A DNA stretch of 64,000 bases from JAWLHK01 sp041690355 [NCBI: bacterium] (lineage in GTDB: Bacteria > J088 > JAWLBW01), in the NCBI GenBank assembly GCA_041690355.1, contig JAWLHK010000007.1:1-64000 (forward strand). The letters run 5' to 3'. The translations under genes and the position numbers were made by a program. The notes beneath the pieces are model-generated. The model was not told where the DNA came from. It saw nothing but the letters and a program-made list of their open reading frames with translations, and ran no database searches. This document shows positions 1-64,000 of this stretch, piece after piece (positions within the stretch are counted from its first letter, which is position 1; every line of letters begins with the position of its first letter).

Positions 1-58
1 AATGCATCTGGCTGAGATTGGGGCCCTTGCGCGAGGCCAGATACGGGCGGCGGTTCAT
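1..58 (-). CDS. Start of a truncated gene, possibly thiC (phosphomethylpyrimidine synthase)
   Basis: Only the first 19 codons lie in the window; the gene runs off the left edge. The ATG on the minus strand at 58 has GAGAGGA six bases upstream, a good ribosome binding site, so the start looks genuine. The readable N-terminus begins MNRRPYLASRKG and ends LSQMH. In ThiC proteins a T/SQMH block opens the conserved part, so ThiC is a reasonable guess, but 19 residues cannot prove it. I looked for a TPP riboswitch in 60-234 and saw no clear one. Confidence 0.35.
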   Translation of the reverse strand, partial: MNRRPYLASRKGPNLSQMH

Positions 59-234
59 GGCGTGTCCTCTCGGTATGAAAAAGGTCGGTCCGGAAACGCA
101 TTGAAACGACCGCAGACGGTCGGGCAGAACCGGATCGTTCCGCACACGGGGGCGAGCGGAACAAGGACATATTCTACACTATTGGACCGCTTCGCAGCAG
201 AAGGCACGGAGGCTTTTCTGTTATTCTGTTCGGC

Positions 235-1197
235 ATGACTCTGTCGTCTGGCGCCCTTGCCGTCGCCGCGCTTCTTCATCTTGCGCCCGCCGAGGCCCCG
301 ATCACCGGAACCACCGGCCAGACTGTCGAGTCCTCTGCCCCACTCGACGACGGTTTCGCTCCGGCTCCGGCCACGGGTGAGACGGCGGCCCCGATCGACG
401 AACTCGCCGACGGCGTCACCGCCCCTGTCACGGCGCCCACCGAGGTCATCGATCGCGCCTGGCGCGCCCGGCTCGGCATCACTCTCAGCCTGGCCGAGGG
501 AAACACGAGCACCCGCAACTACGGCCTGACCGCCGATGTGCGCAAGGAAGAGATCCTCTGGTTTTTCAACGGCGACGCCTTCGTGTTGTACGGTCTGACA
601 CGCACCCCCTCGCGGGTACCGAATCCCGAAGGAGCCACGCCGCAGGAGCGGGCCGGCGTGCCGGGAACCGAGTTTCAGGAGACGGCGAACGCCTGGTCGC
701 TGCGCACCAAGTACGGCCGGTACTTCGGACATGCCCGCGTTCAGTACCTTTTTGCCGCCCCCGCAATCGAAAGCGACTTCTTTCGCGGATTCTGGTGGCA
801 GCGGGTCGTCCAGGCAGGGTACGGACGCAAGATCGAGACCGACGGTTTTCTGATGAAGGCCGAAATCGGGCCCGACTTCACCGAAGAACGCCAGGTGACG
901 CACTTCACGCGCAGCCGCCTTTCGCTGGCCGTCAACGCGTCGGCCGAGTACCAGCTCAACAGCAAGGTGACCCTGCGCGAAGAGCTGTCACACATTCGCG
1001 ACATCGCCTCGAACGAGGTCGACCTGAAGCCCTTTCACGAGTACCGCACCCGCAGCAAAACCGACGTCGTCGTCACGCTGACCGATGCGTTCAGCCTCGC
1101 CATTGGCGTTCTGACCGAGCACACCTCCGACCCGGTGCCCGGCGCCCATCCGCTCGACGTCAAGACGACGGCGGCGCTCACCTACAGTCTGCTGTAG
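235..1197 (+). CDS. DUF481 family putative outer-membrane beta-barrel protein
   Basis: A 320-residue protein with a hydrophobic N-terminal segment (residues about 5-20, ending in an Ala/Pro-rich stretch) that looks like an export signal, then a low-complexity Ala/Pro/Thr linker to about residue 75. From RARLGITLSLAEGNTSTRNYG onward there are alternating amphipathic strands typical of the DUF481 (YdiY-like, salt-induced outer-membrane protein) family, ending in an aromatic/hydrophobic C-terminus (TYSLL) as many barrel proteins do. Family members are thought to sit in the outer membrane; no substrate is established. The ATG has only a distant GGAGG (about 22 bases away) but a TATTCT hexamer seven bases upstream, so it may be read from a very short leader. 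It stands alone, followed by the MFS gene on the same strand. Confidence 0.7.
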   Translation: MTLSSGALAVAALLHLAPAEAPITGTTGQTVESSAPLDDGFAPAPATGETAAPIDELADGVTAPVTAPTEVIDRAWRARLGITLSLAEGNTSTRNYGLTADVRKEEILWFFNGDAFVLYGLTRTPSRVPNPEGATPQERAGVPGTEFQETANAWSLRTKYGRYFGHARVQYLFAAPAIESDFFRGFWWQRVVQAGYGRKIETDGFLMKAEIGPDFTEERQVTHFTRSRLSLAVNASAEYQLNSKVTLREELSHIRDIASNEVDLKPFHEYRTRSKTDVVVTLTDAFSLAIGVLTEHTSDPVPGAHPLDVKTTAALTYSLL

Positions 1198-1282
1198 CGC
1201 AACCCGGCCCGGTCTTCCTGTCCCCCGGCGCTCTCCCCTCCGAAGCGGCATCCCTCACGCGCGGGCACTCCCTTTTGATACG

Positions 1283-2758
1283 ATGGCTGTCTCCATGACA
1301 ACCATGGCAACGGGCGGATTTGACGCAAAGGGCCGGCGCGCCGCATTGGCAGAAGGCGGGTTCGCCGCCGTCTGGGTCGCGCTGACGACCGGCCCGTTTC
1401 TCGCCGGTTTCGCCGTCGCGCTGCAGGCCGGCGCCTTCGTACAGGGACTGCTCGTTTCCCTCCCCTTTCTGGCCTCGACGGCGCAGCTTGCCGGGGCATG
1501 GGCCGTCGAAGTGAAGGGACTCCCGCGCCGGACCACGGCCATCCGCGGGTTTCTCGTCAGCCGCTTCGCCTTTGTCCTGCTCGCCGTCGCCGGCGCCGCG
1601 CTGCTCCCCGCCTACGGCCCAGCAATGCTCATGGCCACCCTGATACTGGTCGCCGTGTCGCACCTCGCGCACCACTTCGGCCACGTGGCCTGGCTCAGCC
1701 TGCTCAGTAACGGCGTCCCCGCCGCGGGCCGGGGCGGGTTCTTCGGCGCCCGCAATCTGCTCGCCGGAACGGTTTCAGTCGCCTTCACAGCCGCCGGCGG
1801 CCTCGTCGCCGGGTTCGACTTCGGCCGTCCCGCTGCTGAACACACGGGCTACCTGATACTCTTCGCGACGGCGGCCGTCCTCGGCATGTCGGGCGTGAGC
1901 GCGATCCGCCGCATCCCCCCCGAGCCGCGCCCGCCCGCGGCCGCGCGGCCCGCCCTGAGCCAGTCGGTGCGCCAATGTCTGCGCGATCGGGACTACCGGC
2001 GATTCCTCGTCTTCTATCTCTGCTGGATGGGGGCCGTCTACATCGCGTCGCCCTTCTTCAACTTTTACTTTCTCGATGCCATGCGGCTCGACATCGGTTT
2101 CGTGGCCCTGGCGCAGACGGCGTCGACCTTCGCGGCCCTGACGACCGTGCGCATCTGGGGGAACATGGTCGACCGCTTCGGCTGCAAGCCGATCCTCACG
2201 GTAACCCTCAGCGTGGCCACCCTGATTCCCCTCGTCTACACCTTCACGACGCCGGCGAATATCCACGCCGTCGCCCTCGGTATGCAGGCGCTGAGCGGAG
2301 CCGTGTGGTCGGGACTCAGCCTGGCCGGATACAACTTTCTCCTGAAGCTCGCCCCCGAACGCAACAACGCAACCTACCTTGCGACCTTCGGAACTCTTTC
2401 GGGGCTGGCGAGCGGTCTGGCGCCGCTGGCGGCCGGGGCTGCGAGCCATGCCTTCGACGGCATGGCGTGGACGCTGGCCGGCATCGAGATGGGGCGCTAC
2501 CAGCTGCTCTTTCTGGCGTCGTTTGTCGCGCGCGGCGCGGCCGCGATGCTGCTCATGCGGATTCCGGAACCGGCGGCCCGATCGGCGGTCGACGTCGTGC
2601 GCGCACTGGGCACCTGGCGTACGCTCTTCAGCATCACGGGTCTGGATCTGGTCTACAGCTACGTGCTCGCGCCGATCTACCGGCGGTTCGGGGGACGGCC
2701 GGTACAGGAGGACGGCGCGGCGGGCACAGAGACACAGCGGAAAACGACCCCGGTCTAG
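1283..2758 (+). CDS. Major facilitator superfamily (MFS) transporter
   Basis: A 491-residue integral membrane protein with about a dozen hydrophobic segments and short charged loops. The central loop between the two six-helix halves lies around residues 205-235 (a Pro/Arg-rich stretch followed by a conserved-looking LRDRDYRRFL amphipathic helix). An N-terminal-half GARN/FFGARNLLAG motif and the loop NMVDRFGCKP after helix 8 match the repeated MFS signature. The substrate cannot be inferred; this subfamily with a DRDYRRFL entry to the C-half is common in delta-like genomes. The annotated ATG is followed by two more in-frame ATGs within ten codons, so the exact start is uncertain. It converges on the small exported protein at 2790. 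Confidence 0.75.
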   Translation: MAVSMTTMATGGFDAKGRRAALAEGGFAAVWVALTTGPFLAGFAVALQAGAFVQGLLVSLPFLASTAQLAGAWAVEVKGLPRRTTAIRGFLVSRFAFVLLAVAGAALLPAYGPAMLMATLILVAVSHLAHHFGHVAWLSLLSNGVPAAGRGGFFGARNLLAGTVSVAFTAAGGLVAGFDFGRPAAEHTGYLILFATAAVLGMSGVSAIRRIPPEPRPPAAARPALSQSVRQCLRDRDYRRFLVFYLCWMGAVYIASPFFNFYFLDAMRLDIGFVALAQTASTFAALTTVRIWGNMVDRFGCKPILTVTLSVATLIPLVYTFTTPANIHAVALGMQALSGAVWSGLSLAGYNFLLKLAPERNNATYLATFGTLSGLASGLAPLAAGAASHAFDGMAWTLAGIEMGRYQLLFLASFVARGAAAMLLMRIPEPAARSAVDVVRALGTWRTLFSITGLDLVYSYVLAPIYRRFGGRPVQEDGAAGTETQRKTTPV

Positions 2759-2789
2759 GAACGGGGAACCGCGGAGAAGTCCAGCGTGC

Positions 2790-3260
2790 TCAGAGGTCGA
2801 TTTCGGGGAAGGATTCCACGCGAACCTGAATCGGCACGCCGGGCGCGAGGCCGAGAATGCGGCGCGCGGGGCGCAGCGTGGCATTTCCCTCGATCATGAT
2901 CAGGCGCAGGATACGCTGGGCCAGCGGATCGCTCGGCACCAGATGGGCCGCATTCACGAGCGGCCCGGTATCGTCGGCGTCGAACGCCGTCACCGGCAGG
3001 TAGAAGCAGTCGCCGTTCCACGTCCGATCCTGAATCAGATCGGCGAAGAGGCAGGCCTCGACCTGCACCGCCCGGCCGTTGCGCCGCTGGATGACCAGCT
3101 CGAAGCGCCGCTCGACCCGGGTGCGTTCGCCCAGGTCCATCTGCTCCAGCCGGATGCTGCCCGCCACGAGCATCGTTTCGCGGGCCGCCGCCCCATTTCC
3201 CCCCGGACCGGGCCCCTGCAGCGCGAGCAGCAGGGCGGTCGCCGCCAGTATTCCCGCCAT
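2790..3260 (-). CDS. Small exported protein of unknown function
   Basis: A 156-residue product. The chosen ATG at 3260 gives the N-terminus MAGILAATALLLALQGPG, a short uncharged signal-peptide-like segment; an upstream in-frame start at 3296 would add 12 residues that do not improve the signal. The mature part is about 125 residues of mixed strand and helix with LVIQRRNGRAVQVEA and a single Cys pair-like arrangement (ACLFAD, GDCFYL), which could form a disulfide in the periplasm. I do not recognise the family. It converges with the MFS gene and lies downstream of the acyl-CoA dehydrogenase on the same strand, with a 75-base gap, so it could be co-transcribed with it. Confidence 0.5.
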   Translation of the reverse strand: MAGILAATALLLALQGPGPGGNGAAARETMLVAGSIRLEQMDLGERTRVERRFELVIQRRNGRAVQVEACLFADLIQDRTWNGDCFYLPVTAFDADDTGPLVNAAHLVPSDPLAQRILRLIMIEGNATLRPARRILGLAPGVPIQVRVESFPEIDL

Positions 3261-3335
3261 GGGACCATTCTGCGGCCGGTCTTGCCAAATTGTCAAGACG
3301 GCGGGAGAGAATCCGCCGGGTTCCGGCGCCGCCGC

Positions 3336-4574
3336 CTATTTCACGAGCCCCAGCTCGACGCGCGCGGCCGTGAGGTAGTTGATATGCGTGGTGCCGGCCC
3401 CGAGTTCGAGCAGCTTGGCGTCACGGGCGAGCTTGGCGATGTGGTACTCCTCCATATAGCCGTATCCGCCGTGGATCTGGATGGCCTTCATGGCGCAGTC
3501 GACCGCCATCTGCGAGGCATAGGCCTTCGATGCGGTGATGAAGGCCGCGTCGCGGATCCCCTTCTTCTGCATCCAGGCCAGCCGGTAGACGATGTTCTCG
3601 ACGTTCCGGTACTTCACGTACATGTCGGCAAGATCGAGCTGGATGGCCTGAAACTCGCCGATGGAACGCCCGAACTGCCGCCGATCCAGCGCATAGGTCT
3701 TCGAGCGCTCGTAGCACTCTTCGATGATGCCCCAGGCCATGGCCGGAATCCCCGAACGCTCATTACCCAGCGATTCCTTCGTATCCTGCCGGCCTTCGCC
3801 CTTTTCAACGCCGCCGAGCAGGTTCGCGCGGGGCACGCGCACGTTGTCGAAGAACAGCTCGCCCGTGGGCGAGTCCTTCATTCCCATTTTGTGGAACGGT
3901 TGGCCCTGGGTGAACCCCGGCATGCCCTTCTCGAGGATGAACGTCGAGACCGGCATCTGCTCGCGCGGCTGCCCCCGGTCGACTTTGGCGTAAACGATGA
4001 AAATGTCGGCGTAGGGTCCGTTCGTGATGAACGTCTTCTGGCCGTTGAGGATGTAGTCGTCGCCGTCGGGGACGGCAACGGTGCGCATGGAGCCGAAGGC
4101 GTCGCTTCCCGCGCCGGGCTCGGTCAGGCACCAGGCGCCGATCTTCTCGAAGGAGGTCAGCGCGAGCGCGTACTTCTCCACCTGGTCTGCCGTCCCTTTG
4201 GAGAGGACGGCCGCGCCGGCAAGCCCGGCCGACACGCCCCAGCTCGTCACGAAACCCGGCGAACAGCGGCTGAGCTCCTTGGTGACGACCGCCATCATCA
4301 TCGGGTTGCCCGCATCGCCCATGATATCCTTCATGCCCACCGCGCCGGCGGCCGCCCCGCCCGCCTCCTTCTCGCGCAGCTTGCGAACCCGGCTCTCGAC
4401 CGACATCTTCGCCATCTCGCCCAACCCCATCGAGGCCGAGAGATCGCGCATCAGATCGTAGGGGAGGAGTTCGCCGGATTCCAGCTGCGGCAGCGCCGGG
4501 CGCAGTTTGCGCTCGCACCACTGGCGCACCATATCCTGGATCATCACGGCCATTTCCGAAAGTTCGAACGACAT
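3336..4574 (-). CDS. Acyl-CoA dehydrogenase
   Basis: A 412-residue flavoenzyme of the acyl-CoA dehydrogenase superfamily, expected to oxidise an acyl-CoA to the 2,3-enoyl-CoA with FAD and pass electrons to ETF. It shows the N-terminal helical domain, the FAD/substrate signature WCLTEPGAGSDA followed by LNGQKTFITNG, and the C-terminal signature with QIHGGYGYMEEY and a terminal ARDAKLLELGAGTTHI block. The glutamate-containing YMEEY region sits where short/medium-chain enzymes carry the catalytic base region. Start choice: ATG 4574 has AGGGG about eight bases upstream; an in-frame ATG at 4619 lies exactly at the predicted transcription start and would give a 15-residue longer, leaderless product. 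A palindrome over the -35 box suggests TetR-type control. Confidence 0.85.
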   Translation of the reverse strand: MSFELSEMAVMIQDMVRQWCERKLRPALPQLESGELLPYDLMRDLSASMGLGEMAKMSVESRVRKLREKEAGGAAAGAVGMKDIMGDAGNPMMMAVVTKELSRCSPGFVTSWGVSAGLAGAAVLSKGTADQVEKYALALTSFEKIGAWCLTEPGAGSDAFGSMRTVAVPDGDDYILNGQKTFITNGPYADIFIVYAKVDRGQPREQMPVSTFILEKGMPGFTQGQPFHKMGMKDSPTGELFFDNVRVPRANLLGGVEKGEGRQDTKESLGNERSGIPAMAWGIIEECYERSKTYALDRRQFGRSIGEFQAIQLDLADMYVKYRNVENIVYRLAWMQKKGIRDAAFITASKAYASQMAVDCAMKAIQIHGGYGYMEEYHIAKLARDAKLLELGAGTTHINYLTAARVELGLVK

Positions 4575-4625
4575 CGCGCACCCCTGAGAGAAGAAAGCGC
4601 CCGGCGGCATGGCGGGCATGGCACA

Positions 4626-4655
4626 AGTATATCCGGAACGCTCCCCTTTTGTCTA
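4626..4655 (-). promoter_or_regulatory. Sigma70-like promoter of the first acyl-CoA dehydrogenase gene
   Basis: On the minus strand TAGACA (4650-4655) and TATACT (4626-4631) are separated by 18 bases, five of six matches to each consensus hexamer. Predicted transcription would start near 4619, 45 bases before the preferred ATG at 4574 and exactly on an alternative in-frame ATG. Confidence 0.5.
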
Positions 4656-4666
4656 CCGCTCGGTAG
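4653..4666. promoter_or_regulatory. Palindrome CTACCG-N2-CGGTAG, candidate TetR-family operator
   Basis: Perfect six-base arms around a two-base centre. It overlaps the -35 box of the acyl-CoA dehydrogenase promoter, the position expected for a repressor. TetR-family regulators of fatty-acid degradation often bind ACCG/CGGT-type palindromes; no tetR gene is adjacent, so the regulator would act from elsewhere. Confidence 0.4.
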
Positions 4667-4686
4667 GCTGCAGAAGCAGGGGGGGC

Positions 4687-5772
4687 TCAGGTCTGACGGA
4701 GCGGGAAGATCGATTCTCCGCGTGCCCGCCGCCGGTTCTCCTGGTGGAGCTGACCGCAGGCGGCGAGCACGTCGCGGCCGCGGCTTTTGCGGATGAAGAC
4801 GTGCATGCCCGCGGCCCGCAGCCGGGCGTGAAAGGCGAGCACGGCCGCATCGTCAGGGCGCAGGTAGGGAGACCCAGGATGCGCGTTGAAGGGGATCAGG
4901 TTCACCCGGCCCGGGACTCCTTCGAGAAGGCGGATGAGGTCGTCGGCGTCGGCCGCGGCGTCGTTCAGTCCGCCCAGCATGACGTACTCGAACATGACGG
5001 TGTGATGGTTCCCCCGTGTAGCGCTCCACTCCCGGATCCAGGCGAGCACGTCGCGGATCGGCCACGCTTTTTCTACCGGCATTACGGCGAGCCGCTTCTC
5101 CGGGTTCGGGCCGTTCAGGCTGAGGGCGAGCCGCACGGTCGTTTCGGCGAGAAGCCGCTGCATCGCCGGCAGCAGGCCGCTCGTGCTCACGGTGATGCGC
5201 CGGGCCGGAAAGCCGACGCCGAAATCGTCGGTCAGAATCGAGAGGGCGGCGAGCACATGATCCAGATTGTGCAGCGGCTCGCCCATGCCCATGAAGACGA
5301 TGTTCGTCAGCGGCGGAATGCCGGGTATGCCCTCGACCTCGCGGCGCACCCGCTTGAACTGGCCCACGATCTCGGCGGGCGTAAGGTGGCGGATGAGCCC
5401 CATCTTGCCGGTGAAGCAGAAATCGCAGGCCATGGCGCAGCCGACCTGCGACGAGATGCAGAGCGTGGCGCGGGTGTCGTCGGGGATGTAGACGGCTTCG
5501 ACGGTGCGATCGTCCTCGAGCCGCAGCAGATACTTGATGGTTCCGTCTTCGGCGGGCCGGGATTCGGCGACCGCGGGGAGCGGGGCCAGATCGTAGGCGG
5601 CACGCACGCGGGCAATCTGCCACGCGGGCGCCTCGACGGCGTCCCAGTCTGGCGCACCGCGCCCATGCACTTCGCGAAAGATGCGGCGGGCCTGCGCAAG
5701 CGTCAGACCGAACCGGGAGCGGGCCTCCTCGAGCCAGCCGTCGCGCGAAAGATTGTCGAAATAGGGGTGCAT
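4687..5772 (-). CDS. rlmN: 23S rRNA (adenine2503-C2)/tRNA adenine37 methyltransferase, radical SAM
   Basis: A 361-residue radical SAM enzyme that methylates C2 of A2503 in 23S rRNA and A37 in some tRNAs. The CxxxCxxC cluster motif is at C112, C116 and C119 (GCAMACDFC). MGMGEPL, the SLN stretch and the late cysteine in DVLAACGQL (the methyl-carrying/resolving Cys near residue 341) are all present, so the catalytic set is complete. Length matches the family. The ATG at 5772 is preceded on the minus strand by TACAAT twelve bases upstream and no clear Shine-Dalgarno, suggesting a short leader. It stands alone between the dehydrogenase and a large lipoprotein gene. Confidence 0.93.
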   Translation of the reverse strand: MHPYFDNLSRDGWLEEARSRFGLTLAQARRIFREVHGRGAPDWDAVEAPAWQIARVRAAYDLAPLPAVAESRPAEDGTIKYLLRLEDDRTVEAVYIPDDTRATLCISSQVGCAMACDFCFTGKMGLIRHLTPAEIVGQFKRVRREVEGIPGIPPLTNIVFMGMGEPLHNLDHVLAALSILTDDFGVGFPARRITVSTSGLLPAMQRLLAETTVRLALSLNGPNPEKRLAVMPVEKAWPIRDVLAWIREWSATRGNHHTVMFEYVMLGGLNDAAADADDLIRLLEGVPGRVNLIPFNAHPGSPYLRPDDAAVLAFHARLRAAGMHVFIRKSRGRDVLAACGQLHQENRRRARGESIFPLRQT

Positions 5773-5805
5773 GTGTCGGTGGTCATTGTAGCCTGCGCGC
5801 GAAGA

Positions 5806-5840
5806 CGAAAAAAGCCTGCCCGCGCGGCGCGGGCAGGCTT
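5806..5840 (-). terminator. Rho-independent terminator of the large lipoprotein gene
   Basis: Twelve-base perfect stem (AAGCCTGCCCGC and its complement) with a five-base loop, followed on the minus strand by a run of T. It lies just after the stop of the lipoprotein gene at 5863. Confidence 0.8.
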
Positions 5841-5862
5841 CGATGCATGGGCCGTACGAGGG

Positions 5863-7341
5863 TCAGAGCACGGTCACGAACCCCGTCTCGTCGGTGATCG
5901 TCACCTTACCCGTCGCGTCGACCGAGACCTGGTAGACGGACTTGCCGCCCGCGTCGTCGTAGACCGTCACGGTGCCCGTGCCCGATCCGTCGGCCGCGAA
6001 CGTGAAGGTCCCTTCTTCGTCCGGGTTCTGGGTCGTGTCCTTGAAATCCTTCTCGTACGCCTGACGCGACGTGCCGTCGGGGTAGTAGGTCATCTCGACG
6101 GTGGCGCTGTCGCCCAGGACGTTATAGACCTCGAGCGTGACCTGGTGCTGCGTAGCCGCTTCGACGACCGTCAGGCGGCCCGTGATGACGGTGTCGTCCC
6201 GATCGGTGTGCGTGAATTCTGCGGTCAGCGTGTTGCCCACGACACGGATGCTCGGAACGTCAAGTTCGGTCGTCTCGCCGTCGCGGAAGGTGATGATGCG
6301 GTGATAGGTACCGTTGCCGGCGTTGCGGCGCCAGATGCCTTCTTCGAACACGGTGTCGATGACATGCGGTTCGGGAAAGGTGGTGGTGACTTCGTACGCG
6401 CCCGACGAGAGGTTCACCGAGCCTTCGCGTTCGAAGCCGTCCCGGCCGGCGGCGGCGATCGAGATGTTCGTGCCGTCCGACTCGACGTGCATCGTGTCGG
6501 CCTTGCCGTCGGCATAGTAGCGGTTTCCGTCGAACGTGCCGATGTCCTTGCCCGTGATGACGGCCACTTCGGTCGTCATCGTCACGTCGCCGGCCGCATG
6601 GGTGATCGTGCGCCGCGCCTCGCCCTGGCTCATGTCCTGGCCGTCGGTCAGCGGGGTCTGCGGAGTCACTTCAGCCGTTACGACGGTGCCGTTGCGCATC
6701 GTCACGACGTGCTCGTAATGAGCGTACTTGCGCGGCTTCGTGGGCTTCTCGAAGTCGCCCCCGAAGTCGACGATCAGCTCGCCGACCACCGATTCGCGCT
6801 CGTCGTTGGCGGGAAAATTGCGCGTGTTGACCACGTGGCTCCAGCCGTCGAGCACGTTGCCGTCGGTCGCGGCGCCGGCATACTCGAGCTCTTCGACATG
6901 CAGCGTGCCGTTGCCGCCGTCCTTATACTGGATCGCGGCGTCGACCTGGTAGTAGATGTAACCGCCGTTGCCGTCGCAGGTATACTTCAGCGTGATCTCG
7001 GCGCTCTTCTCGTCGGCGATGGCCGCGTAATCGTTCTTCGGGAACGTCACGCTGCCGGCGCTCAGGCACAGCTCGCCGAACATCGGCCGCAGCCCGGGGG
7101 CCGCGCTCATGGCCGGGGCCAGGCCGAAGCCGCCGCCGGTTTCGAGGCCCGGCGCCAGCGATTCAATGCCGCCGGCGAGGCCTTTGATCTCCAGAATGCC
7201 GCTCGTCAGATCGCGGGCAAAGACGTTCACGAGCCCCTTCTCGAGGGCGCCCTGATGGCGTTCCAGCGCATCCTGGATCAAATCGCCGCAGCCGGTGACG
7301 CCGGCCAGCAACGCAACGCCAAGTACCATTCCCTTTTTCAC
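5863..7341 (-). CDS. Large beta-rich lipoprotein of unknown function
   Basis: A 492-residue product. The start is a GTG at 7341 with GGGAGG six bases upstream; this gives VKKGMVLGVALLAGVTGC, a textbook lipoprotein signal with the lipidated Cys at position 18. Longer in-frame starts lack a ribosome site. After a short helical segment (ALERHQGALEKGLVNV) the rest is a long run of short repeating strands rich in Thr, Asp and Gly, with recurring phrases such as VTMRNGTVVTAEV, ITFRDGETTEL and MTYYPDGTSRQ, suggesting a stacked-strand (YD- or MORN-like) architecture. I do not recognise a family and no enzyme motif is visible. It is probably anchored to the outer membrane and monocistronic, given its own terminator. 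Confidence 0.7.
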   Translation of the reverse strand: MKKGMVLGVALLAGVTGCGDLIQDALERHQGALEKGLVNVFARDLTSGILEIKGLAGGIESLAPGLETGGGFGLAPAMSAAPGLRPMFGELCLSAGSVTFPKNDYAAIADEKSAEITLKYTCDGNGGYIYYQVDAAIQYKDGGNGTLHVEELEYAGAATDGNVLDGWSHVVNTRNFPANDERESVVGELIVDFGGDFEKPTKPRKYAHYEHVVTMRNGTVVTAEVTPQTPLTDGQDMSQGEARRTITHAAGDVTMTTEVAVITGKDIGTFDGNRYYADGKADTMHVESDGTNISIAAAGRDGFEREGSVNLSSGAYEVTTTFPEPHVIDTVFEEGIWRRNAGNGTYHRIITFRDGETTELDVPSIRVVGNTLTAEFTHTDRDDTVITGRLTVVEAATQHQVTLEVYNVLGDSATVEMTYYPDGTSRQAYEKDFKDTTQNPDEEGTFTFAADGSGTGTVTVYDDAGGKSVYQVSVDATGKVTITDETGFVTVL

Positions 7342-7502
7342 GTGGACCTCCCTTTGAGGATCAAATGCAGCAGGCTCGAAAGCCCTTGCCCGTGCAGTCA
7401 GCAAGAAGCATACCAAATGAGCGGCCGGCGTGCGACCACCGGGGGAACCATGGGTTTTGTGACGGTCCGCACAGGCTCCGGATGCCGTATGAAGACGGCG
7501 GC

Positions 7503-7516
7503 TGACATGGATGTCA
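7503..7516. promoter_or_regulatory. Palindrome TGACAT-GG-ATGTCA
   Basis: Perfect six-base arms around a two-base centre in the 201-base gap between the lipoprotein start (7341) and the end of thpR (7543). It sits about 160 bases upstream of the lipoprotein gene and might be an operator; there is nothing else to support this. Confidence 0.25.
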
Positions 7517-7542
7517 TGGCAGCTGGTAGCCGGGCCGTGGTC

Positions 7543-8109
7543 TTACGACGCCCTGGCGAGCGGGAACTCGGCGCGGGCCCGGTAGACAGAACCGCCGCGC
7601 TGCAGGGTACTCTCGAACAGCACGAAGCGGTCGAGGGGGAACCGGGTGCCCCGCAGGCGGCCGGCAAGCTCCGCGGGAAGCGCAATGCCCCGGCTGCGAT
7701 CCGGAAAGCGGGCGAGCGTGTAGTGCACCTTGAAGGGGCGTTGCTCCGGGGCGAAGCCGAGGGCCAGCGCCGCCTGCTCGAGGCCGCTCTGCAGTGCGAG
7801 AACCTGCGGATCCGCCTTGCCCTCGACCCAGAGGACGCGGGGGCGTCTGGGCGTCGGCGCCAGCACGAGCCCGCCCAGCTCGATGGTTCCGGCCGTGACG
7901 CTCGCGGCCGCCGCCTGCGCCCGCTCCCGCAGCGCCTCGACGTCGGTCTGGGCGGCGTTGCCGAGAAACCGCAGGGTCAGGTGAATTCCTTCGGGGCGCA
8001 CCCAGCGCAGGCGGTGTCCGAGATTCCGCAGATCCGTCTGCAGGGCGATCAGGGCCTCGTGGACGGCCGGGGGCGGAGCGGCCGCGAAGAACAGCCGCAG
8101 GGGGGTCAC
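7543..8109 (-). CDS. thpR: RNA 2',3'-cyclic phosphodiesterase (2H phosphoesterase, 2'-5' RNA ligase family)
   Basis: A 188-residue protein of the two-histidine phosphoesterase fold. Both signature motifs are present: HLT at residues 43-45 and HYT at 129-131, which provide the catalytic His/Thr pairs that hydrolyse 2',3'-cyclic phosphate ends. The GTG start at 8109 overlaps the cinA stop by four bases (GTGA), so translation is coupled to cinA. The cinA-thpR pairing recurs in many bacteria and fits a nucleotide/RNA end maintenance role. Confidence 0.85.
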   Translation of the reverse strand: MTPLRLFFAAAPPPAVHEALIALQTDLRNLGHRLRWVRPEGIHLTLRFLGNAAQTDVEALRERAQAAAASVTAGTIELGGLVLAPTPRRPRVLWVEGKADPQVLALQSGLEQAALALGFAPEQRPFKVHYTLARFPDRSRGIALPAELAGRLRGTRFPLDRFVLFESTLQRGGSVYRARAEFPLARAS

Positions 8110-9362
8110 CCCTGCCCTCCGGCGCGGGCGAGCAGCCAGCGGCGCAGGCGGTCGAGCGCGGTGGCCGCGGTCAGCCGCCGCACTTCGTCTCTCCCGAGCG
8201 GTCCGAAGCGGAACTCGCGTACTTCGGCACCGTCGCGGTCGCCCCAGCCGATGTAGACCAGGCCGACGGGGCGTTCTTCGGTGCCGCCGCCGGGTCCGGC
8301 GATGCCCGTGACGGCGATGGCCACGTCGGCGCCCGACTTCTCGAGTGCACCCTGCAGCATCTCTTCGCAGGTCTCGGCCGAGACCGCCCCGTGCTCCCGG
8401 AGCGTCTCGTGGCTTACGCCGAGCCGGCGGATCTTGGCGTCGTTGCTGTACGTGACGAAGCCTTCGAGAAACCAGGCGCTGCTGCCGGCAACGGCGGTGA
8501 TCTGCGAACCGATCATCCCCCCGGTGCAGCTCTCGGCGAGCGCCAGCTTGAGCCCCGTGCGGCCGAGCAGCTCTCCCACGGCGGCCTGCAGGCTGTTCTC
8601 TCCGAATCCGTAGACGCGATCGCCGAGCCGGCGCGCCGCTTCGCGGGCAAGATCCTCGGCGGCCTGTTCGGCGGCGGCGGCCTCTTCCCGTTCCACTTTG
8701 AAGAACACGCGCACTTCGGGAAAGCTGACCAGGTACGCGATTTCGACGCCGGCGATCCCGTCGGCAATTCCCTTGAGCAGCTGGTTGACGCCGCTTTCGG
8801 TGTGCCCGAAGATGCGCAGCTCGCGGATGGCCCGGAAGCTCGCGCGCGGAAACCGCTCTGTCAGCAGCGGCAGCAGCGTCTGCTCGACCATGGCCATCAT
8901 TTCGCGCGGCACACCGGGAAACGTCGCGACAAGCCGCCCCTCCCTTTCTGCCAGATAACCCACGGCCGAGCCGACGGGGTTCAAGATGGGCATGCTCCCC
9001 GCCGGAAAGTGAGCCTGCTTGATGTTTTCGGGCGGCAGGTCGAACCCGCGTTCGCGGAACCGGGCCTGGATGCGCGTCCACGTCGGCTCGTGCACCGTGG
9101 TGGGCCTCCCCGCCCACCGGGCAACCGCTTCGGTCGTCAGGTCGTCGGTCGTCGGCCCGAGGCCGCCGGTGGTGATGACGAGCGGCGCGCGCTCCGAGAG
9201 CTCCTCCAGGCTGCGCGCGATGTCGTCAACGTTGTCGCGGCAGTGGCGGATCTCGAGGACGCGGAAGCCGATGCGATCGAGCGCGAGGCTGATCCACGCC
9301 GAGTTGGTGTCCAGCTTCCCCTCGAGCAGCTCGTCGCCGATGGTGAGGATGCAGGCCCGCAT
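8106..9362 (-). CDS. cinA: CinA-like protein: ADP-ribose pyrophosphatase/nicotinamide-nucleotide amidohydrolase
   Basis: A full-length 418-residue two-domain CinA. The N-terminal molybdopterin-binding-like (COG1058) domain starts ILTIGDELLEG and has the diagnostic TTGGLGPTTDDLT. The C-terminal PncC domain, from about residue 255, has LALAESCTGGMIGS, TYSNDAKIRRLGV and AVTGIAGPGGGTEERPVG, which hold the amidohydrolase active site. The enzyme deamidates NMN in the pyridine nucleotide salvage cycle. It follows the acyl-CoA dehydrogenase by seven bases and overlaps thpR by four, so these three genes likely form one operon. Confidence 0.92.
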   Translation of the reverse strand: MRACILTIGDELLEGKLDTNSAWISLALDRIGFRVLEIRHCRDNVDDIARSLEELSERAPLVITTGGLGPTTDDLTTEAVARWAGRPTTVHEPTWTRIQARFRERGFDLPPENIKQAHFPAGSMPILNPVGSAVGYLAEREGRLVATFPGVPREMMAMVEQTLLPLLTERFPRASFRAIRELRIFGHTESGVNQLLKGIADGIAGVEIAYLVSFPEVRVFFKVEREEAAAAEQAAEDLAREAARRLGDRVYGFGENSLQAAVGELLGRTGLKLALAESCTGGMIGSQITAVAGSSAWFLEGFVTYSNDAKIRRLGVSHETLREHGAVSAETCEEMLQGALEKSGADVAIAVTGIAGPGGGTEERPVGLVYIGWGDRDGAEVREFRFGPLGRDEVRRLTAATALDRLRRWLLARAGGQG

Positions 9363-9369
9363 GCGCCCG

Positions 9370-10515
9370 CTACTTGCCGAGGCCCATCGTCTTGGCGATG
9401 ATTTCGTTCATGATCTCGGTCGTCCCGCCCCCGATGGGGAGCAGGCGGGCGTCGCGCGACATGCGTTCGACCAGCGTCTCGCGCATATAGCCCATGCCGC
9501 CGAACAGCTGCACGGCGTCGTAGGTCACCTCCATGGCGACATCCGACGAGAAGTTCTTGGCCATGGAGACTTCCTGTACCAGGTACTCCCCTTTCCGGAG
9601 GCGGTCGGCAATCTGATAATTCAGCGCCTTGGCGGCCGCGACGCGAGTGGCCATGTGGGCGAGTTTGTGGCGGGTCACCTGGAATCCCGACAGCGCACGG
9701 CCGAACGCCTTGCGCTCGCCGACATAACGGACCGCCTCTTCAAGGCAGATTTCGGCCGTGGCGTGGCCGATGACCGCCAGCGTGATGCGCTCGCCCTGAA
9801 AGTTCTGCATGACGGCGAGAAAGCCAGAGCCCTCATCGCCGATGCGGTTTTCGACAGGAACGCGCACGTCGTCGAACGCGAGTTCGGCCGTATCGCTGGC
9901 CCGCCAGCCGGTCTTCTTCAGGGCGCGGCTCACCGTGAAGCCGGGCATCCCCTTTTCGACCACGAAAAAGGTCAGCCCGCCGTGCGGATCGGCCCCCGTG
10001 CGCGCGAGGACGGTCACGTAGTCGGCCCGCACGCCCGAGGTGATGAACATCTTGGAGCCGTTCAGCACATAGCTGTCGCCCTCGCGCACCGCGCGCGTGG
10101 TGACGCCGGCGACGTCGCTCCCCGTGCCCGGCTCGGTGACGCCCAGGGCGGCAATCTTCTCACCGGCGAGCACCGGCGGCACGAAGCGCCGTTTCTGTTC
10201 CTCGGTCCCCACGGCGAGAATGGGCGGCAGGGCGATGCCCATCGAGCCGAGGCCGACCGCGACGCCGGTGCTGCCGCCGCGCAGCAGGGTCTCGGTTGAA
10301 ACGATGGCGTGAAAGACATCGCCGCCTCCGCCGCCGTACTCTTCGGGGAAGTAGGCATTGAGGATGCCCGCTTCGGCGGCCTTGCGATACAGCTCGACGG
10401 GAAAACTCTCGTCTTCTTCCCACTTCTCGGCGTGCGGACGGATTTCCTTCTCGACGAACCTGCGACAGGTTTCGCGGAAGGCGCGGTGGCTGTCGTTCAG
10501 AAAGGCTTCAATCAT
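9370..10515 (-). CDS. Acyl-CoA dehydrogenase
   Basis: A 381-residue acyl-CoA dehydrogenase, second of three in the window. The FAD/substrate signature LGVTEPGTGSDVAG and NGSKMFITSG, the middle-domain FFVVEKGMPGF and the C-terminal QLFGGMGYMRE with a terminal GGGTTEIMNE are all present. The Glu in GGGTTEIMNE occupies the position of the catalytic base of short- and medium-chain enzymes. Start: ATG 10515 begins MIEAFLNDSHRAF, a normal N-terminus; there is no Shine-Dalgarno, but TATACT lies eight bases upstream, so the transcript may be leaderless. It is directly upstream of cinA. Only about a third of its residues match the other two dehydrogenases by eye, so these are not recent duplicates. 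Confidence 0.87.
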   Translation of the reverse strand: MIEAFLNDSHRAFRETCRRFVEKEIRPHAEKWEEDESFPVELYRKAAEAGILNAYFPEEYGGGGGDVFHAIVSTETLLRGGSTGVAVGLGSMGIALPPILAVGTEEQKRRFVPPVLAGEKIAALGVTEPGTGSDVAGVTTRAVREGDSYVLNGSKMFITSGVRADYVTVLARTGADPHGGLTFFVVEKGMPGFTVSRALKKTGWRASDTAELAFDDVRVPVENRIGDEGSGFLAVMQNFQGERITLAVIGHATAEICLEEAVRYVGERKAFGRALSGFQVTRHKLAHMATRVAAAKALNYQIADRLRKGEYLVQEVSMAKNFSSDVAMEVTYDAVQLFGGMGYMRETLVERMSRDARLLPIGGGTTEIMNEIIAKTMGLGK

Positions 10516-10603
10516 AAGGCACCAGTATACTCGGGGGGTAAAGCGCACCGCCATTCCGGGCGGTCCATCCTCTCGCCCAATGGCGAAATCCGGGGGGCCT
10601 GCC

Positions 10604-11221
10604 CTACTCGAACATCGAGACGTCGCCCTTGCCGTGGCGCACCACGACCGGCACGTCGCTCGTGAAGTCGATGACCGAACTCTCGTCGAACTGCACGAAA
10701 CCACTGTCGAGAATCGCGTCGAGCACCTTGCCCATGGCATCGTCAATCTGCTCTGCGCTGGCCAGGGGTTCTTCGCCCTCAAAACCGGCCGTCGTATTGA
10801 CGAGCGGATGCCCCAGCTCTTCGACGAGCATGCGCGGCGCCGAGTGGTCGGGCACGCGAATCCCCACCGTCTTGCGCTTGCCCGTAATCATGAAGCGCGG
10901 CACGACCGGCGTCGCCGGCAGGATGAAGGTATAGGGGCCCGGCAGCAACCGCTTCATGGCCCGGTACGCCTGGTTGTTCACCACGGCATACTCCGCCACG
11001 TTCGACAGGTCGGCGCAGATGAAGGACAGCTGATGGTTCCGCGGCAGCCGCTTCATCTGGTAGATGCGCTCGATGGCCCGCTTATCGAAGAGATCGCAGC
11101 CGAGACCGTAGGCGGTGTCGGTGGGATACGCGATGACGCCCCCGTTACGCAGCACCTCGACGGCCCGCCGGATGTGACGGGGCGACGGGTGATAGTGATC
11201 GATCTGCAACGTGAGCGCCAT
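10604..11221 (-). CDS. Sua5/YciO/YrdC family protein (L-threonylcarbamoyladenylate synthase-like)
   Basis: A 205-residue YrdC-fold protein with the substrate-pocket motifs GGVIAYPTDTAYGLGCDL, IYQMKRLPRNHQLSFICA, LLPGPYTFILPAT and VGIRVPDH. Length and the KRLPRN form are typical of the YciO branch rather than of TsaC or Sua5 proper. True TsaC/Sua5 enzymes make threonylcarbamoyl-AMP for t6A37 of tRNA; the YciO branch is less well characterised. No other tsa gene is in the window. The ATG at 11221 has no obvious Shine-Dalgarno. It lies downstream of the lipocalin-like gene across a strong hairpin. Confidence 0.85.
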   Translation of the reverse strand: MALTLQIDHYHPSPRHIRRAVEVLRNGGVIAYPTDTAYGLGCDLFDKRAIERIYQMKRLPRNHQLSFICADLSNVAEYAVVNNQAYRAMKRLLPGPYTFILPATPVVPRFMITGKRKTVGIRVPDHSAPRMLVEELGHPLVNTTAGFEGEEPLASAEQIDDAMGKVLDAILDSGFVQFDESSVIDFTSDVPVVVRHGKGDVSMFE

Positions 11222-11252
11222 GAGAAACGCGGGGTAAACGCAGGGTAACGCG

Positions 11253-11286
11253 GGTCCGGCGGGAGCGTGGTGAAGCCCGCCGGACC
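11253..11286 (-). terminator. Strong hairpin after the lipocalin-like gene (no U-tract)
   Basis: Perfect 11-base stem (GGTCCGGCGGG and its complement) around a 12-base loop, starting 11 bases after the stop at 11297. It lacks the T run of a classical terminator, so it may instead protect the mRNA 3' end. Confidence 0.4.
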
Positions 11287-11296
11287 GCAGATTCCA

Positions 11297-12370
11297 TTAT
11301 TGACGCAGAATGACGACTTCGGCGACCCCGTCGCCGCTCACCGTCTGATCGCCCACCTGAAAGGAGAACGATCCGGGGTGCCGGTAGAGCATGGGGTTGG
11401 CGACGAACGTCTTGATCAGCGTGCGCTCGAACATGTTGAAGTCATCGGCCGCATTCTGGCTCTGCAGCAGCTCGCCGAGCTTGATGGTGCCGGTAACCGG
11501 CTTGCCGCCGTCGTCGGCCTTGATCGTCCAGGCGGCCGGATAGGTGTACTTGTTCGCCTTGTCGTGCCGTTCTTCGGCGCCGGTCAGCGTCACCTGCGTG
11601 GCGCGCGCGATGACCTTGTCTCCCTTGGTCAGCACGAGCGTCGCCATCGGCTTCTTCCCGAGCGACTCGGGGGTGAAGAAGACGAGGAAGTTCACGCCGT
11701 CTTCCTGCGAGAAGCCGCGAAAGGAGTAGAGACGATCAGCCATCTTGTGCGCCGGGTAATCCTGGAGCGAATGGTCCATGTAGCCCGGGCCGTTGAGCGC
11801 CGTCTTCTTCTTGCCCTCGCTCATCGTGCCGGTAACGGCCACGCGCGGGCCGGCGATGTTGAGCTGATAGAACTCGTCGTCGGGATAGATCGTGCGCCCC
11901 GGCCGGACGCCTGCAACGACCGGTTTAACGTTAAGATCGAGCTCGACCCCGTCCTGGCGGATGCGGATGACCCAGTCGCCTTCTTGGGACCTGATGAAGC
12001 TGTCGCCCATCTTGAGATGGAGGGTCTTGGTCGAGAACTTGACCTCGTCATCGTCGAACTTGGACTTGATGAACCTGGGCTTGGCGCCTGGGCGCAGAAT
12101 GGTCGTCTCAACGACGCCGTTGCCGTCAGACCAGGGCTCCATGTTCGTGACCCCGAAGTGCAGAAAGACCCACAGGCCCGCTTCGCCCTGCACCATGAGA
12201 TACCAGCTTTCGGTATACCCTTCGGGCTTGAGCGGGTGCACGGCGATGTCGGCGTCGGACACCGGCTGCCAGTCTCCTTCGAAGATTCTCAGCTTATCCG
12301 CCGCCGAGGCAGCGGCCGCTCCGGTCACGACCGACAGGGCGACTCCTAACCAGACAGTTAATTTGCGCAT
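11297..12370 (-). CDS. Exported lipocalin-like (Svf1/AttH-type) protein, tentative
   Basis: A 357-residue protein with a clear Sec signal peptide (MRKLTVWLGVALSVV, cleavage after the ASA of residues 20-23). The mature protein is two beta-rich halves with WYLMVQGEAGLWVFLHF and VNFLVFFTPESLG, resembling the Svf1/AttH/CrtC lipocalin-like fold in which paired barrels bind hydrophobic molecules. That assignment rests on overall pattern only. A conserved-looking HSLQDYPAHKMADRLYSFRGF segment lies in the middle. It is likely periplasmic. It sits 35 bases downstream of the MetF-type gene on the same strand and may share its transcript. Confidence 0.55.
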   Translation of the reverse strand: MRKLTVWLGVALSVVTGAAAASAADKLRIFEGDWQPVSDADIAVHPLKPEGYTESWYLMVQGEAGLWVFLHFGVTNMEPWSDGNGVVETTILRPGAKPRFIKSKFDDDEVKFSTKTLHLKMGDSFIRSQEGDWVIRIRQDGVELDLNVKPVVAGVRPGRTIYPDDEFYQLNIAGPRVAVTGTMSEGKKKTALNGPGYMDHSLQDYPAHKMADRLYSFRGFSQEDGVNFLVFFTPESLGKKPMATLVLTKGDKVIARATQVTLTGAEERHDKANKYTYPAAWTIKADDGGKPVTGTIKLGELLQSQNAADDFNMFERTLIKTFVANPMLYRHPGSFSFQVGDQTVSGDGVAEVVILRQ

Positions 12371-12405
12371 GGACGTTCTCCCTGGCTGTTTGCGCGGCGC
12401 CCCCC

Positions 12406-13281
12406 TCAGCGGGGTGCCGGCAGCGCTTCGATGATTTCGACGAGCCGGTGCTCTTGACCGACGCTCATGAGGTGGATTCCCTTGCAGTGCGGCCGCAGCT
12501 GCTCGACGAGCTCGACGCCGATGTGCACCCCTTCCTGCTCGGGGTCGGCGGCGGCTTCGAGCCGCGCAATCGTCTCGTCGGGTATCCGGATGCCCGGAAT
12601 GGACTTGTTGATGAACCGGGCGCTTTTGGCGGAACGGAGGTAGAGCACCCCCGCCAGAATCGGCAGGTCGAAGCGGGCGGCTTCGCGCGCGAACGCGGCG
12701 AACTGCCCGGCGTCGTAGACGGCCTGCGTCTGAATGAACCGGGCCCCGGCGGCCACCTTGCGCTCGAGCCGGCGCATCTCGGCGTCGAGGTTGGGAACGT
12801 TGGGGTTGATGGCCGCGCCGGCGAAGAACCCGGTTTTCCCCTTCAGCTCCTTGCCGGCGTGATCGTGGCCGGCGTTCAGCTCGCCGATGATCCGCAGCAG
12901 CTGGCTCGACTCCATGTCGAAGACCCCCTTGGCGTCGGGGTGGTCGCCGACCTTGACCGGATCGCCGGTCAGGGCGAGCACGTTCTCGATGCCCATGACC
13001 CAGGCGCCCAGCAGATCGGACTGCAGCGCGATGCGGTTGCGGTCGCGGCAGACCAGCTGGGCGATCGGCTCGATGTTCTCCTGGCGCAGTACGAGCGAGC
13101 CGGCGATCGAGCCCAGCTTGACCAGCGCGCGCTGGTTGTCGGTCACGTTGACCGCGTGCACCTTGCCGGCGAACGCGCGCGCCTTGCGGCGGAAGTCATC
13201 GACATCCGTCCCCTTGGGGGGACCGATCTCGGCCGTCAGAACAAATTCGCCCGCGGCGAGGGCATCAGAAAGTCGGCTCAC
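12406..13281 (-). CDS. Methylenetetrahydrofolate reductase-family protein
   Basis: A 291-residue MTHFR (MetF) family TIM barrel. Recognisable features are the opening TAEIGPPKGTD, the folate-region VNVTDNQRA, the FAD-region NVLALTGDPVKVGDHP and the QTQAVYDAGQF strand. It reduces 5,10-methylene-THF to 5-methyl-THF in one-carbon metabolism and methionine synthesis. The NVTDN and GDPVKVGDHP forms are those of the MetF-like proteins of acetogens and delta-like bacteria rather than E. coli MetF. Translation probably begins at the GTG at 13281; the Shine-Dalgarno is weak. No metH or metV is adjacent. Confidence 0.85.
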   Translation of the reverse strand: MSRLSDALAAGEFVLTAEIGPPKGTDVDDFRRKARAFAGKVHAVNVTDNQRALVKLGSIAGSLVLRQENIEPIAQLVCRDRNRIALQSDLLGAWVMGIENVLALTGDPVKVGDHPDAKGVFDMESSQLLRIIGELNAGHDHAGKELKGKTGFFAGAAINPNVPNLDAEMRRLERKVAAGARFIQTQAVYDAGQFAAFAREAARFDLPILAGVLYLRSAKSARFINKSIPGIRIPDETIARLEAAADPEQEGVHIGVELVEQLRPHCKGIHLMSVGQEHRLVEIIEALPAPR

Positions 13282-13389
13282 GGTTTCCGGGGTGACTACG
13301 GGTTACAAAGAAGCCCTTGAGTCTACCATGAGGCCTCGGGGGCCATCAATGCGGGCGCCCGACGAACATAAGCGCGCCCCGCAACGGCA

Positions 13390-14160
13390 TCAGCCGAAGG
13401 GGACGACCTCGACCGGCAGGCCGCGGTCGCCGAAGCGCGCCCGTGCGTCCCCCTCGCGGATACCGATTTCCAGCAGGTCGCCGCTCCCCCAGTAGGCGAT
13501 GGGCTCGCCCGGGGCGGCGTCGGCAAACGTGGTCCCCAGCCTGACCGGGCGAAAGTTGACGCTCACGGCGACTCGTTCGGGCTTGTCGACGATGCGCCGG
13601 TTGATGTTCGTGATCAGGTTGCCGAAGCGGTCGACGTGAATGACCTCCCCCTTGATCAGGTTCCCGATCCGGCCGGCCATCGGCAGGGCGATGCGCACCG
13701 GATCGGAAATCGATTCGGCGACGGCGTCGAGCGGCCGGCCTGTGGCCAGGTGGGCGGCTACCGGGGCGAAGACGTCGCGCCCGTGAAAGGTGGGCGACGC
13801 CCCCTCGAATTGCTCTGCGCGAATGGCGAACCACCGCGTGTCGGCCGGGAGAACCGCTGAAAGGATGCCGTTGTCGGCGCCGACGTGCACCTGCCCGCGA
13901 CCGAGCGCCACCAGGCCGCGCCGTTTCGATCCGACCCCGGGATCGACGACCAGAAGATGCACGGCGCCCTCGGGAAACCGGCCGGCAGCGTTGCGGAGCG
14001 CCAGCACGGCCGCCGTCCGATCCCAGGGCGGGATATCGTGCGCGATGTCGACGAGCGGGATGCTCGGCGCCCGGGCACTGAGCACCCCTTTCATCGCGCC
14101 GACATAGCCGTCTGCGGTTCCGAAATCGGTGGTCAGGGTAATGAGCGGCGCGTTGGGCAC
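13390..14160 (-). CDS. S-adenosyl-L-methionine hydrolase (adenosine-forming), DUF62 family
   Basis: A 256-residue protein of the DUF62 (fluorinase/SAM hydroxide adenosyltransferase) family. The N-terminal ITLTTDFGTADGYVGAMKG carries the Asp that binds the ribose; VVDPGVGSKRR and ADNGILS complete the SAM pocket. The C-terminal beta-barrel has VDRFGNLITNI. These enzymes split SAM to adenosine and methionine; the fluorinase-specific insertion is absent. Start is a GTG at 14160 followed by PNAPLITLTTDF. It stands alone 62 bases upstream of the conserved start of the MetF-type gene region, and a role in SAM/methionine balance next to MTHFR is plausible. Confidence 0.85.
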   Translation of the reverse strand: MPNAPLITLTTDFGTADGYVGAMKGVLSARAPSIPLVDIAHDIPPWDRTAAVLALRNAAGRFPEGAVHLLVVDPGVGSKRRGLVALGRGQVHVGADNGILSAVLPADTRWFAIRAEQFEGASPTFHGRDVFAPVAAHLATGRPLDAVAESISDPVRIALPMAGRIGNLIKGEVIHVDRFGNLITNINRRIVDKPERVAVSVNFRPVRLGTTFADAAPGEPIAYWGSGDLLEIGIREGDARARFGDRGLPVEVVPFG

Positions 14161-14408
14161 GGGGGCTGACTTTCTGCGAGGTGCGGGGCGATGGGGCGTC
14201 CGGCAGCCGAAGCCGGAAAAGGTACGGGGGCAAAGCGGGACGCAAAGACCTGCCCGGCGGAATATTCTAGCGCCATGCCGAGCGGACTGTCAATGCCGTC
14301 GGCGCCGCATCGGAAGCGGTTCTGCGCAGTGGCGCCGTTGGAGACAAGCGGGTTTATACTGGCAGCAGGGGGGAGGTCGTAACCCATGCCGCACAGGAGG
14401 GTCGGAGG

Positions 14409-14597
14409 ATGCTCGAATCGTCAGAAACAGATGTGCCGTCCCACCTGCCCGCCGGCTCCCTCCCGCGGGACGCCGGCCTCTGGGTCACCCTCGTACTCAT
14501 GCTCGCCGGCACCCTTCTGCTCTCGCTCATGAGCGACGAAGCGGCATCCCGGCAGCCGCTCGAGGCGATGCCTGCCGCCGCCGGCCTCGATCCCTGA
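14409..14597 (+). CDS. Small single-pass membrane protein of unknown function
   Basis: A 62-residue ORF with an excellent AGGAGG eight bases before its ATG. A polar N-terminus (residues 1-20), one transmembrane segment (about GLWVTLVLMLAGTLLLSLM, residues 23-41) and a short acidic tail. The good ribosome site, a TATACT hexamer about 45 bases upstream, and position directly upstream of aroK (84 bases) support a real gene. I do not recognise it. Confidence 0.5.
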   Translation: MLESSETDVPSHLPAGSLPRDAGLWVTLVLMLAGTLLLSLMSDEAASRQPLEAMPAAAGLDP

Positions 14598-14681
14598 CCC
14601 GCATCCCCGTCGGCGCCATCGCAACGCCCGGTTCCGCCCGATGTGGCGCTTCGCCCGCGCCGCGGGTACCGTAAATCGGAC

Positions 14682-15200
14682 ATGAAAACGGGGATTGTAC
14701 TCATCGGCTTCATGGGCGCGGGCAAGTCGACCATCGGGCGTGCGCTCGCCCGGCGCCTGCACCTGCCGCTCATCGATACCGACCGGTTCATCGAACGCAA
14801 GACGCAGCGCACGATTCCCCAGATCTTTGCCCAGGACGGCGAAGATGCCTTTCGCGCCATGGAGCAGCTCGCCCTGCAGGAGCTCGCCGAGCGCAAACCG
14901 GCCGTGATCGCGACCGGCGGCGGCATGGTCATGCGCGACGAGAACTGGCCGCTTCTGCGGCGGCTGGGGACGATCGTCTACCTGCGTGGCGATCCCGATG
15001 CGCTCTTCGAGCGGGTGAGCCGGCATCCGACGCGTCCGCTGCTGCAGACCCCCAACCCGCGCGAAACCTTCGATCGGCTGCTTGCTCAGCGCACGCCGAT
15101 ATACACGCGCGCCGATCTGACGGTTGACACGACGGGCATGGAATCGCCGGCGGTCGCCGAGCGGATTCTCAAGCTCATGCGGGAGCGTTCGGGCGCCTGA
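14682..15200 (+). CDS. aroK: Shikimate kinase
   Basis: A 172-residue P-loop kinase that phosphorylates shikimate at the 3-hydroxyl, step five of chorismate synthesis. Walker A GFMGAGKST, the shikimate-binding DTDRFIE, the ATGGGMV loop and the lid RHPTRPLL are all there. Start: the ATG at 14682 gives MKTGIVLIGFMGAG, the usual family start; an earlier in-frame start at 14643 adds 13 residues with no counterpart. The 3' end overlaps the convergent lipoprotein gene by 26 bases. Confidence 0.92.
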   Translation: MKTGIVLIGFMGAGKSTIGRALARRLHLPLIDTDRFIERKTQRTIPQIFAQDGEDAFRAMEQLALQELAERKPAVIATGGGMVMRDENWPLLRRLGTIVYLRGDPDALFERVSRHPTRPLLQTPNPRETFDRLLAQRTPIYTRADLTVDTTGMESPAVAERILKLMRERSGA

Positions 15201-15933
15201 CCGAAGCAAAGAACAGTCCCAGCAGCACCAGCGCGACGACCGGGAACGTCGCAGGCCGCAGCAGGCGCCGCAGCGCCCCGAGAACGAGGTCGGCCCCCGT
15301 GGGCGCGGCCAGGAGCACTTCCTGCGTGACCGGCTGTTTCAGCAGGTCGAGCAGTGAATACTGCCAGGCGACTCGGCCGCCCGAGACGCGGCCGTTGGTC
15401 TCGAGCACGCCCAGGGGTGTTTCGAGCTCGAACACGAATGGGGCGCTGTCGAGAATGCCCGCGATGCCCATGCGGTTTTCGCGAAGCATGGCTGCGAATT
15501 CCGGATCCCGCGCGGCGGTCGTGAAGTCGAGCCGACGCCGGTAGCGCAGGCTGCCGTCGTCGAGGCGTTCGACCGTGAACGTCTGCCCCTGAAACGCCGG
15601 CGAACCGCCGACGTCGAGGCTTGTCACGTCGTCGACGGCGAGATCGTTGATGTAATGACGGCGGCCCGGCGTCGAGCCCTCGGTATGCCGCTCGAGGCGG
15701 ACGCCGGGCGGCAGCGACGCCCGCAGGGCCTCTTCGCTCAGGAGCAGCGCGAACGTATCCATGGCCGGGCTGCGCCCCATCATCTGCAGAAAGCTCGGGG
15801 CAGCGCGTAGACGCAGTTCGATCGAGGCCGAGCCATCGCGGGCGATGACGATACGTTCCGTATAGTCGATGCACGCGCTCAGGAGAAGCGCGAGCCCGAC
15901 GGCGAGGGCAGAGAATCGATGGCGTTGCGGCAT
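15175..15933 (-). CDS. Lipoprotein with a C-terminal membrane segment
   Basis: A 252-residue product. The ATG at 15933 gives MPQRHRFSALAVGLALLLSAC, a lipoprotein signal with lipobox LLSAC. The mature region is strand-rich with an N-terminal RIVIARDGSASIELRLR repeat-like hairpin, resembling LppM-like or DUF3153-type lipoproteins in layout, and it ends with a hydrophobic helix (FPVVALVLLGLFFA) plus a short basic tail, so both ends may be membrane-attached. Function unknown. The start codon lies only 11 bases after the HU terminator, inside its T-run, without a Shine-Dalgarno, so expression probably relies on readthrough or a short leader. It converges on and overlaps aroK. Confidence 0.6.
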   Translation of the reverse strand: MPQRHRFSALAVGLALLLSACIDYTERIVIARDGSASIELRLRAAPSFLQMMGRSPAMDTFALLLSEEALRASLPPGVRLERHTEGSTPGRRHYINDLAVDDVTSLDVGGSPAFQGQTFTVERLDDGSLRYRRRLDFTTAARDPEFAAMLRENRMGIAGILDSAPFVFELETPLGVLETNGRVSGGRVAWQYSLLDLLKQPVTQEVLLAAPTGADLVLGALRRLLRPATFPVVALVLLGLFFASVRRPNAPA

Positions 15934-15943
15934 TAGAGAAAAC

Positions 15944-15977
15944 AAAAAAGCGTCGCCCGCGGGAAAGCGGGCGACGC
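15944..15977 (-). terminator. Rho-independent terminator of the HU gene
   Basis: Perfect 11-base stem (GCGTCGCCCGC and complement), six-base loop, T run on the minus strand; it starts 16 bases after the HU stop. Confidence 0.85.
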
Positions 15978-15992
15978 GAAGCGAAACCGGAA

Positions 15993-16265
15993 TTACAGCG
16001 AAGCGCGGAACTTCGGAGCCGGCTTGAAGGCCACCGTCTTGCTGGCCTTGATCTTGATCGGCTGCTTCGTCTGCGGGTTGATGCCCTTGCGCGCAGCGCG
16101 CTTCCGAACCGTGAAGGTGCCGAAGCCGGGCAGGGAGAAACGCGAATCCTTCTTGATCGCCTTCTTCAGTTCCGCGAAAACGGCGTCGACGACATCCGAA
16201 ACCGCCTTCTTCGAAACACCCTTGTTCGCCTTCGCAATGTTGGCAACCAGTTCAGCCTTGGTCAT
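15993..16265 (-). CDS. hup: DNA-binding protein HU
   Basis: A 90-residue HU/IHF family protein: N-terminal helices MTKAELVANIAK, the GFGTFTVRKRAARKGINPQT arm region with the minor-groove-intercalating NPQT, and the C-terminal helix. It binds and bends DNA without sequence specificity in the nucleoid. The ATG has AAGGAG upstream with about 12 bases of spacing, and a classical terminator follows, so it is monocistronic. IHF is less likely because the specific IHF arm residues are absent. Confidence 0.93.
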   Translation of the reverse strand: MTKAELVANIAKANKGVSKKAVSDVVDAVFAELKKAIKKDSRFSLPGFGTFTVRKRAARKGINPQTKQPIKIKASKTVAFKPAPKFRASL

Positions 16266-16489
16266 ACTTTTCTCGCTCCTTGTTTTGACCGGATCTGCCG
16301 GTCCTGAGAGGGTTGGGGGGAAAATGATTAGTAGGTTTTAGTCAATTCCCCGACGTTTGTCAAGTAGACCGGCAAGGGACTATTCCGCATGGCCAGAAGA
16401 AATGCCGTGGGCGCGGTGCCGCGCGGCGGCTTATAATGTGGAAATGCGAAAATGGCGTCCCCCTGAACCTGGCCCTGCGGGCGGTACTC

Positions 16490-18808
16490 GTGAGCGATAA
16501 TCGAACCCTCCAGATCCTCGACTGGCCGCGCATCGTGAGCGCGCTTGCCTCACGCACGGCGACGCCGTACGGCCGCGAGCGCGCGGCGCAGGCGCGGCCG
16601 CTCGCGCGGGATGTCGCCGCGCAACTGAGCCGCCGGGTCGGCCTGTGGCGCGACCTGCTGGCCGCCGAGATCCGGCCGCCGCTCGGCAACGTGCCCGAGA
16701 TCGCCGCGCTGCTCGATCGGATCCGCCGCGAAGGGCGGCTCGACGGGGTCGAGCTGCTGGCGGTCGCCGACAACATGGATCTCGTCGCCGCGGTGGGCCG
16801 GTTCCTCGGCGACATGGGCCTGCCCGAAGACCTGCGGGCGCACGCATCGCGGTTTCCGAATTTCGCCGCCATCGCCGACCGCATCTACCGCGTCGTCGAT
16901 CCGTCGGGCGGCGTGCGCGACGACGCCAGCGATGAGCTGCGCCAGGCCGTGAGCGAAGAGCGTTCGCGCTCGACGGAATTGCGTGAACGGGCCGAGGCCC
17001 TGCTCGACGACGAACAGATGCGGCCGCTGCTGCGCGATCGCTACGTCACCCAGCGCGAAGGGCGCTACGTGCTCCCCATCCGCATCGATCGCGGGGCCGG
17101 CCTGCGCGGCATCGTGCACGACGTATCGGGTTCGGGCGCGACCGCCTATGTTGAACCCGAGGCGCTGCAGGCGGCCAACAACCGCCTGGTCGAGGTCAGG
17201 GCCCGCATTCGCGACGAGATCGCCCGCCTGCTCGCCGAACTGTCGGCCGCCGTCGCGCGCGTGGCCGAAGAGCTGCAACAGGGGCTCGACGCCCTCGGCG
17301 AGCTCGACGCCGAATTCGCGCGCGCCCTGCTCGCGCAGGACTGGCATGCCGTGCCCGCCGTCGACGGCGCAGAGGTGTCACTGCGTGACGCGCGCCAGCC
17401 GCTGCTGCTTCTGCGCGGCATCGAACCGGTACCCATCGACGTCCGCCATCCCGGGGTGGGGCGGGGGGTCATCCTGTCGGGCCCCAACGCGGGCGGCAAG
17501 ACCGCCGCCCTCAAGACACTCGGGCTCGCCTTCGTCCTGGCCCGCAGCGGTTGCCACGTCCCGGCGGCCGAGGCCGTGCTCCCCCTCGACTGGGAGGTCG
17601 AAGCCGAGCTCGGCGATCCGCAGAACCTGGGCGAAGACCTGTCGACCTTCAGCGGGCATCTCGCGCGCATCGTAGAGCTGACGCGCGTCGCGCGGCCCGG
17701 AGCGCTTCTGCTGGTCGACGAACTGCTCAAGGGGACCGACCCGGCCGACGGCGCGCCCCTCGCCCGGGCCTGGCTCGAAGACATGGCCGGGTGCGGCGCG
17801 GCCGTCTGGGTGACCACCCACTATGGCAGTATCAAGGCGCTCCCCGTCGTCGACGAGCGCTTTCTCGCGGCGCGCACCGCCTATGCCCGGGGAGAGCCGC
17901 AGTACACGATCCTCTACGGCGAAGCCGGTTCTTCCTATGCCTTCGAGACGGCCGAGCGGCTGGGCTTTCCGCACGCCACCATTGAGCGCGCCCTGCAGTA
18001 CCGCGAGGGCGAGATCACGCACGCCGAGAAGGCGCTCTCCGAGGTTGACGAGCTGCGCAAGGCGCTCGACGGCGCCAGGCGCCAGGCCGAATCCGACCGC
18101 CAGGAGCAGCGGAGGCTACGCGACCGGCTGCAGGCGCAGCTCGATCTGCTCCAGCGCGAACAGAAGGAGCTCGTGCGGCGCGCCGTCGAGCCGACCCTGG
18201 CCAAGCTCGAACGCGCCCGCGAAGTCGCCGAGAAAGCTGAACAGACGATCCTGCGTCGCAAGAAGGAGGCGCCGCGCAAACGGGTCGAGCTCGGCCACGT
18301 GCGCGCCGGGGTCGAGCAGGCGGTCGCCGAACTCGAAGCGCCCGGCAAGGTCGACCCGGCCGATCTGAAACCCGGCGTGACCGTCTACAGCCGCCGCTTC
18401 CGCCGCAACGGCGTCGTGTCGCGCCCCCCCGAGCGCGATCACGTCACGTTGCAGATCGGCGCCATGCAGATCGAGGTGCGCATCGCCGACCTGGCCCCCG
18501 CCCGGCCCGAAGCCGACAGGGCCGCGGCCCCCGCGCGCCGGGCCCGTACGCCCGAGCCGGTCGCCGACCGGCAGGATGTGCGCGGCGAGCGCGTCGAAGA
18601 CGCGGTGCGCCGCCTCGAACCGTGGATCGACGGGGCGCTGCGGGCGCGTCAGAGCGGCGCCCTGCGCATCCGTCACGGCGTCGGCAGCGGCGCCCTGCGC
18701 GACGGCATCCGCGCCTGGTTGCGCGAGCACCCGGCGGGCCTCGACTTTCGCCCGGGGGCCGAAGACGAAGGGGGCGACGGCGTCACCGTCGTGGAACTCG
18801 GAAATTGA
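16490..18808 (+). CDS. mutS2: Endonuclease MutS2 (MutSB), with C-terminal Smr domain
   Basis: A 772-residue MutS2. Order: N-terminal helical clamp region; ATPase with Walker A GPNAGGKTAALK, Walker B LLLVDELLKGTDP and the TTHYGSIK switch; a long coiled coil rich in Glu/Arg/Gln (about residues 500-620); and a C-terminal Smr nuclease-like domain ending RIRHGVGSGALRDGIRAWL. MutS2 acts on branched DNA and rescues collided ribosomes in some species. Start choice: an upstream in-frame ATG at 16436 overlaps a TATAAT hexamer (16434-16439) and so is unlikely; the GTG at 16490 begins VSDNRTLQILDW, matching the family. The stop TGA is the first part of a heptamer array that leads to alaS. Confidence 0.9.
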   Translation: MSDNRTLQILDWPRIVSALASRTATPYGRERAAQARPLARDVAAQLSRRVGLWRDLLAAEIRPPLGNVPEIAALLDRIRREGRLDGVELLAVADNMDLVAAVGRFLGDMGLPEDLRAHASRFPNFAAIADRIYRVVDPSGGVRDDASDELRQAVSEERSRSTELRERAEALLDDEQMRPLLRDRYVTQREGRYVLPIRIDRGAGLRGIVHDVSGSGATAYVEPEALQAANNRLVEVRARIRDEIARLLAELSAAVARVAEELQQGLDALGELDAEFARALLAQDWHAVPAVDGAEVSLRDARQPLLLLRGIEPVPIDVRHPGVGRGVILSGPNAGGKTAALKTLGLAFVLARSGCHVPAAEAVLPLDWEVEAELGDPQNLGEDLSTFSGHLARIVELTRVARPGALLLVDELLKGTDPADGAPLARAWLEDMAGCGAAVWVTTHYGSIKALPVVDERFLAARTAYARGEPQYTILYGEAGSSYAFETAERLGFPHATIERALQYREGEITHAEKALSEVDELRKALDGARRQAESDRQEQRRLRDRLQAQLDLLQREQKELVRRAVEPTLAKLERAREVAEKAEQTILRRKKEAPRKRVELGHVRAGVEQAVAELEAPGKVDPADLKPGVTVYSRRFRRNGVVSRPPERDHVTLQIGAMQIEVRIADLAPARPEADRAAAPARRARTPEPVADRQDVRGERVEDAVRRLEPWIDGALRARQSGALRIRHGVGSGALRDGIRAWLREHPAGLDFRPGAEDEGGDGVTVVELGN

Positions 18809-18918
18809 CGATTTACAATCTAAATTGACGATTTTGGGCTTTCCCCTTATCCGCTCGTTTCCGCCCCCTTTCCGGATACTTTGCGGAAATTGGCATTCGT
18901 AATCGTCAATCGTAAATT
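18803..18918. repeat. Inverted pair of heptamer arrays between mutS2 and alaS
   Basis: Left array at 18803-18835 is built of ATTGACG/GATTTAC-type units; right array at 18897-18918 has the reverse complement theme (GTCAATC, GTAAATT). The two can pair over about 12 bases around a 60-base spacer with no ORF. The left array starts on the mutS2 stop codon. The same heptamer theme occurs at 37.5 and 57.1 kb. Confidence 0.75.
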
Positions 18919-18963
18919 CCCCTGCCTGCTGGTAAAATGGTTGGTTTACGGTAGAACGGAACC

Positions 18964-21651
18964 ATGGCAGCAATTCCCCTGAAATCCGGAAGTGAGCTTC
19001 GCGAAGCCTTCCTCCAGTATTTCGCCCGCAACGGCCATCGCATCGTGTCGAGCAGTTCCCTGGTTCCCCATCAGGACCCGACCCTGCTCTTCACGAATGC
19101 GGGCATGAACCAGTTCAAGCGCCTCTTCACCGGTGAGGAGACCCGTGACTACTCGCGCGCCACGACATCGCAGAAATGCGTGCGCGCAGGGGGCAAGCAT
19201 AACGATCTGGAGAACGTGGGGCATACCGCCCGCCACCACACGTTCTTCGAGATGCTGGGAAATTTCTCGTTCGGCGACTACTTCAAGCGCGAAGCCATCC
19301 AGTTCGCCTGGGCGTTTCTCATCGACGAACTCCAGCTGCCGGTCGACCGTCTGCGCGTCACCGTCTTCAAGGGCGAAAACGGCGTCCCCGGCGACGACGA
19401 AGCCTTTCAGCTCTGGCAGGAAGTTGCCGGCGTGCCCGCCGATCGCATCCACCGCCTGGGGATGAAGGACAACTTCTGGGCCATGGGCGACACCGGCCCC
19501 TGCGGCCCCTGCTCCGAGATCCACTATCACCAGGGCGACCAGCTCCCGTGCCTCGAAGAACAGGCCGGGCGCGCCTGCCTGGGAGTCGAGTGCGAGTGTG
19601 ATCGCTGGCTCGAAATCTGGAATCTGGTCTTCATGCAGTTCAACCGGCGAGAGCCGGGTGGCGCCTATGAGCCGCTGCCAAAGCCGAGCATCGACACCGG
19701 GATGGGGCTCGAGCGGCTCGCCGCTGTCGTGCAGGGCAAGCTGACGAATTACGATACCGACCTGTTCATGCCGCTCATCGAGTTTGCGGCCGAAAAGGCG
19801 GGGGTGACTTACGGCGCATCCGCCGACACCGATGTCGCCCTGCGCGTGGTCGCCGATCACTGCCGCGCCATGACCTTTCTCATCGGCGACGGCGTGCTCC
19901 CCTCGAACGAGGGGCGCGGCTACGTCCTGCGCCGGATCATGCGCCGCGCGGCGCGCTTCGTGCGCAAGCTCGAAATTCGCGAACCGTTCCTCTATGCCGT
20001 CAGCGGCCAGGTCATCGAGCAGATGCGGAATGCCTTTCCCGAACTCGTCGACAATGCGAGCTACATCGCCCGCGTCGTCCGGGCCGAAGAGGAACGCTTC
20101 AACGAAACGCTCGACAAGGGGATGGTCGTCTTCGAAGACGCCGTCGCACGTCTGGAGAAGGCGAACGAAAAGACCATCGGCGGCGACGTCCTCTTCAAGC
20201 TGTACGACACCTACGGATTTCCCGTCGACCTGACGCGCATCATGGCCGAAGAGCGCGGGCTCGGCATCGACGAAGCCGGCTTCGAGAGCGCGATGGAAGA
20301 GCAGCGCGCCCGCGCCCGCGAGCATTGGAAGGGCTCGGGCGACGAGGCGGTGCGCGGGGTGTTCAACGGAATCGCCGCTGAAGTCGGGGCCACGAAATTC
20401 GTCGGCTACGAGACGACCGAGACCGATACGCGCGTGCAGCGCATCGTGCGCGGCGATCAGATCGTCGGCGAAGCCGGCCCGAACGACGAAGTCGACCTCG
20501 TCCTCGAAGCCACCCCTTTCTATGGGGAAGGGGGCGGACAGCTCGGCGACAAGGGGACCATCGGATTCGCGGGCGGCCGCGTGCGTATCGTGGATGCGAA
20601 GAAGCCGCTGCCGGGGCTCATCGTGCACCGCGGCATCGTCGAAGAGGGAGCGCTCCGTTCAGGCGACGCCGTGCGCGCGCAGGTCGACGACGAGCTGCGC
20701 GACGCCACCCGCCGCAACCACACGGCGACCCACCTGCTGCACGCAGCGCTGCGCATGGTCCTGGGCGACCATGTCAAGCAGGCCGGCTCGCTGGTCGGGC
20801 CCGATCGCCTGCGTTTCGACTTTACTCATTTCAGCCCGCTCACGCCGGCCGAGCTGCAGGAGATCGAAGACCGGGTCAACGCCGAGATTCTGCGCAACAC
20901 GAAGGTCGAGACCGAACTGCTCTCCTACCAGGAAGCGATGAAGACGGGCGCCATGGCCCTCTTCGGCGAAAAATACGAAGACGAGGTGCGCGTGGTCAGC
21001 GTACCGTCGTTCAGCCGCGAGCTCTGCGGCGGAACGCATGTGAGCCGTACGGGCGACATCGGCCTCTTCCTCATCACGAGCGAAGGCGGCGTGGCCGCCG
21101 GCGTGCGCCGCATCGAGGCCGCGACCGGGCGCAACGCCATCCAGACCGTACGCGATCGCTACCTGAAGCTGGCCGAAGCCGCCGGCGCATTCAAGGTCGC
21201 TCCCGAAGAACTCCCCCAGCGTGTTCAGAAAACACAGGAGACGATCAAGGATCTCGAGCGCGAGATCCAACGCCTCAAGCAGAAGCTTGCGGGCGGCGCC
21301 TCGGTCGATCTGCTGGCCGGTAAAAAGGATATCGGCGGCGTAACCGTGCTCGCCGCCGAGGTCGAGGCCCGCGATCCGAAGGAGCTGCGCGAAACCTACG
21401 ATCAGGTCAAGCAGCGCCTCGGCTCTGGGATTCTCGTCCTGGGTGCCCGCGCCGAAGACAAGGTCTTTCTGCTCGTCGGCGTCTCTGACGATCTGACCGG
21501 CCGGTTCCAGGCGGGAAAACTGATCAAGCCGCTGGCCGAACTCCTGGAAGGCCGCGGGGGCGGCAAGCCCGAACTCGCGCAGGCGGGGGGCGCGCGTCCC
21601 GACCGGCTGCCCGAGGCCCTGCAGATGGTCGACAAGGTTGTGGCCGGGTAA
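18964..21651 (+). CDS. alaS: Alanine--tRNA ligase
   Basis: A full 895-residue alanyl-tRNA synthetase. The class II catalytic core begins FLQYFARNGHRIV, followed by SSLVPHQDPTLLFTNAGMNQFK and RHHTFFEMLGNFSFGDYFK. The editing domain carries HTATHLLH and the zinc/metal-binding CGGTHV. The C-terminal coiled coil (about 730-770) and C-Ala domain follow. It charges tRNA-Ala in the cytoplasm. The ATG at 18964 is preceded by GGAACC and TAAAAT about 25 bases further up; the nearby heptamer array lies just before that putative -10. The ABC ATPase gene follows after seven bases. Confidence 0.96.
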   Translation: MAAIPLKSGSELREAFLQYFARNGHRIVSSSSLVPHQDPTLLFTNAGMNQFKRLFTGEETRDYSRATTSQKCVRAGGKHNDLENVGHTARHHTFFEMLGNFSFGDYFKREAIQFAWAFLIDELQLPVDRLRVTVFKGENGVPGDDEAFQLWQEVAGVPADRIHRLGMKDNFWAMGDTGPCGPCSEIHYHQGDQLPCLEEQAGRACLGVECECDRWLEIWNLVFMQFNRREPGGAYEPLPKPSIDTGMGLERLAAVVQGKLTNYDTDLFMPLIEFAAEKAGVTYGASADTDVALRVVADHCRAMTFLIGDGVLPSNEGRGYVLRRIMRRAARFVRKLEIREPFLYAVSGQVIEQMRNAFPELVDNASYIARVVRAEEERFNETLDKGMVVFEDAVARLEKANEKTIGGDVLFKLYDTYGFPVDLTRIMAEERGLGIDEAGFESAMEEQRARAREHWKGSGDEAVRGVFNGIAAEVGATKFVGYETTETDTRVQRIVRGDQIVGEAGPNDEVDLVLEATPFYGEGGGQLGDKGTIGFAGGRVRIVDAKKPLPGLIVHRGIVEEGALRSGDAVRAQVDDELRDATRRNHTATHLLHAALRMVLGDHVKQAGSLVGPDRLRFDFTHFSPLTPAELQEIEDRVNAEILRNTKVETELLSYQEAMKTGAMALFGEKYEDEVRVVSVPSFSRELCGGTHVSRTGDIGLFLITSEGGVAAGVRRIEAATGRNAIQTVRDRYLKLAEAAGAFKVAPEELPQRVQKTQETIKDLEREIQRLKQKLAGGASVDLLAGKKDIGGVTVLAAEVEARDPKELRETYDQVKQRLGSGILVLGARAEDKVFLLVGVSDDLTGRFQAGKLIKPLAELLEGRGGGKPELAQAGGARPDRLPEALQMVDKVVAG

Positions 21652-21658
21652 CGATCGC

Positions 21659-22696
21659 GTGTCCGCCTCCGAAGCCACCCCCGCCCTTGCGGTCGCCGGG
21701 GTTCGCAAAGCCTACGGTTCGGTTCAGGCCCTGGCCGGCGTCTCTTTCGACGTCGCGCCCGGCAGCGTCACGGGCCTGCTCGGCCCGAACGGCGCCGGTA
21801 AGTCGACCCTCATGCAGTGCGTGACGACGTTGCTGCGGCCCGACGCCGGCGCGATTCGCATTTTCGGCACCGACGCGGCCGCCGATCCGCGCGGCGCCCG
21901 CGACCTGCTCGGCTACGTCCCGCAGACCCTGGCGCTCGACAAGGTTCTGACCGGCCGCGAACACCTCGAGCTTCACGGCGCCCTCTACCACGTGCCGCGC
22001 GGGAGGATGCGCGAAGCCATCGGCGAGGCGTTGACCCTCGTCGGACTCGCCGACGTGGCCGACCGCCGCGTCGGAACCTATTCCGGAGGAATGGCGCGCC
22101 GCCTCGATCTCGCCGCCGCCCTGCTCCACCGCCCTCGTCTGCTGGTCCTCGACGAACCGACGGTGGGCCTCGACATCCAGTCCCGCTCAGCCATCTGGAA
22201 GTTCGTGCGCGCCCTGGCCGACGGCGGAACCGCGGTGCTGATCGCCAGCCACCATACGGAAGAGATCGAGTTCCTCAGCGACCGCGTCGCCATCCTGGAT
22301 CACGGGGCCGTGCGCGCCGAGGGGACGCCTGACGACCTGAAGGCACGCTTCGGGAGCGCCCTCGTTCACCTCAAGCTGCGCGAGTTCGCCGCGCCGGAGG
22401 AGCTGGAGTCGGCCGCCGGCACGCTGCGCCAGTCGAACCGCTATGCTCGCGTGCTCGTCGATACCCGGGACGGCGGCCGCATCACGGTGGTGCTTGCCGA
22501 GCGCCCCGAGAGTCCGGAGGCCGTCCGTAGGGAATTGGCAGGCCTTCTTTCCGTCGGCGACGAAGGGTTCTTCGCCTTCGCCCTCGAACGCCCCACGCTC
22601 GAAGACGTCTTTCTCGACGCCACTGGCCATGCCCTGCGCGACGCCGCCTGGACAAGCGCCGAAGGGGATCCCATCGGCAGACGGAGGCCGGCATGA
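21659..22696 (+). CDS. ABC transporter ATP-binding protein (ABC-2/DrrA-like)
   Basis: A 345-residue ABC ATPase: Walker A GLLGPNGAGKSTL, Q-loop YVPQTLA, signature TYSGGMARRLDLAAALLHRP, Walker B LLVLDEPTVGLD and H-loop ASHHTEEIEF. A C-terminal extension of about 100 residues is typical of DrrA/NodI-type exporters. The preferred GTG at 21659 follows alaS by seven bases; a TTG at 21638 overlapping alaS is an alternative. The stop overlaps the permease start (ATGA), so the two are translationally coupled. The likely role is export of a lipid, polysaccharide or drug-like compound. Confidence 0.88.
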   Translation: MSASEATPALAVAGVRKAYGSVQALAGVSFDVAPGSVTGLLGPNGAGKSTLMQCVTTLLRPDAGAIRIFGTDAAADPRGARDLLGYVPQTLALDKVLTGREHLELHGALYHVPRGRMREAIGEALTLVGLADVADRRVGTYSGGMARRLDLAAALLHRPRLLVLDEPTVGLDIQSRSAIWKFVRALADGGTAVLIASHHTEEIEFLSDRVAILDHGAVRAEGTPDDLKARFGSALVHLKLREFAAPEELESAAGTLRQSNRYARVLVDTRDGGRITVVLAERPESPEAVRRELAGLLSVGDEGFFAFALERPTLEDVFLDATGHALRDAAWTSAEGDPIGRRRPA

Positions 22697-23505
22697 GCAG
22701 TTTCGTCCGCGAGACGATGGCGCTCACGCGCCGGTGGTTTCTGCACACCCTGCGCCAGCCCATCGCCGTCGCCGCCGGTCTGTTTCAGCCGCTCATCTGG
22801 CTGTTTCTGTTCGGCTCCCTGTTCCACCAGCTGCGCCTGCCCGTGGCGGCCGGCGGCGTTGAAGTCAGCTACATCCCCTTTCTGGCGGCCGGCGTCATCG
22901 TCTTCACCGCCTTCAACAGCGCGCTCGCGACCGGCGTTCCCGTCCTCTTCGACAAGGAAAACCGGTTTCTTGAGCGGCTGCTCGTCGCCCCGCTGCGCTC
23001 GCGCTTCAGCATCGTCGCCGCTTCGGCCCTGCACATCTTCGTCATGAGCTGGGTGCAGACGGCCATCGTCATGCTCGTCGTCGATGGGTGGAGCGCCGAC
23101 GTTTCGCTCGGCCTGAGCTCCTTCTTCGGCGTCCTCCTCGTGACCTCGCTGCTCATTCTCGGCTTCACCGTGCTGAGCATCGGGCTCGCCTTCGGCCTGC
23201 GGGCGCACTTCGAGATGCTGTCGCTGATCCAGGTCGTCAGCCTGCCGATGGTCTTCGTCTCGTCGGCCTTCGCGCCGGTGAGCCTCATGCCCGCCTGGCT
23301 GCAGTGGCCGGCCACCCTGAATCCTCTCACGGCGACCATCGAGCCGGTGCGCGCACTCATCCTCCAGGGGCGTCTGCCGGCCGGCCCGCTGCTCGAGGCC
23401 CCTTGGGGCACGCTCGGCTTCGCCGGCTGCGTGGGATACCTGCTCGTCTTCGATCTGGTCGCCGTGCTCGCCGTCGGCGCCTTCCTCCGCCGTTACCTCC
23501 GTTAG
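22693..23505 (+). CDS. ABC-2 type transporter permease
   Basis: A 270-residue permease with six hydrophobic segments and the ABC-2 signature near the C-terminus (FVSSAFAPVSLMPAWLQWPATLNPLTATIEPVR). The cytoplasmic loop VLFDKENRFLERLLVAPL is the usual coupling region. It partners the ATPase just upstream, with a four-base overlap. The substrate is unknown. Confidence 0.88.
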   Translation: MSSFVRETMALTRRWFLHTLRQPIAVAAGLFQPLIWLFLFGSLFHQLRLPVAAGGVEVSYIPFLAAGVIVFTAFNSALATGVPVLFDKENRFLERLLVAPLRSRFSIVAASALHIFVMSWVQTAIVMLVVDGWSADVSLGLSSFFGVLLVTSLLILGFTVLSIGLAFGLRAHFEMLSLIQVVSLPMVFVSSAFAPVSLMPAWLQWPATLNPLTATIEPVRALILQGRLPAGPLLEAPWGTLGFAGCVGYLLVFDLVAVLAVGAFLRRYLR

Positions 23506-23543
23506 CGTGCCCCGACCTGGTCGGCCGTGATATGCTGACCGGC

Positions 23544-25259
23544 ATGCGAGTCGCCCACTCTCTCCTGCTCGCAGGCGTCCTGACGTCCTGCGCGAGTGAA
23601 CCTGTGCCCGTGCATCCGAGCAACACCGCTCCATCTCCCAAGACTGCCGCCGAATATCCGCTCACGGTTACGGACCCGTGGACGACGTTGACACGCGTCT
23701 GGCTCCCCACCGACGCCTCGGAGGAGACGCGCGCCGCCATTCACCGCGGCGAACTCGAGATCGACGATCTGTCGGACTACCCGCGCCATGGCCTGGACGC
23801 GCTGAAGCTGGGTGCGGGAGAGCCGCACATCCGCTACGCGCCGTTCACCGCGACGACCGCGCCCGCACGCCGCTCGCTGCTCTACTTCGCCCAGCTCTCC
23901 GATACGCACATCACTGATGAAGAGAGCCCCGTGCGCCTCGAAGGCGTGACGCGTTTCGCCTACGCGAGCGCCTACCGCGCCCAGGATCACTACACGGCCC
24001 ACACGCTCGACGCCATGATCCGCACGGTGAACCTCTTCAGCTACGCCGATCGGCCGCTCGATTTCCTGTTCGTCTCCGGCGACCTGTCCGACAATGCGCA
24101 GGAGAACGAACTCTTCTGGCTGCGCGAAATTCTCGACGGCGGCGTGGTGCAGGCCGACAGCGGCGCCATTGACGACCCCGTCCCCGGTCCGGGCAACGAC
24201 TGGACCGACCCCTTCCGTGCCGCCGGAGTCGACCCGCGCGTCCCCTGGTACGCCATTCCCGGCAACCACGACAGCTCGTTTCTGGGCACCTTCAACGACA
24301 CCGAGCAGGTGCGGGCCGCCGCCACCGGCGACCGCATCATCGATCTCTACGGCTTCGGCAACCTGAGCAACGGCGAGGTGACCTTCGGCGTGCGCGACAG
24401 CAGCCGCCCGTTCGCGCCGGTGGTGCGCGGCGGCACCATCGCGCCCGATCCGCGGCGCCGGATTCTCGAAGCGCACGAAGTCATGGCCATGTTCCTGACG
24501 TCGCCGACGAACCCTCCGGGGCACGGTTTCACGCAGCACAACATCGACCTGGACGTGGCGACCTATGTCACGCAGCCGGTCGCCGGGTTCCCCCTCACGC
24601 TCATCGCCATGGACACGGCGACGGAGTTCATTCTCGACGCGAAGGGGAACATCGTGCAGAATGCGAGCAGCGACGGCGAAATTTCCCGCGCGGTCTGGGA
24701 CGAAATCATCGTGCCGGCGCTCGAGCAGGCGCAGGCCGACAACCACCTGATCGTCGCCGCCGCGCACCACTGCACGACCAGCATGTCCGACACCGTCTCG
24801 GAGGTGAAGGCCGACGAGATGCGCCGCACGTTCCGCAGCTTTCCGAATTTTCTCGCTCACTTCTGCGGCCACGGCCACCGCACCGAGATGTGGACCTGGG
24901 AGGCCGAGAAAGCGGGCGAGCACGGTTACGTAGAGATGATGCAGGCGTCGACCATCGACTTTCCCGTCTCGGCCCGCCTGTGGGAACTGGTCGACAACGG
25001 TGACGGGACGTTCTCGCTCTTCAGCACGCAGGTCGAACCGAACGTGAGTCCCGGCATGCCTGCATGGGAAGCGCTGTCGTATACGGCCGCCGCCCACAAC
25101 TTTCCCCTCTCGTCGCTCTTCGAACCCGACAACTGGTCGCAGACGAAGTACGCGCGGAACATGGAACTGGTGCTGCCCGTGCCGGACGCATTCCAGCCGG
25201 TGCTCGATCAGCTCCCGGCGCGGGGGCCCGTCGAGTCGACAGGGCGCCTGGCCCATTGA
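23544..25259 (+). CDS. Lipoprotein metallophosphoesterase
   Basis: A 571-residue calcineurin-like phosphoesterase tethered as a lipoprotein: MRVAHSLLLAGVLTSC is a lipobox signal (Cys at 16). The full set of metal ligands is visible: DTH in FAQLSDTHIT, GD in LFVSGDLSDN, GNHD in AIPGNHDSS, a His in VAAAHHC and GHGH in HFCGHGHRTEM. These bind the di-metal centre. The large size and the insert between GNHD and the last His resemble the TIGR03767-type secreted phosphoesterases. It is expected on the periplasmic or outer surface; the substrate is unknown. An in-frame ATG four codons earlier (23532) is possible. It precedes a GST gene by 21 bases and a lipoprotein hydrolase, forming a plausible operon. 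Confidence 0.82.
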   Translation: MRVAHSLLLAGVLTSCASEPVPVHPSNTAPSPKTAAEYPLTVTDPWTTLTRVWLPTDASEETRAAIHRGELEIDDLSDYPRHGLDALKLGAGEPHIRYAPFTATTAPARRSLLYFAQLSDTHITDEESPVRLEGVTRFAYASAYRAQDHYTAHTLDAMIRTVNLFSYADRPLDFLFVSGDLSDNAQENELFWLREILDGGVVQADSGAIDDPVPGPGNDWTDPFRAAGVDPRVPWYAIPGNHDSSFLGTFNDTEQVRAAATGDRIIDLYGFGNLSNGEVTFGVRDSSRPFAPVVRGGTIAPDPRRRILEAHEVMAMFLTSPTNPPGHGFTQHNIDLDVATYVTQPVAGFPLTLIAMDTATEFILDAKGNIVQNASSDGEISRAVWDEIIVPALEQAQADNHLIVAAAHHCTTSMSDTVSEVKADEMRRTFRSFPNFLAHFCGHGHRTEMWTWEAEKAGEHGYVEMMQASTIDFPVSARLWELVDNGDGTFSLFSTQVEPNVSPGMPAWEALSYTAAAHNFPLSSLFEPDNWSQTKYARNMELVLPVPDAFQPVLDQLPARGPVESTGRLAH

Positions 25260-25280
25260 TACTTTTTCCGCAGGAATTCC

Positions 25281-25889
25281 ATGCAACGCCGCCTGCTGAT
25301 GACCCACCGCTCACCCTTCGCGCGCAAGGTGCGCATCGCCCTGCGTGAAAAGGGGCTTCCAACCGAAGAGACGCTGCTCGATCTGGCCCGCAAGCCGGGC
25401 GAACTCCTGCGCTCGGGCCCGATGCAGAAGGTTCCCGTGCTGTTCGACGGCCCGCTCACGATTGCAGACTCGACCGTCATCTGCGAGTACCTCGAAGACC
25501 GCTATCCCCGGTCGCCCCTGCTTCCGCACGGATACCTGGCCCGGCTCGCCGCACGTCAGTGGGAGAACCTGGGCGACGAGGCGAGCGAAGCGGCCGTGCA
25601 CATCTTCATGCAGGGGCAGCGCCGCGGCGGCGTCGCCGATCGCGACGGCGTACGCAAGGCCGAGGCGACCATTCCCCGCATCCTGGACGCCGCCGAAGAC
25701 GTCCTCCGCAACCGTGCCTTTCTGGTCGGCGATCGGCTCACCGTGGCCGACATCGCCATCGGCTCGACCGTCGCCTACATCGGCTTCCGCCTCGGCGACG
25801 CCTGGCGACGCGGCCGCCCCCACCTGAGCGCATGGCTCGAGACGCTTGAACAGCGGCCGGGCTTTGCCGAAACCCGTCCCCGCCTCTGA
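25281..25889 (+). CDS. Glutathione S-transferase family protein
   Basis: A 202-residue cytosolic GST. N-terminal thioredoxin fold with HRSPFARKVRIALREKGL (Ser of the SPFARK site as the likely glutathione-activating residue), cis-Pro in KVPVL and the DSTVICEYLED glutathione-anchoring motif; helical C-terminal domain with the buried VADIAIGS N-capping box. The ATG is preceded by CAGGAA with six bases of spacing. It lies between two secreted lipoprotein genes, an odd partner for a cytosolic detoxification protein. Confidence 0.85.
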   Translation: MQRRLLMTHRSPFARKVRIALREKGLPTEETLLDLARKPGELLRSGPMQKVPVLFDGPLTIADSTVICEYLEDRYPRSPLLPHGYLARLAARQWENLGDEASEAAVHIFMQGQRRGGVADRDGVRKAEATIPRILDAAEDVLRNRAFLVGDRLTVADIAIGSTVAYIGFRLGDAWRRGRPHLSAWLETLEQRPGFAETRPRL

Positions 25890-25901
25890 GGAGATTCGCC
25901 C

Positions 25902-27923
25902 ATGCCCTTCCCGCTTCGTCCGCTTGCCGTTCTCTCGCTCGGGCTCCTGCTCACGGGCGCCTGCAGCACGACTGAAGAAAAAGTTCACGTCGCAGTCGAG
26001 ACCCGCGACGGCAAAGAGTGTAATCCGCTCTCCATGGGGGTCTGCGTCCTTCCCGTTCCTTCGTCGGTCTGGCAGCGCAGCGACGCAGCGACCCCGACGG
26101 GGCAGCGCCTCGCGCTTCCCGAAGGCCTGCTTCCGGCCGCAACCGTCGAGGGAAAGGCAATCCCACTCGATCCGGCCCCCTACAATGAAAAGGACGGCTG
26201 GAGCATCGGCACTTCGATCTATATTGCCTTCGACCGGGCCGTCGACGGCGTCAATCTGGCCGGCTATGCCGAAATCGCGCGGACCGTCGATGGCGACAGC
26301 CCGACCGTGCTGCTCGACGCCGAGACAGGAGAACGTGTCGCCCACTGGGCCGAGCTCGACGAGTACGCGAACCTCGGTGCGAAGCCCGGGAAGACCGACC
26401 GCGGCCTGCTCATCCGCCCCGCCGGCACGCTGGAGTTCAACCGCCGCTACGTCGTCGCCCTGCGCAGGAGCCTCGAAGGGACCGCCGGACCCTTCGAGCC
26501 GCCCGCCGCGTTCAAGGCGCTGAGAGACGGCACGCTCACCGATAACGCGACCGTAGAACGGTTGCGCCCGCGCTACACGAAGATCTTCGCGGCCCTGGCG
26601 AAAGCGGGCATCGCGAAGGACGACCTGCTGCTCGCGTGGGACTTCGATACGGGGAGCGACGGGCACCTGCATCGTGACCTCATCGCCATGCGCGATCGGG
26701 CCCTCGACGCTCTGGGAGACGACGGCATCGGGTACACGATCGAGAAGGTCGAACTGCTCGAAGAAGACAACCCGGTCCGCATGCGGGTTACCGGCACGTT
26801 CAAGAGCCCCCTGTTTCTCGAGAACGGCGGAGAGGGCAAGAGCTTTCTCTGCACCGCAACCTTCTCGGGCGCCTGCCCACCCGAAGGGTACGTGCGCGAC
26901 GAACAGGGACTGCCGAAGCAGCTCGGCACGTGGGATCGGCCCTTCCTGCTCACCATCCCGCGGCGCGCCACGGAGGCGACCGTGCCGATCGTGCAGTTCG
27001 GCCACGGCCTGCTCGGCGGCGCCGACGAGATCAACAGCGGCTACAACCGCCGCGTCGCCGAGGAGCTGGGCATCGCCTTTCTCGCCACCGACTGGACGGG
27101 CATGAGCTTTCTCGACGTGCCCTTAGTTGGCGCGGCGCTGCTCGACATGAGCAAGTTCGCCGCCCTCCCCCTCCGCCAGACGCAGGGGCTCATCGACGCC
27201 ATCGCGCTCACCCGCACGTCGCACCGGATCGCGAAGGACGCTCAGCTGCAGCTCAACGGAAAGCCGCTGCTCGATAGCTCGGTGCCGCGCTACTACGGGA
27301 TTTCGCTGGGGGGCATTCTCGGCGGGCCGTTCATGGCCATCTCGACCGACATCGAGCGCGGCGTGCTCAACGTACCGGGGGGCGCCTGGAGCCTCATGAT
27401 CACCCGGAGTTCGAACTGGTCGGGCTATTCGGTCATCATGAACGCGGGCTATCCCGACAAGCTCGATCAGCAGATCGTGCTCGTGCTGCTGCAGACCGTC
27501 TGGGACATCTCCGATCCGGTCGCCTTCGCACCGAAGATCATCCGGGACCCGCTCCCCGGAACGCCGGCCAAGAAAATCCTCTATCAGATGGCGGTCAACG
27601 ACGCGCAGGTGCCGATGGAGTCGACCGAGAAGATGGCGCGCGGCATGGGGCTCCCCCTCATCGTGCCGAGCGTGCGCGACGTCTACGGCCTCGAAGAGGT
27701 AACCGAGGCCGAAAGCGCGTTGACGATCTGGGACGAGAACGTGACGCCGATGCCGATCGAGAACCTGCCCCCCACCGAAACGAACGAAACGCACGGGTCC
27801 ATCCGCGACCTGCCGGAGCTGAAGGCGCAGATCGACGACTTCCTGTTCGGCGACGGCATCATCCGCAATACCTGCGGCGGTCCGTGCAACTACGTGAACG
27901 ACGTGTTGACGGTCGCGCCATGA
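25902..27923 (+). CDS. Large lipoprotein with alpha/beta-hydrolase domain
   Basis: A 673-residue lipoprotein: signal MPFPLRPLAVLSLGLLLTGAC with the lipidated Cys at position 21. An N-terminal beta-sandwich-like region (about 40-280) carries CNPLSMGVCVLP and an Ig-like IYIAFDRAVDGVNLAGY. The alpha/beta-hydrolase part has the oxyanion-side VQFGHGLLGG and a nucleophile elbow GISLGG (G-x-S-x-G) near residue 470, followed by a late His in ETHGSIRDLPE. This layout, a secreted hydrolase with an N-terminal sandwich, is common among large lipoproteins of delta-like and myxobacterial genomes. The substrate is unknown; esterase or lipase activity is an inference. The stop overlaps the next gene (ATGA). 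Confidence 0.7.
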   Translation: MPFPLRPLAVLSLGLLLTGACSTTEEKVHVAVETRDGKECNPLSMGVCVLPVPSSVWQRSDAATPTGQRLALPEGLLPAATVEGKAIPLDPAPYNEKDGWSIGTSIYIAFDRAVDGVNLAGYAEIARTVDGDSPTVLLDAETGERVAHWAELDEYANLGAKPGKTDRGLLIRPAGTLEFNRRYVVALRRSLEGTAGPFEPPAAFKALRDGTLTDNATVERLRPRYTKIFAALAKAGIAKDDLLLAWDFDTGSDGHLHRDLIAMRDRALDALGDDGIGYTIEKVELLEEDNPVRMRVTGTFKSPLFLENGGEGKSFLCTATFSGACPPEGYVRDEQGLPKQLGTWDRPFLLTIPRRATEATVPIVQFGHGLLGGADEINSGYNRRVAEELGIAFLATDWTGMSFLDVPLVGAALLDMSKFAALPLRQTQGLIDAIALTRTSHRIAKDAQLQLNGKPLLDSSVPRYYGISLGGILGGPFMAISTDIERGVLNVPGGAWSLMITRSSNWSGYSVIMNAGYPDKLDQQIVLVLLQTVWDISDPVAFAPKIIRDPLPGTPAKKILYQMAVNDAQVPMESTEKMARGMGLPLIVPSVRDVYGLEEVTEAESALTIWDENVTPMPIENLPPTETNETHGSIRDLPELKAQIDDFLFGDGIIRNTCGGPCNYVNDVLTVAP

Positions 27924-29107
27924 CGTTCGCGGTCGATCGCGATCGCCTGCGCACGCTCTGCGCCCACGCGGGCGCTCCGCACGACCGAGAGCGCAACGAG
28001 CCCTTCGTGCCGCCGATTGTTCAAGCGAGCCTCTACCAGCTGGGCACGACGGAGAACGCCGCCGCGCTTTTTTCCGGCGAGAAGGCGGGCTTCACCTACA
28101 GCCGGTTCGGCAATCCGACCGCCGAGAAGCTGGCCGAGGTGCTCGCTGCGCTCGAAGGGGGGAGTCAGGCGCGCGTGACTTCGTCAGGCAATGCCGCAAC
28201 CATGGCGGCCCTCACGATGGCGCTGCGCGGAGGCGGCGATCGAATCGTCGCCCCGCCGGGGCTGTATGGGGGAACGCTCGAGCTGCTGCGGCTGTTTGAG
28301 GCGCGCTTCGGCGTGCCCATCGAAATCGCAGACCCCGCACAGACGGCAAATTGGGAGGCGGCGATTGCGAAGGCGACCGTCGTGTTCGTCGAAACGCCGA
28401 CGAATCCGCTCCTGCGCATCATCCCGCTCGCAGAGACGGCCGCGGCGGCACACAAGGCCGGCGCGACGCTCATCGTCGACAACACGGTGGCGACTCCGTA
28501 CAATCAGCTTCCGCTGCAGCTGGGGGCCGATTTCGTCATCCACTCGCTCAGCAAATACCTGAACGGCCACAGCGACGTCGTGGGCGGGGCGGTAATCTCA
28601 CGCGAGCCGTTCACCAGGGCGCAGCGCGACATCCACAAGAACCTGGGGGGCACCGTAAACGGCTTCGACGCCTGGCTGGTGCTGCGCGGGCTTCGCACCT
28701 TTCCCCTGCGCATGGACGCGCACAACCGCAACGCGCAGACGGTCGCCGAATGGCTCGCCCGCCACCCCGCCGTCAGTCGGGTGCATTATCCTGGGCTGCC
28801 CGACCACCCCGGGCACGCCCTGGCGGTGCGCCAGATGGCCGGCTTTTCGGGGCTGCTCTCCTTCGAGCTGGCAGGGGGGCTCGAGGCGGCGCGCAAGCTG
28901 ATCGATCACCTGCAACGTATCGCCCATGCCGTGAGCCTCGGCGGCGTGGAGTCGTCGATCACGGCGCCGGCGGCCACGAGTCACCGCGGCATCCCCGCCG
29001 AAGAGCGCCGGGCGGCCGGTCTGGCCGACGGGCTCGTGCGCCTTTCGGTCGGGGTCGAAGCCGTGGCCGACCTGCTGGCCGATCTCGATCAGGCGCTGGG
29101 TCAGTAA
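27920..29107 (+). CDS. Cys/Met metabolism PLP-dependent enzyme (cystathionine gamma-synthase/lyase or methionine gamma-lyase family)
   Basis: A 395-residue fold-type I PLP enzyme. PLP-phosphate contacts are in YSRFGNPTAEKL and SSGNAATMAAL; the PLP-lysine is in SLSKYLNGHSDVVGG; the C-terminal SLGGVESSITAPAATSH holds the substrate carboxylate. These motifs are shared by O-acylhomoserine sulfhydrylases, cystathionine gamma-synthases/lyases and methionine gamma-lyases, and cannot separate them. The start ATG overlaps the lipoprotein stop by four bases, while the 3' end overlaps convergent plsB by seven. Confidence 0.85.
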   Translation: MTFAVDRDRLRTLCAHAGAPHDRERNEPFVPPIVQASLYQLGTTENAAALFSGEKAGFTYSRFGNPTAEKLAEVLAALEGGSQARVTSSGNAATMAALTMALRGGGDRIVAPPGLYGGTLELLRLFEARFGVPIEIADPAQTANWEAAIAKATVVFVETPTNPLLRIIPLAETAAAAHKAGATLIVDNTVATPYNQLPLQLGADFVIHSLSKYLNGHSDVVGGAVISREPFTRAQRDIHKNLGGTVNGFDAWLVLRGLRTFPLRMDAHNRNAQTVAEWLARHPAVSRVHYPGLPDHPGHALAVRQMAGFSGLLSFELAGGLEAARKLIDHLQRIAHAVSLGGVESSITAPAATSHRGIPAEERRAAGLADGLVRLSVGVEAVADLLADLDQALGQ

Positions 29108-31785
29108 ACGAAGAGAATCCCCTCGAGCCAGAGCTTCATCTCTTCGAGCCACGGGCGGCCGCGCTCGGTGAGGAAGTAGAAGTTCGTCTTCTTGCCCTTG
29201 CGCTTGGCTTCGGGCGAAATCGACCGCATCTCGAGAATGCCGTGGTGCGTGAGCAGCTTGGTCGCCAGGTCGATGTTGACCTTGCTCGTGCTCTCGGGCC
29301 GCCCGAGATCGCCCTTCGCGTAGAGCAGGCGCCCGATCTCCATGGCCCGCGGCGCGAGTACGCGGGTTTCAACCTTGCCCTCGGCGGCCTCGGCGAGCAC
29401 CGTGACGATGACGACGTAGTAGGATTCGAGAAAATTCAGGTAGAGCTGCTGGAAGATCCCGATGCGGTGGGGGCGGCGAACGCGGTAAACCGCCTCGGCG
29501 CTGTCGAATTCCAGATAGCCCTTCTCCATGAAGTAGCCGAGGGCATCCTGCACCGCCTCGTCGACCCGGGTGTCGTACTTGAGATTGAGCTCGGTGTCGA
29601 AGAGCTCCTTCAAGGTGCGGTAGATCGAGGTGAGATCGTCAAAGGTCGGCGTCCGGTTCGCGCGAAATGCGAGCGCGACGAAGCCGAGCCCGTAGAGGTG
29701 GCCCAGAATGCCGTTCTTGTAGAAGTCGAGGGCAAGGCGGCGTTGCTCTTCGCTGGCGTATACGATCTGGCCGGCGATGTGAATCTCGGTGACGAAACGC
29801 TGGTTCTTGAACAGTTCGAGCGTCTTGTCGGGAGCGAAATCGACGCCGGCGAAATCGGTGGAGAAGCGGGCCCCCTGCGCCTCGAGCGCATCGTAGAGCG
29901 TGTTCACGTTCTCGAGCAGCGCCTCGCGGGCGATACCGCGCTTGTGATGCACGAGGATGGCCGCCGCAACGATCTGAGGGTGCGTGATCGTGGCCACCGA
30001 GCGAATCGTGTTGACGATACGGTAACCCAGCTCTTCGACGACCTCCTTGCGGATGAGCGTCTCGCGGGCCCACTCGCCTTCGGCCTCCTCGGGCACTTCG
30101 CCCGGAAGCGCTTCGGCGGGGACAGCCGCCGGCACGGCGGCCCCAGGCGCCTGCGTACGCTCTTCCAGATACTCGCGCAGCGGGATCGGATCGGCAAACT
30201 GGACGAAGGCGCGGCCATAGTTGGTGCGCACGTGCTTGCTCGCCTTGATGACGCCGACGAAGCTCTCCTTCTCCTTGCTCCCCCCCTGCAGCTCCTTGAC
30301 GTACGAGCTCTCTTCGATGATGCGCTCGTAATCGACCGACACCGGCACGATCCAGGCATGCTTGATGTCGGGGCGCTCGAGCACCGCATCAGCCACCATG
30401 CTGAGCATCCCCAGTTTCGGCGGCAGCATCTTGCCCGTGCGACTGCGGGTACCCTCGATGAAGAACTCGAGGTTGTAGCCTTCACGGATCAGCTTGCGCA
30501 CGTAGGCCTCAAAGACGGTCGCATAGAGCCGGTTTCCGCGGAACGAGCGGCGCAGGAAGAAGGCCCCCGATCCGCGGAAGATCGGCCCCATGGGCCAGAA
30601 GCTGAGGTTGATGCCGGCGGCGATGTGCGGGGGCATCAGGTCGTTGTTGAAGAAGACGTAGCTCAGGATCAGGTAGTCCATGTGCGAACGGTGGTTCGGC
30701 ACCAGGAGCAGCGGCCCCGAGCGGGCGGCCTCGCGCACCTTCTGCAGGCCGACGTCGTCGACGTAGAAGCGATCGTAGAGCCGCTTCCACACCTGGGTCA
30801 GCACGAAGTTGAACCCCTCGAGGTAGGTCATACTGTAGTCGGCGGCGATCTCGTCGAGGTATTTGTACGCCTTCTTCTCGATGCGCTCGTAGTCGACGTT
30901 CTCGTCGCGCGCGATGAGCTTGAGTGCGTCGACGGTGTCGCGCTCCTTGAGAATCGCGCGCAGGATGCGCGCACGCGGCTTGAGCAGGGGTCCGCGGATG
31001 ACCCGCTCTTCGCGGGCGAGAAAGACGCGCAGCGTGCGGCGCAGCTTCTTGGCGAGAATCTCGGGCCGAACTTCGGCCAGCGACTGGCTGAACTCACGCA
31101 GCTCGATGGGCTCGCCGGTCTTGACGAAGGCGCGGCGGTGAAAGCGGATGAAGAGGGCGACCTTGCGGATGATGCCCGGATAATCGCGCTCGCCGAAGAG
31201 CAGATCGAGCGGTCCCTTCTCGAACTTCTGGGGGTCCTTCGTCCACAGAATGAGTTGCGGAAGGAGGAAGATCGGCTCGGGAATCTCCTTCTGCAGGGCG
31301 AAGAGGGCCGACGTCGGATCGTCGGTGGGGGCACGGCCGCCGAACACCTTGCGCGCCCCCGCGAGAAACATGACGGGAACGCCGCCGTTGCGCACGCTGT
31401 CGAGCATGCGTTCAGTGCGCGTGCGGTAGCTTGCCGTCTCGCGCCTGACCACCCAGCGCACGAGCTTGCTCCAGGTGGTGCGAAACAGTTCGCGGCCAGA
31501 CTGGTAGAAGATCGGATGGATGCCGTTTGCGACTTCGGGGGCCGGAAGCCCCAGCTCGCGATGGAGCCAGCTGAAATAGAGAAAGTCGATACCGCTGCGC
31601 ACGCGCATGACGAGCACGACGCGGCCACGCGCCAGATAACTCTGCACCAGGGCGGCGTAGTTGGGATCGACCTTCAGGTACGTGAAGAGCGGGCTGAGGA
31701 ACCCGAGCATCCACTTCACGAAGACGTTCGGCGGCCGATAACCTGTTGGCGCCACTGTACTTTTCTCTTGCACGGAGGAGGGCAT
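29101..31785 (-). CDS. plsB: Glycerol-3-phosphate 1-O-acyltransferase (PlsB type)
   Basis: A large 894-residue membrane-associated acyltransferase that makes 1-acyl-sn-glycerol-3-phosphate, the first step of phospholipid synthesis. The acyltransferase blocks are in order: NHRSHMD (HX4D catalytic), GAFFLRRSFRGNRLY, FIEGTRSRTGKMLPPKLGML and IVPVSVDYERI. A long N-terminal region and a C-terminal region of about 330 residues match PlsB rather than PlsC. The C-terminus has a winged-helix-like stretch ending in KGKKTNFYFLTERGRPWLEEM. Start: ATG 31785 is preferred because an earlier in-frame ATG (31797) overlaps a TACAAT hexamer; neither has a strong Shine-Dalgarno. It is divergent from the HD-type protein. 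Confidence 0.9.
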   Translation of the reverse strand: MPSSVQEKSTVAPTGYRPPNVFVKWMLGFLSPLFTYLKVDPNYAALVQSYLARGRVVLVMRVRSGIDFLYFSWLHRELGLPAPEVANGIHPIFYQSGRELFRTTWSKLVRWVVRRETASYRTRTERMLDSVRNGGVPVMFLAGARKVFGGRAPTDDPTSALFALQKEIPEPIFLLPQLILWTKDPQKFEKGPLDLLFGERDYPGIIRKVALFIRFHRRAFVKTGEPIELREFSQSLAEVRPEILAKKLRRTLRVFLAREERVIRGPLLKPRARILRAILKERDTVDALKLIARDENVDYERIEKKAYKYLDEIAADYSMTYLEGFNFVLTQVWKRLYDRFYVDDVGLQKVREAARSGPLLLVPNHRSHMDYLILSYVFFNNDLMPPHIAAGINLSFWPMGPIFRGSGAFFLRRSFRGNRLYATVFEAYVRKLIREGYNLEFFIEGTRSRTGKMLPPKLGMLSMVADAVLERPDIKHAWIVPVSVDYERIIEESSYVKELQGGSKEKESFVGVIKASKHVRTNYGRAFVQFADPIPLREYLEERTQAPGAAVPAAVPAEALPGEVPEEAEGEWARETLIRKEVVEELGYRIVNTIRSVATITHPQIVAAAILVHHKRGIAREALLENVNTLYDALEAQGARFSTDFAGVDFAPDKTLELFKNQRFVTEIHIAGQIVYASEEQRRLALDFYKNGILGHLYGLGFVALAFRANRTPTFDDLTSIYRTLKELFDTELNLKYDTRVDEAVQDALGYFMEKGYLEFDSAEAVYRVRRPHRIGIFQQLYLNFLESYYVVIVTVLAEAAEGKVETRVLAPRAMEIGRLLYAKGDLGRPESTSKVNIDLATKLLTHHGILEMRSISPEAKRKGKKTNFYFLTERGRPWLEEMKLWLEGILFVY

Positions 31786-31896
31786 CGTACCGGCCATTGT
31801 ATCAAGGCGTTGCACGTCCGCCAATTCCTTCACATGCCCCCGGCAGGACACCGAGGCGGTGGTATCGCAGCAGGACGCCGGGTATACTGTGACGTT

Positions 31897-32769
31897 ATGG
31901 GTTCAGAAGGCTACATCCTCACCGAAGACATCCGCGACATCGACGGCAATCCGGTGCTCCCGGCGGGGAGCGTCGTCAACAAGACCGTGCTCAAGAAGGT
32001 CGAGCAGAGCCGTCCGGCGTTTGCCGGCGTCGAACTCAAGACGCGCGTGCTCTATGAGGATTTCGAGTCGCTGGTCGAAGAAGCGAGCTACAAAGCGACG
32101 CTGCCGACGAACGACGTCCGCAACAAGGTTCTGCGCTACCTGGGCCGCATCACGCTCCCCGAGCAGCTGTTCCGCGAGATTGAGCAGATGCGCGACCAGA
32201 GCCTCATCGTTTATCACCACACGCTGGCGACGACCTTTCTGGCGACCCGCCTCGTGCTCGAGTACATCTTCTTCGCCGACGATGTCATCAAGGTCGCCTC
32301 GGCGGCCCTGACGCGCGACGTGGGCATGACGCGGCTCCCCGCCGAGCTGCTCAAGAACACCGACCACCTGTCGAAGCAGGAGTATCACCGCATCAAGCGC
32401 CACCCCATCGTCTCGATGGTGCTGCTCACTCACTACCTGGGCGACGGCCTGAATTCGCTCGTCGGCCTGCGTCATCATGACGGACGCAAGCGCGGGGGCA
32501 ACCCCAGCAAGCTGATGGATCTGATGACGATGGTCGACATCTTCAACGCGCTCATCTCGCCGCGCACCTTCCGCACCCGCGCCTTCGACGTGCGCGGCGC
32601 ATTGGATGTGCTCACCGAGATGGTCAAGAAGGGCGAGATGAACGAAGACCTGGTCAAGCTGCTCGTGGCCACCTACCGCAAGGGAAACGAGCGGGCGCGC
32701 CAGATCGTGCTCTCGGGAGAGAAGCTCGGATACGCCCCGACCGAGAACTTCTACGGCGTGGATTCCTGA
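31897..32769 (+). CDS. Degenerate HD-GYP-like protein
   Basis: A 290-residue protein whose C-terminal 190 residues follow the HD-GYP pattern but have lost key residues: the HD pair reads R140-D141 (ALTRDVGMTRLP in place of LLHDIGKIGIP), the second His motif remains (KRHP, 167-170), and the GYP region is RHHDGRKRGGNP (192-203). The N-terminus (TEDIRDIDGNPVLPAGSVV) is the usual short beta-domain that precedes such modules. Without the first His it probably cannot hydrolyse cyclic di-GMP and may act as a receptor or scaffold; this is inference. ATG 31897 lies eight bases after TATACT with no Shine-Dalgarno. It is divergent from plsB and convergent with a receiver gene. Confidence 0.7.
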   Translation: MGSEGYILTEDIRDIDGNPVLPAGSVVNKTVLKKVEQSRPAFAGVELKTRVLYEDFESLVEEASYKATLPTNDVRNKVLRYLGRITLPEQLFREIEQMRDQSLIVYHHTLATTFLATRLVLEYIFFADDVIKVASAALTRDVGMTRLPAELLKNTDHLSKQEYHRIKRHPIVSMVLLTHYLGDGLNSLVGLRHHDGRKRGGNPSKLMDLMTMVDIFNALISPRTFRTRAFDVRGALDVLTEMVKKGEMNEDLVKLLVATYRKGNERARQIVLSGEKLGYAPTENFYGVDS

Positions 32770-32816
32770 CCTACGGATTTTCGGACACACGACGCCGTGG
32801 GTGATCGCTCGGCCGC

Positions 32817-33197
32817 CTATGCCTGCATGGCCCGCGAAACCCGCCCGACGAAGTCTTCGACGCTGAACGGCTTGGTGATGTAGTCGCTCACCCGGCGGAC
32901 CTGGAGTGCGTCCTGGATCTCTTTTTCGCGGATGCGCGCCGAGAGGATGATGACCGGCACGTCGCGGTGCTTCTCATCCTGGCGGATCTGGCCGTAGACG
33001 TCCCAGCCGCTCAGCCCGGGCATCATCAGATCGAGAATCACGAGCGCGAAACGGTTCTCGTTCAGCGCCGACGCGATGTCGGGGCTCGTGTTCGCCTGAC
33101 AGACTTCATACCCCTCGTGCTGGAGAATGCTCGTCACGAGATTGGTGATGCCCGGCTCGTCGTCGATGACGAGTATGCGCTGCCGTGCTGCAGTCAT
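32817..33197 (-). CDS. Stand-alone response regulator receiver protein
   Basis: A 126-residue CheY-like receiver domain with no output domain. The acidic pocket D12-D13, phosphoacceptor D56 (VILDLMMPG), switch Ser86 (ILSAR) and K109 (ITKPF) are all conserved. It would be phosphorylated by a histidine kinase located elsewhere and act through protein contact. No kinase gene is adjacent. It lies between the degenerate HD protein (convergent) and hscA (same strand, 58 bases upstream). Confidence 0.88.
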   Translation of the reverse strand: MTAARQRILVIDDEPGITNLVTSILQHEGYEVCQANTSPDIASALNENRFALVILDLMMPGLSGWDVYGQIRQDEKHRDVPVIILSARIREKEIQDALQVRRVSDYITKPFSVEDFVGRVSRAMQA

Positions 33198-33255
33198 CGC
33201 CTGTATTCTAGCAGGGTCCCGCCCGAATCCAAACCCCGAAATTCCCGCTCCCGGA

Positions 33256-35067
33256 CTAAAGATCTTCGACGCGCCGACGGCTCAACGCGTCATGCACCGC
33301 CGAGTCCATGATCCGCTCGGCGAGGTCGCGCGTCGCGTCGTTGAGTGCGTCATAGGCCCGCTTGATGACGCGGAAGTCTGCGTCTTCGCGCGCGCGACGC
33401 AACGCGGCGACGGCCGCCTCGATCCGTTCCCGCTCCGCCGCCTCGAGGGCGTGCCCTGCGGAGAGCGACTTCTCGGCAGCCCGCAGAAGCGCGTCGGCTT
33501 CGACCTGCATCTCGGCGCGCATGCGGGCGCGGTAATCGTCTTCGGCGTGATCGTAGGCTTCTTCAATCAGACGGTCGACCTCGTCTTCGCTGAGACCGTG
33601 GGCGGGCACGACCTCGACCTGCGCCTGGCGGCCGCTGCGCTCTTCGACGGCACGCACCGTGAGAATACCGCTCTCGTCGACGGAGAACCGGACGCGGATC
33701 TTCGCCATGCCGGCGGCCATGGGGGGAATGCCGCGGAGCACGAAGCGGCCGAGCAGCCGGTTGTCGGCGGCCAGCTCGCGCTCTCCCTGCACGATGCGGA
33801 ACTCGACCGCCGCCTGTCCGTCGGCAAAGGTGGTGAACCGCTCCGCGGCCTCGGCCGGCACCGTCGTATTGCGTTCGATGAGCTTCGCGACGGCGCCGCC
33901 CATCGTCTCGAGCCCGAGCGAGAGCGGAATGACGTCGAGCAACAGCGTGCCCCCGCCCCCGCCGCCGAGTATCTCGGCCTGCACCGCCGCGCCGAGGGCG
34001 ACGACTTCGTCCGGGTCGAGCTCCGTGTGCGGCGTGCGGCCGAAGAAAGCCGCCACCCGCTCGCGCACGGCGGGGACGCGCGTCGAGCCGCCCACCAGCA
34101 CCACCTCGTCGATCTCGGAGGGCTCGATGAGCGCATCGCGCAACGCACGGCGCACGGCGGCGAAGGTCCGCTCGAGGAGCGGCGCAATCGCCTGTTCGAA
34201 GCGGGCCCGGTCGACCCGGGCTTCGATGCCAAAGCCGTCGACCGATAGGCGGAAGATGTCTTCGTTCTGTGCGCTCAGGGCAATCTTGACCCGCTCGGCC
34301 TCGGCGCGCAGCGCCTGGCGCACGAGCGGCGACTGCAGGCGAGGATCCTCGGGGGCGATGGCGGCCCCGGCGAGGACGTCGCCGTAGAGGGCCGCATCGA
34401 AATCGTCGCCGCCGAGAAACGTGTCGCCGGCCGTCGACAGAACGCGGAATACCCCTTCCTGCACGTCGAGCACCGAGATGTCGAAGGTTCCGCCGCCCAG
34501 ATCGTAGACGGCGATGGCCCCTTCCTTCTTCTCGTGAAGGCCGTAGGCGAGCGCGGCCGCCGTCGGTTCGTTGAGGATGCGCAGCACGCGCAGGCCGGCG
34601 ATGCGGCCGGCATCGCGCGTGGCCTGCCGCTGGGTGTCGTCGAAGTAGGCGGGAACGGTGATGACCGCTTCGGTCACCGGTTCCCCCAGCGCCGCTTCGG
34701 CGCGCTCGCGGGCCGCCTGGAGAATCAGGGCCGAAATCTCCTGCGGGGTCGCCAGCCGCTCACCAAGGCGCACGGCGAGCCGCCCGCCGTCGGTCGCGAC
34801 CGTGTAGGGAAGATGCGGGAGCACATCGGCCGCCTCTTCGACGCTCTTGCCCATGAGCCGCTTGACAGAGGCCACCGTGCGTTCAGGGTGCTCCATGCGC
34901 AGGCGGCGCGCTTCGCCACCGACAACCGTGCTTCCGTCGGGAAGAAACGTGACGACCGAAGGGATCAGGCGTTCTCCGTCGGCGCCGGCGAGCACGGAGG
35001 GACGGCCGTCGCGCGAGACGGCGGCCAGCGTGTGGGTGGTTCCGAGATCAATACCGATGACCGGCAC
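33256..35067 (-). CDS. hscA: Fe-S protein assembly chaperone HscA (Hsp70 family)
   Basis: A 603-residue specialised Hsp70. Nucleotide-binding motifs: [15 protein letters not shown] at the N-terminus, [26 protein letters not shown]; substrate domain with [17 protein letters not shown]. With HscB it helps transfer clusters from IscU, and IscU here carries the LPPVK recognition site. The GTG at 35067 begins VPVIGIDLG and has AGGAG ten bases upstream; a longer in-frame start to 35115 would run through the poly-C tract. The gene is last in the isc cluster, separated from hscB by nuoB. A 12-base C tract sits directly upstream of its ribosome site. Confidence 0.92.
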
Positions 35068-35082
35068 GGTGCGGTGACTCCT

Positions 35083-35094
35083 GGGGGGGGGGGG
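35083..35094. repeat. Homopolymer of 12 G (12 C on the hscA coding strand)
   Basis: A run of 12 identical bases touching the AGGAG ribosome site of hscA (35078-35082). Such tracts are prone to slippage and can change expression or be a sequencing artefact. Confidence 0.85.
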
Positions 35095-35105
35095 AGCGGA
35101 AATGC

Positions 35106-35136
35106 GGCGGCGCACCCGGCATTCAGGGGCGCCGCC
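35106..35136 (-). other. Hairpin between nuoB and hscA
   Basis: Perfect eight-base stem (GGCGGCGC and complement) with a 15-base loop in the 87-base nuoB-hscA gap, without a T-run. It could process or stabilise the mRNA, or weaken readthrough into hscA. Confidence 0.35.
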
Positions 35137-35154
35137 GGCGGAATGCGGCGGGCG

Positions 35155-35676
35155 TCAGAGCGCCTGCTTCGAGTTCTGAATTTTCTCCTGCAGCATGAGC
35201 AGCGCATCGAGAACCGTCTCGGGGCGCGGCGGGCAACCGGGGATGTAGACGTCGACGGGAATGATCTTGTCGATCCCCTGCACGACCGAGTAGTTGCGGT
35301 AGAAGCCGCCCGAGGTGGCGCACGCGCCGAACGAGATGACCCATTTGGGCTCGGTCATCTGGTCGTAGATGCGCCGCAGGATGGGGGCCTGCTTGTGGAC
35401 GATCGTGCCGACGACCATGAGCAGGTCGGCCTGGCGCGGCGAAAAGCGCGGCAGGGCCGCCCCGAAGCGGTCGGTATCGTAATGGCCGGCGCTGGTCGCC
35501 ATGTACTCCATGCCGCAGCAGGCGGTCACGAAGGGGTAGTTGAAGAGCGAATACTTGCGGGCCCAGCCGATGGCCGCGTCGAGTTTCGTCGTGACGGCGA
35601 CCGCCTCCTGTCCGGGACGGGCCGGCGTGGCGCCCCCCGACGGGGCCGGGGGCCGCGTGTTGGGATTGGCGAACAT
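35155..35676 (-). CDS. nuoB: NADH-quinone oxidoreductase subunit B (NuoB-like)
   Basis: A 173-residue complex I subunit B homologue. All four ligands for the N2 [4Fe-4S] cluster are present: tandem C53-C54 ([12 protein letters not shown]), C119 ([15 protein letters not shown]) and C148 ([10 protein letters not shown]). The N-terminal 30 residues are a non-conserved Pro/Ala-rich tail. Its place is strange: it lies alone between hscB (10 bases) and hscA (87 bases), far from any other nuo gene in the window. It may be a true complex I subunit produced with the cluster assembly machinery, or a duplicate or specialised paralogue. Confidence 0.9.
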
Positions 35677-35686
35677 GAGAAAACTC

Positions 35687-36277
35687 CTAGACCGCCCGCT
35701 GCATGCATTCGCCCTCGAGGTCGCGCAGCAGCGAGCCGAAAAACGTAAGGCGTTGCAGATGCGCCGCTATCCGCCCGAGCGCTTCAATGCGCCCCGGGCC
35801 GGCAGGCAGCGCGGCGAATTCCGCGTCGATCGCCGCTCGGGCGTCGGCCGCGCGATGTTCCACTTCGTCGCGCACCCCCTGCCGGTCTCCGCCGTCGGCG
35901 CGTTCGCGCAGGGCGAACTGCTCGGCGACGAAACCGGGGTCGGGTTTCAGCGACGCGGGGGCGGGTCCGCCTTCGAGCGCCACCAGCCGGGCCGCGCGCC
36001 GCAGCGGGTCGCGCAGCGTGGCATAGGCGTCGTTGACGAGCGTGCTCAGCCGCCGCGCGGCGGCGGCGTCGTCGGGCCGGCGATCCGGATGCACGAGACG
36101 CGAAGCCCGCAGATAGGCCTTCTCGAGGTCCGGGCGCCGCAGCGCATACGCCCTCGGCAGCCCGAGGATGCGGAAGGGATCGCAATCGGCCACGCCGCGC
36201 AACGGCTGAAGCGCCCCGCAGGCTTCGCAGGCGACCGGGGTCGCGAGCGCGGCGGCGCAGGCAACGCAGGCGCTCAT
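35687..36277 (-). CDS. hscB: Fe-S assembly co-chaperone HscB (J-domain) with N-terminal zinc-finger
   Basis: A 196-residue J-type co-chaperone that stimulates HscA ATPase and delivers IscU. The J domain has the HPD tripeptide at 63-65 (LVHPDRR). Two CxxC pairs at C4/C7 and C17/C20 form an N-terminal metal-binding domain like that of eukaryotic HSC20 and absent from E. coli HscB. The C-terminal helical domain, which binds IscU, covers about 110-190. The start overlaps the iscA stop (TGATG). The next gene in the operon is nuoB. Confidence 0.88.
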
Positions 36278-36615
36278 CACTCCACCATGAACGAGGTGCC
36301 GCAGCCGCAGGCCTGCACGACGTTCGGGTTCGAGAAGGTGAATTTACGGTTCAGGACGCTGGTGCCGCCGTAGTCGATCTGGGTGCCGTTGATGAACAGG
36401 TAGCTCTTGCGATCGACGAGCAGCCGCAGGCCTTCGGATTCCTGCACCTGGTCGAATTTCGTCGGCGCCTTGTCGAAGGAGAGGTTGTAGCTCATCCCCG
36501 AACAGCCGCCCCCTTTGACGCCGATGCGCAGGTAGGCCTCGGAGGGTTCGAGCCCCTCTTTCGTCATGGCGTTCCGGATCGTTTCGGCCGCGGCCGCCGT
36601 GAGGGTCACCGCCAT
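36277..36615 (-). CDS. iscA: Iron-sulfur cluster assembly A-type protein (IscA/ErpA family)
   Basis: A 112-residue A-type carrier with the three cluster cysteines C38 (GGGCSGMSY), C103 and C105 (QACGCGTSF). It carries or inserts [Fe-S] clusters into target proteins. Position between iscU and hscB favours IscA, although sequence alone does not separate IscA from ErpA or SufA. The gap to iscU is only two bases, so the genes are co-translated. Confidence 0.92.
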   Translation of the reverse strand: MAVTLTAAAAETIRNAMTKEGLEPSEAYLRIGVKGGGCSGMSYNLSFDKAPTKFDQVQESEGLRLLVDRKSYLFINGTQIDYGGTSVLNRKFTFSNPNVVQACGCGTSFMVE

Positions 36616-36617
36616 GA

Positions 36618-37040
36618 TCAGCTGCCCGCCTTCTCGGCCCGGGCAGAGCCGTGTTTCAGCTTGTAGTCGTCGATGGCCGCCTTGATGGCGTCTTCGGCCA
36701 GCACCGAGCAATGGATCTTGACGGGCGGCAGCGCCAGCTCGGCGTGAAGGTCTTCGCTGCGGATCTCGGCGGCCTGATCCAGTGTGCGCCCCTTGAGCCA
36801 CTCGGTGGCGAGCGAACTGGAGGCGATTGCAGAACCGCAACCGAACGTCTTGAACTTCGCATCTTCGATGACGCCGTCGCGCACCTTGAGCTGCAGCTTC
36901 ATGACGTCGCCGCAGTCTGCCGCGCCGACGATCCCCGTGCCCACCGAGGGGTCCGAGGCGTCGAGGCTGCCGAGGTTCCGGGGGTTTTCTGCGTGTTCGC
37001 GTGCCTTGTCGCTGTCAGCCATGTCAGCCATGTCAGCCAT
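36618..37040 (-). CDS. iscU: Iron-sulfur cluster scaffold IscU
   Basis: A 140-residue IscU scaffold. Cluster ligands C43 (AADCGDV), C68 (FGCGSAIASSS) and C111 (IHCSV) and the HscA-recognition motif LPPVK (104-108) are intact. The N-terminus begins with three copies of the nine-base unit ATGGCTGAC (MADMADMAD), giving three possible start codons; GGGAGA ten bases before the first ATG favours 37040. No cysteine desulfurase gene lies between iscR and iscU, so IscS must be encoded elsewhere. Confidence 0.94.
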   Translation of the reverse strand: MADMADMADSDKAREHAENPRNLGSLDASDPSVGTGIVGAADCGDVMKLQLKVRDGVIEDAKFKTFGCGSAIASSSLATEWLKGRTLDQAAEIRSEDLHAELALPPVKIHCSVLAEDAIKAAIDDYKLKHGSARAEKAGS

Positions 37041-37057
37041 GATCGTTTGTCTCTCCC

Positions 37058-37489
37058 TTACGCGATTTCCGATTGCACGCCTCCGAGGCGGATGAACTCA
37101 TCGAGCGTCATGTTGCGCACGAAGTCGACGAGCTGCTGATTGAGCATCCGCATGGAGCTGCGGATCGAACAATGACCGATAAGGCCGCAGCACCCGGTCT
37201 CACGCGCCTCGCAGCAGGGGGTCAGGTTCATGGGCCCTTCGACGGCCGAGACGACCTCGCCCAGGCGGATCTTGCCGACGGCCTGTTCGAGCGTGTAGCC
37301 GCCCGTGGCCCCCCGGCGCGTGGCGATGAGGCCGTTGCGCGCCAGCGACTTGAGGATATTCGCCGTCAACGAGAGGGGAATCGCGTTATGTTCGGCGATT
37401 TCCCGGGCGCTCACCGGCGTACCCGTCTTGCCGTGCATATAGACGAGGGCGATGAGGCTGTACTCGACTTTGCGCGTGACCTGGAACAT
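37058..37489 (-). CDS. iscR: Rrf2 family regulator, IscR-like
   Basis: A 143-residue winged-helix Rrf2 regulator. The DNA-binding part has YSLIALVYM and the recognition region TANILKSLARNGLI. Cysteines C92, C93, C100, C101 and C107 lie in the ligand region (IscR needs three Cys and a His), so it can probably sense an Fe-S cluster. It is the first gene of the isc cluster and probably represses it. A 19-base imperfect palindrome lies directly upstream of its start. It is 17 bases from iscU. Confidence 0.9.
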   Translation of the reverse strand: MFQVTRKVEYSLIALVYMHGKTGTPVSAREIAEHNAIPLSLTANILKSLARNGLIATRRGATGGYTLEQAVGKIRLGEVVSAVEGPMNLTPCCEARETGCCGLIGHCSIRSSMRMLNQQLVDFVRNMTLDEFIRLGGVQSEIA

Positions 37490-37494
37490 GCAAT

Positions 37495-37513
37495 TGGCAC
37501 CGTTTTAGTACCA
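37495..37513. promoter_or_regulatory. Candidate IscR operator upstream of iscR
   Basis: TGGCACCGTTTTAGTACCA is a near-perfect 19-base palindrome six bases upstream of the iscR ATG. Rrf2 regulators bind palindromes of this size and often autoregulate. Confidence 0.5.
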
Positions 37514-37533
37514 TTTCATCATACCAGATCCGC

Positions 37534-37937
37534 AAATTGACGATTTACGATTGACGATTGACGATTTTCAGAAAAAAAACCAGTCTTGTCCAGAATCGGT
37601 TCAGCGCGTGACCGTTCGGCCTGAGGAGCCGGGCCTTGGAAATCGAGGTTCAATTCGGACGGCATCGTCTCGCAAGGTTGTCGGCCCCGGCGTCTCGAAG
37701 GCTCAGAGCCGCATGAACACCGGGATCCAGAGCTTCAGAACACGCAATTGCTGAGGTGGCGAGCAAGATCCTGCAGACATTCTGACCCCTCGACAGGCGG
37801 GGCGACAGGATCAGCGGAATCTCAGAATTCCAGCTGCCATCTGTTCCCTTTCCTGGACAGCACTGTAAAAAACCAGGAAAGAACCAAGGCGGCGCTTGCC
37901 AGGGTCCGCTCAATCGTCAATTGTCAATCGTCAATCG
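37534..37937. repeat. 400-bp non-coding insert flanked by inverted heptamer arrays
   Basis: Left array 37534-37568: five units of the GATTGAC/GATTTAC theme. Right array 37911-37937: GTCAATC/GTCAATT, the inverse theme. Between them 340 bases of lower GC DNA hold two small spurious ORFs, one of which begins inside the left array, and no protein I can support. The right array starts on the stop codon of the epimerase gene (37931). The left array is followed by an A8 run and ACC, as is the array at 58.03 kb. The two flanks can pair along about 25 bases, so a transcript would form a long stem. Confidence 0.7.
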
Positions 37938-38926
37938 AGGTAGCGGTTTTCGCGGAGCCAGGCGTAGGCGCGCATGATGGCGTCATCGATGGGGCGGGGC
38001 GCGAAACCCAGCTCGCGCGTCGCCTTCGCGTGGCTGAAGTGGAAGTAGTAGCGGCTCGCGCGCGCGAGCGTCAGGTCGAGACGCGGCTCGCGGCCGCTCA
38101 TGCGCCCCGACCACTGGCCTCCGAGCCCCCCCATCCAGACAAAGGGATAGGGGATGCGCGTGCGCGGCGCCCGTGCCCCGACGAGCGAGGCGATACGCTC
38201 CAGCACCGCCTGGTGCGTCAGGTTCTCGCGGGTGAGGATATACCGCTCTCCCCGGCGCCCCTTTTCCCAGGCGAGAATCTGCCCGGCACAGACGTCCTCG
38301 ACGTCGACGTAGGAACTGCCGCCGCGCACGAAGCCGGGAACCTTGCCGCGCACGACCTCGACGATCATCCGCCCGATGTTCGGCCGCACATCCCAGCTGC
38401 CGAACATGGAGCCGGGGTTCACGATGACGACGTCCTGCCCGGCGGCCGCGGCCTCGCGGCAGACGTCTTCGGCCGCGCGCTTGGTAATGGCGTAGTGAAA
38501 GGGAAACCGATCGAGGTTGAACGGCGTCTCTTCGTCGGCCGTCACGCCGGGCTCGAGCGAGCCGGCCACCGCCGATACCGTGCTGGTGTGCACCACGCGC
38601 GGCACACCCGCCTTGAAAGCGGCGACGAGCACGTTGCGAGTTCCCTCGACATTGGTGCGCCACATCTCGCCCGGATCCGGAACGAACATGCGCGTATCGC
38701 CCGCGACGTGAAAGACGACGTCGCAGGCGCGCATGGGCCCCTCGAGGCTGGCGGGATCGCGTACGTCGCCCTGAGTGTACTCGACGTCGAGCCCTTCGAG
38801 CGGAACCCGCCGGCTGCCGGGACGCACGAACACGCGCACCCGGACGCCGCGCGCCAGCAGCGCGCGCACGAGGTTGGCGCCGACGAATCCGGTGGCGCCG
38901 GTGACGAAAGCCCGGGGTGCAGCCAT
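37931..38926 (-). CDS. NAD-dependent epimerase/dehydratase (hopanoid-associated HpnA-like SDR)
   Basis: A 331-residue extended SDR. NAD(P) motif TGATGFVGANL at the N-terminus; catalytic YxxxK as YAITKRAAE; NPGSMFG after it. Family neighbours are dihydroflavonol reductases, GDP/UDP-sugar epimerases and the hopanoid-associated HpnA. No hopanoid or sugar partner gene is adjacent, so the substrate is open. It begins just three bases after the HIT gene stop (TGATC), suggesting coupling. Its TGA stop is the first half of the heptamer array at 37911-37937. Confidence 0.78.
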   Translation of the reverse strand: MAAPRAFVTGATGFVGANLVRALLARGVRVRVFVRPGSRRVPLEGLDVEYTQGDVRDPASLEGPMRACDVVFHVAGDTRMFVPDPGEMWRTNVEGTRNVLVAAFKAGVPRVVHTSTVSAVAGSLEPGVTADEETPFNLDRFPFHYAITKRAAEDVCREAAAAGQDVVIVNPGSMFGSWDVRPNIGRMIVEVVRGKVPGFVRGGSSYVDVEDVCAGQILAWEKGRRGERYILTRENLTHQAVLERIASLVGARAPRTRIPYPFVWMGGLGGQWSGRMSGREPRLDLTLARASRYYFHFSHAKATRELGFAPRPIDDAIMRAYAWLRENRYLD

Positions 38927-38928
38927 GA

Positions 38929-39279
38929 TCAGGCCGGGAACGGAGGCCAGCCCATCGGACGGCCGCCGACCAGGTGCAGGTGGAGGTGGAAGACCGTCTG
39001 GCCCGCTTCGGCCCCGGTGTTGAGGACGGTACGGTAGCCGCCGGCTTCGATGCCGAATTCGCGCGCGAGGTCTCCCGCGACCCGCACGACGTGGCCGACC
39101 AGCGCCTCGTCTTCGGGGGCGATGGCCGAGACCGAGGCGATGTGTTTCTTCGGAATCACGAGCAGGTGCACGGGGGCCTGCGGGTTGATGTCATGAAAGG
39201 CGACCACCCGGTCGTCGCTCCAGGCGATCTTCGCGGGAATATCGCCGCGCACGATCTTACAGAAAAGGCAGTCTGACAT
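38929..39279 (-). CDS. HIT family protein (histidine triad nucleotide hydrolase)
   Basis: A 116-residue Hint-type HIT protein. The triad is H98-x-H100-x-H102 (FHLHLHLVGG), with the family's N-terminal CLFCKIVRG containing a zinc-type Cys pair (C4, C7). Hint proteins hydrolyse AMP-lysine and aminoacyl-adenylates. It lies 17 bases after the HD-GYP gene and just before the SDR gene, so all three may be one transcript. Confidence 0.9.
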   Translation of the reverse strand: MSDCLFCKIVRGDIPAKIAWSDDRVVAFHDINPQAPVHLLVIPKKHIASVSAIAPEDEALVGHVVRVAGDLAREFGIEAGGYRTVLNTGAEAGQTVFHLHLHLVGGRPMGWPPFPA

Positions 39280-39296
39280 CGCGGTAACTTCAAAAC

Positions 39297-39995
39297 TCAG
39301 AAAGAGGTTTCGCTGGCGTACTCGGCCGTAACGCGCAGGTAGATTTCGCGCTCGATGAACACGGTGACCAGATGGGGGTCGAAGAGCCGGCCGGCCATGT
39401 TGCGCAACGTGCCGAGCGCCGCGTCCCGCGGCAGCGGCGGCTTGTACGGGCGCTCGCTCACCATCGTATCATAGGTGTCGCAGACGGCGATGATGCGGCT
39501 GCCAAGGGGGATGCGGTCGCCCCCCAGCCCCGCCGGATATCCCGAGCCGTCCCAGCGTTCGTGGTGATGGCGCACGAGCGGGAGCACCTCGACGAAGAAC
39601 GGGCTCCCTTCGAGCATGCGCATACCAATCTCGGGGTGCGACTGGATGTGCAGAAATTCTTCTTCGGTCAGCTTGCCGGGCTTCTTGAGCACGCCGTCGT
39701 CGACGCCGACCTTGCCCAGATCATGCAGAAACGCCCCCATCTCGAGTACTTCGCGCTCGTCTTCACTCAGCCCCAGCTCACGGGCCAGTTCGACACACAG
39801 CTTGCGCACGCGGTTGCTGTGGCCGCGCGTGATGCTGTCCTTGGCCTCCAGGGCCTCGGCAAGCAGCCTGACGGCGTCCCGGCGCGCATCCCGCAGCCAG
39901 AGAGCCTGCCGGCGCAGAGACTCGTTTTCCTGCTCGAGACGCGCCAGTCTCAACAGCATCTCGGCCTGCGTCTCAGTTTGTTTTTCGGCGTGCAT
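39297..39995 (-). CDS. HD-GYP domain protein (probable cyclic di-GMP phosphodiesterase)
   Basis: A 232-residue protein with an intact HD-GYP domain: HSNRVRK, LHDLGKVGVDD, QSHPEIG, VRHHHERWDGSGYP and IIAVCDTYDTMVSERPY. It should hydrolyse cyclic di-GMP to GMP or pGpG. A short coiled coil (RLARLEQENESLRRQ) precedes the domain; there is no sensory or membrane domain, so it may respond through partner proteins. Start: ATG 39995 is chosen because an earlier in-frame ATG (40052) overlaps a promoter -10 box; the longer form would be 251 residues. It is the active counterpart to the degenerate HD protein at 31.9 kb. Confidence 0.85.
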   Translation of the reverse strand: MHAEKQTETQAEMLLRLARLEQENESLRRQALWLRDARRDAVRLLAEALEAKDSITRGHSNRVRKLCVELARELGLSEDEREVLEMGAFLHDLGKVGVDDGVLKKPGKLTEEEFLHIQSHPEIGMRMLEGSPFFVEVLPLVRHHHERWDGSGYPAGLGGDRIPLGSRIIAVCDTYDTMVSERPYKPPLPRDAALGTLRNMAGRLFDPHLVTVFIEREIYLRVTAEYASETSF

Positions 39996-40050
39996 CTCAG
40001 TTTGCGCGTACGGGCGGGGGATCGGGCTCGCGTCTCCCGGGGAAAGGGTC

Positions 40051-40078
40051 ATTATATCGCAGGAGCGGCCCTCATCAA
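40051..40078 (-). promoter_or_regulatory. Sigma70-like promoter upstream of the HD-GYP gene
   Basis: TTGATG (40073-40078) and TATAAT (40051-40056) on the minus strand, 16 bases apart. The -10 box covers the ATG at 40052, which argues for translation starting at 39995. Confidence 0.45.
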
Positions 40079-40166
40079 CACCGCTCCGGGAAGCGGGCGA
40101 AATTTCAAGCAAATCGGCAACATAGCAAATTGAGAATGCGCGGGCGGTGATCTAGAATGACAGGGA

Positions 40167-41315
40167 ATGGAAAAGGTTCTCGTTCACGGAAAACTGGCTG
40201 ACGCCCCGCCCCCCCCGGTTCCCGACCGGGCGTTGCGGCGCCAGATTCTCTTCGTCGTCGTCAGCGTCCTCCTGCACCTGAGCATCGCCGCCGGGTTGCG
40301 CGAGGTGACGCCCGCGCGGCACGAGAACGCCGAGGCCGAACCGGCGCGGATCGAGTTCGAGGTCGTCCAGGAGGCGGCACCGGCCCGGACGGCCCCGCCG
40401 CCCCCCGCCCCCGTCGTCCGCGAACAGCCTGCGCAGCCCCAGACGCCGGCGCAGGCGGCGCCGAAACAGATCGTCGAATTGCCCGAAGCGCCCGAGCAGG
40501 CCCCCGACAAGCCGAGTTATCTGGCAGAACGGGACATGCGGGCCGAAGAAGAAACCCTCGCACGCAAGCTCGGCGAAGCGACCAATCAGCGCCAGGACGG
40601 CGCCGCCCCGCAGAAGACCGACCCGCGCGCCATGCGCCAGGACGGCGCCGAAGATGCGCCGAAGCCGGCTCTCGAAGCGCGCCCGGGACAGGCGGGGCCC
40701 GGCCGCGAACGTGCCGGCGAAACGCAGGCGGTGCCGAGCGTGCAGGCCGGAAGCGAACTCTCCGACATACAGGGCGACGGCGTCGAGCTCCCCGCCGGCG
40801 CCCGCGACGGGCGCGCAGAGACGGCCCGCGCCGAACGCGGCGGCGGCCAGGCCGGCAGCCGCCCGATGTCGCCCCCCTCGCTGCTGCCGACCCAGAACCA
40901 GCTCGCGAAGCTCGTCGAGCCCGCCCAGCGCAACCTGCTCGAGGCGAAGCGCGGCGACGTCACGCTGCTTAACGCGCGCAGCAGCGAGATGGCGAAGTAC
41001 GTTATCGCCCGCGCGAAGCGCATCTACAGCTTTCTCAACATCAACGCCCCGATGCTGACCGTTTACTACGAAGACGTGCGCGGCATGCATTTCCCCGTCG
41101 CCGTCGACGCCATCCTCGACCGGCAGGGTAAAATTCTGGGCGTCGAGACCGTGGCCACGAGCGGCAGCGGCAAGATCGATCGCCTGGTCATCGATTCCGC
41201 CCGCGCCGGGCTGCAGAATCAGGGGCCGCCCCCCGCCGAGGCGTTCACGGGCGGCGACACGTTCCGCTTCCGCTTCGCCCTCTTCGCCGACCATATCGAA
41301 GCCGGCACGCCCTGA
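40167..41315 (+). CDS. TonB/TolA-like energy transducer
   Basis: A 382-residue protein with a short cytoplasmic N-terminus, one transmembrane helix (ILFVVVSVLLHLSIAAGL, about residues 27-44), a long Pro/Ala/Glu/Gln linker (about 50-245) and a C-terminal TonB-like domain. The last 120 residues carry YVIARAKRIYSFLN and FPVAVDAILDRQGKILGVE, the usual TonB C-terminal strand-helix-strand. It would span the periplasm and couple the inner-membrane proton force to outer-membrane receptors or the Tol system. No exbB/exbD or tolQ/R is nearby. Confidence 0.78.
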   Translation: MEKVLVHGKLADAPPPPVPDRALRRQILFVVVSVLLHLSIAAGLREVTPARHENAEAEPARIEFEVVQEAAPARTAPPPPAPVVREQPAQPQTPAQAAPKQIVELPEAPEQAPDKPSYLAERDMRAEEETLARKLGEATNQRQDGAAPQKTDPRAMRQDGAEDAPKPALEARPGQAGPGRERAGETQAVPSVQAGSELSDIQGDGVELPAGARDGRAETARAERGGGQAGSRPMSPPSLLPTQNQLAKLVEPAQRNLLEAKRGDVTLLNARSSEMAKYVIARAKRIYSFLNINAPMLTVYYEDVRGMHFPVAVDAILDRQGKILGVETVATSGSGKIDRLVIDSARAGLQNQGPPPAEAFTGGDTFRFRFALFADHIEAGTP

Positions 41316-41390
41316 TTCCCACCCTGTGCGCGTCGCCCGGGTAACGGCCCGCCCTGCCGCCGGGAATTCCGAAGCGACGATAATGGGGGC

Positions 41391-42242
41391 ATGAACGCCT
41401 TGAAGACCACCATGCTGCTGGCGGCCCTGACCGGCCTGCTGCTCTTCTTCGGTCAGATGCTCGGCGGCAATCAGGGGCTCGTCGTCGCCTTCGGCCTGGC
41501 CGTCGTCCTGAACTTCGGTTCCTACTTCTTCTCCGACCGCATCGTCCTGCGCCTCTACCGGGCCCAGGAGGTGACCGAAGCCGAGGCGCCGCGGCTCTAC
41601 GCCATCGTCGCACGCCTCACGCAGAAAGCGCGCATGCCCATGCCGCGCGTCTTCCGGATCCCCACGGACACCCCGAACGCCTTCGCCACCGGGCGCAGCC
41701 CGAAACACGCCGTGGTCGCGGCGACCGACGGCATCCTGCGCCTGCTCAGCGAAGAGGAACTGGAGGGGGTCATGGCCCACGAGCTCGCCCACGTCCAGAA
41801 CCGCGACATCCTCATCAGTTCCGTCGTCGCCACCCTGGCCGGCGCAATTGCCATGCTGGCCAGCATGGTGCGCTGGGGAGCCATCTTCGGCGGCTTCGGC
41901 GGGCGCGGCAGCGATGACCGCAGCAACGTCTTCGCCGCCCTGGCCATGGCCATCGTGGCGCCGATCATCGCCCTGCTCATTCAGCTTGCCGTTTCGCGCA
42001 CCCGCGAATTTCAGGCCGACGCCAGCGGCGCCCGTCTCGCCGGCAATCCGCGCGCGCTCGCCTCGGCCCTGCGGCGCATTCACGCCGGTATCCAGACGCG
42101 CCCGCTGGCGGCGACACCGGGACGCGAAGCCAGCGCGCACCTGTTCATCGCGAATCCATTTCGCGGACGCACCTTCGTGAACCTCTTCAGCACCCACCCG
42201 CCGCTCGAAGAGCGGGTCGCGCGCCTCGACGCCATGCTCTGA
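41391..42242 (+). CDS. htpX: Zinc metalloprotease HtpX homologue (M48)
   Basis: A 283-residue M48 membrane protease for damaged membrane proteins. Two N-terminal hydrophobic segments (about 8-45), active site HELAH (H130, E131, H134), two further membrane segments and the third zinc ligand in SRTREFQADAS. The C-terminal THPPLEERVARL is diagnostic. Length and order match the family. It is alone, convergent with the TPR lipoprotein. Confidence 0.93.
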   Translation: MNALKTTMLLAALTGLLLFFGQMLGGNQGLVVAFGLAVVLNFGSYFFSDRIVLRLYRAQEVTEAEAPRLYAIVARLTQKARMPMPRVFRIPTDTPNAFATGRSPKHAVVAATDGILRLLSEEELEGVMAHELAHVQNRDILISSVVATLAGAIAMLASMVRWGAIFGGFGGRGSDDRSNVFAALAMAIVAPIIALLIQLAVSRTREFQADASGARLAGNPRALASALRRIHAGIQTRPLAATPGREASAHLFIANPFRGRTFVNLFSTHPPLEERVARLDAML

Positions 42243-42287
42243 GCACGCGGAAGGGAAGGTACGGAAGGCGGCTGCGCCGCACGCGGC

Positions 42288-44243
42288 TCAGGGAATCGAC
42301 GGGCCGGTCGACGAAGTGGCCCCGATGCTGTAGATCGGCGTGCGGTCGTCTTCCTTGATCGGGATGACCGACGGGTCTCCCTCTTCTTCGGGGCCCATCA
42401 TGAAGGGATCGTCTTCGGGCATCATGAGAAAGGGGAGCAGATCCTCGAGATTCTCGCTCTCGCCCGTCTCCTCTTCGCCGTAGAGCGGCGGGTCGATCGG
42501 CACCGAATCCTCGGGGATCGCATCCGGGGCGAGCACCTCGGGCCCGGTTTCGGTGACGGCCGGATCGGACATCGTCTCGGCCGCTTCGCCGGCCCCCGCC
42601 TCGCGTCGCGGCTTGGACTGCGCGGCCGCAACCGGACGGGTGAGGTACCAGCCGATCTGGGCCTCGACATAGCGGGGGTCGAGCTTCAAGGCCCGGCTGA
42701 ACTCGGCATGGGCGGCGGGCTGCCAGGCCACCGGCCCGTAGCGGCGCAGAAAGTTGGCATGAAGAAACGCGATCCGGGAGTTGTCCGGATCGAGCCGCGC
42801 CGCCGCCGCGTAGGCAGAGCGCGCCTCGCCGAGGCGGCGCAGGTCGGCCAGGAGCATCCCCAGCCGAAGATGGCCCTCGACCAGCCCGGGCTGCCGGGCG
42901 AGCGCTTCGCGAAGCTGGGTTTCGGCCTGGTGCAGTTTTCCGCGCCGGTAGGGGAGCGCAACGATGGCCGCCTGATCCATGTACAGGCGGCCGAGATGCA
43001 CGCGCAGGCGCGGGTTCTCGGCCCCCTCGATGGCCTTGCGATACAGGGTTTCGACCTCGGCCAGGGTCGTCTCCCGTTGCGGTTCAGGCGTGCGCAGGGC
43101 CAGGCCATGACGTGCGACGGCCAGGCCGGCAAGATAAGCGGGTTCTTCATCGGCGAACTCGAGGGCGCGGGCGAAGCGGCGCTCGGCCAGCTCGAAATTG
43201 CGCTTCGAGAGTGCCAGGGCCCCGAGCAGGCCGTTGGCAGAAGCCTTCCATGCCGGGGGCTGGCCATGCTCGGCGGCCGCGCGGATCAGGGCCTGCCGGG
43301 CGACGCCGGCCTCGTCGATCAGGTAGGCGAGCTGCCCGCGACGCAGCGCGGTGCCGGCGACGCTGACGCCGGTGACGTCTTCGGGGTGACGCGCGAGGGC
43401 CGCGTCGAGCAGCTCCCGGGCACGTTCATGGTCCTTGTGCCGCCAGGCGAGTTCAGCGCGCAGGACCATGGCCTCGGGAATGGGCCTTTCGGCCGCAACG
43501 GCCGCATCGAGAAGGCGCACGGCCTCGGCGTCGTTGCCGGCGCGCGCGAACAACCCTCCGGCCGCCGCCGCATAGAGCGGTACGGCCGGCGCGAGCGACC
43601 AGGCGCGGGCGAAGCTGTGTCCGGCCGGCTCCCACTGTCCCATGCGGGCGTGCGCGACACCCCGACCGGCGTAGGGAGCGGCGGCGTCGGGCGCGGCCTT
43701 GATCGCGGCGTCGAAAGACCGCAGCGCCTCGGAGGGCTCGCCCCGCTCGAGTGCATGATAGCCGAGGGCAAGGTGCGCGGGCACGAAGTCGGGGTCACGC
43801 TCGAGGGCGCGCCGGAACTCGGCGACGGCCTGCCCCCCGAGCCCGGCGTGCGCCAGGGTGAGGCCGTAGTTGACGGCCAAGGCCGGGGAGTCGGGATGAC
43901 GCTGCGCCGCACGGCCGGCGGCCTCCATGGCGGCGACGTGATTCCCCATGGCATCTTCGGCCATGCCCAGGTTGCTGAGCAGGTACGGGTCATCGGGGGT
44001 GAGCCGCAGCGCCTCGGCCCAGGCATCGCGCGCCTGAAGTACATGTCCGGTTCGCAGCGCCGCAAAGGCCGCCTGCCGATGCCGGGCGACTTCAGCCGCG
44101 GTTTCGTCGGCGGGTGAAGCAGGGGAGCCTGCAGCATCGCGGACGGCCCCGGGCAGGGCTGCCCCACCGCCATCGGAAACCCGGTTCGCCCCGCCGAACG
44201 AGCAGGCGGCAAGAAGGGAAAGGCCAAGTGAGAGAGCGCGCAC
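42288..44243 (-). CDS. TPR-repeat lipoprotein
   Basis: A 651-residue lipoprotein with a start GTG at 44243 and a short signal MRALSLGLSLLAAC (Cys 14). Residues about 55-540 form at least ten tetratricopeptide-like helix pairs (for example YLLSNLGMAEDAMGNHVAAM, FVPAHLALGYHALERGEPSEALRSF), a protein-interaction solenoid. The last 110 residues are acidic and unstructured (PEEEGDPSVIPIKEDD). It is probably an outer-membrane-anchored assembly or secretion scaffold; the partner is unknown. It is divergent from aceE. Confidence 0.75.
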   Translation of the reverse strand: MRALSLGLSLLAACSFGGANRVSDGGGAALPGAVRDAAGSPASPADETAAEVARHRQAAFAALRTGHVLQARDAWAEALRLTPDDPYLLSNLGMAEDAMGNHVAAMEAAGRAAQRHPDSPALAVNYGLTLAHAGLGGQAVAEFRRALERDPDFVPAHLALGYHALERGEPSEALRSFDAAIKAAPDAAAPYAGRGVAHARMGQWEPAGHSFARAWSLAPAVPLYAAAAGGLFARAGNDAEAVRLLDAAVAAERPIPEAMVLRAELAWRHKDHERARELLDAALARHPEDVTGVSVAGTALRRGQLAYLIDEAGVARQALIRAAAEHGQPPAWKASANGLLGALALSKRNFELAERRFARALEFADEEPAYLAGLAVARHGLALRTPEPQRETTLAEVETLYRKAIEGAENPRLRVHLGRLYMDQAAIVALPYRRGKLHQAETQLREALARQPGLVEGHLRLGMLLADLRRLGEARSAYAAAARLDPDNSRIAFLHANFLRRYGPVAWQPAAHAEFSRALKLDPRYVEAQIGWYLTRPVAAAQSKPRREAGAGEAAETMSDPAVTETGPEVLAPDAIPEDSVPIDPPLYGEEETGESENLEDLLPFLMMPEDDPFMMGPEEEGDPSVIPIKEDDRTPIYSIGATSSTGPSIP

Positions 44244-44548
44244 GGTGCTTTCCTTTTTATCCAGTTCTTGCCACCATTATGGGGCCAACATCAGGACGGA
44301 TCAACCGCGGCAGGCCGACAGCCGTCGACCCCGCGGGGCGCCTCTTGCCGGCTCCGCGCCATGCGGCCGCCATTCCGCGAAGGCGACCGAAGTCACCGCG
44401 GCGCCACCCGTGTGGCATACTGAGGCCGGATCTGCGCGGCGAATCCGGCGCAGAACGACTGCCCGGGTACTCCCGGCCTGCCCCGTCTGTCAGAGCGCAC
44501 CGGTGCCCGATGGGCTATAATGATGCCGACGTTCCCGTGAGGCCTGTG
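44244..44548. promoter_or_regulatory. 305-bp divergent intergenic region between the TPR lipoprotein and aceE
   Basis: No gene is supported here. It holds the promoters for both flanking genes. A TATAAT hexamer at 44516-44521 lies 28 bases before the aceE ATG; no good -35 partner is visible at 16-18 bases, so an activator may be needed. Confidence 0.5.
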
Positions 44549-47221
44549 ATGGATGTGGAGAAGCTGCTGGCGAACGATCCCAACCCTGAAGAGACGCAGG
44601 AGTGGCTCGAGTCGCTCGACTACGTCCTGCAGCGCGAAGGCGCCGAGCGGGCGATCTATCTCTTCGAGCGTCTCAAGGACCGGCTCGCGGCCCGCGGCAT
44701 CTCCCTCCCCTCGCCGACGAACACCCCGTACGTCAACACGATTCCCCCCGACGACGAGCCCCCCTACCCGGGCAGCGTCGAGATCGAGCGCCGCATCCGC
44801 AGCATCATCCGCTGGAACGCCATGGCCATGGTCGTGAAGGCGAACCGCTCGCCGCTCGATCTAGGGGGCCACATCTCGACCTTCGCCTCGGCGGCCACGC
44901 TGTATGAGGTCGGCTTCAACCACTTCTTCCGCGGCAAGCACGGCGAGAAGCCCGGCGACATCGTCTACTTTCAGGGGCACGCCTCGCCGGGTATCTACTC
45001 GCGCGCCTATGTGGAAGGGCGCTTCGACGCCGAGCGTCTCCACCGGTTCCGCCGCGAAGTCGAGCCGGGCGGCTTGTCGTCCTATCCCCACCCCTGGCTG
45101 ATGCCGCACTTCTGGGAGTTTCCGACCGTCTCGATGGGACTCAGCCCCATCATGGCCATCTACCAGGCCCGTTTCAACCGCTACCTGCACGATCGCGGAC
45201 TCAAAGACACGGCGCATCAGAAAGTCTGGGCCTTTCTGGGCGACGGCGAGACCGACGAACCCGAAACGCTCGGCTCGATTTCGCTGGCCGCGCGCGAACG
45301 CCTCGACAACCTCGTCTTCGTCATCAACTGTAATCTTCAACGCCTCGACGGACCCGTGCGCGGCAACGGCAAGATCATTCAGGAGCTCGAAGCCATCTTC
45401 CGCGGCGCCGGGTGGAACGTCATCAAGGTCGTCTGGGGGAGCGACTGGGACCCCCTCCTGCGCGAGGATCACGACGGCGCGCTCGTCAAGCGCATGAACG
45501 AAGTCGTCGACGGCTGGTTCCAGAAGTACACCGTCGAAGGGGGCGCCTTTGCCCGCGAGCATTTCTTCGGCGCCGATCCGCGCCTGCGCAAGCTGGTCGA
45601 GAAGATGTCCGACGAGCAGATCCACAAGATGCTGCGCGGCGGACACGATCCCCGCAAGGTCTACGCCGCCTACCAGGCCGCCATGGATCACAAGGGTTCT
45701 CCCACGGTCATCCTCGCCAAGACGGTCAAGGGTTACGGCCTGGGCGAAGCCGGCGAGGGGCGCAACATCACGCACCAGCAGAAGAAGCTGAACGTCGACG
45801 AGCTGAGCGCTTTCCGCTCCCGGTTCGGCATCCCCATCGGCGATGAAGAGCTGGCCGAGGCCCCCTTCTACCGTCCGCCCCCCGACAGCCCCGAGGCGCG
45901 CTACATCCAGGAGCGCCGCAAGGCGCTGGGCGGATACGTGCCCGAGCGCATCGTCGACGTCGAGCCGATGGAGCCGCTCCCCACGCTGGCGGATTTCAAG
46001 GAGTTCCTCGACGGCTCGGGGGGACGAGAGGTCTCGTCGACGATGGGCTTCGCGCGCATGCTCGGGCGCCTGCTGAGCCTGAAGGATTTCGGCAAGTACG
46101 TCGTGCCCATCGTTCCCGACGAGGCGCGCACCTTCGGCCTCGAGGCCCTGTTCCGCCAGTTCGGCATCTACTCGCACATCGGCCAGCTCTACGAACCGGC
46201 CGACAAGTCGAGCCTGCTCTACTACTTCGAGTCGAAGCAGGGGCAGATTCTGGAGGAAGGGATCACCGAGGCGGGCGCCATGTCGAGCTTCATCGCCGCG
46301 GGCACGGCCTATGCGACACACGGGATCCCCACGATCCCCTTCTTCATCTACTATTCCATGTTCGGCTTTCAGCGCATCGGCGACCTGATCTGGGCGGCCG
46401 GCGACATGCGCGCCCGCGGCTTTCTGCTGGGCGCGACGGGCGGCCGGACGACCCTGAACGGCGAAGGGCTGCAGCACCAGGACGGGCACAGCCACCTGCA
46501 CGCCTCGACCGTGCCCAACGTCATGGCCTACGACCCCGCCTACGTCTACGAGCTGTCGGTCATCATCGAAGACGGCCTGAAGCGCATGTACCGGCACGGC
46601 GAGCCGGTCTTCTACTACATCACGCTCTACAACGAAAACTACATCATGCCCGCCATGCCGGCCGGCGCCGAAGAAGGGATCCGCGAGGGGATCTACCGGT
46701 TGGCGGCCGCGCCCGCGAAGAAAAGGCTGCAGGCGCAGATTCTCGCCAGCGGCCCGATGGTGCCCCAGGCGCTGCGGGCGCAGGAGATGCTGGCCAGCAT
46801 GTTCGACGTCGCCGCCGACGTCTGGAGCGTCACCAGCTACAAGAATCTGCGCTACAACGCGTTGCGCGCCTCGCGGTGGAACATGCGCCATCCCGGCGAG
46901 ACGCCGCGCAAGTCGTACCTGGAACGCGCGGTCGAAGGGATAGAGGGTCCCTTCGTCGCCGTCTCGGATTACATGCGCCAGGTGCCCGAGATGATCTCCC
47001 CGTGGATACCCGGCCGCCTGACGACGCTCGGCACCGACGGGTTCGGCCGCAGCGACCTGCGCAAGAAGCTGCGCGCCTGGTTCGAGGTCGACCCCGAATC
47101 GATCGTGCTCGCCGTGCTCTACTCCCTGATGCAGCAGGGGGCCGTCGGGCGCGAGGTCGTCGACAAGGCGATTGCGACGCTCGAGATCGACCGGGACAAG
47201 GCCTTTTCGCTTTTCGCCTGA
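44549..47221 (+). CDS. aceE: Pyruvate dehydrogenase E1 component, homodimeric type
   Basis: A 890-residue E1 that decarboxylates pyruvate with thiamine diphosphate and reductively acetylates the lipoyl group of AceF. The ThDP motif is GDGETDEPETLGSISL followed by VINCNLQRLDGPVRGN. Length and sequence match the single-chain AceE of gamma/beta-proteobacteria rather than alpha/beta E1. ATG 44549 has GAGG seven bases upstream; the N-terminus DVEKLLANDPNPEETQEWLESLDYVL resembles E. coli AceE. It is first in an operon with aceF (9 bases) and lpdA. Confidence 0.95.
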   Translation: MDVEKLLANDPNPEETQEWLESLDYVLQREGAERAIYLFERLKDRLAARGISLPSPTNTPYVNTIPPDDEPPYPGSVEIERRIRSIIRWNAMAMVVKANRSPLDLGGHISTFASAATLYEVGFNHFFRGKHGEKPGDIVYFQGHASPGIYSRAYVEGRFDAERLHRFRREVEPGGLSSYPHPWLMPHFWEFPTVSMGLSPIMAIYQARFNRYLHDRGLKDTAHQKVWAFLGDGETDEPETLGSISLAARERLDNLVFVINCNLQRLDGPVRGNGKIIQELEAIFRGAGWNVIKVVWGSDWDPLLREDHDGALVKRMNEVVDGWFQKYTVEGGAFAREHFFGADPRLRKLVEKMSDEQIHKMLRGGHDPRKVYAAYQAAMDHKGSPTVILAKTVKGYGLGEAGEGRNITHQQKKLNVDELSAFRSRFGIPIGDEELAEAPFYRPPPDSPEARYIQERRKALGGYVPERIVDVEPMEPLPTLADFKEFLDGSGGREVSSTMGFARMLGRLLSLKDFGKYVVPIVPDEARTFGLEALFRQFGIYSHIGQLYEPADKSSLLYYFESKQGQILEEGITEAGAMSSFIAAGTAYATHGIPTIPFFIYYSMFGFQRIGDLIWAAGDMRARGFLLGATGGRTTLNGEGLQHQDGHSHLHASTVPNVMAYDPAYVYELSVIIEDGLKRMYRHGEPVFYYITLYNENYIMPAMPAGAEEGIREGIYRLAAAPAKKRLQAQILASGPMVPQALRAQEMLASMFDVAADVWSVTSYKNLRYNALRASRWNMRHPGETPRKSYLERAVEGIEGPFVAVSDYMRQVPEMISPWIPGRLTTLGTDGFGRSDLRKKLRAWFEVDPESIVLAVLYSLMQQGAVGREVVDKAIATLEIDRDKAFSLFA

Positions 47222-47230
47222 GGAGACTGC

Positions 47231-48610
47231 ATGGCCGAACGCATCACGCTGCCTGAACTCGCCGAAGGAATCGCCGGAGGCGACGTCGTCTCCGTCGCGG
47301 TCTCCGAGGGAGATACCGTCACCGAAGGGCAGACCCTGATTGAACTGGAAACCGACAAGGCGACCGTTCCCGTCCCCTCGCCAGCGGCCGGAAAGATCGT
47401 GAAGGTCCTGGCCAAGGTCGGCGAGCCCCTGCAGGTCGGCGAACCGATTGTGGAGCTCGAGGGCGCACCCGGCGCGGTGAAGGCGCCCCCGCCACCCGAG
47501 AAACCTGCAAAGCCGCCCCGGCATGCCGAACGCCCGCCGGCAGAACCGGCCACGGAAGCGGAGCAGGTGGAGATGCCACCGGAAGAGCGCGGCGCAGAAA
47601 AGCCGGCCGAAGAGCAGCGGGTCGAGGCCCGGCAGGCGAGACAGCGGGAGGTTCAGGCCCGGCCCGAGCCGGGCCCGGCAGAAACGCCCCCCGGCGCCCC
47701 CGAAGCGGGAGAACCTGCGCCGGCAGGCCCCGCCGCCCGCCGCCTCGCGCGCGAGCTGGGGGTCGACATCAACCGGGTTCCCGGCTCGTCGCGGGGCGGC
47801 CGTATCAGCCCCGAAGACGTGAAGGACTTCGCGCGCCAGCGCATGAAGTCGGGAGTTCCCGGCGTGACGCCGGCCGCGGCCGAGCTCCCCGACTTCGCCA
47901 GATGGGGTCCCGTGCGCCGCGAGACGCTGACGACGCTGCGCCGCAAGATCAGCGACAACCTGGCGCGCGCCTGGGTCACGATTCCGCACGTTCACCAGTT
48001 CGACGACGCCGACATCACCGACCTGGCGGCCCTGCGCAAGGCGCACGCCCCGCGCTTCAAGGAACGGGGGGCGAATCTGACGATGACCGCCTTCCTGCTC
48101 AAGGCCGTCGTCGCCACCCTGCAGAAGTTCCCCCAGTTCAACGCCTCGCTCGACCCGGTGAACGGCGAGATGGTGTTCAAGGACTATTTTCATATCGGCG
48201 TCGCCGTCGATACCCCCGGCGGCCTCATCGTACCGGTGCTGCGCGACGTCGACCGCAAGGACCTCTACGCGATCTCCCGTGAACTCGGCGATCTGGCCCA
48301 GCGCACCCGTGACCGGCAGGTGGGGCTCGAAGAGCTGCGCGGGGCGAGCTTCTCGGTCTCGAATCTCGGCGGTATCGGCGGGAGCCATTTCACGCCGATC
48401 ATCAATCCCCCCGAGGTGGCGATCCTCGGCGTCGGCCGCAGCCGGGAGGTACCCGTCTGGCGCAACGGCCAGGTCGTCCCGCGTACGATTCTGCCGCTCT
48501 GCGTCGCCTACGATCACCGGGTGATCGACGGCGCCGACGGGGCGCGGTTCATCACCGAACTCGTGCGCACGCTCGAACACTATCAGGATGTCATGCTGCT
48601 CGGGCTGTAG
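47231..48610 (+). CDS. aceF: Dihydrolipoyllysine-residue acetyltransferase (E2 of pyruvate dehydrogenase)
   Basis: A 459-residue E2. One lipoyl domain (1-78) with the target lysine K43 in LETDKATVPV, a long Pro/Glu/Ala linker (80-165), a peripheral-subunit-binding domain (ARRLARELGVDINRVPGSSRGGRI) and the catalytic domain ending YDHRVIDGADGARF (active-site His). It forms the core of the complex, passing acetyl to CoA. A single lipoyl domain is fewer than the three of E. coli. Lipoylation could come from the LplA encoded three genes downstream. Confidence 0.94.
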   Translation: MAERITLPELAEGIAGGDVVSVAVSEGDTVTEGQTLIELETDKATVPVPSPAAGKIVKVLAKVGEPLQVGEPIVELEGAPGAVKAPPPPEKPAKPPRHAERPPAEPATEAEQVEMPPEERGAEKPAEEQRVEARQARQREVQARPEPGPAETPPGAPEAGEPAPAGPAARRLARELGVDINRVPGSSRGGRISPEDVKDFARQRMKSGVPGVTPAAAELPDFARWGPVRRETLTTLRRKISDNLARAWVTIPHVHQFDDADITDLAALRKAHAPRFKERGANLTMTAFLLKAVVATLQKFPQFNASLDPVNGEMVFKDYFHIGVAVDTPGGLIVPVLRDVDRKDLYAISRELGDLAQRTRDRQVGLEELRGASFSVSNLGGIGGSHFTPIINPPEVAILGVGRSREVPVWRNGQVVPRTILPLCVAYDHRVIDGADGARFITELVRTLEHYQDVMLLGL

Positions 48611-48651
48611 CCGCGCGCCATGCGGCCCGCCTGCGGAGGAAGCGAGGAATC

Positions 48652-50064
48652 ATGCCCAACACCGCATTTGATCTGGTCGTCATCGGCGGCGGGCCGGGCG
48701 GCTACGCCGCCGCATTCCGCGCCGCCGATCACGGACTGAAGACGGCCATCGTGGAACTGGACGACCGGCTGGGCGGCGTCTGCCTGCTGCGCGGCTGCAT
48801 TCCGAGCAAGGCCCTGCTGCACGCCGCCCAGGTCATTCACGAGACACAGGAGATGGCGGCATGGGGGCTCAAGTTCCCGCGCCCCCAGATCGATCTGGAC
48901 GCCCTGCGCGACAAGAAGGAGACCATCGTCGACAAGCTCTCGCGCGGCACGGGAACGCTTGCCAAGCTGCGCAACGTGAGCATCATTCACGGGCGGGCGC
49001 GCTTTCTGGACCGCAACCGCCTGTCGGTGCTCGGCGGCGAGAAGCCGACCGAGGTGCGGTTCAAGAACGCCATCATCGCGACCGGCTCGCGGCCGGTCAT
49101 TCCCCGCACGCTCTACATCGACGATGAACGCTGGTTCGACTCCACGCGCGCCCTCGATCTTCCCTTCATCCCCGAACGCCTCCTGGTCATCGGCGGCGGC
49201 TATATCGGCATGGAGCTGGGGACCGTCTATGAAGCGCTGGGGAGCAAGGTCACCGTCGTCGAGGGGCTCGATCGCATCCTCAACACGGCCGATCCCGATC
49301 TCGCCCGCCACGTGGCCAAGCGGGCCCAGGCGCGGTTTCAGGCCGTGCGCACGAACACGAAGGTCGAAGGGTTGCGCGCCGAGAAGACCGGCATCGTCGT
49401 GACCCTGCGCGGCCCCGGCGCCGGCGAAGACGAGAAGGAAGAGGCGGAGTTCGACGCCGTGCTCGTCTCGGTCGGCCGCCGCCCGAACAGCGAAGACCTG
49501 GGGCTCGAGACCACGCGCGTGCGCATCAACGACAAAGGCTTCATCGAGGTCGACCGGCAGATGCGCACGGGCGAAGCCAACATCTTCGCCATCGGCGACG
49601 TCGCGGGCGAGCCCATGCTCGCCCACAAGGCCAGCCACGAGGGGTTCACGGCCGTCGGCGCCATCGTGGGCGGCGAGGCGCTCTGGGACAAGAAGGCCGT
49701 TCCGGCGGTCGTCTTCACCGATCCCGAGCTCGCCTGGTGCGGAAAGACGGAAGCAGAGGCGAAGGAAGAGGGGCTCGACGTGAAGGTCCTGCGCTTTCCC
49801 TGGTCGGCCTCGGGGCGCGCGACGACCCTCGACCGTAACGACGGCGTCACGAAGCTCGTCTGCGACGCCGAGAGCGGCCGGGTCATCGGCGTGGGGATCG
49901 CGGGCACCAATGCCGGCGAGCTGATCAGCGAAGGGGTGCTCGCCGTCGAAATGGGCGCCGTCGCCGAAGACATCGCCGGCAGCATCCACCCCCATCCCAC
50001 CCTGAGCGAAACGCTGATGGAAGCGGCCGAGATGTTCGCGGGGCACGCCACCCACCATCGATGA
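48652..50064 (+). CDS. lpdA: Dihydrolipoyl dehydrogenase (E3)
   Basis: A 470-residue FAD disulfide oxidoreductase that reoxidises dihydrolipoyl groups with NAD. FAD motif VVIGGGPGGYAAA; redox-active C44 and C49 (GGVCLLRGCIPSK); NAD domain LLVIGGGYIGMELG; C-terminal HPHPTLSE with the active-site His-Glu. The redox motif's GVCLLRG departs from the common GTCLNVG. It follows aceF by 41 bases and completes the pyruvate dehydrogenase operon. Confidence 0.94.
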   Translation: MPNTAFDLVVIGGGPGGYAAAFRAADHGLKTAIVELDDRLGGVCLLRGCIPSKALLHAAQVIHETQEMAAWGLKFPRPQIDLDALRDKKETIVDKLSRGTGTLAKLRNVSIIHGRARFLDRNRLSVLGGEKPTEVRFKNAIIATGSRPVIPRTLYIDDERWFDSTRALDLPFIPERLLVIGGGYIGMELGTVYEALGSKVTVVEGLDRILNTADPDLARHVAKRAQARFQAVRTNTKVEGLRAEKTGIVVTLRGPGAGEDEKEEAEFDAVLVSVGRRPNSEDLGLETTRVRINDKGFIEVDRQMRTGEANIFAIGDVAGEPMLAHKASHEGFTAVGAIVGGEALWDKKAVPAVVFTDPELAWCGKTEAEAKEEGLDVKVLRFPWSASGRATTLDRNDGVTKLVCDAESGRVIGVGIAGTNAGELISEGVLAVEMGAVAEDIAGSIHPHPTLSETLMEAAEMFAGHATHHR

Positions 50065-50072
50065 GCCGCTCC

Positions 50073-50119
50073 CCCGGCCGCGCCCGACTGCCGCGCCCGA
50101 GTGGAAGGGCGCGGCCGGG
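50073..50119 (+). terminator. Strong hairpin after lpdA (no U-tract)
   Basis: Perfect 13-base stem (CCCGGCCGCGCCC and complement) with a 21-base loop, nine bases after the lpdA stop. There is no T run, so it may act as an mRNA 3' stabiliser or a Rho-assisted terminator. Confidence 0.5.
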
Positions 50120-50191
50120 CGTGCCATGCTGTAGAGGGAGCCGCACCGGGCGCGCGCTCCCTTTCCGCGTTTCCCCTCGGCCACCCTGCGC

Positions 50192-50842
50192 ATGATTCGA
50201 ACGCTGCACCTCACCCTCGACGATCCCGCCGACAACCTCGCGCTGGAAGAGCGCCTGCTGGCCCGCGCAGAACAGGAAGGAGGGCCTCAGGTCCTCCGCA
50301 CCTGGGAATCGGCGGTCCCCTTTGTCGTTCTCGGCCTCTCCTGCCGCGAAGAAGCCGACGTGAATCTGGCTGCCTGCCGCGAAGACGGCGTCCCCGTCCT
50401 GCGCCGGAAGAGCGGCGGGGGAACGGTTCTCCAGGGGCCGGGCAGCTTCAGCTACGCCCTCATCCTGCACCAGGACACCGATCCGGCGCTGCGCTCCATC
50501 GGCGGCGCGAACGAGTGGGTGCTCTCGCGCATCGCCGACCAGCTGCGGCTGCACGACGTTCCGGCCGAGATCCGGGGCATCAGCGACCTGGCCGTCGGCG
50601 GGCGAAAAATTTCGGGGAACGCGCAGCGGCGCAAAAAGGACTGGATTCTCTTTCACGGCACGCTTCTGCACGGGATGCCGGCCGAGCAGATCGCCCGGTA
50701 TCTGCGCATGCCCCCCCGGCAACCCGACTACCGGGCCGACCGCGCGCACCAGGACTTTCTGACGACCCTCCCGCTCGGTCCCGACAAGCTCGTCGAGATT
50801 CTCGAAGCCGCCTTCGGCGCCTTCTCACCGCTGGGGCTGTAA
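50192..50842 (+). CDS. lplA: Lipoate--protein ligase family protein
   Basis: A 216-residue biotin/lipoate ligase-fold protein that attaches lipoate (or octanoate) to lipoyl domains. Motifs: RRKSGGGTVLQGPG (the R-x-SGGG-V nucleotide/lipoate loop) and KISGNAQRRKKDWILFHGTLL with the catalytic Lys. It lacks the C-terminal accessory domain of E. coli LplA, so adenylation may be self-contained or another partner needed. Its place after the pyruvate dehydrogenase genes indicates it modifies AceF. Confidence 0.87.
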   Translation: MIRTLHLTLDDPADNLALEERLLARAEQEGGPQVLRTWESAVPFVVLGLSCREEADVNLAACREDGVPVLRRKSGGGTVLQGPGSFSYALILHQDTDPALRSIGGANEWVLSRIADQLRLHDVPAEIRGISDLAVGGRKISGNAQRRKKDWILFHGTLLHGMPAEQIARYLRMPPRQPDYRADRAHQDFLTTLPLGPDKLVEILEAAFGAFSPLGL

Positions 50843-50869
50843 CGGCCGTTCCGCAGAAGCGGGCGAACT

Positions 50870-51781
50870 TCAGCTGCCGATCCCGGCGATGACGGCCGCC
50901 GCGGCCATCGCCCACAGGGCCGCGGTCGCCAGCAGCGGCCGATCGGTCAGCAGGGTGTCGGTCGGATTCGCCGCTTCGTTGCGATGGTAGACCAGATACT
51001 GGTAGCGGAAAACGCCGTAGAGGACGAAGGGGAAGGTCAGGAGCATGCCGCGGCCGAAGCGCGCTTCGGTTTCGGGCGCGACGCAGTACATGAGGTACGA
51101 GATGACCGTCAGGGCGGTCACGAGCCCCATCATCTGATCCAGAAACGGCTCGCTGTACTCCTCGAGCACCCGGCGGGTCTCGGTGCTCGGGAGCGTCAAT
51201 TCGTGCCGGCGCTTGGAGAAGCCCAGAAAGAGCGCGAGCATCGAGGTGCAGACGAGCAGCCACGTCGACGGCTGCACGGCAATGGCGGCCGCCCCTGCCT
51301 CGACCCGCAGGACGAAGCCGGCGGCGATGATGATGACATCGAGAATGACCTGGTGCTTGAGCTTCAGGCTGTAGAGGACGTTGAGTCCGAAATAGGCGAG
51401 CAGAATGAGCGCGAGCGGCGGCGCGACGAACCACGCCCCCCCCACGCCGATCAGGAGCAGCAGCACGAGAGCCACATACGCCAGGGGAACCGGCAGCGCC
51501 CCCGAGGCGATCGGGCGCAGGCGTTTCTTCGGATGCGCCCGGTCGGCCTCGACGTCGACGATGTCGTTCAGCAGATAGACGGCGCTGGCCGCGGCCGAGA
51601 AGGCCGCGAAGGCCGCGGCGGACGCCAGGGCCGTGGGCGCTTCGAAAAGGCGCCCCGCGAAGAGCGCCGGCGCAAAGACGAAGCCGTTCTTCACCCACTG
51701 CTGGGGCCGCATGCAGCGCAGCAGCCCCGCGAGGGACGACGCGGGAGACCTTCGGCTCGAAACAACCGTATCCATGAGCAT
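50870..51781 (-). CDS. UbiA-family prenyltransferase, decaprenyl-phosphate phosphoribosyltransferase-like
   Basis: A 303-residue membrane protein with about eight transmembrane segments. The first Asp-rich motif is NDIVDVEADRAHPKKRLRPI, which together with RPQQWVKN near the N-terminus is the hallmark of decaprenyl-phosphate phosphoribosyltransferases (DPPR synthases). These attach phosphoribose to a polyprenyl phosphate, giving a donor for cell-wall arabinose or ribose. It opens the polysaccharide region, with manC 77 bases away on the same strand. Two start ATGs (51781 and 51775) lie two codons apart. Confidence 0.82.
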   Translation of the reverse strand: MLMDTVVSSRRSPASSLAGLLRCMRPQQWVKNGFVFAPALFAGRLFEAPTALASAAAFAAFSAAASAVYLLNDIVDVEADRAHPKKRLRPIASGALPVPLAYVALVLLLLIGVGGAWFVAPPLALILLAYFGLNVLYSLKLKHQVILDVIIIAAGFVLRVEAGAAAIAVQPSTWLLVCTSMLALFLGFSKRRHELTLPSTETRRVLEEYSEPFLDQMMGLVTALTVISYLMYCVAPETEARFGRGMLLTFPFVLYGVFRYQYLVYHRNEAANPTDTLLTDRPLLATAALWAMAAAAVIAGIGS

Positions 51782-51857
51782 TCCATGATAGCCCAAGCGC
51801 TCGTGGAATGCCCGCGCGCGACCGCCGCCCGGCGGCCCCATTCAGCCTGCAGATCGC

Positions 51858-53243
51858 TCAGGCCGCCCGGCCGTAGCGATCCTGAAGGCGTACGACGTCG
51901 TCGAGCTGCGGCGTGCTGACCTCGAGAATTTCACAGTCGGCTTCGGCTTCCATCTGGTGCACGGTGCGCGGCCGGATGTGGAAGCTCTCGCCCGGTTTCA
52001 TCCGCCTCTCGCTCAGCGCCTCAGGGGCCGGCCCGTGACGGAAGCGCAGCTGCCCGCGGAGCACGTAGATGGTTTCGTCTTTCTCGCGATGGTACTGCAG
52101 ACTCAGGCTTTCGCCGGCGCGGATGAAAAGAATCTTGCCGACGTAGCCGTGCGTGTGCGCCCAGATGAGCTCGGCCCCCCAGGGCTTCTCGACCCGCTTC
52201 GGCAGCGGCTGGACGCCCCCCTTGCGCCCCGCGGGCGTCATCGATTTCGCGATGCGCCCGACGTCCTGACCGTGCCCCTTCTTGAGCACAAGCAGGCCTT
52301 CGTCGCTGTCGACGATCAGGATGTCCTGCAGGCCGACGACGGCGACGGGGCGTTGCGAAAGGACGTCGACCCCGTCTGACATCGCATCGACGGTCGGCGG
52401 CAGTAGTCGGCCGTCGGCGCGGAGAAAGGTCGCCACGGCCTCCCAGGTGCCGACGTCGCTCCAGCCGAACGACGCAGGAACCATCAGGACGTTGGCGGCC
52501 TTCTCGAGAATCCCGTAGTCGACCGAGACCCCGACCGACTCTTCGAAACGCTCCTGAAACTCCTGCCAGGGACGGGCGGCGAGGGTCGCCACCTCGGGCA
52601 GATACTGCCAGACGGCGCGCAGGATCGTTCCCGCCTGCCACACGAAGACGCCGCTGTTCCAGTAGTGATCGCCGGCGGCCATGAAGGCCCGGGCCCGTTC
52701 GGCATCGGGTTTCTCGGTGAAGCGCACGACGGGCGCCACGCCGTCATCGACGGCGCCGGCCTGAATGTAGCCGTATCCGGTTTCGGGGGCGGTCGGCACG
52801 AGCCCCAGCGTTATGAGCGCATCCGCTTCGGCGGCACGCAGGGCCGTCCGCAGGGCGGCGCGAAACGCTTCGGGATCGGTGACGTGATGATCGGCCGGAA
52901 GGACGATCATGCGCGTCTCGGGCCCCAGCCGATCTCGCAGATAGGCGGCGGCAAGCGCAATTGCGGGCGCCGTATTGCGGCCGACCGGCTCCGAGAGAAC
53001 CTCGACCTGATCGGCGTCGAGCCCGAGCTCCCGCAGCTGCGCATCGGTCTCCATGCGCTGCTCGGCGCCCGTCAGAATGAGGATGCGATCGACGTGCAGG
53101 TCACGGATGCGCTCCACCGTCTGCTGCAGCAGCGTACGCTGGCCGAACAGGCGCAGAAACTGCTTGGGCGCTCCCGGCTGACTCAGCGGCCAGAGCCGCG
53201 TGCCTGAACCCCCCGCGAGTATGACAGCAACGACTTTCCCCAT
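51858..53243 (-). CDS. manC: Mannose-1-phosphate guanylyltransferase/mannose-6-phosphate isomerase (copy 1)
   Basis: A 461-residue bifunctional enzyme that makes GDP-mannose. The N-terminal guanylyltransferase begins AVILAGGSGTRLWPLS and has VLPADHHV and FTEKPD; the C-terminal cupin isomerase part is PWGAELIWAHTHGYVGK, YHREKDETIYVLRG and GESFHIRPRTVHQM. It sits next to fcl, supplying GDP-mannose to the fucose branch. Copy 2 is at 54.5 kb; the copies share motifs and many residues but differ throughout, so they are old paralogues. Confidence 0.93.
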   Translation of the reverse strand: MGKVVAVILAGGSGTRLWPLSQPGAPKQFLRLFGQRTLLQQTVERIRDLHVDRILILTGAEQRMETDAQLRELGLDADQVEVLSEPVGRNTAPAIALAAAYLRDRLGPETRMIVLPADHHVTDPEAFRAALRTALRAAEADALITLGLVPTAPETGYGYIQAGAVDDGVAPVVRFTEKPDAERARAFMAAGDHYWNSGVFVWQAGTILRAVWQYLPEVATLAARPWQEFQERFEESVGVSVDYGILEKAANVLMVPASFGWSDVGTWEAVATFLRADGRLLPPTVDAMSDGVDVLSQRPVAVVGLQDILIVDSDEGLLVLKKGHGQDVGRIAKSMTPAGRKGGVQPLPKRVEKPWGAELIWAHTHGYVGKILFIRAGESLSLQYHREKDETIYVLRGQLRFRHGPAPEALSERRMKPGESFHIRPRTVHQMEAEADCEILEVSTPQLDDVVRLQDRYGRAA

Positions 53244-53323
53244 GCATCTCCTTCAGGGCGCCCGGCGCCCACAGCAAGCTCGAGGTTGATAAGGCAGAAT
53301 CGGCGCACGACGAAACAACGCCA

Positions 53324-54280
53324 TCAGGCGGCCCGCCGCCTGCCGGTGGCGGGCCGTTCGCCGCCATGCTCGACGTACCATTGATAAGTCTCGGCGATCC
53401 CTTCGCGAAGACCGATGCGCGGCCGCCATCCCAGGGCACCGAGGCGGCCGACGTGAAGCAGCTTTCGCGGCGTGCCGTCCGGCTTACCGGCGTCCCAGAA
53501 GATGGGACCGCGGTGGCCGGCGATCTCCTGCACGACCAGGGCCAGATCGCGAATGGCGATGTCTTCTCCGGTCCCCAGGTTGATGAGGTCGTTAGCGTCT
53601 GCGTGCAGCATGAGATGGACGCATGCGTCGGCCGCGTCGTCGGCGTGCAGAAACTCCCGGCGCGGCGCGCCGCTCCCCCAGAGGATCACCGGACGATCGG
53701 GGAGCGCTTCGTGGAACTTTCGGATGAGAGCCGGAAGTACATGGCTCTCTTCCGGGTCGAAGTTGTCGCCCGGACCGTACAGATTCGTCGGCATGGCGCA
53801 CAGGAACTTCGTCCCCAGCTGCCGGTTGTAGGCGCGGCACATCGTAATCCCGGCAATCTTGGCGACCGCATAGGGTTCGTTCGTCGACTCGATCCGGCCC
53901 GTGAGCAGATACTCCTCGCGGATCGGCTGGGCGCAATCGCGCGGATAGATGCAGGACGAACCGAGAAACAGGAGCTTGTGCACCCCGAAGGCCGCCGCCG
54001 CGTCGATGACGTTGGTCTGAATCTGAAGATTATCGCGGATGAATTCCGCCGGCCGCGTCTGGTTGGCCCAGATGCCGCCGACGCGGGCGGCCGCGAGAAA
54101 GACGTATTCGGGCTTGTCCCGCTGAAAGAGCCGGTCGACCTTGGCGCGGTCGCGCAGATCGACTTCGGCCGAAGACCGCAGGATGAGATTCCGGTAGCCC
54201 AGCGCCGTGAGGCGCCGCGCGATGGCAGAGCCGACCAGGCCCCGATGCCCGGCCACGAAGATCCGGCTGTTGAACTGCAT
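53324..54280 (-). CDS. fcl: GDP-L-fucose synthase (copy 1)
   Basis: A 318-residue extended SDR that epimerises and reduces GDP-4-keto-6-deoxy-mannose to GDP-L-fucose. NADP motif [14 protein letters not shown]; catalytic YAVAKIAG (YxxxK); [10 protein letters not shown] and LYGPGDNFD are family-specific. It lies 80 bases from manC copy 1. It has a second copy at 57.1 kb with near-identical motifs. Confidence 0.93.
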   Translation of the reverse strand: MQFNSRIFVAGHRGLVGSAIARRLTALGYRNLILRSSAEVDLRDRAKVDRLFQRDKPEYVFLAAARVGGIWANQTRPAEFIRDNLQIQTNVIDAAAAFGVHKLLFLGSSCIYPRDCAQPIREEYLLTGRIESTNEPYAVAKIAGITMCRAYNRQLGTKFLCAMPTNLYGPGDNFDPEESHVLPALIRKFHEALPDRPVILWGSGAPRREFLHADDAADACVHLMLHADANDLINLGTGEDIAIRDLALVVQEIAGHRGPIFWDAGKPDGTPRKLLHVGRLGALGWRPRIGLREGIAETYQWYVEHGGERPATGRRRAA

Positions 54281-54395
54281 GCCTCCCCCTTCTCTGCCCT
54301 CAGGCTAGCACGGGGCGAGGGGCGCGCCGGCAAGGCGCACCCGGAGGGAGGGAGAACAAACTGGAGCCCCCTTGACAACGGGGGCCGGCGCGCCA

Positions 54396-54423
54396 TTCCT
54401 GATTCTTGATTCTTGATTCCTGA
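54396..54423. repeat. Heptamer array (GATTCTT/GATTCCT units)
   Basis: Three consecutive units in the gap between fcl copy 1 and manC copy 2. The same theme in inverse orientation (GAATCAG) occurs at 59728-59753, so the pair brackets a 5.3-kb block. Confidence 0.75.
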
Positions 54424-54459
54424 CGAAGCAAGGGCAGGAAGAGTGCCGGCCGAAAAAGT

Positions 54460-55839
54460 TCAGCGGCCGTAGCGGTCGAGCAGGCGCACCACGTCTTCGA
54501 GCTGCGGGGTGCTCACCTCGAGCACGCGGCAGTCTTCGACGGCTTCCATCTGGTGCACGGTTTTGGTGCGGATGTGGAAACTCTCGCCCGGCTGCATGAT
54601 CCGCTCTTCCAGGTGGTCGGGATCGGTGCCGAAGCGGAAGCGCAGCGAGCCCGTCAGCACGTGAATCGTCTCGTCCTTCTCGCGGTGATACTGCACGCTG
54701 AGACTCTCGCCCTTGCGGATGGTCAGCGTCTTGCCGACATACGACGGCGTTTCAGCCCAGATGAGTTCCTCGCCCCACGGTTTCGGAACGACGCGGGGGA
54801 GCCGGGCTTCTTCGGGGGGCGTCTCGGCGAGTTCGGCCATGGCGCGCGCAACGGCTCCCACGTCCTGCCCCTTGCCCTTGCGCATGATGAGCAGCCCCTC
54901 GTCACCGTCGATGACGAGCACGTCTTCGAGGCCGATGACGGCGACCGGACGGCGCGAGTAGACGTCGACCGACTCCGATTCCACTTCGACCGCGGGCCGG
55001 TTCATGCGGCCGTCGGCGCGCAGGAAGCCGGCCACCGAATCCCACGTACCGACATCGCTCCACGCGAAGCGGGCGGGAACCATGCGGACGTTATCCGCCT
55101 TCTCGAGAACGGCGTAGTCGATGGAGATCTTCGGCAGTTCGGCAAAGCGCGTCTGCAGGTCGGCAGCCGGAAGCGACCAGAGCGCCGACTCTTCGGGCAG
55201 GTAGCGGCGCAGCGCATCGAGAATGGCCCCGGCCTTCCAGAGAAACATGCCGCTGTTCCAGTAGTAATCCCCTGCGGCGAGGTACTGGGTGGCGCGCTCG
55301 AAATCCGGCTTTTCCACGAATGCGCGCACGACGGCCGCGTTCGACTCGACAGGGCCCGCGTGGATGTACCCGTAGCCGGTTTCGGGACCGGTGGGCTGGA
55401 TGCCGAGGGTCACGAGCACGTCTTCGCGGGCGACTTCGAGCGCGGCCTGCAGCGTCGCGAAAAACTGCGCCCGGTCGCCGATGTGATGATCCGCCGGAAG
55501 CACGACCATCCGCGCGTCGTCACCGAATCGTTCGCGCACGAACGCGGCGGCCAGGCCGATGGCCGGCGCGGTGTTGCGGGCGACCGGCTCGGCCAGCACA
55601 GTGGCGCGTTCCTGCAGCCCCAGCTCGCGGATCTGCGCGACGGTCTCCAGGCGGAGACTCTCACCGGTGACGACCACCAGGTGCGCGTAGTCCAGATCGG
55701 CCACGCGACGCACGGTCTCCTGCAGCAGGGTGTGCTCGCCGAACAGCTTCAGGAACTGCTTCGGGGTATCGGGCCGGCTGAGGGGCCACAGGCGCGTACC
55801 GGAACCGCCGGCGAGAATGACAGGGACTACGGACGACAT
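54460..55839 (-). CDS. manC: Mannose-1-phosphate guanylyltransferase/mannose-6-phosphate isomerase (copy 2)
   Basis: A 459-residue bifunctional GDP-mannose enzyme with the same layout as copy 1: ILAGGSGTRLWPLS, VLPADHHI, FVEKPD, then the C-terminal cupin PWGEELIWAETPSYVGK and YHREKDETIHVLTG. The ATG at 55839 has AGAGAGG about eight bases upstream. It is followed by a heptamer array (not by a terminator) and preceded by the GT87-like gene. Having two manC within 4 kb suggests either dosage or separate complexes. Confidence 0.92.
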   Translation of the reverse strand: MSSVVPVILAGGSGTRLWPLSRPDTPKQFLKLFGEHTLLQETVRRVADLDYAHLVVVTGESLRLETVAQIRELGLQERATVLAEPVARNTAPAIGLAAAFVRERFGDDARMVVLPADHHIGDRAQFFATLQAALEVAREDVLVTLGIQPTGPETGYGYIHAGPVESNAAVVRAFVEKPDFERATQYLAAGDYYWNSGMFLWKAGAILDALRRYLPEESALWSLPAADLQTRFAELPKISIDYAVLEKADNVRMVPARFAWSDVGTWDSVAGFLRADGRMNRPAVEVESESVDVYSRRPVAVIGLEDVLVIDGDEGLLIMRKGKGQDVGAVARAMAELAETPPEEARLPRVVPKPWGEELIWAETPSYVGKTLTIRKGESLSVQYHREKDETIHVLTGSLRFRFGTDPDHLEERIMQPGESFHIRTKTVHQMEAVEDCRVLEVSTPQLEDVVRLLDRYGR

Positions 55840-55880
55840 GGAATAATCCTCTCTGGCCCGTTCACTGTACCATCCCGGCG

Positions 55881-57092
55881 TTACCCCTGACCAAGCGTGG
55901 CCGGGGGAACTGCGTCCGACGCGCGCCGCGCCGCGAGCCGAATTCCACCCGGCCGCCCGAGCCAGAAGACTGAAAGCCCGAACCACGCCCACGTAAGGAT
56001 GTCGTCGAGGCGCAAAGGGGACCACGCCGAAAACCAGAAGATTCCGAGGAGCATGGTCAGGCCGAGGCGGGCCGCCGTGGAATCGGCGGCGGCGCGCAGG
56101 AGCCAGGGGAAGAAGAAGAGGAGAATTCCGAGGCGGTAGTCGAAATGATTCCCCAGCACAAAGACCCCCGCGAACAGCCCGGCGCCCATCATGGCGAGAA
56201 CGCCGTCGAGCGGGCGCTCTGCCGGGGGGACGAAGAACGACGTCCGCATGCGGCGGGCCAGCGCCAGGGCGACGACGGCGACAATGGCGGCAAGCACTGC
56301 GGAAACTGCGGAAAGATACGCGGCGTCGACGCGAAGGATCTCGAGGAGCCGGGCGGGGAGCACGCGCGAGCCGAACGAGAACCAGGTCGCCCGGGGAACG
56401 GCGGCGCCGATCAGGCGGATATCTTCCAGATTGACGACGACGTAGACGCCGAAGGCCAGCGCCAGAACCATGCCCAGCCGGAGGGCCCATTCGCGCGGAA
56501 TCTGCCGCAGGGCGCTCGCGCCGAAGATGGGAAACAGCTTCAGGGCCCCGGCCGTGAAGAGAATGGCCGTTCCGGTTCCGTAGCGGGAACGCGAGAGGGC
56601 GCGTCCGGCCAGAATCAGCACGGTGAACATGAGGATATCGATATTCCCCCGTTCGACCCCGAGCATGATGGGCGGCGAAAGCAGCGCCGCCCCGAACAGA
56701 AGCCCCTGCCACCAGAGGAGCGGACCGGCCATCCACAGGACCGCCGCAAGAAACAGCGCCCCGAGGACGACGCCGACGGGGTTCGTGTGCGCGACCGTGA
56801 GCCCGGCACCCTGCCAGATGGAAATCCAGACGCGTGGATAGTTCATGCGCCGCTTCCACGGATCGCAGGGGTTCGTGCGCAGGACGTCGAGCCCGCGGGC
56901 GGCACACTCGGCTCCCGTGCTGATGTTCCGCAGATCGGCAAATGCGGGAGAGCGGGTCGGCACGCCCATGCGGTCCCAGGCGCGCAGCTCCGGACGCAGC
57001 ACGTGCCCGTAAAGCACGATGCCGAAGTAGATCAGCAGCATCGCCAGGGCAATCAGGCGGCCATCCAGGAATTTACGATTGACGATTGACAA
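55881..57092 (-). CDS. GT87/DUF2029-like polyprenol-dependent glycosyltransferase, membrane protein
   Basis: A 403-residue membrane protein with about ten hydrophobic segments, beginning with an N-terminal helix (LIALAMLLIYFGIVLYGHVL), and a conserved acidic/polar loop region in the first external loop (ECAARGLDVL, CDPWKRRMNYPRVWISIW). It resembles the GT87/DUF2029 C-fold mannosyltransferases, which use polyprenyl-phosphate sugars. The start is unusual: the best full-length start is a TTG at 57092 inside a heptamer array, so the array supplies the first codons; the next in-frame ATG (57041) would cut the first helix. It follows fcl copy 2, whose stop lies in the same array. Confidence 0.65.
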   Translation of the reverse strand: MSIVNRKFLDGRLIALAMLLIYFGIVLYGHVLRPELRAWDRMGVPTRSPAFADLRNISTGAECAARGLDVLRTNPCDPWKRRMNYPRVWISIWQGAGLTVAHTNPVGVVLGALFLAAVLWMAGPLLWWQGLLFGAALLSPPIMLGVERGNIDILMFTVLILAGRALSRSRYGTGTAILFTAGALKLFPIFGASALRQIPREWALRLGMVLALAFGVYVVVNLEDIRLIGAAVPRATWFSFGSRVLPARLLEILRVDAAYLSAVSAVLAAIVAVVALALARRMRTSFFVPPAERPLDGVLAMMGAGLFAGVFVLGNHFDYRLGILLFFFPWLLRAAADSTAARLGLTMLLGIFWFSAWSPLRLDDILTWAWFGLSVFWLGRPGGIRLAARRASDAVPPATLGQG

Positions 57093-57104
57093 TTGACGAT
57101 TTAC
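57071..57104. repeat. Heptamer array (GATTGAC theme) bridging fcl2 and the GT87 gene
   Basis: About five units of ATTTACG/ATTGACG type. It contains the fcl2 stop (TAA, 57101-57103) and the TTG start of the GT87 gene. The heptamers match those at 18.8 and 37.5 kb. Confidence 0.8.
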
Positions 57105-58027
57105 GGGACGGACGTCTCATGCTGCAGGAACCATTCGTAGGCCGAGCGGATGCCTTCGCGCAGCGGAATGCGGTGTTTCCAGCCGAGGGCGTGGAGGCGA
57201 TCGACGTTGAGCAGCTTGCGCGGCGTGCCGTCGGGCTTGCTCGTATCCCAGACGAGCTCGCCCCTGTGCCCGACGACCTCCTGCACGAGCTCGGCCAGTT
57301 CGCGGATGGTCACGTCTTCACCGGTGCCGATGTTGACGATGTCCGACCCCTCGTAGGTCTCCATGAGGTGCACGCAGGCGTCGGCCAGGTCGTCGGCGTG
57401 CAGGAATTCCCGCCGCGGCGCGCCGGTGCCCCACACGGTCACCGGCCGGTCGGGAAGCGCCTCGTGAAACTTGCGTATCAGGGCCGGGAGCACGTGGCTC
57501 GTCTGCAGATCGAAATTGTCATTCGGCCCGTAGAGGTTCGTCGGCATGACGCTCAGGAAGCGCGTCCCATGCTGCCGATTGTACGACTGGCACATGACGA
57601 TGCCTGCGATTTTCGCTACGGCATACGGCTCGTTGGTCTTCTCGAGCGGACCCGTCAACAGATATTCCTCGCGGATGGGCTGGGGGCAGTCGCGCGGATA
57701 GATGCAGGACGATCCGAGGAACAGAAGCTTCTGCACGCCGTGTCGCCACGCCGCATCGATGATGTTCGTCTCGATCAGCAGATTGTCGCGGATGAAGTCT
57801 GCCGGGTAGGTGTTGTTCGCCAGAATTCCGCCGACCTTCGCGGCGGCCACGTAGACCTGCTCCGGCTTCTCGGCGGCAAAGAAGGCCTCGACGGCGGCGG
57901 CGTCGCGCAGATCCAGTTCCGCCGACGTCCGCAGCAGCAGCCGGTCATGGCCGCGCGCCATCAGATTGCGCACGAGCGCCGAGCCGACGAGTCCGCGGTG
58001 GCCGGCAATAAAGATCCGAGAAGTCAT
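57101..58027 (-). CDS. fcl: GDP-L-fucose synthase (copy 2)
   Basis: A 308-residue GDP-fucose synthase: [15 protein letters not shown] (NADP), [10 protein letters not shown] (YxxxK), [23 protein letters not shown]. It works after Gmd, encoded 560 bases upstream, to make GDP-L-fucose. The ATG at 58027 falls at the very end of a heptamer array that forms one terminus of the small S23 cassette; it has no Shine-Dalgarno, only the repeated GACTTAC units, and its stop lies in another array. Expression must depend on readthrough or a promoter in the cassette. Confidence 0.92.
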
Positions 58028-58094
58028 CAGTCGTAAGTCGTAAGTCGTAAGTCGGTAAAAAAACCGGGGGAATATTCATATTGCTGCTTTTTCG

Positions 58095-58124
58095 TTGACA
58101 TTTCCACGGACCCTGCACTATAAG
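58095..58124 (+). promoter_or_regulatory. Promoter of the four-helix-bundle gene
   Basis: TTGACA (58095-58100), 18-base spacer, TATAAG (58119-58124). Transcription should begin at or just before the ATG at 58132, so the mRNA is nearly leaderless. Confidence 0.65.
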
Positions 58125-58131
58125 AGGCGGT

Positions 58132-58536
58132 ATGACAACCATCCGCCGTTTCGAAGATAGCCTCGCATGGCAGAAGGCAAACGCTCTCTCCGCGTTTGTC
58201 CACCGTCTCTCGGATAGAAAGGCATGGGGGCGCGACTGGTCCCTTCGAGAGCAGATTCGGTCGGCTGCCGGGTCCGTACCGGGAAACATCGCCGAGGGCT
58301 TCAACAGCGGAGGCGACCGTCACTTCCGACATTACCTCCGCATCGCAAGGGCATCGGCGGGTGAAGTTCGTGCTCACGCATACACCGCGCACCATATCGG
58401 GTACCTGTCCGATGAGGAACTGAGTTCAATCTGCAGCGCCAGCCACGAGTGCGAACGCCTGATCACCGGATTCATCAATTACCTGACGCGTTGCCTGGAA
58501 CAACTGGAAACCGACGCAGAGGAAAGCAGTTCATGA
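58132..58536 (+). CDS. Four-helix-bundle protein (23S rRNA intervening-sequence protein/Avd-like family)
   Basis: A 134-residue helical protein with the family motif VPGNIAEGF (NIAEGF at 52-57) followed by RHYLRIARASAGEVRAHAY. Members were first found inside 23S rRNA intervening sequences and share the fold of the Avd subunit of diversity-generating retroelements; the function of free-standing members is unknown. It is on the opposite strand to the surrounding sugar genes, has its own promoter, a GAGG four bases before the ATG, and sits inside heptamer inverted repeats, which points to a self-contained inserted unit. Confidence 0.85.
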   Translation: MTTIRRFEDSLAWQKANALSAFVHRLSDRKAWGRDWSLREQIRSAAGSVPGNIAEGFNSGGDRHFRHYLRIARASAGEVRAHAYTAHHIGYLSDEELSSICSASHECERLITGFINYLTRCLEQLETDAEESSS

Positions 58537-58586
58537 TCACCGGTTCACAATGAGCAACCTGTCACTGAAGACTGAAGACTGGCGAC

Positions 58587-59663
58587 TTACGACTGAGCCC
58601 GATGACCCGCCGCTATCACTTGTTCTTCCTTGGCCCACTTGATATCCTCGCGAACCATCTCGGCGCATAGCTCCTCCACGCTGGTCTTCGCCTCCCAGCC
58701 GAGCTTCTCCTTCGCCTTCGAAGGATCGCCGAGCAGCGTCTCGACTTCGGTCGGGCGGAAGTAGCGCGGATCCACTTCGACGAGCACCTTGCCGGTCTTT
58801 GCGTCGCGCCCCTTCTCCTCCACACCCTTCCCTTCCCATTCCAACTGGATATCGACGTGCTCGAAGGACGCCTCGACGAAGCGGCGGACAGAGATCTGGC
58901 GGCCGGTGGCCAGCACGAAATCCTCGGGTTCCGGCAGCTGCAGCATCCGCCACATGCCGTCGACGTAATCACGGGCGTGCCCCCAGTCGCGCAGGCTGTC
59001 GAGATTTCCCAGATACAGCTTGCCCTGCATCCCGAGATGGATGCGGGCGACGGCGCGCGTAATCTTGCGCGTGACGAAGGTCTCGCCGCGCACGGGAGAT
59101 TCGTGGTTGAACAGTATCCCGTTGCAGGCGTACATGCCGTAGGCTTCGCGGTAGTTCACCGTGATCCAGTAGGCATACAGCTTCGCCGCCGCATACGGAC
59201 TGCGCGGATAAAACGGCGTCGTCTCCTTCTGCGGCGTCTCCTGCACCTTGCCGAAGAGCTCCGACGTGGATGCCTGATAGAACCGGGTCTTCTGCTCGAG
59301 GTTCAGGATGCGGATCGCTTCGAGAAGCCGCAGGGTGCCCACGGCGTCGGCGTTGGCCGTGTATTCCGCCGTCTCGAAGCTGACCTGCACGTGGCTCTGG
59401 GCGGCCAGGTTGTAGACCTCGTCGGGCTGCACTTCCTGCACGATCCGGATGAGGTTCGTGCTGTCGGTCATGTCGCCGTAGTGCAGGAAGAAGCGCGGGT
59501 CGTCGATATGCGGATCCACGTAGAGGTGGTCGATGCGCCCGGTGTTGAACGACGACGATCGCCGCTTCACCCCGTGCACGACGTACCCCTTCTTCAGCAG
59601 CAGTTCCGCCAGATAGGAACCGTCCTGCCCGGTCACGCCGGTGATCAATGCTACTTTTGCCAT
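58587..59663 (-). CDS. gmd: GDP-mannose 4,6-dehydratase
   Basis: A 358-residue SDR that converts GDP-mannose to GDP-4-keto-6-deoxy-mannose. NADP motif [14 protein letters not shown]; catalytic [24 protein letters not shown] and [17 protein letters not shown] are diagnostic. Its last residues (AQS and the TAA stop) are encoded by the right-hand array of the S23 cassette, so the original C-terminus may have been altered. Only one gmd serves both fcl copies. A GTGACGA-type array lies just upstream of its ATG. Confidence 0.95.
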
Positions 59664-59670
59664 TACTTGA

Positions 59671-59753
59671 AGTGACGAGTTACGAGTGACGAGTGACGAA
59701 TAACTTCTAAATCACTTGTTTCTCAAGAATTAAGAATCAGGAATCAGGAATCA
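59671..59753. repeat. Two adjacent heptamer arrays between gmd and the third acyl-CoA dehydrogenase
   Basis: Array A (59671-59701) has GTGACGA/GTTACGA units; array B (59728-59753) has AGGAATC units, starts on the dehydrogenase stop codon, and is the inverse of the array at 54.4 kb. Array A recurs in direct orientation at 60999-61030 on the other side of the dehydrogenase gene. Confidence 0.8.
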
Positions 59754-60932
59754 AACTGCGGCCGGCTGCTTCTTCTTGCCCGGCAGAATGCCCATGAGCT
59801 TGCAGATGATGCCGAGCATGATCTCGTCGGCGCCGCCGCCGATGGAGAGGAGGCGCGAATCGCGCATCGCGCGGGAGACCTGGCTCTCCCACATGTAGCC
59901 CATGCCGCCCCAGTACTGCAGGCAGGAATCGGCCACCTCACGGGTCAGCTTTCCGGCTTTCAGCTTGGCCATCGAGGCCAGCTTGACGACCTCCATGTCG
60001 TCCGGATTATCCACATAGCGCTCGACCGTCGTGTACACCAGGGCGCGCAGGGCCTCGACTTCGGTCTGCAGCTCGGCCAGCTTGAAGTGCACGACCTGAT
60101 TGTCGATGATCGGCTGGCCGAACGTCTTGCGCTCCCGCGTGTACTCGATCGTTCCCTGAATCATGCGATCCATGGAGCGCAGCGAGCTGGCGGCGCCGAA
60201 CAGGCGCTCTTCCTGAAACTGGCGCATCTGCATGATGAAGCCCATGCCTTCTTCGCCGATGCGGTACCGCTGCGGAACGCGGACGTTGTCGAAAAAAATC
60301 TGCGCGGTGTCTGACGACCACATGCCGAGCTTGTGCAGCTTCTGGGCCCGCGAGACGCCGGGCGTGTTCATCGGAACGACGATCATCGTCTTGTTGATGT
60401 GCGGCTTGTCGTCGGAGGTGTTGGCGAGCAGGCAAATCCAGTCGGACTGCATGCCGTTGGTGATCCACATCTTGGTGCCGTTGATGACGTAGTCGTCGCC
60501 GTCCTTCACGGCGGTGGTCTTCAGGCCGGCGACGTCGGACCCGGCGCCCGGCTCACTGACGCCGATGGAGCAGACCATGTCACCGGCGATGGTCGGCGCC
60601 AGGAACTCGCGGCGCAGCTCGTCGGAGCCGAACCGGGCCAGCGCGGGGGTCGCCATGTCGGTCTGCACGCCGATGGCCATCGGCACGCCGCCGCAGTTGC
60701 AGTTGCCGAGTTCTTCGGCGAACGCGACGGCATAGGAGTAATCGAGCCCCATCCCCCCGAACTCGGTCGGCTTGCTGATCCCGAGCAGCCCCAGGTTCCC
60801 CATCTTCTTGAACAGCTGGTGGGCGGGAAAAATGCGATCCTCTTCCCACTGGTCGACATAAGGATTGATTTCCTGTTCGACGAACTTGCGGACGGTCTGG
60901 CGCAGATTCTCGTGTTCGGCCGTGAAAAGCAT
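59751..60932 (-). CDS. Acyl-CoA dehydrogenase
   Basis: A 393-residue acyl-CoA dehydrogenase, third in the window. IGVSEPGAGSDVAGLKTTA and INGTKMWITNG make the FAD/substrate site; the C-terminal YWGGMGYMWES and SIGGGADEIMLGI are family-typical, with the Glu in GGGADEIM as probable base. It lies inside the polysaccharide region with no metabolic neighbour and is bracketed by direct copies of a GTGACGA heptamer array, so it may have been brought in as a unit. ATG 60932 has a GGAGTG-like site upstream. Confidence 0.87.
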   Translation of the reverse strand: MLFTAEHENLRQTVRKFVEQEINPYVDQWEEDRIFPAHQLFKKMGNLGLLGISKPTEFGGMGLDYSYAVAFAEELGNCNCGGVPMAIGVQTDMATPALARFGSDELRREFLAPTIAGDMVCSIGVSEPGAGSDVAGLKTTAVKDGDDYVINGTKMWITNGMQSDWICLLANTSDDKPHINKTMIVVPMNTPGVSRAQKLHKLGMWSSDTAQIFFDNVRVPQRYRIGEEGMGFIMQMRQFQEERLFGAASSLRSMDRMIQGTIEYTRERKTFGQPIIDNQVVHFKLAELQTEVEALRALVYTTVERYVDNPDDMEVVKLASMAKLKAGKLTREVADSCLQYWGGMGYMWESQVSRAMRDSRLLSIGGGADEIMLGIICKLMGILPGKKKQPAAV

Positions 60933-60998
60933 GGAGCACTCCGGGAGGGGATTTCGAGTATCCGTTGATTCTCCCGTATGGAGCGTCCATTTTCAATG

Positions 60999-61030
60999 AA
61001 GTGACGAGTGGCGAGTGACGAGTGACGAAT
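60999..61030. repeat. Heptamer array (GTGACGA theme)
   Basis: Four units of GTGACGA/GTGGCGA upstream of the acyl-CoA dehydrogenase, the same theme and orientation as 59671-59701. Confidence 0.8.
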
Positions 61031-61050
61031 CAAGACCGGAAAAAAGACAC

Positions 61051-61082
61051 AAAAAAGGCCGGCACGAGAGTTCGCGCCGGCC
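61051..61082 (-). terminator. Rho-independent terminator on the minus strand with no gene before it
   Basis: Seven-base perfect stem GGCCGGC/GCCGGCC with a 12-base loop, then six T and a second T run on the minus strand. No protein gene ends here, so it most likely ends a small RNA. Confidence 0.65.
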
Positions 61083-61177
61083 GCTCGACAGCCCCATGAG
61101 GGAGGTAAGGCGGGCCATCGGTTCTGAGGGTACCCGCTCGGCAGGTTTTCCGTCGATACCCAAAAATGGCAAACTTC
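61051..61177 (-). ncRNA. Candidate structured small RNA or leader RNA
   Basis: About 127 bases lie on the minus strand between the array at 61178 and the terminator. They contain a GGGTA/TACCC hairpin over 61124-61160 (enclosing ACGGAAAACC), a GCGGG/CCCGC pairing, and end in a classical terminator upstream of the acyl-CoA dehydrogenase gene. The pieces ACGGAAAACC and ACCGATGG recall cyclic-di-GMP (GEMM) riboswitches but the order of elements does not fit. I cannot assign a family. It could be an sRNA or a terminating leader of the dehydrogenase gene. Confidence 0.35.
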
Positions 61178-61295
61178 GGGGGTCGAGAGTCGAGAGTCCA
61201 GAGTCGAGGGTCCGAGGGTCCGAGGGTTTACCGAAGCGCCTGGGGTCACATGTCGCCGACTCATGACGCATGAGACGCTCGACTCTTGACTCGTC
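61178..61295. repeat. Inverted heptamer arrays upstream of the GT2 gene
   Basis: Left array 61178-61226 (CGAGAGT, CCAGAGT, CGAGGGT units, about six) and a short right array 61274-61295 (GACTCTT, GACTCGT) of inverse theme, separated by about 47 bases with no ORF. Together with 60933-61177 this makes a 396-base gap between genes with no protein I can support. Confidence 0.7.
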
Positions 61296-61328
61296 TACGG
61301 GGTATCGTAATGGGGTCTGGACGCACCC

Positions 61329-62228
61329 ATGCAGACCAAGCCCACCGTTTCCGTCATCATCCCCGTCTTTAACGATTATCCGGCGCTCGCCCGCTGCCTG
61401 GCCGCGCTCGAGGCGCAGTCCTACCCGCGCGAGCGCTTCGACATTTTCGTAATTGACAACGGTTCAACGGAACGCGCTCCCCTCCCGGCAATGTCGAAGG
61501 CGACGTTGCTCGAGGAGCCGCGCCCGGGTTCCTTCCGCGCACGGAATGTGGGCATTGCCGCCAGCAAGGGCGAAGTGCTCGCGTTCATCGACTCTGACTG
61601 CCTGCCCGCGCGGGACTGGCTCGAAAACGGGGTCGCCGCCCTGCTCCACTGCAAAGGGCCCGCCTACGTGGCCGGTCGGGTCGTCACGGTGCCCGCCGAT
61701 CCGGAGCATCCGACGCCGACCGAGCTGTACGAAATGTCGACCGCCTTCCCTTTCGACAAACACCTCAAGGATTCGCACTACGGCGGCTCGGGCAACCTGT
61801 TCGTCTGGCGCAGCATCATCGAGGACGTCGGTCCGTTCGACGCAGAGATGCAATCGGGAGGCGACGCGGAATTCGGCCGCCGCGTGTTTCTCGCCGGCTA
61901 CCAGCAGTTCTTTGCAGGCGACGCCGTCGTAAGTCACCCCGCCCGCCGCACGCTGGAAGAACGGCTCATCAAAGCCTACCGCGTGCACGCCGGGGCCCTC
62001 GACCTGATGCGCAAGGGGAATCCGGGGGCGATCGCCATGTACGGAAGCGTGACGAAGCCCTTTCTCCCCCCCGTGCGCAAGCTCCTCAACATCGCCCGCA
62101 CGGACAAGATCCGCGGTCCGGGGGCCAAGGCCAAGGCCATGTCAGTGCAGCTCGCCCTGCACTACGGCCTCGCGTGGGAACACCTGCGCACCACGAAGCT
62201 CGGCAAGCCGCCGCGCGGCGTGCGCTGA
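61329..62228 (+). CDS. Family 2 glycosyltransferase
   Basis: A 299-residue GT-A fold glycosyltransferase: VSVIIPVFNDYPALARCL, VIDNGSTERAP, FIDSDCLPARDW (DxD-type metal site) and GGSGNLFVWRSIIEDVGPFD. No transmembrane segment, so it probably works at the inner face of the cytoplasmic membrane on a polysaccharide repeat. It is convergent with wecB. Its 5' region holds an inverted heptamer pair and no clear Shine-Dalgarno. Confidence 0.87.
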   Translation: MQTKPTVSVIIPVFNDYPALARCLAALEAQSYPRERFDIFVIDNGSTERAPLPAMSKATLLEEPRPGSFRARNVGIAASKGEVLAFIDSDCLPARDWLENGVAALLHCKGPAYVAGRVVTVPADPEHPTPTELYEMSTAFPFDKHLKDSHYGGSGNLFVWRSIIEDVGPFDAEMQSGGDAEFGRRVFLAGYQQFFAGDAVVSHPARRTLEERLIKAYRVHAGALDLMRKGNPGAIAMYGSVTKPFLPPVRKLLNIARTDKIRGPGAKAKAMSVQLALHYGLAWEHLRTTKLGKPPRGVR

Positions 62229-62300
62229 CGCATGCAAAGCGCCTGATCCCGGATTTCTAATCCTGTAAGCGAAAGATGTTCGCGCGTGGGCGCACGAGGC

Positions 62301-63452
62301 TCACGAACCGAGCTTATCCGCGAGAACCCGCGCGATCTGCCGGGCGGCCGTGCCGTCCCCATAGGGGTTGACGGCCGTGGCCATCGCGCGATAGTCGGCG
62401 TCGTCGGTGAGAAGCCGGCTGACTCCCCTGACGATCCGCTCCCGGTCGGCCCCCACGAGGCGCGCGGTACCCGCGTCGATGGCTTCGGGGCGCTCGGTCG
62501 TCTCGCGCATGACGAGCACCGGCTTGCCGAGCGCCGGCCCCTCTTCCTGCAGGCCGCCCGAATCGGTGAGCAGCAGGGTCGACCGGCTCATGAGGTAGAC
62601 GAACGGATCGTAGGGGAGCGGTTCGATAAGGAACAGATTCGGAAGCTCCTTGCCGACCCGTGGCGCGAGCAGGGTCTCGACCGGCCCGCGCACATTCGGA
62701 TTCAGGTGCACCGGGTACACGAAGTCGACGTCGGCGAACGACGCGGCCAGCTCGGCCAGGGCCGCGCAGATCTGATCGAACCCGGCGCCGAAGTTCTCGC
62801 GCCGGTGGGCGGTGACGACCACGAGCCGTCGATCCCGAGCCACGTAGCCCGCGTCGCGCAACAGCCCCGCATAGGAAGCATCCTGTGCGGCCACGCGGTC
62901 GCGCGCAAAGAAAAGCGCATCGATCGCCGTGTTCCCCGTGACGAAGATCTGTTCCGCCGGCGTGCTCTCGGCGAGCAGATTCGCCCGCGCGCGCTCCGTC
63001 GGCGCAAAGTGAAAATCGGCGATTGATCCTGTGATGCGGCGGTTCATCTCTTCGGGGAACGGGGCGCGCTTGTCCCGCGTCCGCAGCCCCGCCTCGACGT
63101 GACCGACGGGAATCTGCGCGTAGAATGCCGCCAGGGCCGCCGCCATGCTTGTCGTCGTATCGCCGTGGACGAGAACCAGATCGGGCTTCCACTTTGCCAG
63201 AACATCGCTCACGCCGCGCAGGACGCGGCCGGTGAGATCGGGCAGATCCTGGCCGGGGCGCATCAGGTCGAGATCGAATTCCGGCTGGAGCGCAAAGAAG
63301 GCAAGCACCTGGTCGAGCATCTGGCGGTGCTGCGCGGTCACGCACACGGCCGTCTCGAAACGTTCCGCGGTACGCAGCGCGTGAACGACCGGGGCCATCT
63401 TGACCGCCTCGGGCCGGGTCCCGAAGACCAGCAGCACTCGCTTCCGGCTCAC
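62301..63452 (-). CDS. wecB: UDP-N-acetylglucosamine 2-epimerase (non-hydrolysing)
   Basis: A 383-residue epimerase that interconverts UDP-GlcNAc and UDP-ManNAc. VFGTRPEAVKMAPV, GHVEAGLRTRD, VTGNTAID and LLTDSGGLQEE, plus the C-terminal NPYGDGTA, are all present. The GTG at 63452 overlaps the stop of the glycosyltransferase (four bases), and AAGGA precedes it. UDP-ManNAc would feed a capsule or O-antigen unit alongside GDP-fucose. Confidence 0.93.
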   Translation of the reverse strand: MSRKRVLLVFGTRPEAVKMAPVVHALRTAERFETAVCVTAQHRQMLDQVLAFFALQPEFDLDLMRPGQDLPDLTGRVLRGVSDVLAKWKPDLVLVHGDTTTSMAAALAAFYAQIPVGHVEAGLRTRDKRAPFPEEMNRRITGSIADFHFAPTERARANLLAESTPAEQIFVTGNTAIDALFFARDRVAAQDASYAGLLRDAGYVARDRRLVVVTAHRRENFGAGFDQICAALAELAASFADVDFVYPVHLNPNVRGPVETLLAPRVGKELPNLFLIEPLPYDPFVYLMSRSTLLLTDSGGLQEEGPALGKPVLVMRETTERPEAIDAGTARLVGADRERIVRGVSRLLTDDADYRAMATAVNPYGDGTAARQIARVLADKLGS

Positions 63453-64000
63453 ACGACGTCCTTTCCGAGAGCGCGTTTCAGGAGCCGAATGCCCTGTTCG
63501 ACCGGAGCGAAAAGTGCCGGCTTTTCCAGATTGTTGAACAGAAACCGGTAGAAATTCGGATAGGCCGCAAGCTTGTGACGCACGTCCCAGTGCTTGCGCT
63601 CGTAGGTCTCGACGGCTGTAACGGCCGACGACACTTCGTCGGCATCGCGGAGGCGCGTCTCGCGGAAAATGCGCTGCATCTCCTCCCGATGGCGATTCCA
63701 GTCGAGTTCGGCTTCGGCCCAGGTGCGGGCCCGCCGTTTCAGTGCGCCCAGTTCGTCCTTCCGGTCGAGATACCACTGCATGGCTGTGCGGATGCCGGCG
63801 GCGTCGACCAGCGACTGCGGCCAGTAATACCCGTCGTCGCGGGAAACGAAGCGGGAGACGGGAACGAGACGTCCGCTTTCCGGGTCGACCTGTTCGTTCA
63901 TCGGTGCGTTGTCGGTCGTAATCGTGGGCAGGCCGCACGCCTGCGCCTCGGCCATGGTGAGCCCGATCCCTTCTAGCCGCGACGGATAGACGTAGACGTC
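63449..64000 (-). CDS. Glycosyltransferase (GT4-like), C-terminal part, truncated by the window edge
   Basis: The last 183 residues of a gene whose start lies beyond position 64000. The visible part begins DVYVYPSRLEGIGLTMAEAQACGLP, the donor-sugar-binding end of a GT-B glycosyltransferase (the E of SRLEG and E of MAEAQ correspond to the EX7E motif). The tail (140-183) is basic and may touch the membrane. It is translationally coupled to wecB by a four-base overlap. Confidence 0.85.
   Translation of the reverse strand, partial: DVYVYPSRLEGIGLTMAEAQACGLPTITTDNAPMNEQVDPESGRLVPVSRFVSRDDGYYWPQSLVDAAGIRTAMQWYLDRKDELGALKRRARTWAEAELDWNRHREEMQRIFRETRLRDADEVSSAVTAVETYERKHWDVRHKLAAYPNFYRFLFNNLEKPALFAPVEQGIRLLKRALGKDVV

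Follow-up and report, generated by a model that had tools for sequence, protein, structure and literature searches.

In the window, the whole 64,000-nucleotide stretch of DNA that was analysed, a small gene of the S23 family lies between the genes gmd and fcl2 and is enclosed by inverted arrays of 7-nt repeats (Table 1). The inverted arms (58027–58053 and 58570–58596) are 27 nt long and 85% complementary, and their outer 14 nt are perfectly so. The S23 open reading frame matches PF05635 at E 3.1e-24, over the family cut-off, and is also recognized by TIGR02436 ('four helix bundle protein'). PF05635 was the one family found in a Pfam scan of this reading frame, and 2GSC (E 6.6e-8) is the sole PDB match of the protein at E <= 0.01. 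Ahead of the gene are promoter-like hexamers, TTGACA at 58095–58100 and TATAAG at 58119–58124, which are 18 nt apart and are followed 7 nt on by the ATG. These agree with the consensus at 11 of 12 positions; an automated promoter scan reports none at this gene because it requires a second hexamer that ends in T.

Table 1. Positions of the S23 cassette, its neighbours and a second cassette-like feature in the window
Feature	Position	Strand	Remarks
Whole S23 element (cassette)	58027..58596	+	570 bp; inverted arms and S23 gene
Left heptamer arm, AAGTCGT-type units, contains fcl2 start codon	58021..58054	+	Period-7 array, 4.9 copies
Right heptamer arm, weaker array, contains gmd stop codon	58564..58596	-	4.7 copies, 80% matches
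Promoter-like TTGACA-18-TATAAG	58095..58124	+	Consensus match only
S23/IVP four-helix-bundle gene, 134 aa	58132..58536	+	PF05635, TIGR02436, PDB 2GSC
fcl2, GDP-L-fucose synthase, neighbour	57101..58027	-	NCBIfam Fcl model, 502.1 bits (cut-off 500)
gmd, GDP-mannose 4,6-dehydratase, neighbour	58587..59663	-	Passes TIGR01472
Second cassette-like feature, inverted ATTGACG arrays around 343–348 nt	37536..37937		No detectable S23 gene

The ATG of fcl2 (58025–58027) and the TAA of gmd (58587–58589) both fall within the arms, with 559 nt between them. No transposase-sized open reading frame was seen inside the 570 bp, where S23 is the sole gene found. No rRNA family match was found in 56500–61500, and the cassette is situated between gmd and fcl2 and not in a 23S rRNA helix. 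RNA folding of the cassette predicts pairing of the arms for either strand (z −2.77 and −1.59). These results bear out an earlier note on this DNA, which had described a 570-bp cassette with a four-helix-bundle gene between perfect 14-bp heptamer ends, a near-consensus promoter for that gene, a gene direction opposed to that of the operon, arrays extending over the fcl2 start codon on the left and the gmd stop codon on the right, and the lack of a transposase.

Of 25 gmd loci from Bacteroidota, six have fcl after gmd, with junctions that range from an overlap to ∼46 nt; 13 have it on the other side of gmd, and six have none nearby. The 559-nt gap of the window would fit an insertion, in a comparison with lineages that are not shown to be close.

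Heptamer arrays and the arms of S23 loci

A search of the window for tandem arrays with periods of 4–15 found ten of period 7 and six of its multiple 14, with 0–2 for each of the others; ten simulated first-order sequences gave 0.0–0.1 arrays per period. Solo period-7 arrays are present at other gene junctions of the window. The cassette itself has tandem 7-nt repeats in intergenic DNA and in this respect belongs with the STRR-type arrays, STRR being the name of heptamer repeat arrays in cyanobacteria. The second cassette-like feature has no S23 remnant at any useful score, and is possibly a decayed or non-autonomous relative of the S23 element. It is the one exception among eight strict inverted heptamer pairs, with arms 100–900 bp apart, that were found in 1.34 Mb of DNA. 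The other seven enclose an S23 gene, in a scan of the window and of regions that were chosen around S23 genes.

A search of genome contigs with the window S23 protein gave a single relative, in the Flavobacteriales genome G001 (G-numbers are labels of sampled Bacteroidota genomes and L-numbers are locus labels). No relatives of the protein were found in the viral contigs or in the phages searched. G001 has 11 S23 genes, some of them enclosed by inverted heptamer arrays. S23 matches were found in 90 of 118 sampled Bacteroidota genomes and were over the family cut-off in 87, with up to 16 each. Eighty Bacteroidota regions were fetched, consisting of the 11 places of G001 and 69 chosen among the listed best family matches, with several from some genomes and none from many. 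These loci are mostly the best-scoring members of the S23 family, and therefore the enrichment of arms described below holds for strong members.

Strict heptamer arrays on both sides are found in 12 of 94 S23 rows (which include one second-strand duplicate of locus L046) and in none of 447 control open reading frames of the same regions. An inverted-repeat score of at least 15 is reached by 50 of the S23 rows versus three of the controls. A gapped arm test was applied to 107 distinct loci, 14 of them on plasmids, from 108 rows; L120 and L121 overlap and were counted once. At a score of at least 32, arms are detected in 65 of these loci versus one of 150 flank pairs taken from different loci, and at a score of at least 28 in 75 versus three of the 150 mispaired flanks. 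Of the 65, 52 are Bacteroidota loci (of 92 tested), 12 are plasmid loci (of 14) and one is the window copy. Every plasmid locus has a score of at least 28; the 14 derive from cyanobacteria (12), Riemerella and Azospirillum and represent 14 of 19 plasmid records. Control coding sequences on two plasmids gave one of 80 at this score, and this one is the IS4 transposase of a real transposon. The arm score depends on the flank width taken: L175 has a score of 17 with narrower flanks and 40 with wider ones. Thus inverted heptamer arrays do flank such genes elsewhere, which the earlier note had proposed to test. Arms are absent at a score of at least 28 in 32 of the 107 loci, which counts against a mobile-element interpretation.

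The arms of the 65 strong loci show a 7-nt periodicity. Identity is 0.63–0.64 at lag 7 and 0.61 at lag 14, with 0.23–0.37 at other lags and 0.33 in shuffled arms. The 7-nt unit is specific to each copy, in that the two arms of a locus agree with one another but do not match the arms found elsewhere. On the left arm, read in the S23 sense, the unit has a bias towards NAGNNNT (2.03 bits versus 1.44–1.57 with positions permuted), and C is scarce (204 of 2177 bases). The pattern ANTNNNG, which the window arrays suggest to the eye, was discarded as the unit, as the 65 arms give NAGNNNT instead. Stop codons in all three frames were also rejected as an explanation of the 7-nt unit, the left arms giving 1.60 frames versus 1.53 when shuffled and the right arms 1.49 versus 1.02. 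The ATTGACG arrays of the window at 37536, 37910 and 57071 have no AG and fit NAGNNNT poorly. The median length of the elements is 480 bp (5–95%: 415–719).

Placement between genes was analysed in 53 non-plasmid loci with scores of at least 32, 52 of which have neighbours on both sides, with open reading frames called mechanically. Strong copies lie between co-directional genes in 46 of the 52, versus 700 of 961 gene pairs in the background. In 37 of these 46 co-directional cases S23 has the same direction as the operon, and the window copy is one of the nine that are opposed. The outer arm edge is at a median of 3 nt from the neighbouring stop codon (15 nt or less in 42 of 54) and 15 nt from the neighbouring start codon (15 nt or less in 26 of 50). 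Arm edges are generally near stop and start codons, and therefore arrays that cover the codons of both neighbours, as in the window, are the usual state. The plasmid copies include some located between cas10 and cmr3 and between cas6 and cas4.

Occupied and empty junctions

Empty sites, which the earlier note had suggested looking for, were found at all five junctions examined at the sequence level in Bacteroidota. In one genus of eight genomes the junctions are labelled casB, cas1, cas2 and cas3. Junction casB separates the gene of an FAD-dependent oxidoreductase from a 100-aa gene that matched no Pfam family at the threshold applied; the two are presumably FixC- and FixX-like. The element is present here in five genomes, the two genes abut or overlap in G066 and G120, and G070 has an 87-nt remnant that resembles the start of S23. 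Three S23 elements are found at junctions cas1, cas2 and cas3 of an operon that includes genes for a thiolase, a hexapeptide protein and an enoyl-CoA hydratase and is taken to be of the phenylacetate type. Seven genomes are occupied at cas1 and G070 is empty. At cas2 six genomes are occupied, and G066 and G120 are empty with 3 nt between stop and start codons. At cas3 the element is present in G039, G055 and G066, and the other five genomes are empty. At both cas1 and cas2, sister genomes have different S23 genes with different arms. A solo heptamer array is present at the empty cas3 junctions of G101, G119 and G120, and the G027 version is 21 nt shorter. Inspection by eye of the empty sites at casB and cas1–cas3 revealed no evident target-site duplication.

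In a second genus the element is found at the junction of groES and groEL in four of 31 genomes. Coordinate subtraction places the flanks −4 to 106 nt apart in the other 27, versus ∼510 in the query. At the sequence level, which covers 20 of the 31, four junctions are occupied and 16 are short, and S23 profile matches occur in just those four. A period-7 array is present in three of the 16 short junctions, with a score that 0.5% of shuffles attain. Among the three genomes of the G012 genus, the flanks of the G012 element are present in G012 only, and in the genus of G109 (28 genomes) 19 have flank matches with mixed gap sizes, as judged by gap coordinates only.

At cas2, the elements of G101 and G070 share a 420-nt stretch of 92.1% identity that begins close to the start of S23 and extends through the right arm, versus 67–84% in 150-nt windows outside the shared stretch. 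The shared stretch begins at segment position 45; the left arm of G101 differs, and that of G070 resembles the one in G119. The S23 gene of the two genomes has a dS of 0.33, and silent-site differences of six neighbouring genes are 0.73–0.84, which amounts to saturation. The cas2 element was transferred without its flanks, and short-tract homologous recombination could be the route. In G001, a 727-nt stretch with the whole cassette is found at two sites with 74.7% identity, and the two regions (12–16 kb) have no other homology between them. This duplication is an old event. The earlier proposal that the S23 cassette is a mobile unit gains support both from the cas2 exchange and from the two non-homologous sites in G001.

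S23 genes are under purifying selection, with dN/dS of 0.03–0.17 in 13 measurable pairs. Fourteen pairs were compared and one is saturated; three pairs with the cas1 copy of G066, in which no ATG-started S23 open reading frame was detected, were left out. Several copies have been kept at one place across related genomes, and therefore movement is rare.

Comparison with known elements

Insertion sequences carry a transposase, and MITEs and REPINs have no conserved gene. The S23 elements resemble all three in being small and intergenic and in having inverted ends, but differ by having one conserved gene that is not a transposase, and ends that are specific to each copy. With no transposase, the window cassette is not a DNA transposon or insertion sequence in the usual sense. 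S23 is kin to the Avd protein of diversity-generating retroelements, where the Avd gene adjoins a reverse transcriptase and template and variable repeats.

The closest likeness is to the intervening sequences of 23S rRNA that carry an S23p open reading frame. In the available sections of their descriptions, these have a reading frame of ∼115–135 codons in an element of ∼430–570 bp, a stem of ∼28 bp formed by terminal inverted repeats, and tandem heptamers by the 5′-end of the reading frame. The S23 elements described here are unlike them in that they stand free between protein-coding genes and have an inverted heptamer array at each end, and the window copy has a promoter-like sequence of its own. 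The window cassette has the S23/IVP gene and the complementary ends of an rRNA intervening sequence but is located outside rRNA, and therefore is not a member of that family, although it is built like one.

The 23S insert of Coxiella burnetii, in the portions of the report available, has a 28-bp terminal stem and an S23p open reading frame, with tandem heptamers GACAGAT upstream whose copy number varies between strains; RNase III cuts at the first heptamer repeat (PMC4990558). From their position, these heptamers would be at least partly within the terminal stem. In the same portions, the Coxiella S23p is argued to be probably not made and to be decaying, which counts against a mobile-element interpretation, the function and origin of 23S inserts are called unclear, and the S23p structure from Xanthomonas campestris is given as a homopentamer (PMC4990558).

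STRR and TAACTGA arrays, as far as the available sections describe them, are similar to the S23 arms in having 7-nt units, an intergenic location, often by start codons, and copy number that changes in 7-nt steps. The TAACTGA repeats occur in the same phyla and are described there as having no evident transmission mechanism; they differ in being direct repeats without a gene, with one inverted repeat only in that genome (PMC4679880). The main text of that paper has no mention of S23 or of intervening sequences (PMC4679880). The P6b region of the Nostoc tRNA-Leu intron, in the sections available, likewise has a stem-loop of complementary 7-nt repeats (TDNGATT or NNTGAGT), and one repeat class can be replaced by another, but it is part of a group I intron and has no S23 gene (PMC4476775). 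A link between free-standing S23 genes and heptamer ends was not found among the titles and opening abstracts listed from the open PubMed Central library.

Nature of the S23 cassette

The window cassette is best explained as belonging to a widespread kind of small mobile element that stands free between cistrons and is related to the S23-bearing 23S intervening sequences; the probability of this is put at about 0.8. The arms would close a long stem in the RNA, possibly from either strand. RNase III could cut this stem, as has been reported for 23S inserts, and trim the insert from the operon mRNA; an insert trimmed out in this way would therefore be of little cost to the host. The S23 protein may bind hairpin RNA or single-stranded DNA and aid insertion at intercistronic sites. 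The binding is a guess from the conservation of the protein and the hairpin ends. Cutting and joining would be performed by an enzyme supplied by the host or by another element. Solo heptamer arrays at such junctions may be remnants or short derivatives, the direction not being established.

Purifying selection on S23, the persistence of several copies at a conserved place in related genomes and the co-orientation of S23 and operon in 37 of the 46 co-directional cases might also indicate that S23 is an ordinary host gene. The arrays would then form a regulatory hairpin that functions in mRNA stability, insulation or autoregulation, and presence or absence would reflect gene loss, which the 87-nt remnant of G070 shows to occur, together with homologous recombination, which could also account for the cas2 exchange. 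Such an explanation has to contend with sister genomes that differ in S23 gene and arms at the same junction (cas1 and cas2), short clean groES–groEL junctions in most relatives, insertions in many unrelated operons, CRISPR operons among them, and one cassette at two non-homologous sites, and it appears distinctly unlikely. Far more improbable still is that the arrays are simple slippage products that pile up at gene junctions, with chance or ascertainment accounting for the association with S23. Inverted pairs are absent from control genes (none of 447 with arrays on both sides; one of 80 on plasmids), arms match within a locus and not across loci, and seven of eight strict inverted pairs enclose S23 in the 1.34 Mb chosen around S23 genes. 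Slippage would nevertheless fit the 21-nt length change at cas3, and solo arrays are indeed common at junctions, both in the window and in three of the 16 empty groES–groEL sites.

A variant of the mobile-element explanation names the enzyme: a reverse transcriptase, or a transposase of the Y1/IS200 type acting on the hairpin ends, would move the element in trans. The kinship of S23 and Avd might suggest the former; the hairpin ends and target preference are like those of IS200/IS605 and REP elements. Y1_Tnp is present in 83 and RVT_1 in 51 of the 118 genomes. However, PF00078 (RVT_1) is unmatched in the S23-rich genomes G001 (11 S23 genes), G005 (10), G027 (13), G030 (9) and G036 (15), and PF01797 (Y1_Tnp) in G030, G043 (8 S23 genes) and G002 (6). 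One contig of G030 holds 2.59 of ∼2.6 Mb. Each family is absent from some S23-rich genomes, and therefore neither is clearly needed; a dependence of S23 on the presence of one or the other family in its genome is not supported. The enzyme could have been lost after old insertions took place, and the genomes may be incomplete. The variant is considered rather unlikely.

A small mobile element related to the 23S intervening sequences remains the preferred explanation of the window cassette. A wider and quite tentative proposal is that S23 genes and heptamer hairpins together constitute a self-contained mobile class for the stop/start junctions of operons. Such a class might be the source of many heptamer arrays in cyanobacteria, Bacteroidota and other phyla, and 23S inserts would be copies that landed in rRNA. 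Perhaps S23, with hairpin RNA or single-stranded DNA, steers or performs insertion, with neither a classical transposase nor a reverse transcriptase taking part.

The genes of the S23 'four helix bundle protein' are common in the sampled Bacteroidota. If they are mobile elements with heptamer ends, then what S23 does, how rRNA intervening sequences arose and where many heptamer repeats come from would become one testable problem. If this is true, an unrecognised way of inserting DNA between the genes of operons may exist.

Gene-less heptamer arrays in the window

Solo heptamer arrays are found five times near the gmd/fcl cluster, at other gene junctions. Their units are ATTCYTG, ATTGACG, AGTGACG and AATCAGG, and their GC content is 0.31–0.59 versus 0.67 for the window. 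About 61 nt separate the GAGTCGA-type array from its inverted partner, and the two constitute a small gene-less heptamer hairpin. An open reading frame near fcl2 resembles, as judged by eye, a second GDP-L-fucose-synthase-like gene.

Features beside or possibly related to S23 (four-helix-bundle gene) cassettes
Feature	Location	Basis or remark
Inverted ATTGACG heptamer arrays, S23-less interior	window 37536-37937	array and inverted-repeat scans
Solo heptamer arrays	window 54395-54423, 57071-57105, 59671-59699, 59725-59753, 61000-61028	array scan
GAGTCGA-type array plus shorter inverted array (61274-61292)	window 61182-61292	
318-aa ORF, GDP-L-fucose-synthase-like	window 53324-54280	likeness by eye
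Stretch between left arm of cas3 (third S23 element of a thiolase/enoyl-CoA hydratase operon, not the CRISPR gene) and S23 gene	L091 13590-13632	matches G039:C22, G027:C9, G055:C1
Abundant small dispersed repeat	L080 (groES|groEL junction) about 5980-6090 (query 980-1090)	adjoins locus
S23-like stretch with inverted heptamer arms	L172 1501-1773	Azospirillum lipoferum 4B plasmid AZO_p2

Dispersed repeats and plasmid copies

The L091 stretch is found again elsewhere in the same genus over 43–58 nt at 86–95% identity; it may represent another small dispersed repeat or, alternatively, belong to other elements. The repeat adjoining L080 has numerous short matches at other places in genomes of its genus. 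For the AZO_p2 stretch, the PLSDB table, which is incomplete by design, shows no gene. Cyanobacterial plasmid CRISPR-Cas operons (L166, L174 and L167) carry an S23 gene inside, with the order cas6–S23–cas4 in two and cas10–S23–cmr3 in one.

An inverted cassette lacking S23

The arms of the S23-less feature are 26 nt long with 92% complementarity and enclose ∼348 nt. Of the two arms, the right one overlaps a stop codon, that of the gene at 37931-38926. This feature may be a decayed or non-autonomous relative.
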